The position numbers were made by a program, and so were the translations under genes. From positions 5,270,001 to 5,334,000 of the forward strand of contig NZ_JAUSVA010000002.1 of assembly GCF_030813695.1 (NCBI RefSeq): a stretch of 64,000 nucleotides of DNA, given 5' to 3'. Numbering within the stretch: position 1 is the first letter of the stretch; each line of letters opens with the position of its first letter. Below are positions 1 through 64,000 of this stretch, one piece after another. This DNA is from Kitasatospora herbaricolor. Lineage in GTDB: Bacteria; Actinomycetota; Actinomycetes; Streptomycetales; Streptomycetaceae. The notes beneath the pieces were generated by a model that ran no database searches, had not been told where the DNA came from, and saw only the letters and a list, made by a program, of their open reading frames with translations.

Positions 1-1
1 G

Positions 2-2104
2 CGGATCCACACCAACGGCGTCCTGCTCGACCGCCGCTTCTGCGAGCTCTTCGACGAACTGGACGTCCGGGTCGGCATCTCCCTGGACGGCGACCGCGCG
101 GCCAACGACCGCCACCGCCGCTACGCCGACGGCCGCAGCAGCCACCCCCAGGTGCTCCGCGCCGTGGAACTGCTGCGAACCCCCGGGTTCCGGCACCTCT
201 ACGCCGGCCTGCTGTGCACGATCGACATCGAGAACGATCCGGCCGCCGTCTATCACGCGTTGGCCGAACTCGCCCCTCCCGCAGTCGACTTCCTGCTTCC
301 GCACGCCACCTGGGACACCCCGCCGAAACTGCTTCCCGGTGGGGGGCCCACCCCGTACGCGCAATGGCTGCTGACCGTCTACGACCTCTGGGAGGCGGCC
401 GGGCGGCCCTTCGCCGTGCGGACCTTCGAGTCCGTCCACCGGACGTCGCGCGGCCTCTCCAGCCTCACCGAGGCGCTCGGCCTGGACCCGGCCGACCTGG
501 TCGTCCTGGAGACCGACGGCACCTTCGAGCAGGCCGACAGCCTCAAGACCGCCTACGACGGCGCCCCGGCCACCGGCCTGGACGTCCACACCCACACCCT
601 TGACGAAGTCGCCCGCCACCCCGGCATGATGGACCGCCAGGCCGGTCTGGCCGGGCTCAGCGCCACCTGCAGGGCGTGCCCCGTCGTGCGCTCCTGCGGC
701 GGTGGTCTGTACGCACACCGCTACCGCAGCGGCAGCGGCTTCGACAATCCCTCCGTCTACTGCGGGGACCTCATGAGCCTCATCAACGGGATCGGCGAGC
801 GGGGCGCACCGGCGCCGGCCGGCGCCCTCCCGCTCCTGCCCGGCCAGGCCACCGAGCCGGCCGTGCCCGTCCTCACCGACCGGCAGCTCGGCGAACTGGC
901 CGCCGGCCACGGCGGGGCGGACACCGTCCGGGCGCTGGCCCGCGCGCAGCTCGGCATCACACGGGGGCTGCTCGCCGCCGTCTGGGACGCCACCGGCCTG
1001 CGCACCTCGGCGGCCTGGGAACTGCTCGCCGAACTGGACGCGGCCCAGCCCTCCGCCGTCGACACGGTGCTCGGCCACCCGTACGTCCGGGCCTGGGCCG
1101 CCCGGCGGCTCGGCGGCGAGGCCGGTGCCGGGCCCGGCACACTGGCCGAGCTGGCCGCCGCCGCCGCCGTCCGGGCGGGCCGCGGCGACCGCCTGACCGT
1201 GAGCGTCCGCGGCGGCGCCCTGCACCTGCCCACGCTCGGCCGGCTGGCCCTCCCGGACGGCGACGCCGAGATCACCGGCGGCCCCGACGGCTTCACCGTC
1301 CGCACCGCCGGCCAGGACCTGATCACCGTCGACGGCCGGCAGGCGGACGGCCGCTGGCAGCCGGTGCGCCGGATCCGGCTGGCCGACGGCTGGACCCCGG
1401 CCCTGGAGGACACCGACCCGCAGCGGGACAGTCACCAGTGGCCCGTGCAACCCCGCCTGGACGAGGCCGAACTGCTCTCCTGGACCGGGGCGCTGCGAGA
1501 GGCCTGGGAGCTGCTCGGCCGCGACCTGCCGCGCTACGCCGAGGGCGTCCGGGCCGGGCTCACGGTGCTCACCCCGCTGCTGCCCGGCCCCGACGGGCGG
1601 GACGTCAGCGCCGCCGCGAGGCAGGCCTTCGGTGCCGTCGGCATCGCCCGGCCCGCCACCGCGCCCACCCTCGGCCTGCTGATCGCGCACGAGTTCCAGC
1701 ACGTGAAGCTCGGCGCCGTGCTCGACCTCTGGGACCTGCACGACCGGGCCGACACCCGGCTCTACCACGCGCCCTGGCGGCCCGACCCGCGTCCGCTGGA
1801 GGGCCTGCTCCAGGGTACCTACGCGCACCTCGCGGTGACCGAGTTCTGGGGCACCCGGACCCTCGCCTACGACGGGCTGCCGGGCGCCGCGGCAGGCCAC
1901 GCCCGGCTGCAGTTCGCGATCTGGCGCACCTACACGGCGCAGGCCGTCGAGCGGCTCGCCGAATCCGGCTCGCTCACCGCCCTGGGCCTGCGGTTCGCCG
2001 CCGGGATGCGGGAGACGGTGGCGCCGTGGCTCGCGGTGGCGCTGCCCGACGAGGTGGAGCGGGCGGCCGACCGGGCCCGGGAGGAGCACGCGGTGAGCGG
2101 CTGA
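2..2104 (+). CDS. fxsB: FxsB-type radical SAM/SPASM peptide maturase with C-terminal HExxH domain (5' partial)
   Basis: This gene is open from the window edge, so the N-terminus with the radical SAM CxxxCxxC motif lies outside. What is visible begins in the radical SAM barrel (HTNGVLLD, then VGISLDGD). A SPASM-type cysteine cluster follows at about 668-765 (CRACPVVRSCGGG, then VYCGDL), which would bind auxiliary Fe-S clusters. The C-terminal half carries HEFQH at about 1688-1702, an HExxH motif as in the peptide beta-hydroxylase domains fused to FxsB proteins. Family knowledge: FxsB enzymes crosslink an aromatic side chain in a short FxSxx-ending precursor peptide. The precursor (fxsA) is expected just upstream, outside the window. 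The downstream AAC(3), FxsC and FxsT genes support the assignment. An in-frame GTG at 152 is only an internal start. Confidence 0.9.
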   Translation, partial: RIHTNGVLLDRRFCELFDELDVRVGISLDGDRAANDRHRRYADGRSSHPQVLRAVELLRTPGFRHLYAGLLCTIDIENDPAAVYHALAELAPPAVDFLLPHATWDTPPKLLPGGGPTPYAQWLLTVYDLWEAAGRPFAVRTFESVHRTSRGLSSLTEALGLDPADLVVLETDGTFEQADSLKTAYDGAPATGLDVHTHTLDEVARHPGMMDRQAGLAGLSATCRACPVVRSCGGGLYAHRYRSGSGFDNPSVYCGDLMSLINGIGERGAPAPAGALPLLPGQATEPAVPVLTDRQLGELAAGHGGADTVRALARAQLGITRGLLAAVWDATGLRTSAAWELLAELDAAQPSAVDTVLGHPYVRAWAARRLGGEAGAGPGTLAELAAAAAVRAGRGDRLTVSVRGGALHLPTLGRLALPDGDAEITGGPDGFTVRTAGQDLITVDGRQADGRWQPVRRIRLADGWTPALEDTDPQRDSHQWPVQPRLDEAELLSWTGALREAWELLGRDLPRYAEGVRAGLTVLTPLLPGPDGRDVSAAARQAFGAVGIARPATAPTLGLLIAHEFQHVKLGAVLDLWDLHDRADTRLYHAPWRPDPRPLEGLLQGTYAHLAVTEFWGTRTLAYDGLPGAAAGHARLQFAIWRTYTAQAVERLAESGSLTALGLRFAAGMRETVAPWLAVALPDEVERAADRAREEHAVSG

Positions 2105-3099
2105 CCCGCACGCCGGGCCGCCGGAGCACGCCGGGCAGCACCGGCGCCCGGCACCGGCCCGCGGCACGAGCCCGCCGAGCAGTACCAGCAAGCCACGAAC
2201 GGCCCGCCGACCACGGCCCCGGGGACCCCGGGGCCCAGCCCCAGGGGATCGCCATCCTTCCCGTCGACCCGAGTGCCCGCCCGTCCGGCGGGCCGCACAC
2301 CCGCGCACGGCTCGCCGCCGACCTCTCCGGCCTCGGCGTGCGGCCCGGGGACCTGCTGTTCGTGCAGGCCTCCCTGCGCTCCCTCGGCCCGGTGGCCGGG
2401 GGGCCGGCCACCGTCGTCGACGCCCTGCTGGACGCGCTCGGCGGGCCGCCGGACGGCACCCTGGTCGCCTACACCGCGACCCCCGAGAACTCCGACACCT
2501 CACGCCTGGCGGCCGCCCTCACCGAGGGCCTCTCGCCGGCCGAGGCCGCGGAGCACCGCGCCCGGATGCCCGCCTTCGACCCGGGGCGCACCCCCAGCTC
2601 GCCGACCATGGGCGCGCTCTCCGAGGTGATCCGCACCACCCCCGGGGCCCGGCGCAGCAACCACCCGCAGACCTCCTTCGCGGCCGTCGGCCCGCTGGCC
2701 CGCGAGGTGACCCGCACGCACGACCTGGACTGCCACCTCGGCCAGGCCTCGCCGCTCGGCCGGCTGCACGAGCTGGGCGCCAAGGTGCTGCTGCTCGGCG
2801 TCCCGCTGGCCCGCTTCACCGCCTTCCACCTCGCCGACCTCCGGATGCCGGACCTGCGGCGCCGGCGCTACGGCTGCGTCGTCCAGGACGGCTCGGGCGG
2901 CGGCCGGTGGGTGCACTTCGAGGCCCCGGAACTCGACGACCTGCACTTCCCGGCGCTCGGCGAGGCGCTGCTGCGGGAGGGGACCGGCCTGCGCCGCGGC
3001 CCGGTCGGCGACGCGGACGCCCTGCTCGTGCCGATGGCGGAGGCGGTCGCGGTGGCCACCCGGAGCCTGCTCCGCGACCGCAGTCCGCAGCCGGTCTGA
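2101..3099 (+). CDS. AAC(3)-family N-acetyltransferase in the Fxs locus (start uncertain)
   Basis: The protein matches the aminoglycoside 3-N-acetyltransferase (Antibiotic_NAT) fold: VQASLRSLGPVAGG near the N-terminus, RRSNHPQTSFAAVGP in the middle and SPLGRLHELGAKVLLLGV followed by FHLAD. These segments carry the conserved RS-H-P and T/F-H-L residues of the acetyl-CoA transferase family. No ATG, GTG or TTG lies in frame between the fxsB stop and the conserved core. The coordinates assume CTG at 2101, overlapping the fxsB stop as CTGA, with GAGGAG at 2081-2086 about 14 nt upstream; that spacing is long, so the start is a guess. Such genes recur in Fxs loci. Whether the enzyme acetylates the Fxs peptide or a small molecule cannot be told from sequence. 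Confidence 0.75.
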   Translation: MTRTPGRRSTPGSTGARHRPAARARRAVPASHERPADHGPGDPGAQPQGIAILPVDPSARPSGGPHTRARLAADLSGLGVRPGDLLFVQASLRSLGPVAGGPATVVDALLDALGGPPDGTLVAYTATPENSDTSRLAAALTEGLSPAEAAEHRARMPAFDPGRTPSSPTMGALSEVIRTTPGARRSNHPQTSFAAVGPLAREVTRTHDLDCHLGQASPLGRLHELGAKVLLLGVPLARFTAFHLADLRMPDLRRRRYGCVVQDGSGGGRWVHFEAPELDDLHFPALGEALLREGTGLRRGPVGDADALLVPMAEAVAVATRSLLRDRSPQPV

Positions 3100-3173
3100 G
3101 CGCCCCCCGTAAGGCCCGTACGCCTGCGATCGTCCGGGACATGACGAGTGATCATCCCCGTTGCGCTATTCCA

Positions 3174-3198
3174 TTGGAGTGCAAGTCGTTCTTACACT
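3174..3198 (+). promoter_or_regulatory. weak candidate promoter region ahead of fxsC
   Basis: The 152-bp gap between the acetyltransferase and fxsC is less GC-rich than its surroundings and contains TACACT at 3193-3198, a reasonable -10. TTGGAG at 3174 would be the -35, but the 13-nt spacer is too short. A separate promoter for fxsC is therefore possible, not shown. Confidence 0.25.
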
Positions 3199-3251
3199 GA
3201 AGCCCCCGTGCGTGTGGGGACCGGTGGTGGACGGGCCAGGGGGAGGCGCGT

Positions 3252-4625
3252 GTGTACGACCCTGGGGGCTGGGACGAGGACGCGTCCCGTCCTTACTTCT
3301 TCCTCAGCTACGCCCATACGCCGAAGGCCGGCGCGCGCGGGGCCGGGGACCCGAACCACTGGGTCCGCCAGCTCTACCGCGACCTGTGCGAGGCGGTGCT
3401 GCAGCTCACCACGCTGCCGGCCGGGGCCCCGGTCGGATTCATGGACGAGAGCATGCACCAGGGCGAGCTGTGGGCCGACCGGCTCTCCCAGGAACTGGCC
3501 GCCTGCCGGGTGTTCGTACCGCTGTACTCGCCGCGCTACTTCAGCAGCCTCGCCTGCGGGCAGGAGTGGCACTCGTTCACCCAGCGCCCGGTCTACCCGG
3601 CGAACCGCGACTCGGAGCGGACCAGCGGCGTCGTCCCGGTGCTCTGGGTGGCGATGGGCCAGTACAAGCTGCCCGAGGTGGCCAGTCAACTCCAGTTCAA
3701 CCACGCCAGTTTCGGGCCCGACTACGCGGCCGAGGGCCTGTACGCCCTGATGAAGCTCAGCTACTTCCGGTCCGCCTACGAGCTGGCCGTGCACCGGTTG
3801 GCCCGGCGGATCGTCGAGGTCGCCGAGGACACCGTGATCCCGGTCGGGCGCAAGCTCGACTTCCAGGCCCAGCCCAGCGCGTTCAACGTGGTGGCGCCCA
3901 CCAAGCAGTTGCGGATCTCGGTCCTCTCGTACCACCGGGCGGAGCTGCCGCCGGGCCGCAACGCGGACTACTACGGTGCCCGGCGCACCGACTGGCACCC
4001 TTACCGGCCGGCCGCCGAGCGGCCGCTGGCCGAGCACGCGGTCCGACTGGCGCGGCAGTTGGGGTTCCAGCCGAGCGTGCACGAGTTCGACGAGGAGGTC
4101 GAGGAGCTGACCGGCGGCGGGCAGCCCACCGCCCCCGGCCTGCTGCTGCTCGACCGCTGGGCGCTGCGGGACGAGCGCCGCCGGGAGCTGGTCCGCCGGT
4201 TCGACCGCAGCAACACCGGCTGGGTCGGCGTGCTGGAGCCCTGGAACCAGGACGACCCCGACTGTGTCGAGCACGAGGGCCCGCTGAACGAACTCAGCGA
4301 CCAGGCCCTGCGGCTCACCCACCGGGTGGCCCGCCCCAGTTTCCAGGGCCTGGCCGCCGGGCCGACCGGGCTCGCCAGCCTGGAGGACTTCGACGACGCC
4401 CTGCCCAGGGCGGCGATGAAGGCCAAGTACGCCTTCGAGGACCGCACCAGAACGGGGGCGGGCGACACCGCCACGCCCCGGCCCAGCCTGCGTGACGCGT
4501 TCCGCGGCGGGCGCGGACGCGAAGCGGCGGGCCTCGCACCGCCGCGCACGGACGACGACCACCCAGCCAGCGCCGAAGGCGACAGCCCGCACGACGGGGC
4601 CGAGCCCGGGGGAGGAAACGCATGA
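3252..4625 (+). CDS. fxsC: FxsC, TIR-like protein of the FxSxx-COOH system
   Basis: The 457-residue product starts at GTG 3252, preceded by GGGAGG. The N-terminal ~130 residues are TIR-like: PYFFLSYAHTP opens the fold, then GFMDESM, the segment ACRVFVPLYSPRYFSSLAC, and GQEWHSF, where the Glu occupies a position like the catalytic Glu of NADase TIR domains. The second half (from about residue 210) begins with a short strand (LRISVLSYHRAELP) and looks like a further alpha/beta domain found in this family. The C-terminal tail is disordered and basic. The gene overlaps fxsT by four bases (ATGA at 4622), so the two are translationally coupled. Its biochemical role in Fxs systems is not established; NAD cleavage is only an inference from the fold. 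Confidence 0.88.
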   Translation: MYDPGGWDEDASRPYFFLSYAHTPKAGARGAGDPNHWVRQLYRDLCEAVLQLTTLPAGAPVGFMDESMHQGELWADRLSQELAACRVFVPLYSPRYFSSLACGQEWHSFTQRPVYPANRDSERTSGVVPVLWVAMGQYKLPEVASQLQFNHASFGPDYAAEGLYALMKLSYFRSAYELAVHRLARRIVEVAEDTVIPVGRKLDFQAQPSAFNVVAPTKQLRISVLSYHRAELPPGRNADYYGARRTDWHPYRPAAERPLAEHAVRLARQLGFQPSVHEFDEEVEELTGGGQPTAPGLLLLDRWALRDERRRELVRRFDRSNTGWVGVLEPWNQDDPDCVEHEGPLNELSDQALRLTHRVARPSFQGLAAGPTGLASLEDFDDALPRAAMKAKYAFEDRTRTGAGDTATPRPSLRDAFRGGRGREAAGLAPPRTDDDHPASAEGDSPHDGAEPGGGNA

Positions 4626-7600
4626 GCGAGAGCCGGACCAGGAACCTCCGGGTGGCGGGCCGAGAGGCCGCCAGAGCGCCCAAGCCGCAGGTGGAGGAGG
4701 ACCGCAACGGCCGGATCGTCACCTTCTACTCGTACAAGGGCGGCACCGGCCGGACCATGGCGCTCGCCAACACCGCCTGGATCCTGGCCGCCAACGGGTT
4801 CCGGGTGCTCACCGTGGACTGGGACCTGGAGGCGCCGGGCCTCGCCAAGTTCTTCCACCCGTTCATCGACCAGGCGGTGCTGGCCGGCACCACCGGCATG
4901 ATGGACCTGATCGCCGAGTACCGGGAGGAGGCCCTGCGGCCGGTCGAGCACGGTCCCGACTGGCACCTCGACTTCGCCCGGGTCCACCCGCACGCCCTGT
5001 CACTGGCGTGGCCGCTCTTCCCGAGCGGCGGCAGCCTCGACTTCCTCTCGGCCGGGCAGTTCAACCGCGACTACTCGGAGGCGGTCGGCCGCCTCGACTG
5101 GGACATCTTCTACGACCGGTTCGACGGCGGGCAGTTCTTCGACGCGCTCCGCGCGGACATGCGCAAGCGATACGACTACGTCCTGATCGACAGCCGGACC
5201 GGCCTCTCCGACATCGCCGAGATCTGCACCGTCCAGATGCCCGACGACCTGGTGGTCTGCTTCACCCTGAGCGACCAGTCCATCGACGGTGCCTCCCGGA
5301 TCGCCCAGCACATCCACGACCGTTACCGCGACCGCGGCATCCGGATCCTGCCGGTGCCGATGCGCATCGACGAGGGCGAGAAGGAGAAGGCGGACGCCGG
5401 CCGGGCGCTGGCCCGGATCCGCTTCGACGGCCTGCCGGCCGGCCTCGGCGGCGACGAACTCGCCCACTACTGGGGCTCGGTGGAGATCCCGTACCGGCCG
5501 TTCTACGCCTACGAGGAGATCCTCGCCACCTTCGGCGACCAGGGCGGCAGCCCCACCTCGATGCTGGCCGCCTGCGAGCGGCTCACCGGGATGCTCACCG
5601 AGGGCCGGGTCAGCTCGCTGCCGCCGGTCGACGAGGAGGTCCGGCTGCGGTACGTGGACGCCTTCACCCGGCGCCGCCCGTCCGTGCCGGCCGACCTCTA
5701 CCTGTCCTACGTGCCCGAGGACCGGATGTGGGCGGACTGGATCGAGTCCGTGCTGAGCCGGGCCGGGTTCCGGGTGCTGCCCCGGGACCTGAGCGCCGGA
5801 TCGGACCCGCGGCACGAGACCGAGCGGGGCATCGACGCGGCGTACCGCACCGTCGCCGTGCTCTCGCCCGCCTACCTGCGCTCGCCGCAGGCCCGCGCGC
5901 TCTGGGAGTCCGTGGTCAGCTCGGACCCCTCCGGGACCAGGCGCCAGCTGGTGCCCGTCCGGGTCGGCGACGTGCGCCTCACCGCGCCGTTCAGCAACCG
6001 CAACCCGGTCGACCTGGTCGGCCGCGACGAGGCGCAGTCCGTGCAGACGCTGCTGCGGGCGCTCGGCCGCGGGGAGATCCCGCTGGAGGAGGCCTCCGGC
6101 ACCGGCCCGAGGTTCCCCGGCAGCAAGCCGCAGGTCTGGGACGTGCCGCCGCGCAACCCCTCCTTCACCGGCCGGGCCACCGTGCTGGAGCAGCTGCGCA
6201 ACCAGCTGCGCGGCGGGATGGCCGCGGTGCTGCCCACCCCGCAGACCCTGTACGGCCTGGGCGGCGTCGGCAAGACCCAGGTCGCGCTGGAGTACGCGCA
6301 CCGCTTCATGTCCGACTACGACCTGGTGTGGTGGATCGACGCCGAGCAGACCGAACTGGTCGCCCCCGCGCTGGCCGAGCTCGCCCGCCGGCTGGGCCTG
6401 CGGGTCGGCGACTCGGTGACCGAGGCGGCCGAGGCGGCCCGCGAGGCGCTCCGGCGCGGCACCCCGACCTCGCGCTGGCTGCTGATCTTCGACAACGCCG
6501 ACGAGCCGTCCGAGATCCGCCGGTTCTTCCCCGGCGGCTCCGGCCACATCCTGGTCACCTCCCGCAACCAGGCGTGGTCCGGCCACGCCGAGGCGCTGGA
6601 GGTGGACGTCTTCACCCGCGGCGAGAGCATCGAGCACCTCTGCCGCCGGGCCCGCGGGCTGTCCCGCACGGACGCCGACCGGGTGGCCGACGCGGTCGGC
6701 GACCTGCCGCTCGCGGTCGAGGTCGCGGCGGCCTGGCTGGACACCACCGGCACCCCCGTCGACACCTACGTCTCCCAGCTGCAGGCGGAGGCGGCCCGCG
6801 CCCTCGCGGTGGCCCGGCCGACCGACTACCCGACGCCGGTCGGCGCGACCTGGAACGTGTCGATCGCCCGGCTGCGGGTGCAGTCCCCGGCTGCGGTGCG
6901 GCTGTTGCAGCTCTGCGCGTTCTTCGCGCCGGAGCCCATCTCGATGAACCTCTTCTACAGCGACCAGATGATCCGCGCGCTGGTGAAGTACGACGAGGAC
7001 CTCAACGACAAGTTCATGCTCGGCAAGGTCATCCAGGCGATCGGCCGGTACGCGCTGGCCAAGGTCGACGCCGGCAGCAACAGCTTCCAGGTGCACCGGC
7101 TCGTCCAGGCGGTGATCCGCTCCGAGATGTCCGAGGACGACCAGGAGATCGCGGTGCACGAGGTGCACCGCATCCTCACCGGCGCCCGGCCCGTCCTCGG
7201 CGACACCGACGACCCGGCCAACTGGCCCGCTTTCGACGAGATCTGGCCGCACCTGTCGCCCTCCAAGGCGCACAACTGCGACGAGCCCGACACCCGGCAG
7301 CTGCTCATCGACCGGGTCCGCTACCTCTGGAAGCGCGGTGAGCTGGAGCGCGCCCGGGACCTCGGCCACGCCCTGGACGAGGCCTGGACCGGCAAACTCG
7401 GCGAGGACGACCGGCAGACCCTGCTGCTGCGCTTCCAGCTCGCCAACGTGCTCCGCTCCCAGGGGTCGTACGCCGAGGCGCTGGCGCTGGACGAGTCCAC
7501 GCTGGCCCGCCAGCGGCGGCTGCTCGGCGAGCACCACCCGTACACGCTGATGACGGCCGGCTCGCTCGGGGCGGACCGCCGGGCACTCGGGCTGTTCCAG

Positions 7601-8611
7601 TCCGCGCTCGACATGGACCGCGAGATCCTGGAGCAGTTCCGGGAGTTGTTCGGCGACGAGCATCCGCGCACGCTCTCGATGGCGAACAATCTGGCGATCG
7701 ACTACCGGCTGGTCGGCGACAGCGAGGCCGCCCGCGACCTCGACCAGGAGACCCTGGACCGCCGCACCTCGGTCCTCGGCCCCAAGCACCCGTACACCCT
7801 CTCCACCAAGTCCGCGCTCGCCCGGGACCTGCGCGAACTCGGCGACTACAAGGGCTCGGCGGAGCTCGCCCGCGAGGTCATGAACGACCTCATGGACGTC
7901 CTCGAACCCGACCTGCCGGAGAACCTGCGCAACGCCAAGTCCCTCGCCGTCTCGCTGCGCAAGGCGGGCAACCTGGCCGAGGCCCGCCGGATCACCAAGG
8001 AGACCTACGAGCGCTACCTGGAGCGCTACGGGGCCGACGCCCCCGACGCGCTGGCCTGCGCCCTCAACCTGGCCGCCGACTACAGCGCGTCCGGCGACAA
8101 GGAGGCCGCCCGCGACCTCGCCCTCACGGTCTACGACGGCCACCGGCGGCTGTTCGGCGGCGAGCACCCCTTCACCCTCGCCTGCGCCAACAACCTGGGC
8201 ATCTACCTGCGGGGCAGCGGCGACATCCAGGCGGCGATCGCCCGCGGCCGGGACACCGTCGAGGCATTGCGGCGGACGGTCGGCGGGGAGCACCCGTTCA
8301 CCCTCAGCGCGATGATCAACCTGGCCAACGCCTACGGCGACGACGGCCAGTACGACCAGGCCGAGGCGCTGGAGCGTGCCGCCCACACCGGGCTCTGCAA
8401 CCGCTACAGCTCCCGCCACCCCGACGCCGTCGCCTGCGAGGCCAACCTCGCGGTCACCCTGCGCGGCGCCGGCCGGCACACCCAGGCCGCCGAGCTGCGG
8501 GCCCGGGCGGTCGCCGAGCTGATCCGCCAGCTCGGCGAGGAGCACCCCAACACGGTCTCCGCCCGGGGCTGGAAGCGGATCAACCGCGACCTCGAACCGC
8601 AGCCCGTCTGA
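4622..8611 (+). CDS. fxsT: FxsT, multidomain ParA-like/TIR-like/NB-ARC/TPR protein
   Basis: The 1329-residue protein has four recognisable regions. (1) An N-terminal SIMIBI ATPase with FYSYKGGTGRT (K39 to T45), where the usual second Walker A lysine is Arg, followed by VDWDLEAPG. (2) A TIR-like domain at about residues 357-470 (DLYLSYVPEDRMWADWIESV). (3) An NB-ARC/STAND module at about 510-830 with P-loop GLGGVGKT near residue 545, LLIFDNAD as Walker B and GDLPLAVEVAAAWL. (4) At least eight TPR units from about 920 to the end, several with the GEHHPYTL-type signature. The architecture is that of signal-sensing STAND proteins. It is the last gene of the coupled fxsC-fxsT pair. Its partner and output are unknown; the Fxs name comes from its neighbours and architecture. 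Confidence 0.9.
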   Translation: MSESRTRNLRVAGREAARAPKPQVEEDRNGRIVTFYSYKGGTGRTMALANTAWILAANGFRVLTVDWDLEAPGLAKFFHPFIDQAVLAGTTGMMDLIAEYREEALRPVEHGPDWHLDFARVHPHALSLAWPLFPSGGSLDFLSAGQFNRDYSEAVGRLDWDIFYDRFDGGQFFDALRADMRKRYDYVLIDSRTGLSDIAEICTVQMPDDLVVCFTLSDQSIDGASRIAQHIHDRYRDRGIRILPVPMRIDEGEKEKADAGRALARIRFDGLPAGLGGDELAHYWGSVEIPYRPFYAYEEILATFGDQGGSPTSMLAACERLTGMLTEGRVSSLPPVDEEVRLRYVDAFTRRRPSVPADLYLSYVPEDRMWADWIESVLSRAGFRVLPRDLSAGSDPRHETERGIDAAYRTVAVLSPAYLRSPQARALWESVVSSDPSGTRRQLVPVRVGDVRLTAPFSNRNPVDLVGRDEAQSVQTLLRALGRGEIPLEEASGTGPRFPGSKPQVWDVPPRNPSFTGRATVLEQLRNQLRGGMAAVLPTPQTLYGLGGVGKTQVALEYAHRFMSDYDLVWWIDAEQTELVAPALAELARRLGLRVGDSVTEAAEAAREALRRGTPTSRWLLIFDNADEPSEIRRFFPGGSGHILVTSRNQAWSGHAEALEVDVFTRGESIEHLCRRARGLSRTDADRVADAVGDLPLAVEVAAAWLDTTGTPVDTYVSQLQAEAARALAVARPTDYPTPVGATWNVSIARLRVQSPAAVRLLQLCAFFAPEPISMNLFYSDQMIRALVKYDEDLNDKFMLGKVIQAIGRYALAKVDAGSNSFQVHRLVQAVIRSEMSEDDQEIAVHEVHRILTGARPVLGDTDDPANWPAFDEIWPHLSPSKAHNCDEPDTRQLLIDRVRYLWKRGELERARDLGHALDEAWTGKLGEDDRQTLLLRFQLANVLRSQGSYAEALALDESTLARQRRLLGEHHPYTLMTAGSLGADRRALGLFQSALDMDREILEQFRELFGDEHPRTLSMANNLAIDYRLVGDSEAARDLDQETLDRRTSVLGPKHPYTLSTKSALARDLRELGDYKGSAELAREVMNDLMDVLEPDLPENLRNAKSLAVSLRKAGNLAEARRITKETYERYLERYGADAPDALACALNLAADYSASGDKEAARDLALTVYDGHRRLFGGEHPFTLACANNLGIYLRGSGDIQAAIARGRDTVEALRRTVGGEHPFTLSAMINLANAYGDDGQYDQAEALERAAHTGLCNRYSSRHPDAVACEANLAVTLRGAGRHTQAAELRARAVAELIRQLGEEHPNTVSARGWKRINRDLEPQPV

Positions 8612-8641
8612 GCCGCCCGGGGCCGGGCGTGCCCCGCCCGT

Positions 8642-8672
8642 CAGGCCCGCAGCGGGGTACGCTGCGGGCCTG
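8642..8672 (+). terminator. 13-bp perfect hairpin after fxsT, abutting the next start codon
   Basis: CAGGCCCGCAGCG (8642-8654) pairs fully with CGCTGCGGGCCTG (8660-8672) across a five-base loop. There is no T-tract, as is common for actinobacterial terminators. The next ATG is at 8673, immediately after the stem. TACGCT in the loop and stem (8658-8663) could be the -10 of a leaderless promoter. Confidence 0.6.
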
Positions 8673-9644
8673 ATGAGCGACAAGCACCTGCCTCCCGTCC
8701 TGGTCACCCGCCGGCTCGCCCCGGGGGTGACCGAGCGCCTCGCGCCGTCCTGCGCCGTCACCCTGCACGACGACGTCCGGCCGATGGAGCGGGCCGCGCT
8801 GCTGAAGGCCGTGCACGGCCGGGCGGCCGTGATCACCACCCTGGACGACGTGGTGGACGACGAGTTCCTGGACGCCGCCGGTCCGTCCCTGCGGATCGTC
8901 GCCAACCACGCGGTCGGCACCCACAACATCGACCTGGCCGCCTGCGCCGCGCGCGGGGTGCCGGTCAGCAACACCCCCGGGGTGCTGACCGCGGCCACCG
9001 CCGACATGGCCTGGGCGCTGCTGCTGGCCGCCACCCGGCGGCTCGGCGAGGGCGAGCGGCTGCTGCGCTCCGGGCAGTCGTGGGCCTGGGCGCCGACCTT
9101 CCTGCTCGGCATGGAGCTGGCCGGCGCCCCGCTGGGCATCCTCGGGATGGGCCGGATCGGGCAGGCGGTGGCCCGCCGGGCCGCCGGCTTCGACATGCCC
9201 GTCAGCTACCACAACCGCACCCGGCTCCCGGCCGCCCTGGAGGGCGGCTCCCGCTGGCTGCCGCTGGACGAGCTGCTCGCCGGGTCGGCCGTGCTGGTGG
9301 TCACCTGCCCGCTCTCGGCCGGCACCCGGCACCTGCTGGACGCCCGGCGGCTGGCCCTGCTGCCGGCCGGCGCCGTGGTGGTCAGCATGACCGCCGGTGT
9401 GGTCGACGAGCGGGCGCTGGCGGCCGCCCTGGAGTCCGGCGCGCTGTCGGCCGCGGCGGTCGACAACTTCGAGCACGAGCCCGCGGTGCCGGCCGAGTTG
9501 CTGGCGCAGGAGCGGGCCGTCCTGGCGCCGCACCTCGGCAGCGCGACGGTCGGCACCCGGCAGGCGATGGGCGGGCTGGCCGTGGACAACGTCCTCGCGG
9601 TGCTGGCCGGCGGCGCGCCGCTGACGCCGGTCGCGGCGGGCTGA
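8673..9644 (+). CDS. D-isomer 2-hydroxyacid dehydrogenase family protein (glyoxylate/glycerate reductase-like)
   Basis: The 323-residue protein has the NAD(P)-dependent 2-hydroxyacid dehydrogenase layout. It has an N-terminal catalytic half with ANHAVGTHNIDL, a Rossmann motif GILGMGRIGQ near residue 153, and the C-terminal catalytic segment with FEHEP (Glu) and APHLGSAT (His). The loop that normally reads N-x-A-R-G and supplies the substrate-binding Arg reads SMTAGVVDE here, so that Arg is replaced by Ala. No ribosome-binding site precedes ATG 8673; a leaderless transcript from TACGCT (8658) is possible. It lies upstream of an aldolase and a DapA-like lyase, suggesting a shared catabolic or salvage route. 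The substrate is not assignable. Confidence 0.85.
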   Translation: MSDKHLPPVLVTRRLAPGVTERLAPSCAVTLHDDVRPMERAALLKAVHGRAAVITTLDDVVDDEFLDAAGPSLRIVANHAVGTHNIDLAACAARGVPVSNTPGVLTAATADMAWALLLAATRRLGEGERLLRSGQSWAWAPTFLLGMELAGAPLGILGMGRIGQAVARRAAGFDMPVSYHNRTRLPAALEGGSRWLPLDELLAGSAVLVVTCPLSAGTRHLLDARRLALLPAGAVVVSMTAGVVDERALAAALESGALSAAAVDNFEHEPAVPAELLAQERAVLAPHLGSATVGTRQAMGGLAVDNVLAVLAGGAPLTPVAAG

Positions 9645-9840
9645 CCCCCGCGGGCGGTCCCGCCCACGGGCCCGCCGCCAGGCCTGCGCCGGGGTGCCCA
9701 CGCCCGTGAGCCCGGGGCCGCCCGCCCGCACCCCCGCCCCCTCCCCGTTCCTCCCTTTCCCCCCCGCATGTCCGTCCGGTCCGGCGATCCTGCCGGACCG
9801 GCCCCCTGGCGTGCCCGCGGGCGGATTCCGGATCGACAAA

Positions 9841-9874
9841 GGACACAAGGTGTCCTAATGTCAACATCGTGTCC
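9841..9874 (+). promoter_or_regulatory. palindromic operator upstream of the aldolase operon
   Basis: GGACACAAGGTGTCC (9841-9855) is a 6+3+6 inverted repeat. A further GTGTCC half-site lies at 9869-9874, 19 bp from the first GTGTCC. Between them ATGTCAACAT (9858-9867) is also partly palindromic. This is the only clear operator in the 297-bp gap before the aldolase gene. The nearby XRE-cupin regulator (11668-12240) is the obvious candidate to bind it; that link is inference. Confidence 0.6.
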
Positions 9875-9941
9875 TGAGGGATGGCGACCGCCTCCCGACA
9901 GGCCGTCCCCCCGTGACGCCCGGTTCCAAGGAGGCCAGCCC

Positions 9942-10733
9942 GTGGCAGAGACGTTCGGCGCGACGAAGGAGGAGCTGGTGGACCTCGCCCACCGCCGTAT
10001 GGACTCCGAGATCCCCGACAGCGACTGGACGACCCGGCAGAAGGTGGCGCTCACCTGCCGGATCCTGTTCGACGCCGGCCACGACTCCGGTCTGGCCGGC
10101 CAGATCACCGCCCGGGCCGAACGGCCCGGGACCTACTGGACCCAGCGCCTCGGGCTGGGCTTCGACGAGATCACCGAGGACAATCTGCTCCTGGTCGACG
10201 AGGACCTCCACGTCCTCGAAGGCACCGGGATGGCCAACCCGGCGAACCGGTTCCACAGCTGGGTCTACCGGGCCCGGCCGGACGTGGACTGCATCATCCA
10301 CACCCACCCGCTGCACATCGCGGCGCTGTCCATGCTGGAGGTGCCGCTGGTGGTGTCCCAGATGGACCTCTGCCCGCTCTACGACGACTGCGCCTTCCTG
10401 CCGCTCTGGCCGGGCATCCCGGTCGGCAACGAGGAGGGCGAGCTGATCGCCGCGGCACTCGGCGACAAGCGGGCCCTGCTGATGGCCCATCACGGCCAGC
10501 TGGTGGCCGCGGGGTCGGTCGAGGAGGCCTGCTCCCTGGCGGTGCTGATCGAGCGCGCCGCCAGGCTCCAGCTGCTGGCGATGTCGGCCGGCACCGTCAA
10601 GGAACTCCCCGACGCGCTCGCCCGCGAGGCGCACGACTGGATCTCGACCCCGAAGCGCGACCAGGCCTCGTTCGCCTACTACGCCCGCCGGGCGCTGACC
10701 ACCCACCAGGACTGCTTCACCGGAGGTGCCTGA
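9942..10733 (+). CDS. class II aldolase/adducin family protein
   Basis: Start GTG 9942 is chosen because AAGGAGG lies at 9928-9934. The longer open frame from 9768 crosses the palindromic operator and codes for low-complexity residues. The 263-residue product has the zinc-binding motifs of class II aldolases and epimerases: IIHTHPLHIAALS in the middle and MAHHGQLVAAGS toward the C-terminus, plus SGLAGQITAR near the N-terminus. Enzymes of this family cleave or epimerise sugar phosphates and related hydroxy-acids using a metal ion. The stop is two bases before the next start, so it is in an operon with the DapA-like lyase. The actual substrate is unknown. Confidence 0.88.
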   Translation: MAETFGATKEELVDLAHRRMDSEIPDSDWTTRQKVALTCRILFDAGHDSGLAGQITARAERPGTYWTQRLGLGFDEITEDNLLLVDEDLHVLEGTGMANPANRFHSWVYRARPDVDCIIHTHPLHIAALSMLEVPLVVSQMDLCPLYDDCAFLPLWPGIPVGNEEGELIAAALGDKRALLMAHHGQLVAAGSVEEACSLAVLIERAARLQLLAMSAGTVKELPDALAREAHDWISTPKRDQASFAYYARRALTTHQDCFTGGA

Positions 10734-10734
10734 G

Positions 10735-11622
10735 ATGACCGGGACCGTGCTCGAAGGAATCATCGCCTACCCGGTGACGCCGTTCTCCGCGGCCGACGGC
10801 CGGGTGGACACCGGCCGGCTCGCCGCCCTGGTCGACCGCCTGGTCCGGGCGGGCTGCCACGCCGTCGCGCCGCTCGGCTCCACCGGCGAGAGCGCCTACC
10901 TGGACGACGAGGAGTGGTACGAGGCCGCCGAGGCGTCGGTGGGCGCGGTGGCCGGCCGGGTGCCGGCGGTGGTCGGCATCGCCGACCTCACCACCCGCAG
11001 CGCCGTCCGCCGGGCGCGGTTCGCCGAGCGGGCCGGGGCCGATGTGGTGATGGTGCTGCCGCTGTCCTACTGGAAGCTGGACGAGCGCGAGGTCGACCGG
11101 CACTTCACGGCGGTCGCGGACGCGGTCGGCATTCCCGTGATGATCTACAACAACCCGGCCACCAGCGGGATCGACCTCTCGCCCGAGCTGATGGTGTCCC
11201 TGGCCGAGCGGGTCGACAACATCACCATGGTCAAGGAGAGCAGCGGCGACGTGCAGCGGATGCACCGGCTCGCCCAACTGTCGGAGGGACGGCTGCCGTT
11301 CTACAACGGCAGCAACCCGCTCGCGCTGGAGGCGTTCGCGGCGGGCGCGGCCGGCTGGTGCACGGCGGCGCCCTGCCTCATCCCGGAACTGACCCTGGAG
11401 CTCTACCGCGCGGTGCGGGCCGGCGACCTGCCGGCGGCCCGGGCGGCGTTCTACCGCCAGCTGCCCGTCCTGCAGTTCATCCTCAAGGGCGGCCTGCCGA
11501 CCACCGTCAAGGCGGGGCTGGCGCTCGACGGGTTCCCCGCCGGAGATCCCCGGCACCCGCTGCTCCCGCTGGACGCCGGCCGGACGGGGGAGCTGGCGGA
11601 GCTGCTGGCGGCCGCGCGCTGA
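10735..11622 (+). CDS. dihydrodipicolinate synthase (DapA/NAL) family lyase
   Basis: Start ATG 10735 follows GGAGGT at 10723 and sits two bases after the aldolase stop; GTG 10726 is a poorer alternative. The 295-residue TIM-barrel protein has the class I aldolase landmarks: GSTGE near residue 47, MIYNNPATSG with the catalytic-site Tyr near residue 137, and TMVKESSGD with the Schiff-base Lys near residue 165. The Arg that follows the YNxP motif in true DapA (YNVPSRTG-type) and binds the semialdehyde carboxylate is Thr/Ser here. This argues against lysine biosynthesis and for a different aldehyde or keto-acid partner. Coupling to a class II aldolase and a 2-hydroxyacid dehydrogenase points to a small carbon-source module. 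Confidence 0.88.
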   Translation: MTGTVLEGIIAYPVTPFSAADGRVDTGRLAALVDRLVRAGCHAVAPLGSTGESAYLDDEEWYEAAEASVGAVAGRVPAVVGIADLTTRSAVRRARFAERAGADVVMVLPLSYWKLDEREVDRHFTAVADAVGIPVMIYNNPATSGIDLSPELMVSLAERVDNITMVKESSGDVQRMHRLAQLSEGRLPFYNGSNPLALEAFAAGAAGWCTAAPCLIPELTLELYRAVRAGDLPAARAAFYRQLPVLQFILKGGLPTTVKAGLALDGFPAGDPRHPLLPLDAGRTGELAELLAAAR

Positions 11623-11632
11623 CCCGCGGGAC

Positions 11633-11646
11633 GTCCGGGCCCGGAC
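11633..11646. terminator. short palindrome between convergent genes
   Basis: GTCCGGGCCCGGAC is a perfect 14-bp palindrome in the 45-bp gap between the lyase (+) and the XRE-cupin regulator (-). It could fold into a short hairpin and act for both directions, but it is weak. Confidence 0.3.
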
Positions 11647-11667
11647 ACCCCGCCGGCCGGGCCCGGC

Positions 11668-12240
11668 TCAGGGCAGCGCCGGGACCCGGTCGGCGGGTTG
11701 CGCGGGATCGTCGTGGATCACGATCAGCACGGTGGCGGGAGCCGGCCCCAGCCGCCGCGAGCGGTGCGGCAGCCCGGCGTTGAAGTAGACGCTGTCACCG
11801 GTGCCGAGGGTGATCGTCCGCTCCGGGAACTCCAGTTCGACCTCGCCCGCGTGGACGAAGAAGAACTCCTCGCCCGCGTGCGACTTGTACGGCGAACCGG
11901 CCAGGTCCTCGGGCGGGTACATCACGAACGGCACCATCCGCTTGCCGCTCAGCCCGGTCGCGATCCCCTCGTAGTGCGGCCCGTCGGGGGCGTCGGTGCC
12001 GATCGGGGTCCGCTCGCCGGCCCGCACCACGGTGATCAGCTCGGGTTCGACCTCCTCGGAGAACAGCCGCCCGACGTCGACCCGCAGGGCCCGGGCCAGC
12101 TTCAGCGCGGTCGAGATCGAGGGCACGCTCAGGCCGCGCTCGACCTTGGAGAGGTAGCTCTTGGTCACCCCGACCTGCTCGGCGAGAGCGTCCAGGCTGA
12201 GGCGGTTCTGCTTCCTCAGCACCCTCAGACGGCTGGTCAT
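11668..12240 (-). CDS. XRE-family regulator with C-terminal cupin domain
   Basis: The 190-residue protein combines an N-terminal helix-turn-helix (residues ~4-58, LDALAEQVGVTKSYLSKVER) with a C-terminal cupin (residues ~105-180). The cupin is recognised by HAGEEFFFVHAGEVELEF and GDSVYFNAGLPH. Such proteins usually sense a small metabolite through the cupin and repress an adjacent catabolic operon. The ATG at 12240 is preceded by GAGGGG. It is convergent with the aldolase-lyase operon. The palindrome at 9841 is the probable target, and GGAACGTTCC at 12257 in its own leader could serve autoregulation. Confidence 0.88.
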   Translation of the reverse strand: MTSRLRVLRKQNRLSLDALAEQVGVTKSYLSKVERGLSVPSISTALKLARALRVDVGRLFSEEVEPELITVVRAGERTPIGTDAPDGPHYEGIATGLSGKRMVPFVMYPPEDLAGSPYKSHAGEEFFFVHAGEVELEFPERTITLGTGDSVYFNAGLPHRSRRLGPAPATVLIVIHDDPAQPADRVPALP

Positions 12241-12256
12241 GCGGCACCCCTCACCT

Positions 12257-12280
12257 GGAACGTTCCGGTGACCGAGTATT
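12257..12280 (-). promoter_or_regulatory. candidate promoter and palindrome ahead of the XRE-cupin gene
   Basis: GGAACGTTCC (12257-12266) is a perfect 10-bp palindrome about 17 bp upstream of the start codon. AATACT on the reverse strand (12280-12275) is a plausible -10. No convincing -35 was found. Confidence 0.3.
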
Positions 12281-12309
12281 CCACCCGGCGGGCGCCCCGG
12301 GAGGTCCGC

Positions 12310-13176
12310 TCAGCCGGACGCCCACTTCATCGCGGCCGTCATCACCCGCAGCGCGCCGAAGTGGGCGGCGCCCGGCTCCAGGATCAGGGTGGCGTCGGGG
12401 ATCCGGTCGGCCAGCCAGCGGGAGTGCTCGACCGGCGAGAACTGGTCGTCCGCGCCGTGCCAGAGCCAGGTCGGCACGGCGATGTCGCCGACCTTGAACC
12501 CCCAGTCGGCGGTGAACGCCAGCACGTCGTCGATCCAGCCGTCCGCGTTGTGCCGGAACGCCTCGCGGAAGTTGCTCTGCAGCATCCGGCGGATCCCCGC
12601 GTCGGCGACCACGATCCGGTCGGTGGCGGGCAGTTCCGGCGCCAGGCCCTTGAGCAGCCGGATCGGGTCGTCCTTGATCTGGCGGGAGCGGAACTCCATG
12701 CTGTCGGCGATCCGGTGGTGCCCGCGCTCGGCCTCCCGGTACGCGTGCACGTTGGACGCCGTCATGCCCGCGTACCAGTCCAGGCCGGCGGCGTCCCGGG
12801 GCGCCAGGCTGACCAGCGCGGCCGCCCGGCGCACCCGGCCGGGCAGCAGCGCGGCGCAGGCCAGCGCGTGCGGCCCGCCGCCGGAGCGGCCGAGCACGGC
12901 GAACTCGGCCAGCCCGAACTCGTCCGCGATCGTCCGCACGTCCACGGCCGCCGCGGCGACCGCCCGGCCGGGCAGCCGGTCGGAGTCGCCGTAGCCGGGC
13001 CGGTCGAAGGCGATCAGCCGCACGCCCAGGCGGTACAGCACGGTGCTGCGCGGCGCCGGGCCGAACCGGCTGCCGGGGGTGCCGTGCAGCAGGAACACCG
13101 GGCGCCCTCGCGGGTCGCCGTAGCTCTCGACCGCCAGCGCGCGGCCGTCCGCCGCCTTCACCACGCGTGAGGCCAC
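12310..13176 (-). CDS. alpha/beta hydrolase
   Basis: Start GTG at 13176 follows GGGAGG six bases upstream; the much longer open frame beyond it is an antisense shadow of the DUF4231 gene. The 288-residue product has the alpha/beta-hydrolase signature: LLHGTPGSR (oxyanion region), FDRPGYGDSD, nucleophile elbow GRSGGG, acid HGADDQF and catalytic His in GAAHFG. It could be an esterase, epoxide hydrolase or haloperoxidase-like enzyme; substrate unknown. It is on the same strand as the XRE-cupin gene, 69 bp upstream of it, so the two may be cotranscribed. Confidence 0.87.
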   Translation of the reverse strand: MASRVVKAADGRALAVESYGDPRGRPVFLLHGTPGSRFGPAPRSTVLYRLGVRLIAFDRPGYGDSDRLPGRAVAAAAVDVRTIADEFGLAEFAVLGRSGGGPHALACAALLPGRVRRAAALVSLAPRDAAGLDWYAGMTASNVHAYREAERGHHRIADSMEFRSRQIKDDPIRLLKGLAPELPATDRIVVADAGIRRMLQSNFREAFRHNADGWIDDVLAFTADWGFKVGDIAVPTWLWHGADDQFSPVEHSRWLADRIPDATLILEPGAAHFGALRVMTAAMKWASG

Positions 13177-13256
13177 GCGGATCCTCCCGTTGTCGGGGTC
13201 ATGGGGTTCGCCCGCCGGATGCGGGCCCGGGCCGGCCGGGCGGTGCGCGGCCGGGC

Positions 13257-14177
13257 TCAGTGCTCGTGTCCGCGCACCTCCCGGCGGGCCTGCCAGGTGG
13301 TGTGCTCGCGGGAGACCGCGTCCTCGGCGTCCCTGGCCAGCCGGGCCCAGAGTTCCTCGGCGTCCGGCGAACGCACGTCCAGCTGGGTGAGCTGGCGCCG
13401 GATCAGTTCCAGTTCGTCGGCGGCCAGCGCGTACGCGGCCGCCAGCGGCCGGTACTGCCGCAGCTGGGCCCAGGCGGCGACCGAGGCCGCCACCGCCGAG
13501 ACGGTGCCCAGCGCGTCGTAGCCGAAGCCGCCCAGCGCCCGCAGCACGGCGAGGACCAGGCCGAGCGCCGGCAGCACGATGCCCAGCACGCCCGTCCAGA
13601 AGCCGGCCCGGGCGCAGCGGCGGGCCTTGGTGGCGTACCAGTCGTGCTGGACCTTCACCCGCTCCTGCAGGTACACCTCGCGGCGTACGCTCAGCGGCTG
13701 CTCGCGCAGGCCCCGCATCGCCTCGGTGACCTCGGCGGTGGCCCCGCCGCGCACCGCGCGGCTGTCCCGGAAGGCGTGCAGCACGCGGGCCAGCTGGAAG
13801 CGGTAGAGGCCCTCGGCGTCCGGCAGGGTGGTGGGCGGCGGCTGGTAGGCGTCGGCCCGGACGGCGAACTTCCAGGCGAGCGTCTTGACCGATTCCGCGG
13901 CGGCCCGGCCCTCGTACCAGAGCCCCTGCGGGTTCTGCCGGCCGGTGATCACCGCGAAGCAGATCGCGCCCAGGTAGGCGACCGCCGCGAACCAGGCCCA
14001 CAGCGGGCCGTCGGCGGAGCCGGTCGCGGCGGCCGCGACGAGCAGGACCAGCTCCCAGCGGGACAGCGCCACCGAGCGCCGCTGCCCCTGCTGGGAGGCG
14101 GAGTCGGCGGCCCAGAACAGCTCGGGCAGCAGCTCGTCCTCACGGACCCGCCCCATCGAACCCGCCCCCGTCGCCAT
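13257..14177 (-). CDS. DUF4231/SLATT-type membrane protein
   Basis: The 306-residue protein has two pairs of hydrophobic segments. The first pair lies at about residues 40-80 (WELVLLVAAAATG, FAAVAYLGAICFAVITG) and the second at about 190-235 (GFWTGVLGIVLPALGLVL, then LGTVSAVAASVAAWAQL). Long basic amphipathic helices separate and follow them. This is the layout of DUF4231/SLATT proteins, two-TM modules that in other bacteria accompany nucleotide-sensing defence proteins and are predicted to form pores. No nucleotidyltransferase or SLOG partner lies next to it here. ATG 14177 is used; ATG 14156 is an equally good alternative. Confidence 0.75.
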   Translation of the reverse strand: MATGAGSMGRVREDELLPELFWAADSASQQGQRRSVALSRWELVLLVAAAATGSADGPLWAWFAAVAYLGAICFAVITGRQNPQGLWYEGRAAAESVKTLAWKFAVRADAYQPPPTTLPDAEGLYRFQLARVLHAFRDSRAVRGGATAEVTEAMRGLREQPLSVRREVYLQERVKVQHDWYATKARRCARAGFWTGVLGIVLPALGLVLAVLRALGGFGYDALGTVSAVAASVAAWAQLRQYRPLAAAYALAADELELIRRQLTQLDVRSPDAEELWARLARDAEDAVSREHTTWQARREVRGHEH

Positions 14178-14382
14178 GCTCGGCCCCCACCCGTCGCTCA
14201 GGTCGCAGGGCTGTCCTGCCCCGGCCCGGCGGCCGGTACGCCTGCCTCCGGGCCGGTATGGCCAAGAAGCCCCGCAGGTTGTCTCAGACCGGCCCCGGGG
14301 CGCCCGGCGGGCCCCGCCCCGACTCCGCAGCCGACCTTCCGGAGCCGACCCGCCCGGCCCCCGGAGCCGGCCCGGGGCGTCC

Positions 14383-15132
14383 TCAGAAGGTGTAGAAGAT
14401 CCGCTCCGCGTTGTCGGCCATCACCTTGGCGTTCCACTCCGTTCCGCCGTCGACGTTGCCGGAGCGGAACAGCGGCGGCTCGATGCCCCGGTCGGCGAGC
14501 CGGCCGACCGCCGACGCGACCACGGCCTGCATCAGCGCGCTGGTGACGATGGTGGAGACCGGCCCGAAGGTGGTCGCCGCGCCGGGGTGGGTGAGCTCGC
14601 CGTCGCCGACCGCGATCTTGTTGTCCAGCACCACGTCGCAGTGGTCCTTGAGGTAGGTGCCGGAGGGGTGCTGGGAGCTGACCTCGGCCGGGTAGGCCAG
14701 CGAGGTCAGGCCGATCACCCGGATGCCCCGGGAACGGGCGTGCGCGGCCAGCTCGACCGGCATCACCTGGCGGCCGGAGAGCGAGATGACGAACAACAGG
14801 TCCCCGGCCCGGGCCGGGGTGTGGTCCAGGGTGGTGGTGGCGAGGCCGGAGACCCGCTCCAGGGCGCTGGCGAGCGGGGCCGGGCGCACCGTGACGCCCG
14901 CCATCCCGGGGACGTCCAGCAGGTTCACCGGGACGAGTCCGCCGGCCCGGTAGACCACATCCTGGGCAGCCAGCGAAGAATGTCCGGCGCCGTAGGTGAA
15001 GACCCGCTGCCCGCCGGCGAGGGCGTCCGCGAGGAGTTCCGCGGCGCGCTCGATGTTGCCCGCCTCCTCGGCCCGGACCCGCTGCAGGTGGCCGATCGCG
15101 GCGTCGAAGTACTGTCCGACCAGGTCACTCAT
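14383..15132 (-). CDS. SIS-domain protein (sugar-phosphate isomerase/binding type)
   Basis: The 249-residue product has a single SIS fold. RVFTYGAGHSSLAAQD near residue 45 forms the phosphosugar-binding loop, and LLFVISLSGRQVMPVELA near residue 110 gives the second Ser-rich loop. Proteins of this SIS_2 type bind or isomerise phosphorylated amino sugars such as N-acetylmuramic acid 6-phosphate. It has no N-terminal HTH domain, so it is not an RpiR regulator. It is divergent from the DtxR-family regulator, separated by 220 bp. Confidence 0.85.
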   Translation of the reverse strand: MSDLVGQYFDAAIGHLQRVRAEEAGNIERAAELLADALAGGQRVFTYGAGHSSLAAQDVVYRAGGLVPVNLLDVPGMAGVTVRPAPLASALERVSGLATTTLDHTPARAGDLLFVISLSGRQVMPVELAAHARSRGIRVIGLTSLAYPAEVSSQHPSGTYLKDHCDVVLDNKIAVGDGELTHPGAATTFGPVSTIVTSALMQAVVASAVGRLADRGIEPPLFRSGNVDGGTEWNAKVMADNAERIFYTF

Positions 15133-15308
15133 CGGGGCCTGCGCTCTCTGCCGGGTCGGGGCGCCCGGCCGCTGGGGCGGCCGGGTGGTCCAGACCGCCA
15201 GTGGAGAAAGCTACGGCGAGCACCGTGGTGCCTGGAGCCTGCGACTGTCAACAGGGACGAAATGCGCCCGGGAACACCACCGTCTGGATCCGGTTGTCAT
15301 TGCGGTAG

Positions 15309-15320
15309 GTCAGAATTGAC
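15309..15320. promoter_or_regulatory. small inverted repeat in the SIS/DtxR divergent region
   Basis: GTCAGAATTGAC is a GTCA-N4-TGAC inverted repeat 33 bp upstream of the DtxR-family start. The 220-bp divergent region (15133-15352) otherwise shows no consensus promoter; TTGTCA at 15294 is isolated. Confidence 0.25.
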
Positions 15321-15352
15321 GGTGAGGACACCGAGGAACGGAGCCAGCGGCG

Positions 15353-16045
15353 ATGTCTGGGCTGATCGACACGACCGAGATGTACCTTCGCACCATTCTG
15401 GAGCTGGAGGAAGAAGGCATCACCCCGATGCGCGCCCGGATCGCGGAGCGCCTGGAGCAGAGCGGCCCCACCGTCAGCCAGACCGTCGGCCGGATGGAGC
15501 GTGACGGCCTGCTGCAGGTCGCCGGCGACCGGCACCTCGAACTCACCGAGGAGGGCCGCCGGCTCGCCGTGCGGGTGATGCGCAAGCACCGCATCGCCGA
15601 GTGCCTGCTGGTCGACGTCATCGGCCTGGAGTGGGAGCAGGTGCACGAGGAGGCCTGTCGCTGGGAGCACGTGATGAGCGAGACGGTCGAGCGCAAGGTG
15701 CTCGCCATGCTCGGTCACCCCACGCAGTCCCCGTACGGCAACCCCATCCCCGGGCTGGACGAGCTGGGCGACACCAAGGCGGAGGGGGAGGGCTTCGACG
15801 CCGCCCTGGTCACCCTGGACGCGCTGCGGCCCGGCGACGGCGGGGCCAGCGTGGTCGTCCGCCGGATCGGCGAGCCGATCCAGACCGACGGCGACCTGAT
15901 GCGCACGCTGCGCCGCGCGGGCATCCGCCCGGGCGCGACCGTGCAGGTGGCCACCGGCCCCGGCGGGGTCCGGGTGGGCACCGGCGAGGACGCGGCCGAG
16001 CTGGGCAAGGAGATCGCCGCGCACGTGTTCGTGGCGCTGGCCTGA
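15353..16045 (+). CDS. DtxR/IdeR-family metal-dependent transcriptional regulator
   Basis: The 230-residue protein follows the DtxR plan. It has an N-terminal winged helix with ARIAERLEQSGPTVSQTVGR, a dimerisation/metal-binding helix region with VMRKHRIAECLLVDVIG and CRWEHVMSE (Cys, Glu and His ligands as in DtxR/IdeR), and a C-terminal SH3-like domain (about 145-230). Length and ligand residues match Fe(II)-dependent repressors controlling siderophore and iron-uptake genes. No iron genes are adjacent, so it probably acts in trans. It is followed by a strong hairpin. Confidence 0.93.
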   Translation: MSGLIDTTEMYLRTILELEEEGITPMRARIAERLEQSGPTVSQTVGRMERDGLLQVAGDRHLELTEEGRRLAVRVMRKHRIAECLLVDVIGLEWEQVHEEACRWEHVMSETVERKVLAMLGHPTQSPYGNPIPGLDELGDTKAEGEGFDAALVTLDALRPGDGGASVVVRRIGEPIQTDGDLMRTLRRAGIRPGATVQVATGPGGVRVGTGEDAAELGKEIAAHVFVALA

Positions 16046-16091
16046 CCCCCCCCCGGGTCGGCCCGCTCCGGCGAAGGCCGCGAGGAAGCAC

Positions 16092-16131
16092 CGCGAGGGC
16101 CCGGTACGTCCCCACGTACCGGGCCCTCGCG
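16092..16131 (+). terminator. strong hairpin terminator after the DtxR gene
   Basis: An 18-bp perfect stem (16092-16109 with 16114-16131) closes on a four-C loop, 46 bp after the stop codon. There is no T-run, but the stem is long enough for a typical streptomycete terminator. Confidence 0.8.
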
Positions 16132-16666
16132 TTCCCCACCCCGTTCCCTCCCCACCCCCTGGTCCCCGCCCTGTCCCTCCCGTCCCCCGCTCCGTGCCAC
16201 CTGGCCACCCCGAGCCCGGCCGGTGTCACGCCCCCCGGTTCCCTCCCCGTCCCCTCCTGGTCCCGCCCCGGTTCCCTCCCCGCCCCCTGTTCGCCGCGCC
16301 CGGCTTCCCCGTCCGAGCGCCCCTCCCGGCAGTTCCCCGCTCACCGCTTCCCCGTGCGGTCCTCCGCCCCTCGGCCCTGTCCCCGGCCCCGCTGCTCCCT
16401 TCCGTCCGACGGCGTCCCCTCTCGGAGGAAATTGTCCCCTCGGCAGATCTTGGCAATCCTTGAGCGTTGTCACTCGTACGAGGGGCTTTCGCCGTTGACC
16501 AGCGGGTACACCGGTCCTTTATCCGGACATGCGTCCGACGGGCCCCGTCCCCGGTGGGGGACAAGGCCCGTCGGTCGCGCGCGGGGTGTCGCGCGTCGCA
16601 CGCCCTCACCCGATAGGCGTAGGGCGGCCGTTCAAGGTGGCGCCGGCCGGCACCCGGACGGGTGAC
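16132..16666. other. gene-free stretch with a pyrimidine-rich + strand
   Basis: From about 16132 to 16425 the + strand is dominated by C and T in runs such as CCCTCCCC, with short imperfect repeats of TTCCC/TCCCC. The part from 16426 to 16666 is of mixed composition. I see no gene with a credible start, no tRNA and no CRISPR. Open frames here are low-complexity Pro/Ser strings and are rejected. Confidence 0.5.
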
Positions 16667-17383
16667 TCAGGAGTGCTGGTGCACCGCCGTCCGGCCCTGC
16701 CGGGCCGCCACCGCGGGGGCCTCACGGCCGCAGGCGTAGGCCAGCGGGTTGATCAGCTCGGCGGCGTCCGGCAGCAGCCAGCGGTTGGTGGAGGACGGCG
16801 GCCGGGCCCACTGCGCGAAGCTGTACGGCCCGACCCGGGACGGCGGGGCCACGATCCAGTCGCCCTCGCCGCGCGCCACCAGGTCCAGCCGGCCGGGCGC
16901 CCAGCCCAGTCTGCGGAGCATCTCGGGCAGTTTGGCCAGCACCCCGGGCAGCACCAGGAAGAGCAGCCGCCGGCCGACCTGGCCGGACGCGGCCGGCACC
17001 GCCACCACCGGGCCGAGCTGCAGGCCCATCCGCTCCATCCGGGCCAGTGCCAGGCAGCCGGCCACCTCGGGCACGTCCAGCGCGTCGAAGGAGCGCCCGG
17101 TCGGCAGCAGGATGGAGGCCTGCGGGGTCTCCGTCCACCAGCGGCGCACCACACCCGGGCCCGCGCTGGCCTTGCCGCGCCAGTCGTCGCCGACCGGGTG
17201 CGCGCCCGGGGCCGCGCAGCCGCGGTCGCCGCACGAGCAGCGGGCCGGCCCGTCGCCGTCGATCAGCCAGGCGCCGGGGGCCACCTCCCAGTGACGTTCC
17301 TCGGCGTAGCTGACGGCTTCGATGAGCAGTGCGGGCAGCTCGCCGGCGCTGCTCCGCCCGGGGGCTCCTGGGGTGTCTTCCAC
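16667..17383 (-). CDS. orphan bifunctional DNA primase/polymerase-like (prim-pol) protein
   Basis: The 238-residue protein resembles the N-terminal prim-pol domain of actinobacterial replication proteins: PGAWLIDGDGPARCSCGD with a Cys-rich loop, APGAHPVGDDW, SILLPTGRSFDALDVPE (acidic residues near the active site) and a later GDWIVAPPSR. It stops after this domain; there is no helicase part. Comparable stand-alone proteins occur in streptomycete cores, and whether they retain primase activity is uncertain. Start GTG 17383 has only a weak ribosome-binding site. It is divergent from the TPR regulator across 307 bp that contain no other gene. Confidence 0.75.
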   Translation of the reverse strand: MEDTPGAPGRSSAGELPALLIEAVSYAEERHWEVAPGAWLIDGDGPARCSCGDRGCAAPGAHPVGDDWRGKASAGPGVVRRWWTETPQASILLPTGRSFDALDVPEVAGCLALARMERMGLQLGPVVAVPAASGQVGRRLLFLVLPGVLAKLPEMLRRLGWAPGRLDLVARGEGDWIVAPPSRVGPYSFAQWARPPSSTNRWLLPDAAELINPLAYACGREAPAVAARQGRTAVHQHS

Positions 17384-17690
17384 GCGCTGCTCAACTACCG
17401 TCCGTGAGGCTGGTTACGGCCCGGCGACGGGTGGTGTGCATGAGGGCCGCAATGTCACCCGAACCGGTGAGTGCTCCCCGCCGGAGCTGGGGCGGGCCGG
17501 GCGCAGTGGGGGCGCACGGGGGCATTCTCCCGGGCGCGCGGGGGGTGAGGACCGTCACCGTGGGTATCCCGCTGGGGTCGCTGATCGCTAACCTGGTGTC
17601 AGATTCCTTGGACGGTCGGACAGTCGGCAACAGATCAGCAGAATCGTCGTCCGCCGGCCGGGACCGGAGGGCGTTGGGGAGGCGAAGCCC

Positions 17691-19067
17691 ATGGCCGCGA
17701 GACCACTTGTCGCACGACAGCCCAACGAGCGCCTGCAGCAACTCATCCAGGAGGCGAGCTGCTCGAACGCGGGCCTCGCCCGCCGGGTGAACCTGTGCGG
17801 CGCCGAGCACGGCCTCGACCTGCGGTACGACAAGACCTCGGTCGCCCGCTGGCTGCGTGGCCAGCAACCGCGCGGCCAGGCACCGGCCGTGATCGCCGAG
17901 GCGATCGGCCGCAAACTCGGCCGCGGGGTCTCCGTCGAGGAGATCGGGATGGCCGACGGCAAGAACCTCAGCTCCGGCATCGGGCTGCAGTTCTCGGCCA
18001 CCCTCAGCGGCGCCCTGGAACAGGTCTGCGAGCTGTGGCGCAGCGACGTCGGCCGGCGGGACTTCCTGACCGGCGCCGCCGTGGCCGCCTCGGCCCTGGT
18101 CGAGCCCAGCCGGGACTGGCTGATCACCCCGCCCGACCCGGTGGTCGCCCGCAGCGGCGCCGTCCGGGTCGGCCCCTCCGACGTCGCGGCGATCAAGGCC
18201 ACCACGCAGATGCTGGTGGACCTGGACCACCGGTTCGGCAGCGGGCACGTGCGCCCGGTCGTCGTGCACTACCTCAACAGCGTGGTCTCCGGCCTGCTCA
18301 GCGGCGGCTACCGGGACGAGACCGGCCGGCAGCTGTTCGCGGCGGTGGCCCGGCTGACCGAACTGGCCGGCTACATGGCGGTCGACACCGGGCAGCCCGG
18401 TCTCGCCCAGCGCTACTACATCCAGGCGCTGCGGCTGGCCCAGGCCGCCGACGACCGCGGCTACGGCGGTTACGTGCTGGCCGCCTCGATGAGCCACCTC
18501 GCGGCGACCCTCGGCAACCCCCGGGAGATCGCCCAACTCGCCCGCGCGGCCCAGGAGGGGGCCCGCTCGGTCGCCACCCCGACCGCGATGGCGATGTTCT
18601 ACGCGGCCGAGGCCCGCGGGCACGCCCTGCTGGGGGACGCCCGCGCCTGCGAGGCGGTGGCGGCCAAGGCCCTGGCGGCGATGGAGCGGCGCAACCCCGA
18701 GGACGACCCGGACTGGATCGTCCACTTCGACGACGCCTACCTCGCCGACGAACTGGCGCACTGTCACCGGGACCTGGAGCAGGCCGGCCAGGCCGAGAAG
18801 TACGCCCGGAGGGCGCTCGACCTGCACCCGCCGACCCGGGTGCGCCGCCGCGCGGTCGACCTCGTCCTGCTGGCCACGGCCCAGTTGCAGCAGCGCGAGG
18901 TCGAACGGGCCTGTGAGACCGGCACCCAGGCCGTCCGGCTGCTCAGCGGGCTGCGCTCCAACCGGGGCGTGGAGTACCTGGACGAGTTCCGGCGCCGGCT
19001 GGAGCCGTACCGGGAGCAGCGGGTGGTCCGCGAGTTCCAGGCCAGGGCGGAGGCGGAGGCGGCCTGA
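17691..19067 (+). CDS. NsdA-like TPR regulator with N-terminal HTH-type region
   Basis: The 458-residue protein starts at ATG 17691 after GGGGAGG. Residues ~10-75 (RPNERLQQLIQEASCSNAGL, then KTSVARWLRGQQPRG) form an HTH-like segment. A short RRDFLTGAAVAASAL stretch near residue 120 resembles the Tat-like motif that recurs in this regulator class. Helical TPR-like repeats fill residues ~170-450. This architecture is shared with streptomycete regulators that restrain development and antibiotic production (NsdA/NsdB type). Which member this is cannot be decided without alignment. It is followed by a hairpin and is monocistronic. Confidence 0.75.
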   Translation: MAARPLVARQPNERLQQLIQEASCSNAGLARRVNLCGAEHGLDLRYDKTSVARWLRGQQPRGQAPAVIAEAIGRKLGRGVSVEEIGMADGKNLSSGIGLQFSATLSGALEQVCELWRSDVGRRDFLTGAAVAASALVEPSRDWLITPPDPVVARSGAVRVGPSDVAAIKATTQMLVDLDHRFGSGHVRPVVVHYLNSVVSGLLSGGYRDETGRQLFAAVARLTELAGYMAVDTGQPGLAQRYYIQALRLAQAADDRGYGGYVLAASMSHLAATLGNPREIAQLARAAQEGARSVATPTAMAMFYAAEARGHALLGDARACEAVAAKALAAMERRNPEDDPDWIVHFDDAYLADELAHCHRDLEQAGQAEKYARRALDLHPPTRVRRRAVDLVLLATAQLQQREVERACETGTQAVRLLSGLRSNRGVEYLDEFRRRLEPYREQRVVREFQARAEAEAA

Positions 19068-19075
19068 CGGCGCCG

Positions 19076-19107
19076 CCCGGGGCCGCGGCGCGGCCGCCGG
19101 CCCCGGG
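19076..19107 (+). terminator. GC-rich hairpin after the TPR regulator
   Basis: CCCGGGGCCG (19076-19085) pairs with CGGCCCCGGG (19098-19107), starting nine bases after the stop codon. Confidence 0.6.
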
Positions 19108-19536
19108 TGCCGTCCCGTCCTGCCCGCCTGCCCGCCGTCCGTCCGATCCCTGCCGTTCCCGTCCGTCCCACGACTGCCCTCGGGGCCACCGCCGACCCGG
19201 CCCGGGCGAGGTGCGAGAACCGGCCTTCTTCTGCCCGGCAGCGGGCAGGGGGAGGCCGTTCGCGCTGTTCGGGGCCGCCGTGGGACGGCCGGAACCGGGC
19301 AAGCGGCACACCGCATGGTCACCCGTGACGGTGAACCGGTACCGTGGGCGCGACGTTCGAAGGCAATCGACGCCCAAGAGAACCGCCCAGATGTGGTCCG
19401 CCGTCAACGAGGGCGCGGAACAAGCGAGGAAGGCCCGGGTGCGCGTACGGGAGACAGGACACGGGTGGCCGCCGGCCGCTCGATCGCTGTCGGCTGTCCC
19501 GGCGGGCCCGGTGTCACGCACAGGTGAGGAATCGCG
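19108..19536. other. gene-free stretch before the membrane protein
   Basis: This 429-bp region begins pyrimidine-rich and becomes mixed. Several frames are open but none has a start with a ribosome-binding site and plausible composition. The promoter of the 19537 gene should lie here; I could not place it. Confidence 0.4.
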
Positions 19537-20691
19537 TTGAACCAGCGCCGCTCGTATCCCAACTCCGGTGACTTCAACCTGGACGACCTCTTCCGGCCGG
19601 AGCCCGGCCAGCAGCAGGGCCAGCCGGACCAGCAGCAGGGCCAGCAGCCCGGCCAGCAGCAGGGCCGGCCCGGCCTGCCGTCCCAGCCCGGCCAGCCCGA
19701 GTACCTCGGCGGCGGCCCGGGCCAGCCCGCGCCGGCCCCCGGCGGCAGCTGGGGCGGCCAGCAGCAGTACGCGCCGCCGCAGGCCGCCGCCCCGGCGCCG
19801 GAGACCCAGTACCTGCCGCCGTACCCCACCGCCGACCCGCAGGGCGGCGGCCACCCCGCCCAGGGCGCCCCGCAGGGCTACCCGCCGGCGCCGCAGGCCG
19901 GCTACGGCGCCGCGGACCAGGGCTACGCCCCGGCGGACCACGGCTACCAGCAGGCCGGCTACCCGGCGGCCGCGCCGGCCGGGCCCGGCTACGCCGCCCA
20001 GGGCGAGACGACCTTCACGGCCACCCGCTCCTCGGCCGGGGCCGGCGGCCGGCGGCCGTCCTCGAAGCTGATCATCGGCGGGGTGGTGGCAGGCTGCGCC
20101 GCCGCCGGGATCCTGGTCGCCGTCCTGATGAGCGGCGGCGACTCCACCGACAACGGCCGGACGAAGCCGGGCGCGCCCGCGGCGGCCGGCAGCAGCGCCA
20201 CCGGCAGCGGCACCGCCGGGGCCACCGCCGGCGCGATGAGCCCGGTGGCCAAGGAGCAGGCCAAGGGGCTCTCCGACCTGCTGGGCACGGCCAACGACAG
20301 CCGCCAGGCGGTGATCGGCGCGGTCGCCTCGGTGCAGAAGTGCGACAAGCTGCCGGAGTCCCAGCAGGCGCTGACCGCGGCGGCCGGCCAGCGCAGGGAC
20401 CTCAAGACCAAGCTGGCCGCGCTGAAGACGGACCAGCTGCCCACCGGCCCCCAGCTGGTCGAGCAGCTCAACCAGGCCTGGGAGGCGTCGGCCACCGCCG
20501 ACACCGAGTACGCGGCCTGGGCCGGGGACTCCCAGGCGGGCTGCGACCCGACGAAGAAGGACAACCCGCACTACAAGGCGGCGGTGGCGGCCAGCGGCAC
20601 CGCCACCACGGCCAAGAAGCAGGCCTCCGCGCTGTGGAACGCCATCGCCGGCCAGGCCGGTCTGGCCACCAAGAGCGACGGGGACCTCTAG
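19537..20691 (+). CDS. single-pass membrane protein with Gln/Pro/Gly-rich cytoplasmic region
   Basis: Start TTG 19537 follows GGTGAGGA. The 384-residue product begins with a short conserved-looking stretch (YPNSGDFNLDDLFRPEPG). About 150 residues rich in Gln, Pro, Gly and Tyr follow, including repeated GQQQGQ units. One membrane helix lies at about 182-202 (IIGGVVAGCAAAGILVAVLM), and an extracellular helical domain contains two Cys (QKCDKLPE, AGCDPTKK) that could form a disulfide. The family is unknown to me. The Gln/Pro tract suggests a flexible, possibly self-interacting tail. No operon partner is evident. Confidence 0.75.
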   Translation: MNQRRSYPNSGDFNLDDLFRPEPGQQQGQPDQQQGQQPGQQQGRPGLPSQPGQPEYLGGGPGQPAPAPGGSWGGQQQYAPPQAAAPAPETQYLPPYPTADPQGGGHPAQGAPQGYPPAPQAGYGAADQGYAPADHGYQQAGYPAAAPAGPGYAAQGETTFTATRSSAGAGGRRPSSKLIIGGVVAGCAAAGILVAVLMSGGDSTDNGRTKPGAPAAAGSSATGSGTAGATAGAMSPVAKEQAKGLSDLLGTANDSRQAVIGAVASVQKCDKLPESQQALTAAAGQRRDLKTKLAALKTDQLPTGPQLVEQLNQAWEASATADTEYAAWAGDSQAGCDPTKKDNPHYKAAVAASGTATTAKKQASALWNAIAGQAGLATKSDGDL

Positions 20692-20772
20692 GCCCCCGGG
20701 GCCTCCAAGGGCGCCCCGGCGCCGGCCGCTCCTCCGCACCCGTGGTGCGAGGGCGGGGCCCAGCCGGAGCAG

Positions 20773-20809
20773 CAGGGCGGGCCGGGCCCCACCGGCCCGG
20801 CCCGCCCTG
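20773..20809. terminator. bidirectional terminator between convergent genes
   Basis: A 16-bp perfect stem (20773-20788 with 20794-20809) and a five-base loop lie between the membrane protein (+) and the substrate-binding lipoprotein gene (-). Confidence 0.75.
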
Positions 20810-20832
20810 TTCACCGCACCCGCGGTCGTCCG

Positions 20833-22185
20833 TTACGGCTTCCTGCCGCCGGTCAGCACCCAGCGGACGTCCACGAAGCCGGGCTGCTGGAGGGTGAGCC
20901 GCCCCGAGCTCGCCTGCTGGTAGGTGACCCAGGTGTTCACCAGCCGCGGCGACTCCGCGCTGGCCAGCATGTTGGTGGCGCCCCAGGCCAGCGGCGGGGT
21001 CAGGCCGGCGGTGTCGATCGGGTCGCCGCTGTCCAGCACCGCGGTCAGCGCCTTGGCGGTGACCGGGCGGCCGGCGGCGGTGAGCCGTTCGCCGACCTGG
21101 CGCAGCACCTCGTACGCGACCCAGGTGGTCTGCACGCCGGAGTCGGCGACGTCGATCGTCCTGCCGTCGGCGGTGCTGCCCCGGACCACCGAGCGCAGCG
21201 CGTCCCAGACCCCGGAGGACTCCGGCGGGTACCAGCCGGCGACGTACGCGCCGGACAGCGGGCCGCTGTCGCCGCCGGTGGAGTCCACCACCGACTGCTG
21301 GACACTGCCGATCACCGAGGCGAGCCGGGTGTTCCTGGAGCCCAGGCGGCGGTAGGAGTCGAGCAGGTTGCCGGTCGGCTCGGTGCCCAGGGCCACGGTC
21401 ACGCAGTTGCCGCTGTCGTCCTTGCCGATGGCCTTGCGGGCGACCTCGGTGTAGTTGCTGGACTTCTCCGGCGCCTTGACGTCGACCAGCTTGACGCCGG
21501 CCGGCTTGAGCGCGTTGGCGAGGTAGCCGAGCAGGCTGTCGCCGGCCGGGGTGTCCGGGCGGACCAGCGCGACCGTGCGGCAGCCGGAGTCGACCAGCTG
21601 GCGGCCGCTGCCGGCGATCAGCGCCGGCATGCCGCCGGCCACGGGGTAGGACAGCGGGCTGCTGAACTCGGCACCGGAGAGGCCGTAGCCGCCGATGTAC
21701 GGGATGCCGGCCCGCTCCAGGGTGGTCATGAAGCTCTCGCCGAACTGGCTGTACGAGCCGACCACCGCGATCGCCTTCGCGTCCACGGCCTGCTGGGCGC
21801 ACTTGGCGGCGCCGGCCGCCTCGTTGTGCTCGTTGCAGGTCAGCACCCGCACCTTGTGGCCGCCCAGGCCGCCCTTGGAGTTGATGTCGCGGCCGACGGC
21901 CTCGGCCAGGGCCGTCATGCCGGGCCGGTCGGTGGAGCCGGTGCCGGACGGTGCCCAGGTCATCACCGTGAGTTCGGCGCCACCCGTGGAGGCGTCGGCC
22001 GGGCCGCCGCAGGCCGAGGCGGCGAACAGGGCCGGCAGCAGGGCCACCGCCATGGCGGTGCTCACCACGCTCCGGCGGCCTGCGGAGCGCCCTGCGGGCC
22101 GGCTCGCCGCGTCGTCACGGCGCCGGGCCGGCTGCTGGTCCCCCGCCGACTGCTTGTCCTCGGGCGATGCGGTCTGCCTGAACAT
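20833..22185 (-). CDS. periplasmic-binding-protein-type (Leu/Ile/Val-like) substrate-binding lipoprotein
   Basis: The 450-residue product starts at ATG 22185 after GGGAGGG. An unusually long basic N-terminus (about 40 residues) precedes a hydrophobic segment and a Cys in LFAASACGG, a slightly atypical lipobox. The mature part is a type I periplasmic-binding fold: AVVGSYSQFGESFMTTLE, then AGIPYIGGYGLSGAEF and VALVRPDTPAGDSLL, as in branched-chain amino-acid or amide binding proteins. No permease or ATPase gene is next to it, so it may act as a sensor or with a transporter encoded elsewhere. It is divergent from the small conserved gene at 22439. Confidence 0.85.
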   Translation of the reverse strand: MFRQTASPEDKQSAGDQQPARRRDDAASRPAGRSAGRRSVVSTAMAVALLPALFAASACGGPADASTGGAELTVMTWAPSGTGSTDRPGMTALAEAVGRDINSKGGLGGHKVRVLTCNEHNEAAGAAKCAQQAVDAKAIAVVGSYSQFGESFMTTLERAGIPYIGGYGLSGAEFSSPLSYPVAGGMPALIAGSGRQLVDSGCRTVALVRPDTPAGDSLLGYLANALKPAGVKLVDVKAPEKSSNYTEVARKAIGKDDSGNCVTVALGTEPTGNLLDSYRRLGSRNTRLASVIGSVQQSVVDSTGGDSGPLSGAYVAGWYPPESSGVWDALRSVVRGSTADGRTIDVADSGVQTTWVAYEVLRQVGERLTAAGRPVTAKALTAVLDSGDPIDTAGLTPPLAWGATNMLASAESPRLVNTWVTYQQASSGRLTLQQPGFVDVRWVLTGGRKP

Positions 22186-22438
22186 GGCTTTCCCTCCCTG
22201 GGCAACCCTGTTGCTCACTGGCACCAGCCAAGCCGCCATGCCACAAGCACAGAGGGCAGAAAAGAGAACGGACGGCCAACGGGGACGGAACACCGGGTGG
22301 GACGGGTCGAGGACGCGTGTAGAACGCGAACGGTGGGGGAACGTACGATCGGTCCCCATGTCCGCCAGCACAGATTCTTCGTATCGGTCTGCCCGAAACC
22401 CTTCTCGTCCGGGGCACCGCTCCAGCACGATGGGCGGC

Positions 22439-22873
22439 ATGCCGCTCAACGACCTGCCCTGGTGGCGCTGGCGCGCCCGACTGCGCTCGGCGCTGCACAT
22501 GCTGTCCGACCCCGCCTTCCAGCAGGAGACCTGGCTGGCCGGCCGCGAGGGCTTCGGCGACGTGACCGATGCCGTGTACCGGTTGGTGGAGGACACCTGG
22601 CTGGACCGCTGGTCCGCCGAGAAGTACGTCGGCACGATCTTCCGCGACTCCGGCGAGGCCGCCGTGGTGGACGTCGCGGTGCTGCGCGTGGTGCGGATCC
22701 TGCACCAGGTGGGCGCGGACGCGCCGGTCTCCGAGTACCTGGCGCACCACGGCTGGCCGGAGGCGGTCCGGGCCTGCCGGGAGGCGCATGTGCGGCTGGC
22801 GCAGAACGACGGCGACGATCCGGACGCCGCTCCGCGGTCCCTGGAGGTCCTGCGCATCATCACGCAGGTCTGA
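22439..22873 (+). CDS. conserved hypothetical protein
   Basis: The 144-residue protein starts MPLNDLPWWRWRARLRSALH and is rich in Trp, Arg and acidic residues. It has no signal peptide or membrane segment and appears wholly helical (LEVLRIITQV at the end). In-frame ATGs also exist at 22430 and 22358. TACGAT at 22344-22349, nine bases before ATG 22358, looks like a -10, so a leaderless longer form is possible. I do not recognise a functional domain. It lies between a divergent substrate-binding protein gene and purU. Confidence 0.65.
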   Translation: MPLNDLPWWRWRARLRSALHMLSDPAFQQETWLAGREGFGDVTDAVYRLVEDTWLDRWSAEKYVGTIFRDSGEAAVVDVAVLRVVRILHQVGADAPVSEYLAHHGWPEAVRACREAHVRLAQNDGDDPDAAPRSLEVLRIITQV

Positions 22874-23052
22874 CCGCCGCTCCCGGTCCCGCACCCCCTG
22901 TCCGGTCCCGCACCCTGCCCGGTCCCGCACCGGGGCCGTCGCGTGCCGTCGCGGGCGGGCGTCCCGCAGTTCGGGCAGGGCGGCGAGCACTGTCCGGAAT
23001 ATGACACGCTTGACCGTCCACGCCGAACGATCTTCAGGACAGGACCCCCACC

Positions 23053-23919
23053 GTGGAACAGCAGACGGCCAGCGCCCAGTACGTCCTCACGCTGTCCTGC
23101 CCGGACAAGCAGGGGATCGTGCACGCGGTCTCCAGCTACCTCTTCATGACCGGCTGCAACATCATCGACAGCCAGCAGTTCGGCGACGGGGACAGCGGGC
23201 TGTTCTTCATGCGGGTGCACTTCTCCGCCGAGGAGCCGGTCACGGTCGACAAGCTGCGGGCCAGCTTCGCCGCCATCGGGGCCTCGTTCCGGATGGACTG
23301 GCGGATCCACCCCAGCGCGGAGCGGATGCGGATCGTCCTGATGGTCAGCAAGTTCGGGCACTGCCTGAACGACCTGCTGTTCCGCACCAGCATCGGCGCG
23401 CTGCCGGTGGAGATCGCGGCGGTGGTCTCCAACCACGGCGACTTCGAGGAGCTCACCGAGTCGTACGGTATCCCCTTCGTGCACATCCCGGTCACCCGCG
23501 ACACCAAGGCGGACGCCGAGCGGCAGCTGCTGGACCTGGTGGAGCGGGAGAACGTCGACCTGGTCGTCCTGGCCCGCTACATGCAGGTGCTCTCCGACGA
23601 CCTGTGCAAGGCGCTGTCCGGCCGGGTCATCAACATCCACCACTCCTTCCTGCCGAGCTTCAAGGGCGCCAAGCCCTACCACCAGGCGCACACCCGGGGC
23701 GTGAAGCTGATCGGCGCCACCGCGCACTACGTCACGGCGGACCTCGACGAGGGCCCGATCATCGAGCAGGAGGTGGCCCGGGTCACCCACGACGTGACGC
23801 CGGACCAGCTGGTCGCGCTCGGCCGGGACGTCGAGTGCCAGGCGCTGGCGCGGGCCGTCAAGTGGCACAGCGAGCACCGGGTGCTGCTCAACGGGACGCG
23901 CACCGTCGTCTTCACCTGA
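23053..23919 (+). CDS. purU: formyltetrahydrofolate deformylase
   Basis: The 288-residue protein has an N-terminal ACT domain (residues ~8-85, LSCPDKQGIVHAVSSYLF) followed by a formyltransferase-like catalytic domain. The catalytic domain has VVSNHGDFEEL, NIHHSFLPSFKGAKPY (catalytic His) and GATAHYVTADLDEGPIIEQ (catalytic Asp). This is the full-length PurU arrangement, hydrolysing 10-formyl-THF to formate and THF. Start GTG 23053 is used. The gene stands alone between a small conserved gene and a convergent anti-sigma gene. Confidence 0.96.
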   Translation: MEQQTASAQYVLTLSCPDKQGIVHAVSSYLFMTGCNIIDSQQFGDGDSGLFFMRVHFSAEEPVTVDKLRASFAAIGASFRMDWRIHPSAERMRIVLMVSKFGHCLNDLLFRTSIGALPVEIAAVVSNHGDFEELTESYGIPFVHIPVTRDTKADAERQLLDLVERENVDLVVLARYMQVLSDDLCKALSGRVINIHHSFLPSFKGAKPYHQAHTRGVKLIGATAHYVTADLDEGPIIEQEVARVTHDVTPDQLVALGRDVECQALARAVKWHSEHRVLLNGTRTVVFT

Positions 23920-23958
23920 GCCCTTGGCCCGGCCGCCCGCCCTCGCCGGCGACGCGGC

Positions 23959-25230
23959 TCAGGGCCGGGACAGCAGTGGCGCGGCGCGGAGCACCTCGCG
24001 GATCGCGGCCCGGTCGCCGTGTTCGCCGACCGGCAGCCGGTCCGGGTCGCGGTGGGCGGCGGCCAGCTGGCAGAACTCCAGCCCGTCCAGCACCATCGCG
24101 GCCACCGGCTCGGTGGTCCGCCCGTCCCCGGCCCGCCGGCCCGCCGGGACGGGCCCGTCCAGCGGGATCAGCCACTCGCCGGCCGCCGGACCGTCGATCA
24201 CCAGCCTGAGCAGCCTGGCCGGCCCCCGCCCGCCGGGCGGGACGCCGCCGTGGCCGGTCGGTCCGGCGGGGCCCGGCCGCCCGGCCCGGCGCAGTGCGGC
24301 CACCGCCTCGGGGAGCATCCGGGCGGCCAGGTCGACCATCTGCCGCAGGTGCGGCGGGGCCGGGGGCGCGTACGGGTAGTCGACCGCGCGGGCGACGTCC
24401 TCGCCGTGCACGTAGCACTCGAAGGCCCGGTCGACGAAGGCGTCCCGCAGCGGCAGGGCGGCGAACCCGTAGTCGACCGGGAGGTCGCCCCCGGGCGCGA
24501 GCGCGGCGGCGCGGACCAGCGCGTGGGTCTGCCGGCGCCACAGCGCGCGGACGGAATCGGGGGAGCAGCCGGCATGGGCGGCGGCCAGCCGTTCGGTCCG
24601 GTCGACGATCCCGCTGAACGGCGATGCGCCCTGCCCGGGGACCCTCGGCGCGGGCCGACCGGCCCGGGCGGGTGTCCGGGGGACGGCCGGCGTCGCGGCG
24701 CCGGCGGCCGGGGCGGGTACGGCGGCCGGTTCGGCGGGGCCGGCCCCGGCCGGGACGGGGTCGGGCAGGCCGAGGGCCGGCGCCAGGTAGCCGTCCACCG
24801 CCGCCAGGTGGCTGAGCACCTCGGCGGGCCGCAGCCGGTCGGTGCCGCCGTGCCAGGGGAGTTCGACGATCTCCTGCCACTCCTCGGGGCCGAGGTCGCG
24901 CAGCAGCGCGTCGAGCTTGGCGGTCTCGGCCGCGTACGGCGCGCCCCAGGCCGGGACGGGGAGTTCGGCCGGGCGCCGGGCCAGGCACCAGTCGAGCACC
25001 TGCTGGCGCAGCGCGCCGGACGGGTCGAGCGGCTCGTCCGCGGAGAGCCACCCGGCGGCGTCCCGCAGCCGGGTGCCCTCCTCGGCGCAGTCGGGGCAGA
25101 GCCGCAGGTGCCGCTCCAGCGCGGCGGCCTCGCGGCGGGGGCAGGCGCCCAGCGCCCAGGCGCCGAGCAGGGACCGCAGGTCCTCGTGCTGCTCCTCGGT
25201 GAGCGCTCCGCCGGTCGGGTCGGCGCTCAC
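23959..25230 (-). CDS. zinc-finger anti-sigma-like protein fused to a maleylpyruvate-isomerase-type domain
   Basis: Start GTG 25230 overlaps the sigma-factor stop as GTGA, so translation is coupled. Residues ~18-55 carry a ZAS-type zinc-binding region (ACPRREAAALERHLRLCPDC: H-x3-C-x2-C). From about residue 85 the protein resembles the DinB/MDMPI N-terminal fold (RPAEVLSHLAAVDGYLAPAL). A Pro/Ala linker interrupts it at ~150-190 before more of the same fold (RAFECYVHGEDVARAVD). No membrane segment is seen, so any anti-sigma action would be cytoplasmic. The MDMPI part might sense a thiol or small molecule, which is inference. Confidence 0.8.
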   Translation of the reverse strand: MSADPTGGALTEEQHEDLRSLLGAWALGACPRREAAALERHLRLCPDCAEEGTRLRDAAGWLSADEPLDPSGALRQQVLDWCLARRPAELPVPAWGAPYAAETAKLDALLRDLGPEEWQEIVELPWHGGTDRLRPAEVLSHLAAVDGYLAPALGLPDPVPAGAGPAEPAAVPAPAAGAATPAVPRTPARAGRPAPRVPGQGASPFSGIVDRTERLAAAHAGCSPDSVRALWRRQTHALVRAAALAPGGDLPVDYGFAALPLRDAFVDRAFECYVHGEDVARAVDYPYAPPAPPHLRQMVDLAARMLPEAVAALRRAGRPGPAGPTGHGGVPPGGRGPARLLRLVIDGPAAGEWLIPLDGPVPAGRRAGDGRTTEPVAAMVLDGLEFCQLAAAHRDPDRLPVGEHGDRAAIREVLRAAPLLSRP

Positions 25231-26039
25231 GACAGCCTCCCGGCGGCGGCCCCGGCGGCGGCCGCGGCAGTGGCGCTGCCCGGTGCCGGGGCCACGGCGG
25301 TGTCGGCGTCCGCGTCGGCTTCGTCCCGCACCTCGGTGAGTTCGGTGGCGAGCAGTTGCAGGCCGAGCCGCATCCGCTGCTTGGCCACCTGCTCGCTGAT
25401 GCCCAGCCGGTGGGCCGTCTCCTGGTACGTCCGGCCGTCGTAGTACGTCCCGGTGATCGTCTCGCGCAGGGGGTGGGGGAGGGAGTCCACCACGTACTGC
25501 ACGCGGGCGGCGGTGGCCACGGCGCGGATCTCCTCGTCCAGGGCGCCGGCGGGTGGGCTCCCGGTCTGCACGCTCCCGGTCTGCCTGCTCCCGGCCGGCG
25601 GGTGCGGCAGGGCTCGGCCGTCCGGCGGCTGTTCGGGTACCGGTGGTGCGTCCGAGGGCGGCCGCTCGTCCACCGGGGGCCCGGCCGCGTCGGCGGACGC
25701 GCCGTCGGGTGCACCGGGGCGCGGCTGCCGGGACACGCCGAGGGCGGTGGCCCGGTTCAGGCGCAGCCGGTCGACCGCCCGGCGGTGCGTCAGGGCGCCC
25801 AGCCATGAGCGCAGCGAGCCCTCCCCGGGGTCGAAGGCCTCCGGGTGGGTCCACAGGTGGGCGAAGACCTCCCGGGTGAGCTGCTCGGCGGCGGCCTGGT
25901 CGGCCAGTATCCGGCCCGCCAGGCCGTGCACCAGCGGGGCGAGTTGGTCGTAGAGCTCGCCGAGCGCCGTCTCCTCGCCACGGGCCAGGCGCCGTTGGAG
26001 TCGTTCGTCCCAGGAGGGCGGCTGTCCGGGGGTGGTCAT
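25227..26039 (-). CDS. ECF-like RNA polymerase sigma factor
   Basis: The 270-residue protein starts at ATG 26039 with GGGAGGGG upstream. Region 2 lies at residues ~25-95 (LYDQLAPLVHGLAGRIL, then FAHLWTHPEAFDPGEGSLRS and ALTHRRAVDRLR). Region 4 lies at ~190-245 (DSLPHPLRETITGTYYDGRT, then AHRLGISEQVAKQRMRLGL). A long Pro-rich linker of about 75 residues separates them, more than in typical ECF factors. The C-terminus is Ala-rich. The coupled anti-sigma-like gene downstream supports a regulated pair. The target promoter is unknown. Confidence 0.88.
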   Translation of the reverse strand: MTTPGQPPSWDERLQRRLARGEETALGELYDQLAPLVHGLAGRILADQAAAEQLTREVFAHLWTHPEAFDPGEGSLRSWLGALTHRRAVDRLRLNRATALGVSRQPRPGAPDGASADAAGPPVDERPPSDAPPVPEQPPDGRALPHPPAGSRQTGSVQTGSPPAGALDEEIRAVATAARVQYVVDSLPHPLRETITGTYYDGRTYQETAHRLGISEQVAKQRMRLGLQLLATELTEVRDEADADADTAVAPAPGSATAAAAAGAAAGRLS

Positions 26040-26628
26040 CGGCACGCCCCTCCCGGCACGGTCCGGGCCGGCGGCCGCCGGCCTGTTGCTCCCAAGGTAG
26101 CCCTTGGGTCGCGCGGTCCGGGCGGAAATCCTCCGAAGGGGGCCGCCGGGCTGTCGGTCCGTCAGGACCTTCGCTCCGTGCACGACGTCTTCGCGCGGGG
26201 CGCTGTTCGAAGGCGCGTGGACATATGTAGGAAGGGTGGTTCCAGAGTGGCGGCCGTGGTGTCCCGGGAATGGGCGGGTAGTTTCGCTACCCTCGTCCCC
26301 AACAGGTCCGGCCGCTACGGCGGGGCCGCCGGGTTCGGCAGGTCCGCGGGCGCCCGGCCGGTCGTCGGCGCGAGCTTCGCCAGAGTGAACGGGACAGTAT
26401 GCACTGCCCTGTCCCCCGATCGCTGGAATATGCCCGAAGCGCTTGCTGCGGTCGGTCCGCCGGATCATCCTGAGGCGTATTCGTGCCGCAGCCAGTACGT
26501 GACGGACAGGGTTGTGCGACGGACGAGAGTGCGGGGCAGCCCGGCCGTGGGGGCGGGCGGCCCGGGCCGGCCGACCGAACCGGCCCGATCGAAACGACGG
26601 CCGAACTGCGAGTGCGGGTGGTGGAGCG
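26040..26628. other. long divergent intergenic region with small palindromes
   Basis: This 589-bp gap lies between the sigma-factor gene (-) and the ATPase gene (+). It contains ACATATGT at 26221-26228 and a small hairpin GGGTAG-N5-CTACCC at 26276-26292. On the reverse strand GGAAC followed 15 nt later by TGTC resembles an ECF promoter imperfectly, near 26245. No gene is supported. Confidence 0.35.
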
Positions 26629-27159
26629 GTGCAGGTACTTCAAGTGCAACTGGCGGTGCAGGCGGACCCCGCCGAGGTCGGCCGGGCGCGCAGGTGGGTG
26701 CGCTCGCGACTGCTGAACCAGGGAGTGGACCCGGACGCGCCGATCGCCGAGACGCTGGTGCTGGTGGTCTCCGAGCTGGTCACCAACGCGGTGGTGCACA
26801 CCGGGTGTCCGGCCGTGCTGAGGCTGCTGATGCCGCTGGAGTCCACCGCCGCCGCGGGACCGGCCGCGGCCGGCGGCGCCCGGCTGTTCGCCATGGTCGG
26901 CCCGCTGCGGGTGGAGGTCGCCGACGCCAGCCAGGTGGCGCCCGCGCCCCGGCACGCGGGCGACGACGAGGACGCGACCAACGGCCGGGGGCTGGAGCTG
27001 GTCGAGCTGCTCTGCGACCGTTGGGGCTGGTACCCGGACGGCTCCGGCAAGCGGGTCTGGTGCGAGATCGACGCGGCGGCCACCGCCGTCCGGCCGGCGG
27101 CGGGCGGGGTGGACGCGCCGCTGCACGACTCGCTGGACCGGGTGCCGGCCGCGCCCTGA
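26629..27159 (+). CDS. RsbW-like ATP-binding regulatory protein (HATPase_c_2)
   Basis: The protein has the anti-sigma kinase signature: LVLVVSELVTNAVVHTG (N box) and NGRGLELVELLCDRWGWYP (G box), with RVWCEI at the end. Such proteins bind ATP and often sequester a sigma factor or phosphorylate an anti-anti-sigma partner. The start is uncertain: GTG 26629 gives 176 residues with the homologous fold beginning at once, while TTG 26512 would add 39 low-complexity residues. A long insertion rich in Ala and Gly follows the N box. No anti-anti-sigma gene is adjacent; the nearest sigma gene is the divergent one at 25227. Confidence 0.85.
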   Translation: MQVLQVQLAVQADPAEVGRARRWVRSRLLNQGVDPDAPIAETLVLVVSELVTNAVVHTGCPAVLRLLMPLESTAAAGPAAAGGARLFAMVGPLRVEVADASQVAPAPRHAGDDEDATNGRGLELVELLCDRWGWYPDGSGKRVWCEIDAAATAVRPAAGGVDAPLHDSLDRVPAAP

Positions 27160-27285
27160 CGGCGGCCCCCGCCGGCCCTTCGCCGCCCTGCTGCCCGCCC
27201 CCCGACAGCGGCGCCGCCCGCGCGCCCGTGGCTCCGGCTCCGGCACCCGTACTCGCCGGATACGGCCGAAACGCAACGCAACCAT

Positions 27286-27334
27286 TCCGAATTTCGGACA
27301 ACCCATTGACGTGAAGTATTCAGCTGATCACTCT
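27286..27334 (+). promoter_or_regulatory. palindrome and promoter-like sequence of unknown purpose
   Basis: TCCGAATTTCGGA (27286-27298) is a perfect odd-centred palindrome in a lower-GC patch. Just after it, TTGACG (27306-27311), 17 nt, and CACTCT (27329-27334) form a promoter-like pair pointing rightward. The next + strand gene starts at 28743, so a transcript would run antisense to the GlxA-type gene or be short. Confidence 0.35.
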
Positions 27335-27495
27335 TGGGTGCAGCTCTCCGTTGCGAGGGGACGTCGAGGAACCGCCGACCATCACCGCGGCACTGCTGTC
27401 CAGGGGGAACTCGGCAGGCGGGCCGTGCGGTGCCGGTTGCGCGAAAGCGCCTCGGCGAGTGCGGAGGGCTCGGCGCGGGTTCAGGGCCCGTGCAT

Positions 27496-27563
27496 CGCGG
27501 TTGGACGGCGGTCGGCCGTGCCGTGCTCGGGGTGCGCACGGCGCGCCGCCGTCCAACCCGCGG
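27496..27563. terminator. nested long hairpin between convergent genes
   Basis: An outer 13-bp stem (27499-27511 with 27546-27558), extended by three pairs past a bulge, encloses an inner 7-bp stem (27515-27521 with 27536-27542). It sits in the 449-bp gap between the ATPase gene and the GlxA-type gene, which point toward each other. It probably terminates both. Confidence 0.6.
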
Positions 27564-27608
27564 CCGGCACCCGCCCACTGCCCCGGAGGGCACCCGCGTG
27601 CCGCCCGC

Positions 27609-28616
27609 TCAGGCCGGGCGTGGGCCTCCGACCTCGCGGAAGGTCCGCCGGTAGGCGCTGGGCGCCACGTCCAGCCGCCCGCGCAGCTGCAGCCGCAGCG
27701 AGGCCGCCGTCCCGAATCCGGACTCCCGTGCCACCTGGTCGATGGTCAGGTCGGTCCGTTCCAGCAGCTGCCGGGCCCGCTCGGTGCGCTGGAGCGTCAG
27801 CCACTGGCCCGGGCTGCTCCCGGTCTCCTCGCGGAACCGGCGGGTGAAGGTGCGCACGCTCGTCCCGGCCCGGGCGGCCAGCTCGCGCAGCGCCAGCGGC
27901 TCGTCCAGGTGTTCGAGGGCCCAGGCCCGGACGGCGGCGGTGCCCGGCCCGGCCGTAACGGTCACCGGCCGGGGCATCTCGACGTACTGCTTCTGGCCAC
28001 CCTCGCGCCACGGCGGCACGATGCAGGTCCGGGCGACGGCGTTGGCGACGGCGCTCCCGTGGTCGCGTCGTACCAGGTGGAGGCAGAGGTCGACGCCGGC
28101 CGCCACCCCGCCGGAGGTGAGTACGTCCCCGTCGTCGGTGAACAGCACGTCGGGATCCAGCCGGACCTGCGGGAACAGGGCGGCGAACTGCTCGGTGTGC
28201 CGCCAGTGCGTGGTGGCCGGACGACCGTCCAGCAGTCCGGCCGCGGCCAGGACGAACGCGCCGGTGCAGATCGACACCAGCCGCGTCCCGGGCCGGACCC
28301 GGGCGAGGGCGGCGGCCGTGCCGGGCGGCGGGCCGGCCGTCGCCCAGGCGTCCGTGATCCCGGCCGCGGCCGGGATCACCACGGTGTCGGCCCGCTCCAG
28401 GAGTTCGGGGCCGTGGTCGACGCTGATCCGGAAGTCGGAGCTGGTCGCGACCGGGCCGCCGTCCAGGGTGCAGGTGTCCACCTGGTAGAGCGGGGCGCCG
28501 TCCGGGGCCTTGGCGGACTCGAAGATCCGCGAGGGGATGGCGAGCTCGAAGGCGATCACGCGGTCCAGGGCCAGCACCGCCACCCGGTGCGGTGCCCCGC
28601 GGTGTGCGGCGCTCAT
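27609..28616 (-). CDS. GlxA-family (DJ-1/PfpI plus AraC) transcriptional regulator
   Basis: The 335-residue protein starts at ATG 28616 after GAGGGGAGC. Residues ~10-190 form a DJ-1/PfpI-like domain (VAVLALDRVIAFELAIPSRI, ADTVVIPAAAGI, SICTGAFVLAAAGLLDGR with the nucleophile-elbow Cys). Residues ~225-325 hold two AraC-type HTHs (LALRELAARAGTSVRTFTRR and IDQVARESGFGTAASLRLQL). GlxA-type regulators usually control an adjacent divergent transporter or catabolic gene. Here the divergent neighbour is an MFS transporter 126 bp away, the likely target. Confidence 0.9.
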   Translation of the reverse strand: MSAAHRGAPHRVAVLALDRVIAFELAIPSRIFESAKAPDGAPLYQVDTCTLDGGPVATSSDFRISVDHGPELLERADTVVIPAAAGITDAWATAGPPPGTAAALARVRPGTRLVSICTGAFVLAAAGLLDGRPATTHWRHTEQFAALFPQVRLDPDVLFTDDGDVLTSGGVAAGVDLCLHLVRRDHGSAVANAVARTCIVPPWREGGQKQYVEMPRPVTVTAGPGTAAVRAWALEHLDEPLALRELAARAGTSVRTFTRRFREETGSSPGQWLTLQRTERARQLLERTDLTIDQVARESGFGTAASLRLQLRGRLDVAPSAYRRTFREVGGPRPA

Positions 28617-28742
28617 GGCGGGCTCCCCTCGTCGAGACTCCCGATGCTGCCACACGGAGGCGGAGAGCGGTGGCCCGATCCTGACGAAACCTGGCAGTCA
28701 GGCCACTCGTGGGGGCCGGCCGCCTTCGGGACACTCGGCTCT

Positions 28743-30095
28743 GTGACCGAACCGACCACCCGCCGCGCCCCCGTCGCCCAGCCCGTCCCCGCCGACATCC
28801 CCGCCGGCACCGCCCCCGGCCCCGGCGGCCGCCGGGCGTCCCGGCCGCACTACGCCTGGGTCGTGGCGGGCGTGGCCCTGCTCGTCCTGGTCGGCTCGGC
28901 CGGTTTCCGCTCCACCCCCGGCCTGATGATGGACGCGCTGAACAGCGAGTTCGGCTGGTCGCACGCCACCATCGCGAGCGCCGTCTCCGTCAACCTCACG
29001 CTGTACGGGCTGACCGCGCCGTTCGCCGCCGCGCTGATGGACCGCTTCGGGGTCCGGCTGGTGGTGGTCTGCGCGCTGCTGACCATCTCGACCGGCGCCG
29101 GGCTGACCATCCTGATGACGCAGAGCTGGCAGCTCGTCCTCTGCTGGGGCGTGCTGGTAGGCCTCGGCAGCGGGTCGATGGCCGGCGCCTTCGCCACCAC
29201 CGTCTCGGGCCGCTGGTTCCAGGCCCGGCAGGGGCTGGTCACCGGGGTGCTGACGGCCGGCGGCGCCGCCGGCAACCTGATCTTCATGCCGCTGCTGGCC
29301 GCGCTCGTCGAGCAGCACGGCTGGCGGACGGCGGTGGTCGTGGTCTCGCTGGCCGCCACCGTGGTGGCCGTCCCGGTGCTGCTGCTGATGCGGGAGTGCC
29401 CGGCCGACGTCGGCCTGCTCCCGTACGGGGCGACCGAGGCCCCGCCCGTGCCGGTGACCGGGGGCAGCGCGCTGGCCCGCTCGCTGCGGGTGCTGCGGGA
29501 GGCCGCCCGAAGCAAGGCGTTCTGGCTGCTCGCCGGGTCCTTCGCGATCTGCGGCGCGACCACCGCCGGCCTGGTCGGCACCCACTTCGTCCCGGCCGCG
29601 CACGACCACGGCATGCCGGTCACCACGGCGGCGGGCCTGCTGGCCCTGGTCGGGGTCTTCGACGTGGTGGGCACGATCGCCAGCGGCTGGTTCACCGACC
29701 GCTTCGACTCCCGCAAGCTGCTGATCGCGTACTACGCGCTGCGCGGGATCTCGCTGCTCTTCCTGCCGCAGCTGTTCGCCGGCTCCCTGAAGCCGCCGAT
29801 CCTGGCCTTCGTGATCTTCTACGGGCTGGACTGGGTCGCCACCGTGCCGCCGACCGTCGCGCTCTGCCGCCAGCACTTCGGGCCCGACGCGCCGATCGTC
29901 TTCGGCTGGGTGCTGGCCGCGCACCAGATCGGCGCCGCGGCGGTGGCGGCCCTGGCGGGTCTGTCCCGGGACGCGTTCGGCAACTACGACCTGGCCTGGT
30001 ACGCGGCCGGCGGGCTCTGCGCCGTGGCCGTGCTGCTCTGCCTGGCGCTGCGCCGGCGCCCCGCGCCCGCGCTGCCGGTGGTGGCGCCGGCCTGA
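28743..30095 (+). CDS. MFS transporter, monocarboxylate-porter-like
   Basis: The product (450 residues from GTG 28743) has 12 predicted membrane segments. It starts HYAWVVAGVALLVLVGSAGF, followed by GFRSTPGLMMDALNSEFGWS, typical of YbfB/monocarboxylate-type MFS proteins. Loop 2-3 has MDRFGVR and the central loop carries basic residues. A 35-residue Pro/Ala N-terminal tail precedes TM1. No ribosome-binding site precedes the GTG. The gene is divergent from a GlxA-type regulator that probably controls it. The substrate, likely an organic acid, is inferred from family only. Confidence 0.88.
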   Translation: MTEPTTRRAPVAQPVPADIPAGTAPGPGGRRASRPHYAWVVAGVALLVLVGSAGFRSTPGLMMDALNSEFGWSHATIASAVSVNLTLYGLTAPFAAALMDRFGVRLVVVCALLTISTGAGLTILMTQSWQLVLCWGVLVGLGSGSMAGAFATTVSGRWFQARQGLVTGVLTAGGAAGNLIFMPLLAALVEQHGWRTAVVVVSLAATVVAVPVLLLMRECPADVGLLPYGATEAPPVPVTGGSALARSLRVLREAARSKAFWLLAGSFAICGATTAGLVGTHFVPAAHDHGMPVTTAAGLLALVGVFDVVGTIASGWFTDRFDSRKLLIAYYALRGISLLFLPQLFAGSLKPPILAFVIFYGLDWVATVPPTVALCRQHFGPDAPIVFGWVLAAHQIGAAAVAALAGLSRDAFGNYDLAWYAAGGLCAVAVLLCLALRRRPAPALPVVAPA

Positions 30096-30106
30096 CCGGT
30101 GGGCCG

Positions 30107-30144
30107 GGGCCCGGGGCCGGGCGGGCCCGGTGGGCCCCGGGCCC
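30107..30144 (+). terminator. hairpin after the MFS gene
   Basis: A 12-bp G/C stem (30107-30118 with 30133-30144) begins 11 bases after the stop codon. Confidence 0.6.
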
Positions 30145-30200
30145 GCGCGTACGCCGGTCACCCGGCCGTACGCCCGTGCCCCGGCCTTGGTAAGGGTTCC

Positions 30201-30206
30201 TAGGAT
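30201..30206 (+). promoter_or_regulatory. -10 element of a probable leaderless promoter
   Basis: TAGGAT lies eight bases before ATG 30215, the spacing seen at leaderless actinobacterial promoters, and no ribosome-binding site is present. No matching -35 is visible. Confidence 0.45.
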
Positions 30207-30214
30207 GATCGACC

Positions 30215-30742
30215 ATGACGCTGAGTTTCACCCTGGACCCCGATCTCACCCCTGAGCTGCGCGACGGCATCGTCCGGCTGTGGGCGGACGTCACCAACGC
30301 CGGCGGCGCCGTCGGCTTCGTCCCGCCGGTCACCCCGGCGGACGTCCTGGCCACCGCCGAGAAGCAGTTCGCCGGGGCCGGGGAGGCCGGCCCGGACCGG
30401 CTGCTGGTCGCCCACGACGGCGGGACGGGCCGGATCGCCGGCCTGCTCTTCTTCGAGTCGATGCGCTTCCCGCTGATGGAGCACTGGCGGATGCTCAAGC
30501 GGGTCATGGTCCACCCCGACTTCCAGGGGCGCGGGTACGGCGTCGAACTGATGGCCGAGGCCGAGCGGACCGCCCGCGGGTGGGGACTGGACGGCCTGCG
30601 GCTGACGGCCCGCGGCGGCCTCGGCCTGGAGTCCTTCTACCGGCGCTGCGGCTACCAGGAGGTGGGCCGGGTGCCGGGCGCCATCCGGGTCGCCCCCGGC
30701 GACGACCGTGACGACATCACCTTCTGGCGCGGCCTGGCCTGA
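30215..30742 (+). CDS. GNAT-family N-acetyltransferase
   Basis: The 175-residue protein has the GNAT acetyl-CoA loop VMVHPDFQGRGYGVELM (Q-x-x-G-x-G/Y) near residues 94-110, preceded by GRIAGLLFFES as beta4. It is followed by ESFYRRCGYQEVGRVPG, the usual C-terminal strand with Tyr. The substrate is unknown. The ATG appears leaderless (see TAGGAT at 30201). It is likely a separate transcription unit from the DUF4229 gene downstream. Confidence 0.88.
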   Translation: MTLSFTLDPDLTPELRDGIVRLWADVTNAGGAVGFVPPVTPADVLATAEKQFAGAGEAGPDRLLVAHDGGTGRIAGLLFFESMRFPLMEHWRMLKRVMVHPDFQGRGYGVELMAEAERTARGWGLDGLRLTARGGLGLESFYRRCGYQEVGRVPGAIRVAPGDDRDDITFWRGLA

Positions 30743-30875
30743 CCGGGCGCGGGGCCGGCCGGGCGTGGGGCGGCCCCGGGCCCGGCGCCGGGCGGGGGCG
30801 TACCCCGCCCGCCCGGCACGGCATGCTTCACTGGGAGACCGGACCGGACCCACCCGTGCAGTAAGGATGCCCCTC

Positions 30876-31298
30876 GTGAGCAGCAAGCCGCTGAGCAGCC
30901 AGCCCCGGAGCAGCCAGTCGCCGAGCAGCCCGCCGTCGGACGCCGCCGCGCCGATCGGCGCCCCGCCGCTCAGCACCGCGCACGCCACGCTCCGCTACAC
31001 CTCCATGCGGGCCAGCATCTTCCTCGGCTGCCTGCTGCTCGCCCTGCTGCTGGGCCACTTCGGGATCATCCCGGTGGCCGGCGCGTCCGGCTACGTCTTC
31101 CTCGTGCTGCTCGCGGCCCTGGTCTCGGCGCCGCTGAGCTACGTCCTGCTCAGCAAGCAGCGGGACCAGATGTCGGCGCAGATCGCCGACAAGGTGAGCG
31201 GCCGGCTGCGCAGCAGGACCGCCGACCGGATCGCCGCCCAGAACGCCGAGGAGGACGCCGCCGACGACGCGGCGCGCTCCGCCGCCGCGCAGAACTGA
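30876..31298 (+). CDS. DUF4229 family two-TM membrane protein
   Basis: Start GTG 30876 is preferred because AAGGA lies eight bases upstream; ATG 30867 is an in-frame alternative that would have no ribosome-binding site. The 140-residue protein has a Ser/Pro-rich N-terminus, two membrane helices (SIFLGCLLLALLLGHFGII and YVFLVLLAALVSAPLSYVLL), then SKQRDQMSAQ and a charged helical tail. This is the DUF4229 pattern. Function is unknown. It ends eight bases before the LacI-type gene, so they are probably cotranscribed. Confidence 0.82.
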   Translation: MSSKPLSSQPRSSQSPSSPPSDAAAPIGAPPLSTAHATLRYTSMRASIFLGCLLLALLLGHFGIIPVAGASGYVFLVLLAALVSAPLSYVLLSKQRDQMSAQIADKVSGRLRSRTADRIAAQNAEEDAADDAARSAAAQN

Positions 31299-31306
31299 CC
31301 GATTCC

Positions 31307-32347
31307 GTGCCCCCGGACGGGACTCCGCAGGCCGGCCGCCCCGGGTCGGCGCCGCGCCGGCCGACCGGGCGGGACGTGGCCCGGCTCGCCGGTGTCTCCC
31401 AGGCGACGGTCTCGCTGGTGTTCTCCGGCTCGGAGGCGGGCCACCGGGTGTCGGAGGCGACCAGGGAGCGGGTCCGGGCGGCCGCCCGCGGGCTGGGCTA
31501 CCGGCCGCAGGCCGCCGGGCGCCAGCTGCGGCTGGGCCGCAGCGGGATGATCCTGCTCGCCGTGCCGAACATCCTCGGCCCGTTCTTCGGCCGGGTCCTG
31601 ATGGGGGTGCACGAGGAAGCCGGACGGCACGGGCTGGCCGTGGTGGTCAGCTCCGGCTGGGGCAGCGCCACCCTCGCCGAGGCCGCCACCACCAGCCGCT
31701 TCGACGGCCTGCTGATCTGCTCGCCGGACGACAGCCAGCTCGGGGAGCTGCCCGCCGACACCCCCGTGGTGTTCCTGGACGCCGACCCGGGCACCGACCC
31801 GGGCCGGCCGACCGTGGAGCTGGACGTCGCCGGCGGCATGCGGGACGCCGTCGGCCACCTCGCCGGGCTCGGCCACCGCCGGATCGGCCACCTGCGCTCC
31901 AACCACTGCGCCTACACCTTCCGGGTCCGGCAGGAGGCCTTCGAGCGGGCCGCGGCGGAGCTCGGCCTGGACGTGCTGGAGCTGGGCGTCAGCCTCAACC
32001 TGGGGCAGCCGGCGGCCCGCGCCGCCGCGTACGAGCTGCTCGGCCGGGCGGACCGGCCGCGCGCGGTGATCTGCGACGACGACGTGGTGGCCTCGGGGGT
32101 CTACCAGGCGGCGGCCGAGCTGGGGCTGCGGATCCCGGGGGACGTCTCGGTGGTCGGCATCGACAACATCCCGGTGGCCGGCCTGCTCGCGCCGCCGCTG
32201 ACCACGGTCGACCTGCCCGGCGAGGAGCTCGGCCGGGTCGGCCTGGCGGCGCTGGCCGGACTGCTGCGCGGCGAGCCGGTCAGCCCGGTGGCCGCACTGG
32301 CCACCGGACTGGTCCTGCGCTCGTCGACCGCTCCCGCCGGGCCCTGA
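31307..32347 (+). CDS. LacI-family transcriptional regulator
   Basis: The 346-residue protein has an N-terminal LacI HTH (residues ~20-65, DVARLAGVSQATVSLVFSGS), then RPQAAGRQLRLGRSG as hinge. The periplasmic-binding-like core includes FDGLLICSPDD, GHRRIGHLR and PRAVICDDDVVASGVYQAA, and ends with VVGIDNIPVAGLLAPPLTT. This matches sugar-responsive repressors. No sugar-uptake genes are adjacent, so the effector cannot be guessed. Its stop codon lies within a 16-bp tandem duplication. It is convergent with the PBP gene. Confidence 0.93.
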   Translation: MPPDGTPQAGRPGSAPRRPTGRDVARLAGVSQATVSLVFSGSEAGHRVSEATRERVRAAARGLGYRPQAAGRQLRLGRSGMILLAVPNILGPFFGRVLMGVHEEAGRHGLAVVVSSGWGSATLAEAATTSRFDGLLICSPDDSQLGELPADTPVVFLDADPGTDPGRPTVELDVAGGMRDAVGHLAGLGHRRIGHLRSNHCAYTFRVRQEAFERAAAELGLDVLELGVSLNLGQPAARAAAYELLGRADRPRAVICDDDVVASGVYQAAAELGLRIPGDVSVVGIDNIPVAGLLAPPLTTVDLPGEELGRVGLAALAGLLRGEPVSPVAALATGLVLRSSTAPAGP

Positions 32348-32363
32348 TCCCGCCGGGCCCTGA
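32332..32363 (+). repeat. 16-bp tandem duplication spanning the LacI stop codon
   Basis: TCCCGCCGGGCCCTGA occurs twice in immediate succession (32332-32347 and 32348-32363). The first copy ends with the stop codon of the LacI-type gene. Confidence 0.9.
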
Positions 32364-32373
32364 TCCGGCCGGG

Positions 32374-34623
32374 CTACGGCTGCTCGGTCGGCTTCCCGGT
32401 GCCGCGCGGCCGGCGCTGCGAGGCACCGGGGGAGGGCGTCGCGTCGGTGGCGCCCGGGCTGGCCGCCGGGCCGGTGGTGGACTTCGGGTCGGTCCGCGGC
32501 GGCGGGTCGGGGATGTAGATCATGTTCAGCGGCTCCTTGGGGGCGCCGCGCAGTGCCTGGTTCATGGCGTCGCGCCAGATCGGGCCGGGGCCGGTGGCGC
32601 CGAAGACCTCGCGGGTGAACTCCCCGTTGATGGTGATGTTCCGCATCTCGACGCCGCCGGCGGGGCCGCCGAGCCAGACGGCGGTGGCCAGCTGCGGGGT
32701 GTAGCCGTCGAACCAGGCGGCCTTCTTCTGGTCCGAGGTACCGGTCTTGCCGGCGATCTGCCGCCGGTCGCTCAGACCGAGGTCGGCGCCCGTGCCCTTC
32801 TCGGTCACACCGTTCAGGACGGTGGTCAGGGTGTCGGCGGTCAGCTGCGAGATCACCTGGTTGCAGGAGGCGGGCGGCACCGGGACGTCCCGGCCGTCCA
32901 CCCGGGTGATCTTGTTGATCGAGAGCGGGGAGCAGTAGACGCCGCGGGCGGCGAAGGTCGCGTAGACGTTCGCCATGGTCAGCGGGCTGACCTCCTCCAC
33001 GCCCAGCGCCATCGCGGGCACCTCCTCCAGCGGCTTGCCGCTGGCCTTGGCGCCGATGCCGAGCTTGTTGGCCATCTGCTTGACCGGGCAGAGCCCGATC
33101 TCCTGCTCCATCTGCACGAAGTAGGTGTTGACCGACAGGGCCATCGCCTCCTTCAGCTGGTACGGGCCGATCTCCTTGGCCGACTCGTTGGGGACGCTCC
33201 GCTCCTTGCCGGTGGCGAGGTTCTTCCAGGTGCCGTCGCAGGTCTTCATGGTCGGGTAGTCGATCCGGTTCGGCGCCGGGTACGACTGGGTCGCCGGGAG
33301 CCCGGCCTCCAGCGCCGCCGCCGCGACCACCGGCTTGAAGGTCGACCCGGGCTGGAACCCGTTGCCGCCGCCCATCGCCGCGTCGACGTTGTAGTTGACG
33401 ACGGTCTCGTTCTTGCCCGGGTCCAGGCCGTAGGGGCGGGTCTGCGCCATCGCCAGGATCTTCCCGCTGCCGGGTTCGATCATGGTGGCGGCGGCCGAGA
33501 CGGGGTCGGTGACCCTGACGTTGCTGCTCACGGCGTCCTGCGCGGCGGCCTGCTTGTCCGGGTCGAGGGTGGTGTAGATGTTCAGGCCGCCCTGGTCCCA
33601 GAACTTCTTGCGCTCGGCGGCGCTCTTGCCGAAGGCCGGGTCCTGCTTCACCACGTGCCGGACGTAGTCGCAGAAGAAGCCCATCCCCGCCTGGGCGGTG
33701 ATGCAGCCGTTGCGCGGGGGGTGGAAGGCCAGCCCGAGCGGGGCGGCCTTGGCCTCCTTGGCCTGGTCCGCGGTGATGTGCTTGTTCTCCAGCAGCTTGT
33801 CGATCACCACGTCGCGGCGCTTCTGCGCCGCCTGCGGGTGCAGCTTGGGGTCGTACTGGGAGGGGTTCTGCACCAGGCCGGCCAGGGTGGCGGCCTCGGG
33901 GACGGTGAGGTCCTTGTTGCTCTTGCCGAAGTAGCGCTGGGAGGCGGCCTCGACGCCGTAGGCGCCGTTCCCGTAGTACGTGATGTTGAGGTAGTTGGTG
34001 AGGATCTGGTCCTTGGTCAGGTCCTCCTCCAGCTTGATGGCGTACTTCAGCTCCTGGATCTTGCGACCCAGGGTCTTGCGCTGCGCCTCCCGGACGGCCG
34101 CCACGTCGTCGCCGGCCTTCTCCACGTTGACGTTCTTCACGTACTGCTGGGTGAGTGTGGACGCGCCCTGGACGGTGCTGCCGCTCTCGGCGTTCTTGCT
34201 GGCCGCACGGAGCACGCCCTTGAGGTCTACCGCGCCGTGCTCGTAGAAGCGGGCGTCCTCGATGTCGACCTGGGCCCGGCGCATGATCGGCGCCATCTGC
34301 TCGGCGGTCAGCACCGTCCGGTCGCGCTCGTACACCTTGGCTATCAGGCCGCCCTTGGCGTCGAATATCTGGGTCGCCTGGGCGAGCGCCGGGGTCTTGA
34401 ACTCGTCCGGGATGCTGTCGAAACTGTCGGCGGTGTTCTTGGCGGTGAGCCCGAGCGCGCCGACGGCGGGCAGCGCCATGCCGGCCAACAGGACGCCGGA
34501 CAGCACACTGACCGTCAGGAAGGTCACTCCGTGGCGGGTGTGGCGGAGTGCCGCGCTCCCGCGGTCTGCTCTGAGTCGTGGGGTCTCGGAGGAGTCGGGC
34601 CTCGGGGGGCGCGTCGGTGCCAT
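32374..34623 (-). CDS. class A penicillin-binding protein (glycosyltransferase/transpeptidase)
   Basis: The 749-residue bifunctional peptidoglycan synthase has a short cytoplasmic tail and one membrane helix (~32-56, FLTVSVLSGVLLAGMALPAV). The GT51 domain (~90-260) has VDIEDARFYEHGAVD (catalytic Glu), GASTLTQQYVKN and RKIQELKYAIKLE. The transpeptidase domain (~350-660) has the three active-site motifs: GSTFKP (SxxK), SVNTY (SxN) and AGKTGTSD (KTG). It ends with a Pro/Ser/Thr-rich tail. It polymerises and crosslinks peptidoglycan at the cytoplasmic membrane. The neighbouring genes give no division or sporulation context. Confidence 0.96.
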   Translation of the reverse strand: MAPTRPPRPDSSETPRLRADRGSAALRHTRHGVTFLTVSVLSGVLLAGMALPAVGALGLTAKNTADSFDSIPDEFKTPALAQATQIFDAKGGLIAKVYERDRTVLTAEQMAPIMRRAQVDIEDARFYEHGAVDLKGVLRAASKNAESGSTVQGASTLTQQYVKNVNVEKAGDDVAAVREAQRKTLGRKIQELKYAIKLEEDLTKDQILTNYLNITYYGNGAYGVEAASQRYFGKSNKDLTVPEAATLAGLVQNPSQYDPKLHPQAAQKRRDVVIDKLLENKHITADQAKEAKAAPLGLAFHPPRNGCITAQAGMGFFCDYVRHVVKQDPAFGKSAAERKKFWDQGGLNIYTTLDPDKQAAAQDAVSSNVRVTDPVSAAATMIEPGSGKILAMAQTRPYGLDPGKNETVVNYNVDAAMGGGNGFQPGSTFKPVVAAAALEAGLPATQSYPAPNRIDYPTMKTCDGTWKNLATGKERSVPNESAKEIGPYQLKEAMALSVNTYFVQMEQEIGLCPVKQMANKLGIGAKASGKPLEEVPAMALGVEEVSPLTMANVYATFAARGVYCSPLSINKITRVDGRDVPVPPASCNQVISQLTADTLTTVLNGVTEKGTGADLGLSDRRQIAGKTGTSDQKKAAWFDGYTPQLATAVWLGGPAGGVEMRNITINGEFTREVFGATGPGPIWRDAMNQALRGAPKEPLNMIYIPDPPPRTDPKSTTGPAASPGATDATPSPGASQRRPRGTGKPTEQP

Positions 34624-34781
34624 GCCCGAACACTATGTCCACCCGCGCCGCACACGGGGACAAGTGTTCGCACACGGCTGTCACAAACCTGCGACAACTT
34701 CACCGGCTCAACCTTCCGCCCCAGGGGCTCCGGTGACGCGGTCTCACGCCGCCGGTCGGCGGCCCGCCGGGCGGCCGGGAC

Positions 34782-35987
34782 TCACCCCACCGGAACGGGC
34801 CGCGTGAGCACCGGCGCGGGCGCCGGCCGGAACCAGCCCCGGGCGCCGAACAGCAGCAGCCCGCCGAGCCCGATCCCGCCGACGGCGCAGAGCGCGACCG
34901 CGCGCAGCGAGGTGTCCACCAGTGCCCCCGAGACCGCGTAGCCGAGCGCGTTGCCGGTCGCGAACAGGGTGATCAGCCAGGCGAAGGCCTCGGTGACCGT
35001 GCCGGCCGGCGCCAGTTCGGCGATCAGCACGAAGGCGGCCGCCAGCAGGGGGGCCAGCCCGATGCCGGAGAGCAGCGCCAGCGCGCAGAACGCCGCCGGG
35101 CCGGGGAGCAGCAGCAGCGGCAGGTAGGCGGCGGCCATCCCGAGGGCCATCACCCAGGTCCGGGTGGCGGTGCCGCTGCGCCACTTGACCGCGCCGTACA
35201 CCAGCGCGCCGGCCAGCCCGCCGACGGCGGCCAGGGCGAGCAGCGTGCCCGCGCCGCCGGGGACGCCGCTGTGCTGCTCGGCGTAGGCGATGAAGAGCAC
35301 GTTCTGCGAGCCGACCGTCCAGCCGGCGCCGGCCAGGCCGATCAGCAGCAGCACCAGGCCGGGCGAGCGCAGCGGGCCCAGCAGCCCGGCGGACTGCGCG
35401 CGCGGCGGGGCCTGCCAGGCGCGGGCGGGTGCGGCGGTGGCGACCACCAGGGCGCCGGCCAGGCCGAGTCCGGCGGCCGTCCACAGCGCGGTGACGGGGC
35501 TGAAGGCGGCGGCGATGCCGGCCACCGCGAGCGGTCCGGCGACGTAGAGGATCTGCTGGGCGGCGGAGTCGAAGGCGTACGCGGTGTCCAGCTGCTCCTC
35601 CTCGACCACGGCGGGCCACAGGGCGCGCAGGCAGGGCTCCAGCGGGGGCATGGCGAGACCGGCGACGGCGGCGCCGACGGTGGCGGCGACGGGCGAGCCC
35701 GGGGCGAGGGCGAGCAGGGCGTACCCGAGCCCGGCGACCACGGCCGCGCTGAGCAGTACCCGGGGCTGGCCGGTGCGGTCGACGATCCGGCCGAGGACGG
35801 GCCCGCCGACGGCGGCGGCGATCGCGTACGCGGCGGTGGCCAGGCCGATCCGTCCGTACGGGGCGCCGGCGTCACGCAGGGCGAGGGCGATCACGAGGGC
35901 GGTCATGCCGGCCGGGAGGCGCCCGAGCAGGGTGCCGAGCAGGAGTCGGGTGACGTGCGGGGCACGGAGCAGGGCGAGGTAGCCCAT
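34782..35987 (-). CDS. MFS exporter-like transporter
   Basis: ATG 35987 is chosen over the upstream TTG 36032 because a promoter and palindrome at 36034-36060 would place the transcription start near 36027, and GGAGA precedes this ATG. The 401-residue product has 12 hydrophobic segments with loop 2-3 GRIVDRTGQPR, typical of a drug-exporter-like MFS family. The C-terminus ends in Pro/Val. The substrate is unknown. The palindrome over the -10 suggests tight repression by an unlinked regulator. Confidence 0.85.
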   Translation of the reverse strand: MGYLALLRAPHVTRLLLGTLLGRLPAGMTALVIALALRDAGAPYGRIGLATAAYAIAAAVGGPVLGRIVDRTGQPRVLLSAAVVAGLGYALLALAPGSPVAATVGAAVAGLAMPPLEPCLRALWPAVVEEEQLDTAYAFDSAAQQILYVAGPLAVAGIAAAFSPVTALWTAAGLGLAGALVVATAAPARAWQAPPRAQSAGLLGPLRSPGLVLLLIGLAGAGWTVGSQNVLFIAYAEQHSGVPGGAGTLLALAAVGGLAGALVYGAVKWRSGTATRTWVMALGMAAAYLPLLLLPGPAAFCALALLSGIGLAPLLAAAFVLIAELAPAGTVTEAFAWLITLFATGNALGYAVSGALVDTSLRAVALCAVGGIGLGGLLLFGARGWFRPAPAPVLTRPVPVG

Positions 35988-36033
35988 GGGGGCGGGTCTC
36001 CGGTGGGCAGGGGGCGGGAGGACGGTACTCAAA

Positions 36034-36060
36034 GTTATACGTATAACCGGACGGGGTCAA
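36034..36060 (-). promoter_or_regulatory. promoter with a perfect 14-bp operator for the MFS gene
   Basis: GTTATACGTATAAC (36034-36047) is a perfect palindrome. On the reverse strand it contains TATAAC (36039-36034) as a near-consensus -10, with TTGACC (36060-36055) as -35 at a short 15-nt spacing. A repressor bound here would block RNA polymerase. Confidence 0.65.
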
Positions 36061-36110
36061 TCGAGCCGTCGGGGGCGGATGTGATGGGGCGTCAGCTTGG
36101 TTCGTGCCCG

Positions 36111-36157
36111 CATCTCAAACATGTGCTTTGAACATCTCAAAGCTTTACTGCTAATGT
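36111..36157 (+). promoter_or_regulatory. promoter with direct and inverted repeats ahead of the leader ORF
   Basis: TTGAAC (36128-36133), an 18-nt spacer and TAATGT (36152-36157) make a good vegetative-type promoter ending seven bases before ATG 36165, which fits a leaderless transcript. CATCTCAAA is repeated at 36111 and 36133 (22-bp period). CTTTGA-N5-TCAAAG (36126-36142) is an inverted repeat over the -35. Confidence 0.6.
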
Positions 36158-36164
36158 TCCGCTC

Positions 36165-36281
36165 ATGACCACCACAGGCGCACCCCGAATGCAGGGCCAG
36201 GGCTCGACGCCCGCGGCCGGCATGCGCCTGTCCGGTGCTGTGGACGGCCCGCGCGCCTGTCGCGCCGGCAGCTGTATCTAG
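36165..36281 (+). CDS. candidate 38-residue leader peptide with two C-terminal Cys (TGT) codons
   Basis: ATG 36165 sits seven bases after a good -10 and encodes 38 residues ending RACRAGSCI. Both Cys codons are TGT, rare in this genome. The stop TAG (36279-36281) overlaps the first bases of a 10-bp stem whose partner lies at 36326-36335. The symporter gene begins 104 bp downstream. A later in-frame ATG would leave the last 19 residues. This is the geometry of a translation-dependent attenuator. Family databases were not searched, and a chance ORF is possible. Confidence 0.45.
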   Translation: MTTTGAPRMQGQGSTPAAGMRLSGAVDGPRACRAGSCI

Positions 36282-36335
36282 GCGGCACGCCCCGAGGCAC
36301 CTCCCCCGAGGTGCCGGATCCGCGCCGTGCCGCCT
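36280..36335 (+). promoter_or_regulatory. nested hairpins between the leader ORF and the symporter gene
   Basis: An outer 10-bp stem pairs AGGCGGCACG (36280-36289) with CGTGCCGCCT (36326-36335). Inside it an 8-bp hairpin pairs GGCACCTC (36296-36303) with GAGGTGCC (36308-36315) around four C. The 5' arm of the outer stem starts in the leader stop codon, so a ribosome there would open the outer stem but not the inner one. Confidence 0.55.
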
Positions 36336-36385
36336 CCCCGTCTCCCCTCCCCGTTCCGCACTCCCTCCCCCGGAGCCGCACCGCC

Positions 36386-37729
36386 ATGTCCGCAGCGCCC
36401 GACGCCACCGCGTCGCCCTCCCTGCTCACCCGGGTCCGGAAGACCCCCTTCTGGGTCCAGATCGTCGCCGGCCTCGTGCTCGGCGTCGCCCTCGGCTACC
36501 TCGCCCGGACCGCCGACATCTCCTGGCTGGCCACCACCCTGGAGACCATCGGCAAGATCTTCGTCCAGCTGCTCAAGCTGGCCGTCCCGCCGCTGGTCTT
36601 CACCGCGATCGTGGTGAGCGTCGCCAACCTGCGCAACGTCACCAACGCCGCCCGGCTGGCCGGCCGGACCCTGCTCTGGTTCCTGATCACCTCGCTGATC
36701 GCCGTCGCGATCGGCCTGGGCCTGGGCCTGCTCACCAACCCCGGCCAGGGCACCGACCTCTCCACCGAGGGGCTGAAGGCACCCAAGTCCTCCGGCACCT
36801 GGGTCGACTTCCTGACCGGCATCATCCCGACCAACATCGTCACCTCGTTCACCGAGGTGAACGTCCTGCAGATCGTCTTCCTGGCGGTCGTGGTCGGCGC
36901 CGCGATCATCAAGCTCGGCGACAAGGCCGCCCCGGTCCTCAAGCTCAACGAGACCGTCCTGGAGCTCACCCAGACCGCCCTGTGGTGGGTCATCCGGCTC
37001 TCCCCGCTCGGCACCCTCGGCCTGATCGGCAAGTCCGTCGCCAAGTACGGCTGGGACCTGCTGGAGCCCTTCGCCACCCTCACCGCGGACGTCTACGTCG
37101 GCTGCGCCCTGGTGCTGTTCGTGGTCTACTCCCTGCTCCTGAAGTTCGTCGGCGGCCTCAACCCGCTCAACTTCTTCAAGGGCGCCTGGCCCGCCATCCA
37201 GCTGGCCTTCGTCTCGCGCTCCTCGGTCGGCACCCTGCCGGTCACCCGCCGCGTCACCGAGCGCCTCGGCGTCCCGAGCGACTACGCCAGCTTCGCCGTC
37301 CCGTTCGGGGCCACCACCAAGATGGACGGCTGCGCCGCGATCTACCCCTCGCTGGCCGCGATCTTCGTCGCCCAGGTCTACGGCGTCCACCTCGGCATCG
37401 GTGACTACCTGCTGATCGCCTTCGTCTCGGTGATCGGCTCCGCCGCCACCGCCGGTCTGACCGGCGCCATCGTGATGCTGACCCTGACCCTCTCCACCTT
37501 GGGCCTGCCCCTGGAGGGCGTCGGTCTGCTGCTGGCCATCGACCCGATCCTGGACATGGTGCGCACCGCCACCAACGTGGCCGGGCAGGCGGTCGTGCCG
37601 ATCCTGGTGGCGGCCCGCGAGAAGACCCTCGACCTGGTGGCCTACAACAACCCGACGGGTGACCTGTACGCCGAGGCGCCGGTCCCCGTGCCGGCCCAGG
37701 CCGGCGAGAAGGTGCCCGCCGCGGCCTGA
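36386..37729 (+). CDS. DAACS-family cation:dicarboxylate/amino-acid symporter
   Basis: ATG 36386 is chosen since the upstream GTG 36311 lies in a hairpin and adds a Pro/Ser tail. The 447-residue protein has about eight membrane helices plus re-entrant loops: KTPFWVQIVAGLVLGVALGY at the start, SRSSVGTLPVT for hairpin 1, PFGATTKMDGCAAIYPSL for the NMDG region, and DPILDMVRTATNVAGQAVV at the end. In the last motif the Arg-Thr that recognises acidic substrates is kept, but the usual final Asp is Gln. Substrates of the family are glutamate, aspartate, C4-dicarboxylates or cystine. The Cys-containing leader peptide upstream would favour cystine, which is inference. Confidence 0.9.
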   Translation: MSAAPDATASPSLLTRVRKTPFWVQIVAGLVLGVALGYLARTADISWLATTLETIGKIFVQLLKLAVPPLVFTAIVVSVANLRNVTNAARLAGRTLLWFLITSLIAVAIGLGLGLLTNPGQGTDLSTEGLKAPKSSGTWVDFLTGIIPTNIVTSFTEVNVLQIVFLAVVVGAAIIKLGDKAAPVLKLNETVLELTQTALWWVIRLSPLGTLGLIGKSVAKYGWDLLEPFATLTADVYVGCALVLFVVYSLLLKFVGGLNPLNFFKGAWPAIQLAFVSRSSVGTLPVTRRVTERLGVPSDYASFAVPFGATTKMDGCAAIYPSLAAIFVAQVYGVHLGIGDYLLIAFVSVIGSAATAGLTGAIVMLTLTLSTLGLPLEGVGLLLAIDPILDMVRTATNVAGQAVVPILVAAREKTLDLVAYNNPTGDLYAEAPVPVPAQAGEKVPAAA

Positions 37730-37750
37730 CCACCCCGGCCCCGCCCGCGA

Positions 37751-37796
37751 CAGCCCGCGAGCCCGCTCCCCCGACGGGGAGCGGGCTCGCGGGCTG
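37751..37796 (+). terminator. 21-bp perfect hairpin terminator of the symporter gene
   Basis: 37751-37771 pairs perfectly with 37776-37796 around a CGAC loop, 21 bases after the stop codon. Confidence 0.85.
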
Positions 37797-37837
37797 CTGC
37801 CGGCCGGAGCGGTTCGCCCGCCGCCGGACACGAGGCA

Positions 37838-37872
37838 GGGGGCCCGCCGCGTCCAGGACGTGGCGAGCCCCC
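37838..37872. terminator. long imperfect hairpin, probable terminator on the cold-shock side
   Basis: GGGGGC at 37838 pairs with GCCCCC at 37867, with CGCC/GGCG and CGT/ACG continuing the stem; one mismatch and one G-T pair interrupt it. It lies between the symporter terminator and the cold-shock gene end. A small 6-bp hairpin GGACCC/GGGTCC (37922-37937) lies closer to the cold-shock stop codon. Confidence 0.6.
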
Positions 37873-37964
37873 TTGGGTGCTGCTCGTTGTGCTCATGGTG
37901 GCGGCAGTGAGGGCCACCGTCGGACCCAGTCGGGTCCCGAGCGATCAGAACATCATGAGGATGG

Positions 37965-38168
37965 TCAGATAGCGGTGACGTTCTCCGCCTGCGGGCCCTT
38001 CGGGCCCTGGGTGACGTCGAAGCTGACCGCCTGGTTCTCCTCCAGCGAGCGGAAACCGTTCGCGTTGATGGCGGAGTAGTGGACGAAGACGTCGGGGCCG
38101 CCGCCCTCCTGGGCGATGAAGCCGAAGCCCTTCTCAGCGTTGAACCACTTGACGGTTCCCTGAGCCAT
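37965..38168 (-). CDS. CspA-family cold-shock protein
   Basis: The 67-residue single-domain OB-fold protein has RNP1 KGFGFI and RNP2 VFVHYSAI, with the family start [16 protein letters not shown]. It binds single-stranded RNA/DNA and acts as an RNA chaperone. The length and all aromatic contact residues fit the family. ATG 38168 is preceded by AAGGAGAACGGC. Its leader contains a strong stem-loop with T-tracts at 38274-38317, unusual in this GC-rich genome, so transcription may be attenuated or temperature-responsive. It is divergent from mqnA. Confidence 0.96.
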
Positions 38169-38273
38169 GCCGTTCTCCTTGCGAGGGACGTATTGGGTGC
38201 CACACCGCGTGGCACCCGGTCCGCTGCGCTGATCGCCCCGCCTCCGGAGTGGGTCCGGAGTTTTTCGATATTG

Positions 38274-38317
38274 CTGAAAAACTACAAAAAGCCTGCGGTT
38301 ACATGCTCCGCAGGCTT
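38274..38317 (-). terminator. intrinsic-terminator-like stem-loop in the cold-shock gene leader
   Basis: Reading leftward, AAGCCTGCGG (38317-38308) pairs with CCGCAGGCTT (38298-38289) over a nine-base loop. TTTTTGTAGTTTTT follows, a rare T-rich tail in this genome. It lies about 120 nt upstream of the cold-shock start codon on the same strand, so it could act as an attenuator or as a structured 5' leader. Confidence 0.65.
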
Positions 38318-38396
38318 CAAGTACTGCAAGGGGAATCAAACTGCAACTGAGGGCAACGCTAGCACGCGGTCGTGGTGGCGACCAGGGGTGACTTGA

Positions 38397-39383
<987 letters not shown>

Positions 39384-39537
39384 ACCGCCTGAACCGCCCC
39401 ACCGGCCCGCACCCGCGCCCTCGATCGGCCCGCCCGCGCCGGCCGCCAGGACGGGTCGCGCCGCCGCCGGCGGCTGCCCCGCGCTCCGTCACCGGTACCG
39501 TCGTGCTGTCGGCCGGCCGTTGAGGGGAGCGCGGGGG

Positions 39538-41223
39538 ATGGAACCACTGGGATCTGACGATCCGGCACGGATCGGCGAGTACCGGCTGCTGCGGCGGCTC
39601 GGCGCCGGCGGCATGGGCCGGGTCTACCTGGGCCGCACCGCCGGCGGCCGGACGGTGGCCGTCAAGGTGGTGCGCGGCGAGCTGGCCGAGGACCCGGAGT
39701 TCCGCGCCCGGTTCCGCCAGGAGGTCGCGGCGGCCCGGCTGGTCGGCGGCGCCTGGACGGCCCCCGTGCTGGACGCCGACACCGAGGGCGCCCACCCGTG
39801 GGTCGCCACCGGCTACGTCGCGGGCCCCGCCCTCGGCGCCGCCGTACGGGACTTCGGCCCGCTGCCCGCGGCGGCCGTCCGGGCGATGGGTGCGGGCCTC
39901 GCCGAGGCGCTGGCTCACGTCCACGCCCAGGGGTTGGTGCACCGCGACGTCAAGCCGTCGAACGTGCTGCTCACTCTGGACGGGCCGCGCCTGATCGACT
40001 TCGGCATCGCCCGGGCGCTGGACGCCGCGACCGGGCTCACCCAGTCCGGCTTCGTGGTCGGCTCGCCCGGCTACATGTCGCCCGAACAGGCCCGGGGCGC
40101 GGTGGCGGGGCCGCCCAGCGACGTCTTCTCGCTGGGCGCGGTGCTCGCCTACGCGGCCACCGGCGCGGCGCCGTTCGGCGACGGGGTGAGCGCGGCCGTC
40201 CTGCTCTACCGGGTGCTGCACGAGGAGCCGGAGCTGACCGGGCTGGACGCCGGGCTGGGCGCGATCGTCCGCGACTGCCTGGCCAAGGACCCGGCGTCCC
40301 GGCCGTCCCCCGGCCGGCTGCGGGAGCTGCTGTCGGGTGCCGGGGGCGGCACCGTCCGGCTGCGGCAGGCGGCCTGGCTGCCGCCGGCGGTGGCCGAGGC
40401 CGTCGGCCGGAGCGCGGTCGAGCTGCTGGAGCTGGACCCGGAGGCGCCGGCCGGCACCGGGCCGGCCCCGGCCGACGCGGTGCCGCCGGGCGCCGTACCG
40501 CTGGGATCCGTGGCGCGGGGCGGCACATCGCCCGGCGCCGCTCGGCCGGGAGCCGGGTCGCCCGGAGCCGAACCGGCCGACGAACGGCCCGTCACCGGAA
40601 GGGCGAAGCGGACGGCGCTGCTGGTGGCCCTCGCCGTGCTGGCCGTACCGCTGCTGGTCTACGGCGGCGTCAAGCTCCGTGACTCCACGGGTGGCGGCGG
40701 CACCCCCCTGGGTGACGGCACGCCCGGCACGACCGCCCGGGTGACGACCGGCGTCACCTCCTTCACCACCGGCTGGTCGACCTCCTGGACCACCGGGCCG
40801 AGCCCCTCGGCCCCGGCCGGCAGCCTGCCGCCGCCCGTGTCGGGGAGCCCGGCGCCGGGCGGGCCGAGCGCCGTGCCGGCGGGTTTCCTGGGCGGTTGGG
40901 AGGGGGACATCACCACCAAGATCGTCCCGCTGCCCAGCACCTTCCGGGTCGAGTTCGTGCCCGGCGCCGTCGGCCAGGTGGTCGCCCGCACCAGCAACGC
41001 CTCGCACTTCAGCAGCACCGTCTGCCGGGGCAACGGCACCCTGGTGTCGGCCGAGGCCCGCACGCTGGTGATCCAGGAGGCCCCCGCCGAGGCCACCCCG
41101 GAGTGCACCGGACAGCCCGAGCGCCAGACCTACACGCTCGCCGCGGACGGCCGCCTGCACCTGGAGGTGACCGGCGCCGCGATGGGCTCCGACCCCTCCG
41201 GCGACCTGTCGCGCAAGGGCTGA
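39538..41223 (+). CDS. membrane-anchored Ser/Thr protein kinase
   Basis: Start ATG 39538 follows a G-rich Shine-Dalgarno-like stretch; TTG 39520 is also in frame. The 561-residue protein has a complete N-terminal Hanks-type kinase domain (~15-270): GAGGMGRVYLG, VAVKVV (Lys), VHRDVKPSNVLL (catalytic loop), LIDFGIAR and GYMSPEQA. A Pro/Ala linker leads to one membrane helix near residues 357-380 (TALLVALAVLAVPLLVYGG). An extracellular domain of ~150 residues follows, with a Ser/Thr/Gly-rich stalk and two Cys in its last part. All catalytic motifs are present, so it should be active. Its position between mqnA and mqnC is notable; target unknown. Confidence 0.93.
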   Translation: MEPLGSDDPARIGEYRLLRRLGAGGMGRVYLGRTAGGRTVAVKVVRGELAEDPEFRARFRQEVAAARLVGGAWTAPVLDADTEGAHPWVATGYVAGPALGAAVRDFGPLPAAAVRAMGAGLAEALAHVHAQGLVHRDVKPSNVLLTLDGPRLIDFGIARALDAATGLTQSGFVVGSPGYMSPEQARGAVAGPPSDVFSLGAVLAYAATGAAPFGDGVSAAVLLYRVLHEEPELTGLDAGLGAIVRDCLAKDPASRPSPGRLRELLSGAGGGTVRLRQAAWLPPAVAEAVGRSAVELLELDPEAPAGTGPAPADAVPPGAVPLGSVARGGTSPGAARPGAGSPGAEPADERPVTGRAKRTALLVALAVLAVPLLVYGGVKLRDSTGGGGTPLGDGTPGTTARVTTGVTSFTTGWSTSWTTGPSPSAPAGSLPPPVSGSPAPGGPSAVPAGFLGGWEGDITTKIVPLPSTFRVEFVPGAVGQVVARTSNASHFSSTVCRGNGTLVSAEARTLVIQEAPAEATPECTGQPERQTYTLAADGRLHLEVTGAAMGSDPSGDLSRKG

Positions 41224-41337
41224 CCGGGCGCCGGAAACCTCTGGCGTAGGCTGGTCCGGTCGTCCCCGGTGCGGCTCAGTCCCGCGCCCACCAGCAGTAC
41301 CGCAGCGCAGTACCACCGAGAGAGAGAAGGCCGCCAG

Positions 41338-42558
41338 GTGTCCGAGCTCGCAGCGATCCTCGATGCGCCCAGCACCGACCTGCAGGCCGTCCTCGACCGG
41401 GCGGCCGCCGGTGGCAGGATCAGCCCCGAGGAGGCCCTGGCGCTGTACCGCTCGGCGCCGCTGCACGCGCTGGGATCGGCGGCCGACGCCGTCCGCCGCC
41501 GTCGCTACGCCGGTACCGAGCACATCGCGACGTACATCATCGAACGCAACATCAACTACACCAACGTCTGCGTGACGGCGTGCAAGTTCTGCGCCTTCTA
41601 CGTGGCGCCGAAGAGCGACAAGGGCTGGTCCCGCGACCTCGACGAGATCCTGCGCCGCTGCGCGGAGACGGTCGAGCTGGGCGGCACCCAGATCATGTTC
41701 CAGGGCGGCCACCACCCGGACTACGGCGTCGAGTACTACGAGACCGCGTTCGCCGCCATCAAGGCGGACTTCCCCCAGCTGGTGATCCACTCGCTGGGCG
41801 CCTCCGAGGTCGAGCACATGGCCCGGATCTCCAAGGTCTCCGTGGAGGAGGCCATCACCCGGATCCACCGGGCGGGCCTGGACTCCTTCGCCGGCGCCGG
41901 CGCCGAGCTGCTGCCCGAGCGGCCGCGCAAGGCGATCGCCCCGCTCAAGGAGTCCGGCGAGCGCTGGCTGGAGATCATGGAGACCTCCCACAAGCTCGGT
42001 GTCGAGTCCACCTCCACCATGCTGATGGGTACCGGGGAGACCAACGCCGAGCGGATCGAGCACCTGCGGATGATCCGCGACGTGCAGGACCGCACGGGCG
42101 GCTTCCGGGCCTTCATCCCGTACACCTACCAGCCGCAGAACAACCACCTCAAGGGCTCCACCCAGGCCACCGTCTTCGAGTACCTCCGGATGATCGCCAT
42201 CGCCCGGCTCTTCCTCGACAACGTGGCCCACATCCAGGGCTCCTGGCTGACCACCGGCAAGGAGGCCGGCCAGCTGTCGCTGCACTACGGCGCCGACGAC
42301 CTGGGCTCGGTCATGCTGGAGGAGAACGTCGTCTCGGCGGCCGGTGCCAAGCACCGCTCCAACCTCACCGAGCTGATCCACCTGATCCGGGCCGCCGACC
42401 GCACCCCCGCGCAGCGCTCCACCACCTACGAGCACCTGCGGGTGCTGGACGACCCGGCCCATGACCCGGTGGACCCGCGGGTCGCCTCGCACATCGCCTC
42501 CACCGCGATCGAGGGCGGCACGGCGCACCCCGAGCTGAAGATCCTCTCCACCAACTGA
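41338..42558 (+). CDS. mqnC: cyclic dehypoxanthinyl futalosine synthase (radical SAM)
   Basis: GTG 41338 is preferred over GTG 41269 because AGAGAAGG lies eight bases upstream. The 406-residue protein carries the radical SAM motif CVTACKFCAF (CxxxCxxC) near residue 77. MqnC hallmarks GGTQIMFQGGHHPDYG, ELLPERPRKAIAP and MLMGTGETNAERIEH follow. It cyclises dehypoxanthine futalosine during menaquinone synthesis. It is followed 15 bases later by a degenerate amidohydrolase gene. Confidence 0.95.
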   Translation: MSELAAILDAPSTDLQAVLDRAAAGGRISPEEALALYRSAPLHALGSAADAVRRRRYAGTEHIATYIIERNINYTNVCVTACKFCAFYVAPKSDKGWSRDLDEILRRCAETVELGGTQIMFQGGHHPDYGVEYYETAFAAIKADFPQLVIHSLGASEVEHMARISKVSVEEAITRIHRAGLDSFAGAGAELLPERPRKAIAPLKESGERWLEIMETSHKLGVESTSTMLMGTGETNAERIEHLRMIRDVQDRTGGFRAFIPYTYQPQNNHLKGSTQATVFEYLRMIAIARLFLDNVAHIQGSWLTTGKEAGQLSLHYGADDLGSVMLEENVVSAAGAKHRSNLTELIHLIRAADRTPAQRSTTYEHLRVLDDPAHDPVDPRVASHIASTAIEGGTAHPELKILSTN

Positions 42559-42573
42559 CCCGGGCCCCTGCCG

Positions 42574-43203
42574 ATGCTGACCCTGCACCGGGCCACCCTG
42601 CTGCTGCCCGCCCCGGCGGACCTCACCGCCCCGCCGATCGCCGACGGGGCGGTGGTGGTGCAGGGCGACCGGATCGCCGGGCTGGGCCCGTACCGGGAGC
42701 TGGCCGCCGCCTTCCCGGCCGCCCGCACCCGGGAGTGGGGCGGCCTGCTGACGCCCGGTCTGCGCAATCCGTACGGCCACTGGCTGCTGGAGTGCGCCTA
42801 CCACCCGGACCCGCGCGAGGAGATCGGCACCGAGCCGCTGCACGGGCCGGCACTGGCGCGGCTGGGGCTGGACGAGGCCCGGTGGGGCGCCAGCGCCCGG
42901 CGCGGGCTGCAGCGGATGCTCGGGCACGGTGTCACGGCGGTGGCCGGCCCGTTCGAACGCCCCTCGGTCCGGACCGCGGTCACCCGCTCCGGCCTGCTGG
43001 CGCTGCCCGGTGACGGTGCGCGGGGCCCGCTGGACCCGCTCGGCGCCGGGGCCGGGCTCTCGCCGGCCGAGGCCGCCCACGGTTCGCTGACGACCGGCGG
43101 ACGGGCCGATCTCACCGTGCTGGAGCTGGACGCCGAGGGGAACCGGACGGGCGGCTGTCTCGCCACCGTGCTGGCCGGCCGGCTGCTCCACCGGCGCCGC
43201 TGA
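42574..43203 (+). CDS. amidohydrolase-like protein lacking the metal-binding core
   Basis: The 209-residue product has the edges of an amidohydrolase composite domain: a beta-strand start (LTLHRATLLLP, GAVVVQGDRIAGLGPYREL) and an end typical of the family (LTTGGRADLTVLELDAEG, TVLAGRLLH). The HxH motif that should follow WGGLLTPGL reads NPYGH, and the internal barrel is largely missing. It therefore looks catalytically dead. Its place directly after mqnC is where some futalosine clusters carry the aminofutalosine deaminase (MqnX), so it may be a decayed or repurposed relative. Confidence 0.7.
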   Translation: MLTLHRATLLLPAPADLTAPPIADGAVVVQGDRIAGLGPYRELAAAFPAARTREWGGLLTPGLRNPYGHWLLECAYHPDPREEIGTEPLHGPALARLGLDEARWGASARRGLQRMLGHGVTAVAGPFERPSVRTAVTRSGLLALPGDGARGPLDPLGAGAGLSPAEAAHGSLTTGGRADLTVLELDAEGNRTGGCLATVLAGRLLHRRR

Positions 43204-43589
43204 GGCCGTCCGGCCGGCCTGCCCCAGCCCACTTCGCCCGCACCGGCCCGGTCCCCGCGTCCCGCCGTGCCGGCCCGGTCCCCGCGTCCCGCCCGAGGCC
43301 CCGGCCCGGACCAGGGGTGCCGGGCCGGGCACTGTCGCAGGTGCGGGGTGCTGCCCGCCGTCGAAAGCCCCGCAGAATCCACCGGGAACCTTCGCAATCC
43401 GGCGGGAACCTTCGCGAACGTCCTAACTCCGCTGCGGGCCGGAGCCCCTGATTCCCCCTTCGCCGTGACCTGAGGGCCCGCCAGCGGATACGATCCCGGA
43501 CAGCTCACTCCGTACCCTCACCACACCACCCGGCCCCGGGTGGCAGGGGCCCGTCCCAGGCCCCGTTCAGGCAAGCCAGGACAGGAACC
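43204..43589. repeat. gene-free gap with two pairs of direct repeats
   Basis: The 386-bp gap contains a 24-bp repeat, 43243-43266 and 43270-43293 (27-bp period), built from CCGGCCCGG and CCCCGCGTCCC. It also contains CGGGAACCTTCGC twice at 43383-43395 and 43403-43415 (20-bp period). No coding sequence is credible. Confidence 0.8.
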
Positions 43590-44183
43590 ATGCGACCCGC
43601 GACCGTCCTCCCGCCGCGCTCCCCGCGGTTGGGCCGTGGTTGGTATCTGGCGGCGGTGCTCAGCGCCGTGCTGGCCGTCGGCATGTGCCTGCTCGGCTGG
43701 CGCCAGGCCGAGCAGGCCGACCGGATCGGCGCCAACCCGGTCCAGGTGCAGGGGACGGTCACCCAGCTGTCGACCGGCAGCGGCTCCTACAGTTCGGTCA
43801 CCTACCGGGCCGGCGGCCAGCAGCACACCGCCGCCGCCCTGCCGCTGCAGGACTCCGCCGCGGTCGGGGACTCCGTCTGCCTGGAGCACGCCGCCGACGA
43901 CCCGGGCGCCGTCCGCCTCTGCGGCGACACCTACCCGCAGCCGGCCGGCGTCGGACTGGCCCGTGCCAGCGTGCCGGTCGCCGTGGTGCTGTTCCTGCTC
44001 TGCGTGCTGCGGATCGTCCGCCACCGCCGGGCCCGGGCCGCGCAGGCCGCCCGCTTCGGCGCAGGCCGGGTCCGCACCACCGTGGCCTTCGCCACCGAGG
44101 CACTGGCCGACGGCATGCCGGCGATAACCCACGGCAAGCGCTCCCGGCGCCGCCGCAAGGGCGGCCGGCGGGCCCTGCACTGA
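43590..44183 (+). CDS. two-TM membrane protein with an extracytoplasmic domain
   Basis: The 197-residue protein has a membrane helix at ~20-38 ([20 protein letters not shown]) and another at ~128-145 ([18 protein letters not shown]). Between them lies a ~85-residue domain with [25 protein letters not shown], resembling DUF3592-type beta-rich domains. A basic tail ([12 protein letters not shown]) ends the protein. I see no catalytic motif. It lies ~100 bp upstream of menG. Confidence 0.7.
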
Positions 44184-44284
44184 GCCCCATGACGCCCGGC
44201 GCCGGGCGGCCCCGCGCGGGGCGGTCCGGCACCCGGTGGCGCCCCCTGGCCGGTCCTGTCGGCGGGAGGGTGAACAATGGGGGC

Positions 44285-44977
44285 GTGACCCGAGCCTCTC
44301 TGGACAAGCAGCCGCACGAAGTCGCCGCGATGTTCGACGACGTCGCGGCCAAGTACGACCGTACGAACGATGTGCTCTCCCTCGGCCAGGCGCGCGCCTG
44401 GCGGCGGGCGGTGGCCGAGGCCGTCGGCGCCGAGCGGGGCGACACGATCCTCGACCTCGGGGCCGGCACCGGTACCTCCTCGCTGCCGTTCCTGGAGTCC
44501 GGCGCCAGGGTCGTGCCCTGCGACTTCTCCGTCGGGATGCTCGGCGAGGGCAAGCGCCGTCACCCCGAACTGCCGCTCACCGCGGGCGACGCCACCAAGC
44601 TGCCGTTCGCGGACGCCTCCTTCGACGCCGTGACGATCTCCTTCGCGCTGCGCAACGTGCAGGACACCGGCGCGGCGCTGAGCGAGATGCAGCGGGTCAC
44701 CAAGCCCGGCGGAAAGATCGTCATCTGCGAGTTCTCCACGCCGACCTGGACGCCCTTCCGGACGGTCTACACCGAGTACCTGATGCGGGCGCTGCCGCCG
44801 GTTGCCACCGCGGTCAGCAGCAACCCGGACGCGTACGTCTACCTCGCCGAGTCGATCCGCGCCTGGCCCGACCAGCCCGGCCTGGCCACGCTGCTGCAGG
44901 AGGCCGGCTGGTCGAAGGTGGCCTGGCGCAACCTGACCGGCGGCATCGTGGCGCTGCACCGGGGTTTCAAGGCCTGA
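44285..44977 (+). CDS. menG: demethylmenaquinone methyltransferase
   Basis: The 230-residue class I methyltransferase has the SAM-binding motif [11 protein letters not shown] near residue 60, [20 protein letters not shown], and the family mark [23 protein letters not shown]. The family opening [20 protein letters not shown] also fits UbiE/MenG. It methylates demethylmenaquinone using SAM. GTG 44285 is chosen because homology begins at once; GTG 44270 is possible. No good ribosome-binding site precedes it. Confidence 0.95.
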
Positions 44978-44996
44978 GGTCCGTCTCCCGCGCGGC

Positions 44997-45032
44997 GGCC
45001 GTCATCCGCGCGGTGGGCCGTCATTCGCGCGG
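44997..45032 (+). repeat. 19-bp-period direct repeat after menG
   Basis: GGCCGTCATYCGCGCGG occurs at 44997-45013 and 45016-45032, differing at one base. Confidence 0.8.
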
Positions 45033-45065
45033 CGGTCCTTCCCGGCGCGGCGGGGACGACCCGGC

Positions 45066-45104
45066 GCCGCCCTCCGGAGCCCACCGGAGGGCGGCAACTA
45101 GACT
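45066..45104 (+). terminator. 12-bp hairpin followed by a TAGACT -10
   Basis: GCCGCCCTCCGG (45066-45077) pairs with CCGGAGGGCGGC (45084-45095), and TAGACT at 45099-45104 follows. The stem may end the menG transcript while the -10 starts the next. Confidence 0.55.
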
Positions 45105-45157
45105 GCGAGGGCCAGGCAGCCCGAGCCACCGTCGCAGTTCCCAGGAGAGTGCCCGCC

Positions 45158-46468
45158 GTGACCGACACCGCAGCCGATCTGACGAAGCCGGACAGCCCCG
45201 TGGAGAGCACGGCGGACGTCATCGTGGTCGGCGCCGGGCCGGCAGGCTCCACCACCGCGTACTACCTGGCCCAGGCCGGCCTGGACGTCCTGCTGCTGGA
45301 GAAGACCGAGTTCCCGCGCGAGAAGGTCTGCGGCGACGGCCTCACCCCGCGCGCCACCAAGCAGCTCGTCGACATGGGCATCGACGTCTCCACCGACAAC
45401 GGCTGGCTGCACAACAAGGGCCTGCGGATCATCGGCGGCGGCGTCCGGCTGGAGCTGGACTGGCCGGAGCTGTCCTCGTTCCCCGACTACGGCCTGGTCC
45501 GCAAGCGGGCCGACTTCGACGAGCTGCTGGTCCGTCAGGCCGAGAAGGCCGGCGCCCGGCTGTACGAGCGCTGCAACGTCAGCGGGCCGGTCCTGGACGA
45601 CCGGACCGGCCGGATCGTCGGCGTCACCGCCAAGCTCGGCGAGGACAAGCGCGCCGTCACCTTCCGCGCCCCGCTGGTGGTCGCCGCCGACGGCAACTCC
45701 ACCCGGCTCTCCCTCGCGATGGGCCTGCACCGCCGCGAGGACCGCCCGATGGGCGTCGCCTACCGGACGTACTTCACCTCGCCGCGCCACGACGACGACT
45801 ACCTGGAGTCGTGGCTGGAGCTGTGGGACACCCGCAACGGCGGCAAGCAGCAGCTCCCCGGCTACGGCTGGGTCTTCGGCATGGGCGACGGCACCTCCAA
45901 CGTCGGCCTCGGCATCCTCAACTCCTCGCCCGCCTTCGGCGAGCTGGACTGGCGCGAGGTGCTCAAGGCCTGGTGCGCCGGCATGCCCGAGGAGTGGGGC
46001 TACACGCCGGAGAACATGACCGACCCGATCCGCGGCGCCGCCCTCCCGATGGCCTTCAACCGCCAGCCGCACTACACCCGTGGCCTGCTGCTGGTCGGCG
46101 ACGCCGGCGGCATGGTCAACCCGTTCAACGGCGAGGGCATCGCCTACGCGATGGAATCCGGCCAGCTCGCCGCCGGCGTCATCGTCCAGGCGCACGCCCG
46201 CCTCACCCCGGCCGGCCGCGAGCGCGCCCTGGAGGCCTACCCTCGGGTCCTGAAGGACGTCTACGGCGGCTACTACACGCTCGGCCGGGCCTTCGTGAAG
46301 CTGATCGGCAACCCGAAGATCATGCAGCTCGCCACCCAGCGCGGGCTGACCCACCCGATGCTGATGAAGTTCACCCTCAAGATGCTCGCCAACCTGACGG
46401 ACCCGCAGGGCGGCGACGCGATGGACCGCATCATCAACGGCCTGGCGAAGGTCGCGCCGAACGCCTGA
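45158..46468 (+). CDS. geranylgeranyl-reductase-family FAD oxidoreductase (possible menaquinone side-chain reductase)
   Basis: GTG 45158 has AGGAGA ten bases upstream and is preferred over GTG 45149. The 436-residue flavoprotein has DVIVVGAGPAGSTTAYYLAQ near residue 20 (FAD Rossmann motif), KVCGDGLTPRATKQL, GDAGGMVNPFNGEGIAYAM near 310, and the GGR-type Cys after the first strand. Family members reduce isoprenoid double bonds. In mycobacteria the MenJ homologue reduces one bond of menaquinone. The placement just after menG and near nuoA supports a quinone role. Archaeal-type lipid reductase function is not excluded. Confidence 0.88.
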   Translation: MTDTAADLTKPDSPVESTADVIVVGAGPAGSTTAYYLAQAGLDVLLLEKTEFPREKVCGDGLTPRATKQLVDMGIDVSTDNGWLHNKGLRIIGGGVRLELDWPELSSFPDYGLVRKRADFDELLVRQAEKAGARLYERCNVSGPVLDDRTGRIVGVTAKLGEDKRAVTFRAPLVVAADGNSTRLSLAMGLHRREDRPMGVAYRTYFTSPRHDDDYLESWLELWDTRNGGKQQLPGYGWVFGMGDGTSNVGLGILNSSPAFGELDWREVLKAWCAGMPEEWGYTPENMTDPIRGAALPMAFNRQPHYTRGLLLVGDAGGMVNPFNGEGIAYAMESGQLAAGVIVQAHARLTPAGRERALEAYPRVLKDVYGGYYTLGRAFVKLIGNPKIMQLATQRGLTHPMLMKFTLKMLANLTDPQGGDAMDRIINGLAKVAPNA

Positions 46469-46481
46469 CGACGGGCCCGGG

Positions 46482-46507
46482 GCCGCCGCCGTCACGCCGG
46501 CGGCGGC
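46482..46507 (+). terminator. GC-rich hairpin after the reductase gene
   Basis: 46482-46491 pairs with 46498-46507 (10 bp, CCG/CGG repeats), beginning 13 bases after the stop codon. Confidence 0.55.
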
Positions 46508-46567
46508 GCCCGGGCGGCGCCCGGAGGAGGCTTGGCACCGGGACGGGCACCGGGCAGACTCGGCCGG

Positions 46568-47089
46568 ATGGAGGCGATCGCGCTCGACCGGGGCGACATC
46601 CGGTGGGTCTTCCCGGAGGCGGACCAGGGGCAACTGGCCGCGTTCCGGCCGCTGCTCGCCGAGGCGGACGCGCGGGTCCGCCGCCTGGCCGCCCGGTTGG
46701 GCGCGGGGCCGGACGCGACCGCCGACGAGCACGGCAGGCGGACCGGGGGCGGCCTGTGGTTCCGCCGGGTCGAGGGGATCCACCTCGCCGGTGTCTTCGC
46801 CCTGGTGGGGACGCCCGCGCTCAACTGGACCCTGGGGCTGTACGTCCCGCGCCGCTGCCTCTGGGACATCACCCCCGGGCCGCCGTGGGAGGTCCATGCC
46901 GAGGTGCTGGCCGGCTGCGACCGGGACGACTGCCGCGGCGACCACTCGGAGGAGATGGACGGCTGGGTCCACGAGTCCCCGTCCGACGCGGTCACCGGCC
47001 TGCTGGAGGCCGCCGACTGGCTTCTCGCCCGGCAGGCGGACGGGGCCGGGGCCAGGGTCGCGGCGCACCGGGATCAGCCGAATTCCTGA
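46568..47089 (+). CDS. hypothetical protein
   Basis: The 173-residue protein is acidic and Trp-rich (WFRRVEGIHLAGVFALVGTP, then NWTLGLYVPRRCLWDITPGP). It has a Cys-Asp cluster (AGCDRDDCRGDHSEEMDG) that could bind a metal. It has no signal peptide or membrane segment. ATG 46568 has no ribosome-binding site but lies seven bases after CAGACT (46555-46560), so it may be leaderless. I do not recognise the family. Confidence 0.6.
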   Translation: MEAIALDRGDIRWVFPEADQGQLAAFRPLLAEADARVRRLAARLGAGPDATADEHGRRTGGGLWFRRVEGIHLAGVFALVGTPALNWTLGLYVPRRCLWDITPGPPWEVHAEVLAGCDRDDCRGDHSEEMDGWVHESPSDAVTGLLEAADWLLARQADGAGARVAAHRDQPNS

Positions 47090-47133
47090 CGCCCGAACGG
47101 TGTTCGGCCAGGGCAGCGGCGCCCCGACCATGG

Positions 47134-47162
47134 TTGAACGTGTTCAATTTTCCTGTCATGGT
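47134..47162 (+). promoter_or_regulatory. promoter with palindromic -35 (copy 1)
   Basis: TTGAAC (47134-47139), 17 nt and CATGGT (47157-47162). The -35 is the left half of TTGAACGTGTTCAA (47134-47147), a near-perfect inverted repeat. The same layout recurs at 50725. Confidence 0.6.
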
Positions 47163-47207
47163 AGCTGGTGCCAAGTACGGCGGACCCTGGACGAAAGGTC
47201 GTCGGCC

Positions 47208-48026
47208 ATGACGAGCTCGCTTCTCCGACCGCGGGGCCGCACGCGCGCCCTCGCCACCGCCAGGGCCGCGTCCGCCGGGTTGGCGGTGAACGGGAGCACG
47301 GAGCCCACGCGGATCCTCGACCGGCGGCACCCGCTGGTCACCGCACTGGCCGGGCGCATCGGGACGCCCACGGCCCCCGGGGCCACCGACGGACCGGCCG
47401 GGCAGCTCGCGGCCCTGCGCCGGGCCCACCGCCTGATCGCCACCGCCGTCCGCCCGGTGTACTCCGTGCAGGACGAGCGGCCGGCCTCCAAGGTGCTCCG
47501 CCTCGGGCGCGGCTCCTGCAGCCAGCGGCTGGCCGTCCTGGAGGCCGTCGCCCGGGCCGCCGCAGTCCCCACCCGGGTCCGCGGCCTGCTGGTGGACGGC
47601 GCCTTCTGGTACCCGCGCTTCCCCCGGCTGCACCAGCTCGTCCCGGACCGGATCCTGCTGGCCTGGCCCGAGTTCCACCTGCCCGGCCTGTCGCCGCTCG
47701 ACCACCCCGCCGCGCCCTGGCTGCCCGTCTCCGAACTCTTCGGCGGCCTGGACGAGCTCGGCGAGCGCCCCGGCGGCGGTTTCACCAACTCCGGCGCCGA
47801 GACCCTCTTCGAAGCACTCGCCAGGACGGCCGTCGACTGGGACGGCGCGACCCGCTGCCCGGCCGCCGGGCCCGGGTCGACCTGCGACCTCTCCGCCTAC
47901 GTCCGCGCCGACCTGGGCCACTTCGACTCCCGCGACGACCTGTTCGCCCGCCACGGCCAGGCCCTCTGCGGCCCGGCCCGACTGCTCGCGGAGCCGGTCC
48001 TGGGGCACTGGCGGGCGGGGGCGTAG
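47208..48026 (+). CDS. transglutaminase-fold-like protein
   Basis: The 272-residue protein has a central segment like a transglutaminase/protease-fold nucleophile helix: GRGSCSQRLAVLEAVARAAA, then VPTRVRGLLVDGAFWYP. The catalytic His-Ala-Trp strand appears as RILLAWPEFHLPG, with Leu at the His position. The expected Asp strand reads WLPVSELFG. If the alignment is right, only the Cys of the triad remains. ATG 47208 has AAAGG ten bases upstream. The promoter at 47134 carries a palindrome shared with the secreted protein gene at 50948. A lasso-peptide-type B protein is an alternative, but no other lasso genes are present. Confidence 0.6.
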   Translation: MTSSLLRPRGRTRALATARAASAGLAVNGSTEPTRILDRRHPLVTALAGRIGTPTAPGATDGPAGQLAALRRAHRLIATAVRPVYSVQDERPASKVLRLGRGSCSQRLAVLEAVARAAAVPTRVRGLLVDGAFWYPRFPRLHQLVPDRILLAWPEFHLPGLSPLDHPAAPWLPVSELFGGLDELGERPGGGFTNSGAETLFEALARTAVDWDGATRCPAAGPGSTCDLSAYVRADLGHFDSRDDLFARHGQALCGPARLLAEPVLGHWRAGA

Positions 48027-48043
48027 CGGCGCGTCCGGGGCGG

Positions 48044-48232
48044 TCACACGTTGAACTCGCCCTTGGATATGCCGTCCACCAGGTCGCGCCACTCCTGGTG
48101 GGTCAGGCGGGCGGCCGGGGCGTCAGGCGTCAGATTGCTGCGGACGAAGACGGCGTCGGTGGTGATCGCCACCTCGGGGCAGTTGTTGCCCGCACCGCAG
48201 ACCGACGGCGTCACCCAGTTGAGCTGCTCCAT
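48044..48232 (-). CDS. DUF397 domain protein
   Basis: The 62-residue protein has the DUF397 hallmarks: MEQLNWVTPSVCGAGNNCPE, then VFVRSNLTPDAPAARLTHQE and WRDLVDGISKGEF. DUF397 proteins are normally encoded directly downstream of Scr1/DUF5753-type HTH regulators and act with them as an antitoxin- or bald-type pair. Here the upstream partner survives only as a remnant (48243-48494). ATG 48232 is preceded by AAAGG. Confidence 0.85.
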   Translation of the reverse strand: MEQLNWVTPSVCGAGNNCPEVAITTDAVFVRSNLTPDAPAARLTHQEWRDLVDGISKGEFNV

Positions 48233-48242
48233 GGTGTGCCTT

Positions 48243-48494
48243 TCAGAGTTCCTTCAGGAGGGAGTCCATGAAGACGATCGAATCCGAGGGGCTGAGCGCC
48301 AGGCCTGCCATGTCGTCCAGGATGTCCCGGTAGTTGCGCAGTTGGTTCGTGTCGTCCAGGAACATGGGCCCGTGAACGGAATCGACCTGGACGGTGTCGA
48401 GCCGTGGCACTTCACCTCCCGCGTAGAGGACGGCCTGCCCGGCGCCGGAGAAGCCAGGGGATTCGAACGTCACCACTCGAATGGTGATGTTCGA
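48243..48494 (-). pseudogene. 3' remnant of a Scr1-type (DUF5753) HTH regulator
   Basis: Reading leftward, SNITIRVVTFESPGF and FLDDTNQLRNYRDILDDMAG match the C-terminal DUF5753 region of Scr1-like regulators, ending DSIVFMDSLLKEL, ten bases upstream of the DUF397 start. About 200 residues, including the N-terminal HTH, are missing. Upstream of the serine at 48494 the frame continues into antisense of an unrelated gene, which gives a fused ORF to about 48845. The break coincides with that of the next remnant. Confidence 0.8.
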
Positions 48495-48740
48495 CTGGTG
48501 ACCAATGCGCTGATCCATGGCGGTCCGCCGACCGTGGTACTCGAACTGCGGGCGCGACGGCTGCACATCGCGGTGGCCGATCCGGGGACCGGACCGGTGG
48601 AGGCGCTGCCGGTCAGCGCGTCCAGAGGGGGTGGCCGGGGGATGTTCCTGGTCAACGCACCGGCGGACCGGTGGGGCGTCAAGACGCCCAGCGTGGGCGG
48701 GAAGACGGCGTGGTGTCACCTCGTCGTGGCACGCGCCTGA
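48495..48740 (+). pseudogene. 3' remnant of an RsbW-like ATP-binding protein
   Basis: From 48495 rightward the frame reads LVTNALIHGGPPTVVLEL, the second half of the HATPase N box, and then SASRGGGRGMFLVNAPADRW (G box) to the stop at 48740. The N-terminal helix and the SE of the N box are missing, so it is a truncated regulator of the same family as 26629-27159. It abuts the Scr1 remnant head to head. Such ATPase genes are commonly divergent from Scr1/DUF397 genes. Confidence 0.8.
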
Positions 48741-48768
48741 GGCCGTGCCGGGCGTTCGGGCCGGCCCC

Positions 48769-49407
48769 TCAGGCGCCCGTGGCCCGGTAGACGAAGCCGG
48801 CGAGCGGGGCCCGGACGGTCCAGCCCAGCGACTCGTACAGGGCACGGCCCTCGATGGTGGCGCCGAGGATGCCGGTGTCGGCGCCTCGGGCCAGGGCGGT
48901 GTTGCCGAGGCTGCGCATCACGACCGTGCCCAGGCCGCGGCGCCGGTGGGCGGGGTCGGTCTCGACCTGGTCGACGACGGCGGTGGCGCCGGTGGGGGCG
49001 ATCTGGCCGCGGGCGGCGAGCGAGCCGTCCGGGGCGAGGATCCGGACCCGGGTGACGCCGTGGGTGGTCTCGCTGCTGAGGGTGTAGCCGTCGGGGGTGC
49101 TCACGGCGGCGGGGCGGAGGTCCGCGGCCATCAGGAAGCCGGGGATGTCCTCCGTCCAGTCGGCGGGGGAGAGGTGGGGGGCTATCGTCCCCGGTTCCAC
49201 GAAGGCCTTGATCCAGGTGGTGGGGGCGGTGATGGTCCCGGCGAGCTCGCGGACGGTGTTCCCGTCGGTGTCGAACAGGACGTGCCTGGTCGCCTGCTTG
49301 GGGTGGCCGACCTCGATCCGCAGGCCCCAGGGCTCCTCGACCGGGGCGGCGGTCGCCCGGGAGGCCACCCAGCCCGTCACCCATGCCCGTGCCAGTTCCG
49401 ACGCCAT
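48769..49407 (-). CDS. GNAT-family N-acetyltransferase
   Basis: The product has the GNAT motif VDQVETDPAHRRRGLGTVVMR (acetyl-CoA loop RRRGLG) near residue 155 and a typical ending GRALYESLGWTVRAPLAGFV. The N-terminal part (~1-120) is a second GNAT-like half, so the total of 212 residues fits a two-domain GNAT. ATG 49407 is used; an in-frame GTG at 49416 would be three residues longer. The substrate is unknown. It lies downstream of the hypothetical gene at 49449 on the same strand. Confidence 0.85.
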   Translation of the reverse strand: MASELARAWVTGWVASRATAAPVEEPWGLRIEVGHPKQATRHVLFDTDGNTVRELAGTITAPTTWIKAFVEPGTIAPHLSPADWTEDIPGFLMAADLRPAAVSTPDGYTLSSETTHGVTRVRILAPDGSLAARGQIAPTGATAVVDQVETDPAHRRRGLGTVVMRSLGNTALARGADTGILGATIEGRALYESLGWTVRAPLAGFVYRATGA

Positions 49408-49448
49408 TGCGACCACCCCGTGTAATAGATCCTAGTCGTGTTGGTAGC

Positions 49449-50135
49449 TTACATCTCGGAGGGTCGGTTCAGTTGGTCGGAGGAGAAATCGACCCTGGTC
49501 CGCAGGGTCACCGGCAGGGCCTCGATCCCGGGTTCGGCGAGGATCCGCTCCGCCGGCTCGGCCGAGCAGCCGATGTAGCCGGAGACCAGGTCGTAGTCGC
49601 TGGTGACGACCCAGCTGCGGTCCTGCGGCCACCAGAACTCGGGCCCCACCAGGTACGCGTGGCTGTCCGTCATGTCTGCTCGTACGGACTCCGGCCGGTC
49701 CGGCGGGGAGCTCCGGACGGCCGGCCCGTCGGCGCCCCGGACGAGCAGGGCCAGGTCGTAGCCGAAGAACACCGGCCGGCCCCCGGTCGTCCCGGCGAGC
49801 GCGCGCACCAGGGCCTGCCGGCTGCCTGCGTCGGGCTCCCCGTCGACCGGCTGCCAGAGCGGCCGGCCGTCCGGTCCGTCGGCGCCCAGCAGCCGGTGGT
49901 GCGACAGCTCGCCGTGGAAGAGCGCACCGCTCTCCTGTGCCAGGTCCCGCCAGCGGCGGGTGCGGCCGGAGCCGTCGGCGGTCTCGAACCGGTGGAAGAT
50001 CCGCAGGTAGGCCGCGAAGCCGCCGGGGACGAGTTCGGCGACCACGTGGCCGGGCCGGTCGTCGGAGGGGGCCAGGGCGGCCCGCAGCCAGGCGAGTTCC
50101 GTCTCCTCGTAGCTCCAGGTGTGGGTGACGGTCAT
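49449..50135 (-). CDS. hypothetical protein
   Basis: The 228-residue protein begins MTVTHTWSYEETELAWLRAA. Its middle part has GGRPVFFGYDLALLVRGADG and EFWWPQDRSWVVTSDYDLVS, and it ends RVDFSSDQLNRPSEM. It has no membrane segment or signal peptide. The composition (Trp/Tyr-rich, with Asp) suggests a soluble globular protein. ATG 50135 follows AGGATGGG; ATG 50144 is an alternative. I do not recognise the family. It precedes the GNAT gene by 41 bases. Confidence 0.6.
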   Translation of the reverse strand: MTVTHTWSYEETELAWLRAALAPSDDRPGHVVAELVPGGFAAYLRIFHRFETADGSGRTRRWRDLAQESGALFHGELSHHRLLGADGPDGRPLWQPVDGEPDAGSRQALVRALAGTTGGRPVFFGYDLALLVRGADGPAVRSSPPDRPESVRADMTDSHAYLVGPEFWWPQDRSWVVTSDYDLVSGYIGCSAEPAERILAEPGIEALPVTLRTRVDFSSDQLNRPSEM

Positions 50136-50157
50136 GCGTCCCATCCTGCCGGGCCGG

Positions 50158-50547
50158 TCAGGCGACGGTGGGCCAGGAGGGCGCCGAGGCCGGGCGCCAG
50201 GACGCGGCGCACGGGTCGTCCGCGCCGGGGCGGGGCGGGTTGGTGGCCCTGATCCGTACGGTGTGGGCGTCGGTGCCGAGGAAGGCCAGGGTGCGGGTCT
50301 CGCCCGTCCTGATCAGGTGCTGGGCTATCCGGCGGCGGCCGGCGGGGGAGAGGAACTCCTGGAAGGTCAGGTGGTCCTGTGCGGAGAGCGGCAGGGCGCG
50401 CAGGGACCGGCCCAGGGCGTCCAGCGCGAGATCCAGCCGGGGGTAGGTGGCCGCTCTGGTCAGGCCCTTGATCTCGACGGTGGCGAGGCCGATGTAGTCC
50501 TTCGGCTGATGGTCGGCCGGGGAGCTGTCGGGATCACTGAAGGGCAT
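50158..50547 (-). CDS. hypothetical protein
   Basis: The 129-residue protein has an N-terminal acidic segment (MPFSDPDSSPADHQPKDYIG). A helical core follows (LTRAATYPRLDLALDALGRS), then QDHLTFQEFLSPAGRRRIAQ and GETRTLAFLGTDAHTVRIRA. No membrane or signal region is seen. ATG 50547 is preceded by GAGGT at about nine bases. Function and family are unknown. It is in the same direction as the two genes at 49449 and 48769. Confidence 0.55.
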   Translation of the reverse strand: MPFSDPDSSPADHQPKDYIGLATVEIKGLTRAATYPRLDLALDALGRSLRALPLSAQDHLTFQEFLSPAGRRRIAQHLIRTGETRTLAFLGTDAHTVRIRATNPPRPGADDPCAASWRPASAPSWPTVA

Positions 50548-50724
50548 GGTGGTGCACTACCTCGCATCGGGGCGCCGGGGCGGCTTCATGGGCCCACGCT
50601 AGCGCTGCGACCGCCACGGGTCACGGGTGGAATTGGGTGACACTGCGCCGGAATCCGCCGGATTGCTCCGGCGGTCCGGCCGTTCGGCGGGGGTAACTTC
50701 ACCGCCGATGGGGCGAAATGACTG

Positions 50725-50753
50725 TTGAACATGTTCAAATGCCATGTCAGGAT
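50725..50753 (+). promoter_or_regulatory. promoter with palindromic -35 (copy 2)
   Basis: TTGAAC (50725-50730), 17 nt and CAGGAT (50748-50753). The -35 is the left half of TTGAACATGTTCAA (50725-50738), a perfect 14-bp palindrome. About 190 bases separate the inferred transcription start from GTG 50948. The rest of the 400-bp gap (50548-50947) holds no gene. Confidence 0.6.
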
Positions 50754-50947
50754 GGCGTTCGTCCGACTGCGGCCGCCCGGGGGTCGATCGACGGCACATC
50801 CGGCTGACGGTCCATGACCTGCGGCCCGACGTTCGCCGCCGCCCGGGCCCAAGGGGGGATCCCGCGGCCGTCCCTGCCCCGCGGGGGACGACGGCGCGCC
50901 CGGACGGAGCCGGCAGGGCGTCACTTCATCCGGGGGGAAAGCACATC

Positions 50948-53743
50948 GTGCGACTTCGTTCCGCCGTCGGCCTCACCGCCGCGGCTCTCACGGCCGTCCT
51001 CGGCCTACCGGTTCCGGCGGCCACCGCCGAGACGACCACGCTGTACGTGACCAGGAGTCATCCCGCCTGTTCGGACGCCGGCACGGGGACCAAGGACGTG
51101 CCCTTCTGCACCATCGGCGCCGCCGCCAAGGTCGTCCAGCCCGGCCAGACCGTACGGATCGGCCAGGGGAGCTACGCCGAGCAGGTCGACCTGACCCGTT
51201 CGGGGACGCCGGGCCGTCCGATCACCTTCACCGGTACGGTGCCGGCCGTGCCGGGGCGTGCTCCCGACGTCCGGGTCGGCGCGGAGTTCGGGGCCGGGGC
51301 CACCTCGCACGCCTTCACGCTCAACGGCGTGCACGACGTCGACCTCACCGGCATGTACCTGCTGTCGAAGGACGAGCAGGTCACCGTCACGAACTCGTCG
51401 GCGGTCACGATGGACCGGCTGGCGGTGTGGGGCAGTTACACGGCGGACCCGCGCAAGCCGGCGGCCGTCGCCGTCACCGGCGCCTGCGCCGGCGTCACGA
51501 TCAGCCGTGGCAGCCTGTGGAACACGGGCGGCGTGTCGATCGGCGCGGGCGTCCAGGGGGCGGTCGTCACGACCAACGACATCGGCCGGACCCAGGGCGC
51601 CGCGGGGATATCCGTGACCGACGCGCCCGGCACCGTCGTCACCAGCAACACGGTGACCGGCACCACCGGCTCGGGCGTGGTGCTGGCCGGCGCCTCCACC
51701 GGGGCGGTGCTGATGAACAACGTCATCAGCGGGAACGGCACGGCCAACGCCCCCGACGCCGCGCAGATCGCGGTCTCGGCCGGGTCGGCGAGCGGCACCA
51801 GGGTCGACTACAACCTCACCGGGGCGGCCCCGGCGGCGTACGCCTGGGCCGGCCGGCTCCACGACCTGCCGGCCTTCCGGGCCGCCACCGGCCAGGGCGC
51901 GCACGACATCGACGACACGCCGGCCTTCAGCGGGGCCAACCTGCCGAACCGGCTGGAGGAGGGGTCCCCGGGGATCGACTCCGCCGACCCGACGGCGCCC
52001 GGAGTGCTCGCCACCGACCTGCTCGGGCACCGGGTCGCGGACGACCCGAAGGTCGCCGACAGCGGCCCGCAGGGGACGGCCCGCGACCGCGGCGCCTACG
52101 AGTTCCTGGGCCTCACCGAGATCGTCGCGAGCCTGGACTTCCGAAAGGGGCCCTACCCGCTCGCGGTGAACGCGACCGTGACCGCGCGCAACTCCTGGCC
52201 GACCTCGCCGACGTACTCCTACGACTTCGGCGACGGCAGCGCGCCGGTGGTGACGACGGCGACGACGGTGCCGCACACCTACACCACCAAGGGCACCTAC
52301 CAACTGGTCGTGACGGCCGGCGACGACACCGGCCAGCAGCTCGCCAGCCTGACCGCCGCCGACGGAGCCACCGCGGGCCGGGTCGTGGTCGGCGACCCCG
52401 GGCCGCTGCGGCCGGTCCTCACGGTCACCCCGGACTTCCGGCTCCTCGGCTACACCGTCGACACCCGGGCGAGCACCGACCCGTGGGAGATCACCGACCG
52501 GACGATCGACTTCGGCGACGGGACCCCGGTGCTGAAGGCGGCCTCCGACTACGTGTCGCACACCTACAGCGCACCGGGCAGCTACCCCGTCACGGTGACC
52601 CTGACGGACGCGGCCGGGCGCACCGCCTCCGCCACGACGACCGTCAGCCCGGCGTACGACCCGGCCGGCTACGTCGCCGTGACGCCCCACCGGCTCGAAG
52701 ACACCCGGGTGCCGAGCATGGTGGGCCTGAACCCCCTCAAGCCCGGTGAGACCCGCTCGTTCTCGGCCTACACGCCGTCCGGCGCCACCGCCACCGTCCT
52801 GAACGTCACCGCCGTCAACGCGACCGCCGAGACCCACCTGGACGTCCTGCCGTGGGGCGCCCGGCCGAGCGGGACGTCCAACCTGAACGTCGGCCCGGGC
52901 CGGACGGTCGCCAACCTGGTCACCGTCCCGAGCGGCGAGTTCTCGATCACCAACCACAGCGGCACCGTGGACGTGGTGGTCGACCTCTTCGGCTACTACA
53001 AGCCGGGCGCCACCGACAGGTTCACCCCGCTGACCCCCGCCCGGCTGCTCGACACCCGCCAGGGCGCCGGCGCCAAGGTCGGCCCGGGCGCCTCGGTACC
53101 GGTCCAGATCGCCGGCGCCGCCGGGATCCCGGCCGACGTCAGCGCGGTGGTGCTCAACGTCACCGCGACCGAGCCCACCGACACCGGCTACCTCGCCGTC
53201 CGCCCCGGCGGCCAGAGCGGGCGGCCCGGCACCTCCAACCTCAACTTCGCCCCGGGGCAGACCGTCCCGAACCAGGTGATCGTCCCGGTCGGGCCGGACG
53301 GCAAGGTCGAGATCTTCAACAACTCGGGCGGCACGCACGTGATCGCCGACGTCGCCGGGTACTACGGCCCGGGCGGCAAGGGCCTCTTCACGCCCGTCCC
53401 GCCGACCCGGCTGACCGACACCCGCACCGGCCCCGGCACCCCGCTGGGCGCCTACGGCACGCTCCCGGTCCAGGTGGGCGGGGCGGCCACCGTGCCGGCC
53501 GACGCCGTCGCCGGCGTGTTCAACCTGACCGTGACCGGCCCCGCCGTGGACGGCCACCTGACCGCCTACCCGGACGGCGCCGCCGTCCCCGGCACCAGCA
53601 GCCTCAACTTCACGGCCGGCGCCACCGCCTCCAACCACGCCCAGGTGCCGCTCGGCACGGGCGGCCGCCTCGACCTGCGCAACGGCTCCTACGGCAGCAC
53701 CCACGTGATCGCCGACCTCTTCGGCTACTTCACCAACGCCTGA
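50948..53743 (+). CDS. secreted beta-helix/PKD protein with three C-terminal repeats (paralogue A)
   Basis: GTG 50948 starts a signal peptide (VRLRSAVGLTAAALTAVLGL ending near AATAE) after GGGGGGAAAG; the longer open frame upstream is not coding-like. The 931-residue protein has four parts. A right-handed parallel beta-helix covers residues ~30-395 (GTGTKDVPFCTIGAAAKVVQ, then repeats such as GTVVTSNTVTGTTGSGVVL). Two PKD domains follow at ~397-475 and ~485-570, each with DFGDG and an HTY strand. Three ~120-residue repeats complete it, marked by RLEDTR/RLLDTR/RLTDTR, TSNLNVGPG-type strands and DLFGYY/DVAGYY ends. It is probably an extracellular polysaccharide- or surface-associated protein. 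The gene is the paralogue of 56724-59510. Confidence 0.82.
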   Translation: MRLRSAVGLTAAALTAVLGLPVPAATAETTTLYVTRSHPACSDAGTGTKDVPFCTIGAAAKVVQPGQTVRIGQGSYAEQVDLTRSGTPGRPITFTGTVPAVPGRAPDVRVGAEFGAGATSHAFTLNGVHDVDLTGMYLLSKDEQVTVTNSSAVTMDRLAVWGSYTADPRKPAAVAVTGACAGVTISRGSLWNTGGVSIGAGVQGAVVTTNDIGRTQGAAGISVTDAPGTVVTSNTVTGTTGSGVVLAGASTGAVLMNNVISGNGTANAPDAAQIAVSAGSASGTRVDYNLTGAAPAAYAWAGRLHDLPAFRAATGQGAHDIDDTPAFSGANLPNRLEEGSPGIDSADPTAPGVLATDLLGHRVADDPKVADSGPQGTARDRGAYEFLGLTEIVASLDFRKGPYPLAVNATVTARNSWPTSPTYSYDFGDGSAPVVTTATTVPHTYTTKGTYQLVVTAGDDTGQQLASLTAADGATAGRVVVGDPGPLRPVLTVTPDFRLLGYTVDTRASTDPWEITDRTIDFGDGTPVLKAASDYVSHTYSAPGSYPVTVTLTDAAGRTASATTTVSPAYDPAGYVAVTPHRLEDTRVPSMVGLNPLKPGETRSFSAYTPSGATATVLNVTAVNATAETHLDVLPWGARPSGTSNLNVGPGRTVANLVTVPSGEFSITNHSGTVDVVVDLFGYYKPGATDRFTPLTPARLLDTRQGAGAKVGPGASVPVQIAGAAGIPADVSAVVLNVTATEPTDTGYLAVRPGGQSGRPGTSNLNFAPGQTVPNQVIVPVGPDGKVEIFNNSGGTHVIADVAGYYGPGGKGLFTPVPPTRLTDTRTGPGTPLGAYGTLPVQVGGAATVPADAVAGVFNLTVTGPAVDGHLTAYPDGAAVPGTSSLNFTAGATASNHAQVPLGTGGRLDLRNGSYGSTHVIADLFGYFTNA

Positions 53744-53762
53744 CCCGTCCGCACCGCACGGA

Positions 53763-53810
53763 AACGGCCCGAGGGGGCGCGGGCAACCGCTCGCGCCCCC
53801 TCGGGCCGTT
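53763..53810. terminator. 19-bp hairpin terminator between convergent genes
   Basis: 53763-53781 pairs with 53792-53810 in a perfect 19-bp stem with a ten-base loop, after the secreted protein gene and facing the MFS gene end. Confidence 0.85.
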
Positions 53811-53830
53811 CCCCCCGCCCGCCGGGCGGC

Positions 53831-55351
53831 CTACAGCTGTGCGGTCTCCCGCGCCGTGGCCTGCGCCGGCACCCCGGCGGGGGCGGCCGGCGCGGCGGAG
53901 GTGCGGACCAGCAGCAGCACGGCCACCCCGCCCAGCAGGCCCAGCACGCCCGACACCAGGAAGGTGTCCCGCAGGCCGTCCGCGAAGGCCGCGTGCACCA
54001 GGTGGGCGGACTGCGGCGCCCGGGCGATCACGCCGGCGGCGCCACCCCCGGTCAGCGCGTCGGCGGTGCCCTGCGGATCGGCCACCGCGTGGGCGGAGCG
54101 GATCGAGTGCAGCAGCCCGGCCTGGAAGACCGCGCCCAGCACGGCGATGCCCAGCGCGTTGCCCAGCTGGCGGGCGGTGTTCAGGGCGCCGCCCGCCATC
54201 CCGGCCCGGGCCGGCGGCACCGCCGCCATCGCGGCGGCCGCCATCGCCGGGGTCGCCAGTCCGACGCCCGCGCCGGTCACGGCCAGGCCGGCCGCCAGCG
54301 CCGCCCAGGTCGAGCCCGCGCCGATCACCATCTGCAGCAGCGCGCCGACGCCGATCAGCAGCAGCCCGCCGCCCACCGTCAGCCGGGGCGGCGCCCCGTG
54401 CAGCTTCTTGCCCGCGATCGCGGCGGCCACGAAGGCGACCACGCTCATCGGCAGCATCGCCAGGCCGGCCGTCACCGGGCCCATCCCGCGGACGGTCTGC
54501 AGCCAGAGCGAGGAGTACACCAGGTAGGAGAAGGCCGCGACGGAGAGCAGCAGGCCGCCGGTCATGATGCCGACGAAGGCCGGGCTGCGGAACAGCGCGA
54601 GGTCCAGCATCGGCCGGCTGCTGCGCAGTTCGACGACGACGAAGGCGAGCAGCGACAGGGCGCTGAGCGCGAACAGGCCGAGCGTGGTGGTGGAGGTCCA
54701 GCCGTTGTCGCCGACCCGGATCAGCGCGTACGTCAGGGCGCCGGCGAACAGGGTGAAGGTGACCATGCCCGGCAGGTCGACGCCGCTCGCCTGCGGGTTG
54801 CGGGACTCCTTCACCACCTTCAGGGTGACCAGCACCGCCAGCACGCTGACCGGCAGATTGACGTAGAAGATCCAGCGCCAGTCGAGGTGCTCGGTGAGCA
54901 GGCCGCCCAGTACCGGGCCGGCCGCCGCCGCGGCGCCGTTCACCGCGCCCCAGACACCGAAGGCGATGCCCCGGTCCTTGCCCTGGTAGGCGCCGCTGAG
55001 CAGGGCCATCGTGGTCGCGAACATCGCGGCGCCGCCCACGCCCTGCAGCCCGCGGAAGGTGATCAGCATGGCCGGGCCGGTCGCCAGGCCGCAGGCCAGC
55101 GAGGCCAGCGCGAACAGGCCGAGACCGGCCAGGTACACCTTGCGGCGTCCGATCAGGTCGGCGAGCGAGCCGGCCCCCAGCAGCAGGGCGGCCAGCGCCA
55201 GCGCGTAGACGTCCATCACCCACTGCAGGTCGGCGAAGGTGGTGTGCAGGCTGGTGGCCATGTCGGGCAGGGCGACGGTCACGATGGTGACGTCCACCAG
55301 CAGCATGAACGCACCCAGGCAGACCGCTGTCAGCGGTAGCCACTTACGCAT
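53831..55351 (-). CDS. DHA2-family (14-TM) MFS exporter
   Basis: ATG 55351 follows GGAGA; longer upstream in-frame starts cross the divergent regulator region. The 506-residue protein has about 14 hydrophobic segments starting RKWLPLTAVCLGAFMLLVDV. It carries the DHA2 marks DIxxALP-like TVALPDMATSL, LADLIGRRK and RLRG-like QGVGGAAMF. It is likely a proton-driven drug or metabolite exporter. It is divergent from an Lrp-family regulator, which probably controls it. Confidence 0.9.
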   Translation of the reverse strand: MRKWLPLTAVCLGAFMLLVDVTIVTVALPDMATSLHTTFADLQWVMDVYALALAALLLGAGSLADLIGRRKVYLAGLGLFALASLACGLATGPAMLITFRGLQGVGGAAMFATTMALLSGAYQGKDRGIAFGVWGAVNGAAAAAGPVLGGLLTEHLDWRWIFYVNLPVSVLAVLVTLKVVKESRNPQASGVDLPGMVTFTLFAGALTYALIRVGDNGWTSTTTLGLFALSALSLLAFVVVELRSSRPMLDLALFRSPAFVGIMTGGLLLSVAAFSYLVYSSLWLQTVRGMGPVTAGLAMLPMSVVAFVAAAIAGKKLHGAPPRLTVGGGLLLIGVGALLQMVIGAGSTWAALAAGLAVTGAGVGLATPAMAAAAMAAVPPARAGMAGGALNTARQLGNALGIAVLGAVFQAGLLHSIRSAHAVADPQGTADALTGGGAAGVIARAPQSAHLVHAAFADGLRDTFLVSGVLGLLGGVAVLLLVRTSAAPAAPAGVPAQATARETAQL

Positions 55352-55475
55352 CGGGGTCTCCTCGGTGATCGCGCCGGGCACCCCTGCCCGGCTGGTCCGA
55401 AGATGGCATCCACCGCGCGGATCGATCCATCCAGTCCGGTCCATCCGGTGGATTCCGACATCCGACGGCCCTGCG
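55352..55475. promoter_or_regulatory. divergent control region of the MFS/Lrp pair
   Basis: The 124-bp region contains several ATCCA/GGAT elements, e.g. ATCCACCGCGCGGAT (55408-55422) and TCCATCCGGTGGATT (55441-55455), both inverted repeats. Lrp-type proteins bind degenerate arrays of this sort. Confidence 0.4.
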
Positions 55476-55487
55476 ATGATGGAAACC

Positions 55488-56513
55488 ATGAAGAGCCAGC
55501 AGCCCGACGTCGACCTGGACGACCTGGACCGGGCGATCGTCCAGGCCCTGATGGTGGACGGCCGGGCCGCCTTCAGCCGGATCGCCGAGGTGCTGGGCGT
55601 CTCCGACCAGACGGTGATCCGCCGCTACCGGCGGCTGCGCACCGCCGGGGTGCTGCGGGTGCTGGGGCTGCCGGTCGGCCACCGGGTCGGCCTGTACGAG
55701 TCCTGGCTGCGGATCCAGTGCACGCCCGACGCGGCCGTCGCGGTCGCCGACGCGCTGGCCCGGCGGCCGGACATCGCCTGGGTGACACTGGTGGCCGGCG
55801 GCACCGAGATCCACTGCATCACCCGGGCCAGGACCAAGCAGGACCGCGACGCCCTGCTGCTGCAGAAGCTCCCCGGCACCCGCCGGGTCACCGGGATCTC
55901 CGCGTACAGCATCCTGCGGATGTACATCGGCGGTCCCCGGCGCTGGGGCGGCGTGGACGTCCTGACGGCCGAGCAGCTCGCCGCGCTGGAGCGCCCCGCA
56001 CCCGCCGGGCCGGGCGGCCGGATCGAGCTGGACGAGGCGGAGCTGGCGATGCTCGGCGTGCTGGGCACCGACGGCCGGGCCGGCTACCCGGAGCTGGCCC
56101 GGGCGGCCGGGCTCTCCGAGTCGACCGCCCGCCGCCGGCTCGACCAGCTGCGGGACGCCGGCGCGATCTACTTCGACATGGAGGTCGACCCGGCGCTGTT
56201 CGGCTTCCGCACCCAGGCGCTGCTGCTCGCCACCGTCGCCCCGGCCGACCTCGCCACCGTGGGCGCGGCCCTCAACACCCACCCCGAGGTGCCCTTCGCG
56301 GCCGCCATCACCGGGGCGGCGAACCTGATGGCGGTGGTGATCTGCCGGGACAACGACGCGTTGTACGAGTACCTCACCGAGCGGATCGGCGCCCTGCCGC
56401 AGGTGCGCCAGGTGGAGCTGATCACGGTGATCCGCACGGTGAAGCGGGCCGGGATGCTGGTGGACGGCTCCCGCCTGGTCGATCCGCCCGGGGCCGGTCG
56501 TCCGGAGATCTGA
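55488..56513 (+). CDS. Lrp/AsnC-family regulator with tandem modules
   Basis: The 341-residue protein is about twice a single Lrp unit. HTH 1 is at ~10-60 (DDLDRAIVQALMVDGRAAFS, VSDQTVIRRYRRLRTAGV) and HTH 2 near ~185-235 (AELAMLGVLGTDGRAGYPEL, LSESTARRRLDQLRDAGA). Each is followed by an AsnC ligand-binding (RAM) domain; the second has HPEVPFAAAITGAANLMAVV. ATG codons occur at 55476, 55479 and 55488 without a clear ribosome-binding site; 55488 is used. It is divergent from the DHA2 exporter and probably regulates it. Confidence 0.85.
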   Translation: MKSQQPDVDLDDLDRAIVQALMVDGRAAFSRIAEVLGVSDQTVIRRYRRLRTAGVLRVLGLPVGHRVGLYESWLRIQCTPDAAVAVADALARRPDIAWVTLVAGGTEIHCITRARTKQDRDALLLQKLPGTRRVTGISAYSILRMYIGGPRRWGGVDVLTAEQLAALERPAPAGPGGRIELDEAELAMLGVLGTDGRAGYPELARAAGLSESTARRRLDQLRDAGAIYFDMEVDPALFGFRTQALLLATVAPADLATVGAALNTHPEVPFAAAITGAANLMAVVICRDNDALYEYLTERIGALPQVRQVELITVIRTVKRAGMLVDGSRLVDPPGAGRPEI

Positions 56514-56723
56514 CGGGAGCGGGCCCGGCACCTCGACACCGGTGGCGAAAGGATGATCGAATACTCCCCGGATCCGTGGTCCGCACTCGGTCCGCACATT
56601 CTTCGCCGCCGCCCCCGGCCCGGCCCGCACCCCGTTCCGGCCGGCCGTGCGCCGCCGTCCAGGGGAGCGCGCGAGCCGGCCCGGGGCCCGGCCGGAGCCA
56701 CTTCCACCGGGGGGAAGCACACC

Positions 56724-59510
56724 GTGCGCCTTCGTCCTGCCGTCGGCCTGACCGCCGCCGGCCTCATCGCCGTCCTCGGCCTGCCGGTGCCGGTGGCCGC
56801 CGCCGAGGTGACCACCCTGTACGTCGGGGCGGGCACCGGCTGCTCGGACACCGGAACCGGCACCCGAGCCGTCCCGTACTGCACCATCGGCGCGGCCGCC
56901 GAGGCGGTCGGGCCCGGCCAGACCGTCCGGATCGCGCCGGGCCACTACCCGGAGCAGGTCACCATCACCCGCTCGGGGACGCCGGGGCACCCGATCACCT
57001 TCCGCGGCGAGGACCCGGGCCGGCCCGGCAAGGTCTCCACGGTCGTGGTCGGCACCTCGGTGCCCGGTCCCCCGATCACCCTGAAGGGTGTCCACGACGT
57101 CGTCGTCGGGAGCATGCGGCTGAGGTCCACGGAGGGAGCCGTGGCCGTGACCGACTCCTCGGCGGTCACGGTGGACCGGATGTTCGCCTCGGGCCCGGAG
57201 AAGACGCCGACCACCACCCCGGCGGTGGCGCTCTCCGGAGCGACCAGTGACGTCACGATCAGCCGGAACAGCTTCGTGGGCACGGGCGGCGTCCTCGTCG
57301 GCGCCGGCGCCCGGCGGACGCTGGTGACGACCAACGAGATCGACGGCTCCGCCGAGGCGGCGATCCGGGTCGCCGACGCGCCCGGCACCGCCGTCACCCA
57401 CAACACCCTGTCCGGAAACCGCGGCCCCGGGATCGTGCTCGCCGGTGGCTCCGGCGACGCGGTGCTCAAGAACAACGTGTTCTCCTCCGACGGCGCGGAC
57501 GCGGCCTGGTCCGGCCTGGAGCTGTCGGTGTCGGAGGCCTCGACCCGGGGCACCGCGGCCGACTACAACTCCGTCCACGGGAGCGGACAGGCGGCGTACG
57601 AGTGGGCGGGCACGCGCCGCACCCTCGCGGCCTTCACCGGTGCCACCGGCCAGGGGGCCCACGACACCGATGTGACGGTCGACCTCCCCGGCTCGGGCAG
57701 CACGTACAGCCCGCTCTACGAAGGGTCCCCGGCGATCGACTCGGCCGACCCGTCGGCCCCCGGAGCCCTCGGTACCGACCTGCTCGGACTCCCCGCCCTG
57801 GACGACCCGAAGGTCGCGAACACCGGACCTCAGGGCGGCGTCCGCGACCGGGGAGCCTACGAGTTCCAGGGTCTCCATCAGGTCGAGGCCGATCCCGACC
57901 TGAACCAGGGCCCCTACCCCCTGACCGTGAACACCACGGTGCGGACCGACGAGTCCTGGGGTGCACCGCTCACCTACACCTACGACTTCGGCGACGGCAC
58001 CCCGCCGGTGGTGACCACGGAGTCCGAGCTGGCGCACACGTTCACGGCCAAGGGCGACTACGCGATCCTGGTCACGGCGACCGACTCCCTCGGTCGCCGG
58101 CTGGCCAGCGTTCCCGCGTCCGAGGGCGCCTACCAGGCCATGATCAGCGTCCGCGATCCGGGCCCGCTGACCGCTGCCCTGGCGGTCGCCGCCCCCGGGG
58201 CGAACCTCGAACGGACCTTCGACACCTCCGGCAGCACCTCCCCGTGGAAGATCACGAAGTACACGCTCGACCCCGGCGACGGGACGCCGGCCGAGAGCAG
58301 CGTCTTCGGGGGCTTCGGCCACGTCTACGCCGAACCCGGCACCTACACCGCCACCCTGACCCTGACGGACCAGGCCGGGCGGACGGCGAGCGCCACGGCG
58401 GGCGTCACCGCCGCGTACACCCCGGCGGGCTTCGTGCCCGTCCCGCCGAAGCGCCTGCTGGACACCCGGGAGCCCATGATGGGCCGCCCGTGGCCGCTGG
58501 GCCCCGGTGAGAGCCGGGTGATCGGGATGGACGCCCCGGCGGGCGCCACCGCCGGCGTCGTCAACGTCACGGCCACCAACGCCGGCACCGACACCCACAT
58601 CGACGTCCGGCCGTGGAAGGGCAGGCCGACCGGAACGTCCAACCTCAACGTCGGCCCGGGACAGACGGTCGCCGACCTGGTGACCGTCCCGCTCGACAGC
58701 AACGGCGGCTACTTCGAGATCAGCAACAACGCCGGCGCCGTGGACGTGATCATCGACTTCTTCGGCTACTACAAGCCGGACGCCGCCGACCGCTTCACCC
58801 CGCTGACGCCGGTCCGGCTGCTCGACACGCGGCAGGGCGGCGCCAAGGTCGGCCCCGGCGCCTCGGTGCCGCTCCAGGTCACCGGCGCCGGGGGCGTTCC
58901 GGTCGGCGCGCACGCGGTGGTCCTCAGCGTGACCGCGACCGAACCGACCGACACCGGCTACCTCACGGTCCGTCCGAGTGGCCAGGACGGCCGGCCGAGC
59001 ACCTCGAACCTGAACTTCCGTCCGGGGCAGACCGTCCCCAACCAGGTGATCGTGCCGCTCGGCGCGGACGGCAGGGTCGAGATCTTCAACAACTCGGGCG
59101 CCACCCACGTCGTCGCGGACGTCGCCGGGTACTACGGGGCCGACGGCAAGGGGCTGTTCACCCCGGTCACCCCCGTGCGGCTGCAGGACACCCGAACCGC
59201 CGGCGGGCCGGTGCCGGCCTACGGCAGCAGGTCCGTCCAGGTGGGGGGCGCGGCGGGCGTGCCCGCCGACGCCGTGGCCGGGGTGTTCAACCTCACCGTG
59301 ACCGGCGCGGGCGCCGACGGCCACGTCATCGGCCACCCGGACGGCTCGGCCGTCCCGGGCACCAGCAGCGTCAACTTCACCGCGGGCGGGACCGCCTCCG
59401 ACCACGCGCAGCTGCCGCTCGGCGCGAACGGGCGCATCGACCTGGTCAACCGGTCCGCCGGCGGCGTGCACCTGATCACCGACCTGTTCGGGTACTTCAC
59501 CAACGCCTGA
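56724..59510 (+). CDS. secreted beta-helix/PKD protein with three C-terminal repeats (paralogue B)
   Basis: GTG 56724 follows GGGGGGAAG and begins the same signal peptide as paralogue A (VRLRPAVGLTAAGLIAVLGL). The 928-residue protein repeats its layout: beta-helix (~30-395), two PKD domains with DFGDG and a shifted DPGDG, and three C-terminal repeats (RLLDTRE, RLLDTRQ, RLQDTRT). The PKD 2 DPGDG has Pro for Phe. Sequence divergence is moderate throughout, so the duplication is not recent. Its upstream region lacks the TTGAACATGTTCAA box of paralogue A, so they are likely regulated differently. Confidence 0.82.
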   Translation: MRLRPAVGLTAAGLIAVLGLPVPVAAAEVTTLYVGAGTGCSDTGTGTRAVPYCTIGAAAEAVGPGQTVRIAPGHYPEQVTITRSGTPGHPITFRGEDPGRPGKVSTVVVGTSVPGPPITLKGVHDVVVGSMRLRSTEGAVAVTDSSAVTVDRMFASGPEKTPTTTPAVALSGATSDVTISRNSFVGTGGVLVGAGARRTLVTTNEIDGSAEAAIRVADAPGTAVTHNTLSGNRGPGIVLAGGSGDAVLKNNVFSSDGADAAWSGLELSVSEASTRGTAADYNSVHGSGQAAYEWAGTRRTLAAFTGATGQGAHDTDVTVDLPGSGSTYSPLYEGSPAIDSADPSAPGALGTDLLGLPALDDPKVANTGPQGGVRDRGAYEFQGLHQVEADPDLNQGPYPLTVNTTVRTDESWGAPLTYTYDFGDGTPPVVTTESELAHTFTAKGDYAILVTATDSLGRRLASVPASEGAYQAMISVRDPGPLTAALAVAAPGANLERTFDTSGSTSPWKITKYTLDPGDGTPAESSVFGGFGHVYAEPGTYTATLTLTDQAGRTASATAGVTAAYTPAGFVPVPPKRLLDTREPMMGRPWPLGPGESRVIGMDAPAGATAGVVNVTATNAGTDTHIDVRPWKGRPTGTSNLNVGPGQTVADLVTVPLDSNGGYFEISNNAGAVDVIIDFFGYYKPDAADRFTPLTPVRLLDTRQGGAKVGPGASVPLQVTGAGGVPVGAHAVVLSVTATEPTDTGYLTVRPSGQDGRPSTSNLNFRPGQTVPNQVIVPLGADGRVEIFNNSGATHVVADVAGYYGADGKGLFTPVTPVRLQDTRTAGGPVPAYGSRSVQVGGAAGVPADAVAGVFNLTVTGAGADGHVIGHPDGSAVPGTSSVNFTAGGTASDHAQLPLGANGRIDLVNRSAGGVHLITDLFGYFTNA

Positions 59511-59522
59511 CCCGCGCCCCGC

Positions 59523-59567
59523 CGGAGGACCGCCCCCGCGAACGCGCCTCGCGGGGACGGTCCTCCG
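59523..59567. terminator. hairpin terminator between paralogue B and the cyclophilin gene
   Basis: 59523-59532 pairs with 59558-59567, and 59534-59541 with 59549-59556, with one mismatch between. The genes converge here. Confidence 0.75.
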
Positions 59568-59594
59568 TGCCGCCCGGTGCGGCCGGCCGGCCGG

Positions 59595-60260
59595 TCAGCG
59601 GTTGCCGATCCGCACCCGCTTGAACTCCACCGGCAGGGTGGGGAAGCCGTCGCCGGGGCCGTTCTGGTCGTCCTCGCCGCCGGCCGCGATCCGCTGCAGC
59701 ACGTCCATCCCGCCGGTCACCCGGCCGAACGGGGTGTAGGCGGGGGAGAGCTTGGTGTCCTTCCAGACGAGGAAGAACTGGCTGCCGTTGGTGTTTGGCC
59801 CGGCGTTGGCCATCGCCACGGTGCCGGCCGGGTAGGTGGCGCCGTCCAGGTTCTCGTCCGGGAAGGAGTAGCCGGGCCCGCCGCTGCCGGTGCCGGTCGG
59901 GTCGCCGCACTGCAGCACCCACAGGCGCTGGGTGGTGAGCCGGTGGCAGTGGCTGCGGTCGAAGTAGTCGTGCTCGGCGAGGAAGCGGAACGAGAAGGTG
60001 GTGCAGGGGGCCTTGTCGGTCAGGGCCTGGAAGGTGATGGTGCCCTGCGAGGTCCTGAGCGTGGCGGTGTAGGGCTTGGCGGCCTTCTTGGCGTCGAAGA
60101 CCGGGATGCCCTTGAAGTTGTCGGCCGGGACGGCCGGGGTGTACGTGCAGGTGACGGCGGGTGCGGGGCCCTGCTCGGGGGTCTCGGCGGCGGCACCTGT
60201 GGTCACGGCCAGTGGGAGGGTGGTCGCTGCGACGAGCAGCGCCCAGTGTTTGCGCTTCAC
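59595..60260 (-). CDS. secreted cyclophilin-type peptidyl-prolyl isomerase
   Basis: GTG 60260 has GGAAGG seven bases upstream and gives a signal peptide VKRKHWALLVAATTLPLAVT ending near AAAE. ATG 60293 is a longer alternative that would cross a palindrome. The mature ~195-residue part is cyclophilin-like: TLRTSQGTITFQ, FSFRFLAEHDYFDRSHCHRL (His/Arg region), then MANAGPNTNGSQFFLV and the end TPFGRVTGGMDVLQRI. Four Cys in the mature part could form disulfides, consistent with secretion. It likely aids folding of exported proteins. Confidence 0.87.
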   Translation of the reverse strand: MKRKHWALLVAATTLPLAVTTGAAAETPEQGPAPAVTCTYTPAVPADNFKGIPVFDAKKAAKPYTATLRTSQGTITFQALTDKAPCTTFSFRFLAEHDYFDRSHCHRLTTQRLWVLQCGDPTGTGSGGPGYSFPDENLDGATYPAGTVAMANAGPNTNGSQFFLVWKDTKLSPAYTPFGRVTGGMDVLQRIAAGGEDDQNGPGDGFPTLPVEFKRVRIGNR

Positions 60261-60290
60261 GTGACGGGCCTTCCTGGACGGGATGGTTGT

Positions 60291-60309
60291 CATGGATGCA
60301 TCATCCATG
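60291..60309. promoter_or_regulatory. 19-bp palindrome in the cyclophilin/GNAT divergent region
   Basis: CATGGATGCATCATCCATG is an 8+3+8 perfect inverted repeat, overlapping the alternative cyclophilin ATG at 60293. It could be an operator serving either direction. Confidence 0.5.
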
Positions 60310-60450
60310 CCCGCCCCCGGCCCTGTCATGCGGCCCCCGTCCGCCGCCCTTCCCGGGCCGCCCCCGAACCCCGCCGGCGGCCGGCCGGAGCGTGCCCGGC
60401 GGCGGCAAATCCCTTGGACAGAGCGCGTCCTGCCCTGGTCCGATGGTGCG

Positions 60451-61014
60451 ATGACCTCATTCTGGACCGGGAAGCGCGTCCGCCTGCGCGGAATCGAACC
60501 CGAGGACTGGCAGACCTTCCGACGGTTCGACGAACACTCCGGGCACCAGCGGTCGGTGGACGCGATCCACCCGCCCCGCTCGGCCGAGGGCTACCGGACC
60601 TGGACGGCCGAACGCGCCGTCGCCACCCCGCTCGACAACCGGTTCCAGCTGGCCGTCGAGGAGTTGCGCACCGGCGAACTGGTCGGCGCGCTCTCCACCG
60701 ACGCCACCGACCTGCGCGCCGGCCGCTTCCGCTACGGCATCGGCATCGTCGCCGAGCACCACCGCCGGGGGTACGCCGCCGACGCCGTCGTCCTGCTGCT
60801 CCGGTTCATGTTCGGGGAGCGGCGCTTCCACAAGTGCGAGGCCGGCGTCCACGCCTTCAACGACGCCTCGCTCGCCCTGCACCGCAGGCTCGGCTTCACC
60901 GAGGAGGGCAGGCTGCGCGACCACGAGTACTTCGCCGGCCGCCACCACGACCTGGTGCTGATGGGGATGACCGCCCAGGAGTTCGCCCAGCGGCACCCGT
61001 TCGAGGAGCTCTGA
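60451..61014 (+). CDS. RimJ/RimL-type GNAT acetyltransferase
   Basis: The 187-residue protein has RVRLRGIEPEDWQTFRRFDE at the start, GIGIVAEHHRRGYAADAVVL (acetyl-CoA loop), and FNDASLALHRRLGFTEEGRL, the ALxLHxRxGF hallmark of this subfamily. No ribosome-binding site precedes ATG 60451. TCCGAT (60439-60444) with TTGGAC (60414-60419, spacing 19) suggests a leaderless transcript. Substrates range from ribosomal proteins to antibiotics; not assignable. Confidence 0.87.
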   Translation: MTSFWTGKRVRLRGIEPEDWQTFRRFDEHSGHQRSVDAIHPPRSAEGYRTWTAERAVATPLDNRFQLAVEELRTGELVGALSTDATDLRAGRFRYGIGIVAEHHRRGYAADAVVLLLRFMFGERRFHKCEAGVHAFNDASLALHRRLGFTEEGRLRDHEYFAGRHHDLVLMGMTAQEFAQRHPFEEL

Positions 61015-61044
61015 GCACGGAGGAACCCCGGGCACGGAGGAACC
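61015..61044 (+). repeat. 13-bp direct repeat after the GNAT gene
   Basis: GCACGGAGGAACC occurs at 61015-61027 and 61032-61044, just after the stop codon. Confidence 0.8.
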
Positions 61045-61083
61045 TCTGGGCGTCGAGCAGCTCCGGGCCTCGCGGAACCCCCG

Positions 61084-61109
61084 GGCGCCGGGCGGCCGCC
61101 CCCGGCGCC
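61084..61109. terminator. GC-rich hairpin between GNAT and DUF2278 genes
   Basis: GGCGCCGGG (61084-61092) pairs with CCCGGCGCC (61101-61109), with an eight-base loop, between convergent genes. Confidence 0.6.
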
Positions 61110-61113
61110 GGGA

Positions 61114-61851
61114 TCAGGGCAGCTTCGGGTTCCCGTGCTCGTCGGTCGACAGCGTCTGGGTGTTGAACTTCAGCTGCCAGACGACGATCCGGCCGTCCGG
61201 ATGCTCGCAGACCACCGCGCCGTCCTGCCAGATCCCGTTGGCGGCGTAGTGGTCGCCGGGCGGGTCGCCCTGGTTCTGGTGCACGTCGTGCACCCCGAGC
61301 CCCTCGGTGAAGGCCTGCCCGAAGACGTAGATCCGGCTCGCGGCGCGCAGGTGCGGCTCCAGCACGTCCAGCGCGTTGTCGCCGTTGCTGGCGATCCAGG
61401 GGAAGAAGCGGACGCCGATCCGGCGCCCGGCCAGCCAGCCGCCGATCAGGTCCACCAGGTCGGGGCCGAAGGCGGGCGCGCCGATCGCCGGGCGCTGCAG
61501 GGTGCGGGAGAGCGCCCGGCCCACCGTCCTGGCCCGCACCACCCAGAGCCGGTTGCGCAGCTGCGGGCTGCGGGCGTAGTCCAGCGCCCCCGAGGCCGGG
61601 TTCGAGTCCAGCGGGTGGAACCCGTCCGGCAGCGCGCGGACGGTCGCCAGGTCGGCCGCGCGCAGATCGTCCACCAGCCGGTAGCTGACGCCGGTGACGG
61701 CCGGGGCGTCCACGTCCAGCGCCGCCTCGTAGCGCCCCTGGGGCGTGTTCAGCCGGACGTGGCCGTGGTACCAGTGCCCGTACTCGTGGGTCGGGTCGCG
61801 GTGGAACTCGTCGAACGTCCCGATGGTCACGCCGTAGTGCGCCAGCGGCAT
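61114..61851 (-). CDS. DUF2278 family protein
   Basis: The 245-residue product fits DUF2278 (YukJ-like): MPLAHYGVTIGTFDEFHRDP at the start, then GHWYHGHVRLNTPQGRYEAA, ASRIYVFGQAFTEGLGVHDV and HQNQGDP, and the end NGIWQDGAVVCEHPDGRIVV. Family members are widespread and functionally uncharacterised. Conserved His and Asp residues (VHDVHQNQGD) suggest metal or phosphate binding. The ATG at 61851 has GGAGAGA upstream. No operon partner is apparent. Confidence 0.82.
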   Translation of the reverse strand: MPLAHYGVTIGTFDEFHRDPTHEYGHWYHGHVRLNTPQGRYEAALDVDAPAVTGVSYRLVDDLRAADLATVRALPDGFHPLDSNPASGALDYARSPQLRNRLWVVRARTVGRALSRTLQRPAIGAPAFGPDLVDLIGGWLAGRRIGVRFFPWIASNGDNALDVLEPHLRAASRIYVFGQAFTEGLGVHDVHQNQGDPPGDHYAANGIWQDGAVVCEHPDGRIVVWQLKFNTQTLSTDEHGNPKLP

Positions 61852-62129
61852 GTCTCTCCTCCTCGGCAGCCGGGATGATCACAGCAGCCCCAGGGTTCCG
61901 TCCCGGTGCGCCCACCGCCAGCCACCGAACGGGTGCCGGCCCCCGAACGGGTGCCGTCCGCCGGGGTCGGGGCGGGGCCGGGGTCGGGGGTCGGGCGGGG
62001 GAAAAGTCGCTGGTCGACCGGGGCGAAGTACGGGAGGATGACGGGCTCGCTCCTCGCGCACGAGATGCCGTCCGCCGACGCACGGGATCCGTACTGCCCA
62101 CCCCGTACGCCCCGGAGGGACACCCACCC

Positions 62130-63062
62130 ATGCGCACCTCCTCGCCCCTGGTCAGAGACCTCCCCGTGCTGCTCGTCGCCGTGGTCTGGGGGTCGAGCTT
62201 CCTCGCGGTGAAGCAGGTCGCCGAACCGGACACCGTGATCGCCATGCTGGTGGTCCGCTTCGGGCTGGTGCTGCCCGTCCTCGGCCTGGCCGCCCGCCGC
62301 GCCCTGCGCGGGCTCGGCCCCGGGGAGTGGCTCGGCGGCGGGCTGCTCGGGCTGGTCCTCGGCGGCGTCTTCCTGCTGGAGACCTACGGCGCGGTGCACA
62401 CCTCGGCCACCAACGCCGGCCTGGTGATCAGCCTGACCATGATCTTCACCCCGCTCGCGGAGAGCGCGGTCGGACGCACCCGGCTGCCCGTGGCCTTCCT
62501 GGCGGCGGCCGCGCTCTCGCTGCTCGGCGTCGCGCTGCTGACCGGGGACGGCGGCTTGCGGGCGCCGTCCGGCGGCGACCTGCTGGTGCTCGGCGCCGCG
62601 GTCGTCCGGACGGTGCACGTGCTCACCATGGCGCGGATGAAGGCCGTCCGGGGGACTGACTCGCTCGCCCTCACCTGGGTACAACTCGCCGCGGCCACTG
62701 TGGTGTTCGCGCTCGCCGCGCCGTTCGCCGGCCCGTCGCCCTGGTCGGTGGCGGCCTCCTGGGGCCCGGCGCAGTGGGCCTGGCTGCTGCACCTGACGTT
62801 GTTCTGCACGCTGTTCGCGTTCTTCGTCCAGATGTGGGCGGTCCGGGCCACCTCGCCGTCCCGGGTCAGCCTGCTGCTCGGCACCGAACCGCTCTGGGCG
62901 GCCGTCTTCGGCATCACCGTGGCGGGTGACCGCTTCGGGCCGCTCGCCCTCGGCGGGGTGGTCCTGATCCTGGCCGGCACCGAGTGGGGCCGCCGGGCGA
63001 TCACCCCGGCTCCCGTGCCCGGGCCGGCCGCCGAACCCGGGCAACTGCCGCAGCCGGCCTGA
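62130..63062 (+). CDS. EamA/DMT-family transporter
   Basis: ATG 62130 follows CGGAGGGA. The 310-residue protein has ten hydrophobic helices arranged as two EamA repeats: VLLVAVVWGSSFLAVKQVAE at the start, GAVHTSATNAGLVISLTMIF after the fourth helix, then SLLLGTEPLWAAVFGITVAG in the second repeat. Such proteins export amino acids, drugs or metabolites; the substrate cannot be assigned. It is a single gene between DUF2278 and the nuo leader. Confidence 0.88.
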   Translation: MRTSSPLVRDLPVLLVAVVWGSSFLAVKQVAEPDTVIAMLVVRFGLVLPVLGLAARRALRGLGPGEWLGGGLLGLVLGGVFLLETYGAVHTSATNAGLVISLTMIFTPLAESAVGRTRLPVAFLAAAALSLLGVALLTGDGGLRAPSGGDLLVLGAAVVRTVHVLTMARMKAVRGTDSLALTWVQLAAATVVFALAAPFAGPSPWSVAASWGPAQWAWLLHLTLFCTLFAFFVQMWAVRATSPSRVSLLLGTEPLWAAVFGITVAGDRFGPLALGGVVLILAGTEWGRRAITPAPVPGPAAEPGQLPQPA

Positions 63063-63142
63063 GCGGGCCGCCCCCCGGGCCCGGTCCTGAGCCCGTCCTG
63101 AGCCGCCCCGCCCCGGCCCCGAGCCCCTGCTGCTCCCGCCCC

Positions 63143-63186
63143 GAGCCCTTCCCGCCCCTGCCGCGAGCCCTTCCCGCCCCTGCCGC
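63143..63186. repeat. 22-bp tandem duplication after the DMT gene
   Basis: 63143-63164 and 63165-63186 are identical 22-mers, starting GAGCCCTTCCCG. They lie in a C-rich tract that fills 63063-63240 and contains no gene. Confidence 0.85.
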
Positions 63187-63249
63187 GAACCCCGCCCCCG
63201 GACGTCTCCGCGAGTCCGCCCGGGCGGGGTTCGCGCGCTTGTGAACGAA

Positions 63250-63544
63250 AGGTCAAGCGGGTGTTCGGAGGGTGCCACCCTGGAGGGTGAGTTCATATAA
63301 CACGTCAACCTTGCGCCCAGAAATTTGCGGTGAGCGGCGCGTAGTTGATATAGGAACGCGGCCCTGACCAGCCAGTTCATAGATGAATGCGACTGGTTGT
63401 GACCATTTGGCGCCTTTGGGTTGATGAATAGCGACTTGATGCCATTGGGTGGCATTCACGAGGTGGCGTAGATCACAAAGATCGTCCTGAACTGCGTGTC
63501 GCAGATCACAAGCCGACGGGCATAGGATGCGCTCGATCCTGGCT
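63250..63544 (+). other. lower-GC leader region upstream of nuoA
   Basis: Composition drops to near 50-55% GC from about 63245, unlike the rest of the window. The region holds AGATCACAA twice (63470-63478, 63503-63511; 33-bp spacing), CTGCG-TGT-CGCAG (63492-63504), and a possible promoter TTGCGG-N18-TATAGG near 63328-63357. A 111-residue reverse ORF (63253-63588) has no start context and is rejected as a gene. Confidence 0.45.
63523..63528 (+). promoter_or_regulatory. candidate -10 of the nuo promoter
   Basis: TAGGAT lies 17 bp upstream of the Rex-type site and 132 bp upstream of the nuoA start. No consensus -35 is present, which is common at activated promoters. Confidence 0.4.
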
Positions 63545-63562
63545 TTGTGAACTGCCTCACAT
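63545..63562. promoter_or_regulatory. Rex (redox-sensing repressor) operator
   Basis: TTGTGAACTGCCTCACAT matches the Rex operator consensus TTGTGAAN4TTCACAA at 16 of 18 positions (all fixed bases except a C for T and the last T for A). Rex represses respiratory genes, including nuo, when NADH is low; in Streptomyces coelicolor nuoA-N is a known Rex target. It sits just downstream of the predicted -10, as a roadblock. Confidence 0.75.
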
Positions 63563-63660
63563 GAGGTGGATCTCAGAAGTTGGATCACGGGTCCACCCCA
63601 GCGTGACCCGTCGGTTCCGATCTGCAGTCAACGACGACTGGACGGAGGGAGCGGGGGCTA

Positions 63661-64000
63661 TGAATGCCTACGCGCCGATCCTCGTACTCGGTGCCATCGC
63701 GGCGGCGTTCGCGGTCGGTTCCGTCGTGATGGCCTCACTCACCGGCCCGAAGCGCTACAACCGGGCCAAGTTGGAGGCGTACGAGTGCGGCATCGAACCG
63801 ACCCCGCAGCCCGTGGGCGGCGGCCGGTTCCCGATCAAGTACTACCTGACGGCGATGCTCTTCATCGTCTTCGACATCGAGATCGTCTTCCTCTACCCCT
63901 GGGCGGTCAGCTTCGACGCCCTGGGGATCTTCGGGCTGGTCGAGATGCTCCTGTTCATCGCCACCGTCTTCGTCGCGTACGCCTACGTATGGCGCCGCGG
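63661..64000 (+). CDS. nuoA: NADH-quinone oxidoreductase subunit A (3' partial)
   Basis: ATG 63661 follows GGAGGGAG. The visible 113 residues match NuoA. A first membrane helix (ILVLGAIAAAFAVGSVVMAS) is followed by KRYNRAKLEAYECGIEPTPQ, with the Glu and Cys of the conserved loop, then FPIKYYLTAMLFIVFDIEIV (second helix with Asp-Glu) and the start of a third. The gene is cut by the window end. It is the first gene of the respiratory complex I operon, oxidising NADH and reducing menaquinone. Confidence 0.97.

Follow-up and report, generated by a model that had tools for sequence, protein, structure and literature searches.

We propose that the segment immediately upstream of a DAACS symporter gene in the 64,000-nucleotide stretch of Kitasatospora herbaricolor DNA analysed here (the window) is a ribosome-mediated, cysteine-responsive attenuator of that symporter, and from sequence comparison we put the probability of this reading at roughly 0.78. 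The reading is favoured because the last cysteine codon of a short leader ORF is invariably TGT, because this codon lies 5 nt before a conserved hairpin, and because the orthologous symporters of other genera are preceded by Cys leaders of a known type. The original prediction of such an attenuator is thereby supported, with a conserved ORF, conserved terminal Cys codons, spacing and outer stem, Cys-type leaders at 94 of 98 orthologous loci, and TcyP-like motifs in the symporter itself.

The leader ORF occupies 36165..36281 on the forward strand, on which all features described below also lie. It has 38 codons ahead of the symporter and encodes MTTTGAPRMQGQGSTPAAGMRLSGAVDGPRACRAGSCI, and the predicted C-terminus RACRAGSCI, directly before the stop, was read without difference. 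The penultimate and last Cys codons, at 36258..36260 and 36273..36275, are both TGT, the latter being the proposed sensor; they were also claimed to be rare codons, which agrees with the codon usage of 34 window ORFs picked by base composition, where TGT makes up only 10 of 134 Cys codons. A -10-like element, TAATGT (36152..36157), ends 7 nt before the leader ATG, as would be expected from the promoter claimed seven bases before the ORF. TAnnnT, which PMC8079986 gives as the -10 consensus of S. lividans, is found at this position, 7 nt before the leader start, in 62 of 63 distinct Kitasatospora loci. This arrangement implies a leaderless transcript, in which the start codon of the leader ORF would lie at or near the RNA 5' end. 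A sigma-70 scan of 35400-38200 detected no promoter. Overlapping the -35 region is a putative operator-like repeat, CTCAAA-N-CTTTGA-N-CTCAAA (36114..36141), a looser form of which is found before 62 of the 63 Kitasatospora leaders and before 22 of 90 leaders of other genera. A regulon defined by this repeat was rejected, since the exact pattern has a single site in the 9.58-Mb genome.

The leader is widely kept within the genus. When the 38-residue peptide was first searched against 100 relatives, 34 matched and 33 of these were the true leader; the other match (L025, genome G071) was rejected as it lies inside a long frame unrelated to the leader. A profile of 20 leader sequences, searched in 70 genus genomes and in a wider family of 297, matched 52 of the 70, and the 53 matches in the wider family were these same 52 and one in a long unrelated frame. 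This last match, in G318, lies inside a 763-codon frame and was likewise rejected as a symporter leader, the true leader being at L080. In 51 of the 52 leader-positive genus genomes the leader stands ahead of the symporter, and in the 52nd (G035) the contig ends there. The 18 profile-negative genomes comprise 13 with a divergent Cys-ended short ORF before the symporter ortholog (often ending SCRVPSCS and a stop), one (G055) with a leader-like remnant before a broken symporter, and four with no close symporter ortholog. Since the leader is kept with the symporter, is a remnant where the symporter is broken, and the symporter is absent elsewhere, the two co-occur in the genus. Most of the named records that carry this gene belong to Kitasatospora, K. 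indigofera being the nearest.

For codon and stem counts we used 55 distinct loci, having dropped the near-identical locus L001, and an enlarged set of 63 comprising these 55 and the eight distinct members of twelve added loci (L228, L233 and L237 were duplicates and L235 was without a symporter start). In all 63 loci the last Cys codon is TGT and is followed, after a gap of exactly 5 nt, by GGCG. The penultimate Cys codon is TGT in 49 of the 55 loci (56 of 63), and among the remaining leader Cys codons of the 55 loci TGT accounts for 12 of 86. Within the symporter genes themselves it is used for none of 113 Cys codons in Kitasatospora and for 6 of 200 elsewhere. The observation is far from chance, and the ORF, its terminal Cys codons and the fixed 5-nt spacing are conserved among relatives, so that the loss of ORF conservation named as a refutation of the original prediction did not occur.

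The length of the leader is more variable. Stop codons are TGA in 50 and TAG in 13 of the 63 loci, and many relatives read through the 5' arm of the hairpin to end in CRAMSCIxAARP and a stop, the TAG of the window stopping five codons earlier. The 38 codons first reported are therefore correct for the window while this exact length is not typical of relatives, the distinct members of which keep an open frame of varying length that closes at the Cys codons or shortly beyond them. A peptide-level role for the conserved AARP tail was considered and rejected, since its codons make up the 5' arm and go untranslated wherever the stop precedes them; we infer that they are kept because they form this arm of the RNA stem. 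It is also quite unlikely that the leader peptide acts beyond its Cys codons, as a product or a nascent-chain arrest peptide. A GAVDxPRRCR motif is kept in many species and the NF042934-type leaders of other genera (see below) have a constant seven-codon distance from their DL to the sensor Cys, both of which would fit such a role, but a Kitasatospora subgroup without GAVD retains the TGT, the spacing and the stem, and the AARP tail is missing wherever the stop precedes the arm.

The hairpin adjoining the regulatory codon is formed by a 5' arm, AGGCGGCACG (36280..36289), and a 3' arm, CGTGCCGCCT (36326..36335), which pair over 10 bp with the TAG stop of the leader forming part of the stem. In the fold of this lineage the stem encloses an inner 8-bp stem (36296..36315; 36296-36303 paired with 36308-36315), and the symporter ATG at 36386 follows the outer stem after 50 nt; these three structural claims of the original prediction were each recovered. 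The segment 36270-36345 folds at -36.2 kcal/mol compared with -25.7 +/- 2.7 for 200 shuffles (z -3.9). A 9-bp core of the outer stem is fully paired in 61 of the 63 distinct loci, the other two having one A-C mismatch, and the 5' arm has a 9-bp partner in all 55 real loci of the smaller set, as against 96 of 2750 dinucleotide shuffles. Among the Kitasatospora loci, three of the nine pairs show changes on both sides. The compensatory group of nine sequences shares one shifted register and is largely, or probably, one lineage, and one locus (L061) carries an independent C-G to U-A pair change. The loop ranges from 36 to 69 nt among relatives and varies in sequence, and with it no conservation of the inner 8-bp stem was found, so that the expectation of conserved stems held for the outer stem and failed for the inner one. 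The outer stem is followed by a C-rich, G-poor spacer (36336..36371; 65% C and 12.6% G over 55 loci), which may serve as a Rho-loading stretch, and then by the symporter Shine-Dalgarno sequence GGAG, read at 36372..36375. GGAG is found no more than 20 nt before the called symporter start in all 63 loci, a count for which the start calling itself used GGAG. An intrinsic terminator with a U-run was rejected, there being no terminator-like site of this kind in 35400-38200, and a riboswitch or other known RNA family was rejected since Rfam gave no match at E<=1 in 35900-37000.

We propose the following sequence of events. A ribosome would start translation at the very 5' end of the transcript and, when Cys-tRNA is short, would halt with the last TGT in its A site. 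As a rule of thumb, the leading edge of a ribosome should lie approximately 12 nt ahead of the A-site codon. The halted ribosome would therefore cover half of the 5' arm, from its first base onwards, so that no hairpin could form and the symporter would be expressed. When cysteine is ample, the ribosome would reach the stop codon and leave, allowing the hairpin to form and expression to be cut; a pause at the hairpin, possibly together with Rho, may then lead to premature termination in the C-rich spacer. A ribosome occlusion of 26 nt was used in PMC13236596. The strongest sign that the hairpin reads ribosome position is the constancy of the distance from TGT to arm in 63 loci, both in ORFs that end short of the arm and in those that continue across it. 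With respect to polarity, we lean towards the hairpin being the off state. For the last step, premature termination is favoured over blocking of the ribosome site, since a hairpin without a U-tract is followed by a C-rich spacer, and we would give it slightly under even odds.

The other possible last step is translational attenuation by masking of the Shine-Dalgarno sequence, in which the freed or paired 3' arm (GUGC...CUCC) would control access to GGAG...GCAC. It is consistent with the partial complementarity of CGTGCCGCCTCC with GGAGCCGCAC and with consensus folds that pair part of the leader with the GGAG region, and in Streptomyces the consensus fold pairs an upstream stretch with GGAGTGTG. 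Masking of this kind is described in PMC13236596 for cysteine genes of M. smegmatis. In our folding models the ribosome was positioned on the last TGT, 18 nt upstream of that codon or on the stop codon, or was left out (with similar placements for other genera), and the hairpin probability averaged 0.96 with the 5' arm free at equilibrium. Access to the ribosome site, stalled compared with free, changed by a mean of only +0.02 in Kitasatospora (rising in 9 and falling in 5 of 55 loci) and +0.03 in other genera (rising in 17 and falling in 7 of 90). Since equilibrium folding thus gives no consistent change in access between the states, masking was retained as no more than a rival, and since the GCAC part also differs among species we regard it as a less likely alternative.

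The attenuator reading is strengthened by the orthologous symporter loci of other genera. In a sample of 121 genomes from the genus of G318, taken as Streptomyces from its leaders and named relatives, the symporter was present in 82 at E<=1e-100. This sample and named records, which include Actinacidiphila, Embleya, Mangrovactinospora, Microbispora, Planotetraspora, Spongiactinospora and Solirubrobacter, provided 98 symporter loci outside the genus at <78% identity. An LHVDL-type Cys leader (LHVDL..C, typically ..RLHVDLCRCMSAVCCR..) lies upstream in 94 of the 98, representing 91 distinct leaders; the four loci at which this type was not found are L111, L171, L184 and L201 (Solirubrobacter). 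The one such leader tested, that of the Streptomyces ortholog L080, matched NF042934, a 'putative leader peptide' family (cis_reg_atten), at 31.5 bits against a cut-off of 27, and scored below the cut-off of the mycobacterial Ms4527A Cys-rich leader model. The Kitasatospora leaders share with the NF042934 type, as it occurs in Streptomyces and other genera, a place directly ahead of the orthologous symporter, the use of TGT for the sensor Cys and, as seen in the window, the form of a short ORF with one or more Cys codons near its end. The two Kitasatospora leaders tested, that of the window and that of one relative, differ in being without the LHVDL motif and matched neither the NF042934 nor the Ms4527A model; for the window leader no NCBIfam family was reported at E<=1, and for that of the relative there was none either. 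Since the window leader fails the model, the Kitasatospora leader is, by sequence, a variant and not a member of NF042934. In the other genera, 57 of 90 loci, compared with 99 of 900 simple shuffles, have a 9-bp stem whose 5' arm lies immediately before the sensor, which points to a related but different layout there. The Kitasatospora leader sits where other genera carry leaders of the NF042934 type, and it is likely that it works as the mycobacterial Cys leaders do.

The genome containing the window itself has nine NF042934 leaders above the cut-off, with weaker matches behind them. The genes following eight of the nine (all except L209) were scanned, as were those following weaker matches (L211 and L212 with Pfam, L213 and L216 with NCBIfam). 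They include genes for sulfite/nitrite reductase, ThiS-like and rhodanese proteins, for alkanesulfonate monooxygenase-like, SsuE and NMT1/SsuA-like binding proteins, and for cysteine dioxygenase and a carbonic anhydrase-like protein. Among those scanned, leaders of this family in the genome mostly precede sulfur or cysteine genes, some neighbours not being clearly sulfur genes. This bears on whether the window leader may sense something other than cysteine, such as another amino acid, a drug or the general speed of translation. Arg, Ala and Pro codons also occur in the leaders, and control of whiB7 by ribosome stalling on a uORF is known (PMC13236596). Nevertheless, such a signal would be very improbable, given that the terminal Cys is kept across divergent leaders, that LHVDL-type Cys leaders occupy the orthologous positions, and that the family leaders scanned in the same genome mostly precede sulfur or cysteine genes.

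The use of TGT as the sensor codon in the leaders read, with one exception, was unexpected. In the 91 other-genus symporter leaders, the Cys at DL+7 is encoded by TGT in 90, the sole exception being L096. At other positions of the same leaders TGT was found in 8 of 89 cases at DL+0 and 5 of 54 at DL+8, and DL+2 was mixed, with 47 TGT and 27 TGC. Of twelve leaders examined in the window's own genome, all 11 with a Cys at DL+7 have TGT there (L211 has no Cys at this position). The same holds for 23 of 23 leaders read in four other genomes, drawn from 27 loci of which L241, L242, L243 and L253 fell outside the motif pattern; four of the 23 are symporter leaders, and L245 and L246 are the same as L197 and L152 of the 91-leader set. 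A class-wide sample of the 30 best loci gave TGT at DL+7 in 29 of 29 leaders read (L271 was unread), and this sample favours strong matches to a protein model, which is blind to codons. These counts are not independent, as some overlap and orthologous leaders are counted more than once. In ORFs neighbouring the compared leader loci, TGT was used for 24 of 161 Cys codons.

Codon bias in leaders elsewhere has been explained by isoacceptors and their selective charging (PMC1183508). The tRNA-Cys check, of 63 loci covering 75 tRNA places of the window's genome, gave four calls (three distinct genes and one doubtful), all with the anticodon GCA. Since two Cys codons are then read by one anticodon, selective charging of isoacceptors cannot account for the TGT, and a slower wobble reading of UGU is inferred instead. 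We would go somewhat further and suggest, at slightly better than even odds, that Cys leaders of the class Actinomycetes make use of codon identity, with a fixed sensor UGU read by G-U wobble and a first Cys that is mostly UGC, the UGU serving as a 'stall here' mark by which the halted ribosome is positioned with respect to the RNA downstream. Such a rule was not found in the portion of the literature searched, the scope of which did not extend to the original mycobacterial paper (Canestrari et al. 2020).

The symporter gene (36386..37729) encodes a DAACS protein that matches PF00375 at 364.6 bits (cut-off 27.9) and carries the TcyP-like motifs SRSS and DGCAAIYP. Its identity is 32% to E. coli TcyP, 31% to GltP and 28% to DctA. 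SRSS and GCAxxYP occur both in the symporter and in E. coli TcyP but in neither DctA nor GltP, relative to which the GCAxxYP segment has one extra residue. These segments may bear on the choice of cargo, as in GltPh. SRSS is present in all 153 distinct orthologs and KMDGCA[AS]IYP in 144 of them, nine being unmatched by the pattern; E. coli TcyP, the one reference protein of its kind compared, reads SRSS and QNGCAGLYP. YdjN/TcyP imports cystine in E. coli, and ydjN has been proposed as a member of the Cys regulon (PMC4383340). The symporter resembles these cystine symporters in family and in both motifs, and differs from them in its modest identity to TcyP, in reading KMDG where TcyP has GQNG, and in its proposed control by a leader and not by CysB. 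From these motifs, its cargo is most likely cystine or cysteine. It is fairly unlikely that the protein is instead a carrier of C4-dicarboxylates or of glutamate and aspartate with an indirect link to cysteine. Its best NCBIfam models are DctA and GltP, both below their cut-offs, the nearest solved structure is labelled an aspartate transporter, and the protein shares ILDMxRT with GltP, but E. coli TcyP, too, reads IDMGRT. Against a carrier of this type, SRSS and GCAxxYP are common with TcyP and not with DctA or GltP, and nine paralogous loci (eight in the genus and one in Streptomyces) instead read NLDGT.

The nearest parallels are the polycysteine leaderless short ORFs of mycobacteria (Canestrari et al. 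2020), which are described in PMC9031893, PMC9094748 and PMC13236596 and for which translational control is reported in the first and last of these. As in that system, a leaderless-type ORF with Cys codons lies upstream of a gene that is probably linked to cysteine supply, and the speed of the ribosome on Cys codons is the proposed sensor. In contrast, the window has two spaced Cys codons and no Cys run, the target is a DAACS symporter, and a conserved hairpin lies at a fixed distance from the last TGT. With the trp/his-type attenuators (PMC1183508) the proposed mechanism would have in common the selection of an RNA structure by a ribosome stalled at regulatory codons; it differs from them in that no U-run terminator was found in 35400-38200 and in that codon bias there is explained by isoacceptors whereas the tRNA-Cys genes found here are all GCA. 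Predictions of actinobacterial Cys leader peptides were published in 2005 and concerned Mycobacterium, Propionibacterium and Bifidobacterium (PMC1262725), and in the list of eight S. lividans leader peptides given in PMC8079986 none is assigned to cysteine.

From this analysis, a DAACS symporter found in Kitasatospora and Streptomyces is probably controlled by a cysteine leader and is predicted to be a cystine or cysteine importer. Since the Kitasatospora version has lost the peptide motif of the family and kept the sensor codon, the essentials of such a leader would appear to be the last TGT and the spacing between this codon and the hairpin. The TGT rule, if it holds across the class, would be a simple and testable rule at the level of the codon.

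The short ORF of the leader (36165-36281 here) differs in length among relatives, with in-frame insertions present in eight loci (L019, L020, L024, L052, L060, L124, L227 and L229) that frequently bring in extra Cys-containing units such as MSCTDLSC. In all eight, the last Cys codon (TGT) and the 5-nt spacing between it and the 5' arm of the hairpin (36280-36289) are unchanged. In two loci (L230 and L236) the 5' arm carries GGCGACACG, producing a single A-C mismatch in the stem. These two stems are natural variants suited to the testing of stem strength.

Two operator-like elements are found upstream of the symporter leader. A perfect palindrome, GTTATACGTATAAC (36034-36047), lies between the divergent MFS gene on the minus strand and the leader, and the identical string recurs upstream in other Kitasatospora loci (L007, L019, L020 and L065). 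This resembles an operator of the MFS gene. The second element, a CTCAAA/CTTTGA/CTCAAA repeat (36114-36141), was found as an exact pattern at only one site in this genome by a genome-wide pattern scan, and a similar repeat precedes some Streptomyces orthologs (22 of 90 leaders from other genera). It is possible that this repeat provides a second, protein-based layer of control.

Elsewhere in the same genome, five leaders precede genes with no evident sulfur role. One of the five (L206) matches the NCBIfam putative leader peptide model NF042934, and four are weaker matches below the cut-off (L211, L212, L213 and L216). The genes that follow them encode carbonic anhydrase-like, GST-like, 2OG oxygenase, acyl-CoA dehydrogenase-like and peptide/nickel-binding protein-like products, with the acyl-CoA dehydrogenase-like protein giving a below-cut-off match to the sulfur-acquisition protein SfnB. 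In Streptomyces lividans, the metL leader preceding metNIQ is characterized by its methionines and threonines (PMC8079986). Its C-terminal end, RCMCRRMCAF, as given there, includes three Cys codons (PMC8079986), and this leader could be a cysteine sensor.

The symporter (36386-37729, plus strand) has Lys in a KMDG segment. The corresponding residue is Asn in DctA, GltP and the paralogs (NLDG) and Gly in E. coli TcyP (GQNG). Because the segment lies close to where GltPh has its ion sites, the coupling ion may be a different one.

The symporter gene is split in one relative (G055; L081 and L086), with a leader-like remnant retained upstream, and additional symporter fragments occur in G054 (L079) and G106 (L077). 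In four orthologs (L111, L171, L184 and L201, the last from Solirubrobacter), the upstream region contained no Cys-ended leader; a CAAAG/CTTTG-like repeat appears to stand immediately 5' of the symporter in two of them, L171 and L184. These loci represent natural leader-less alleles and are of value for comparison.
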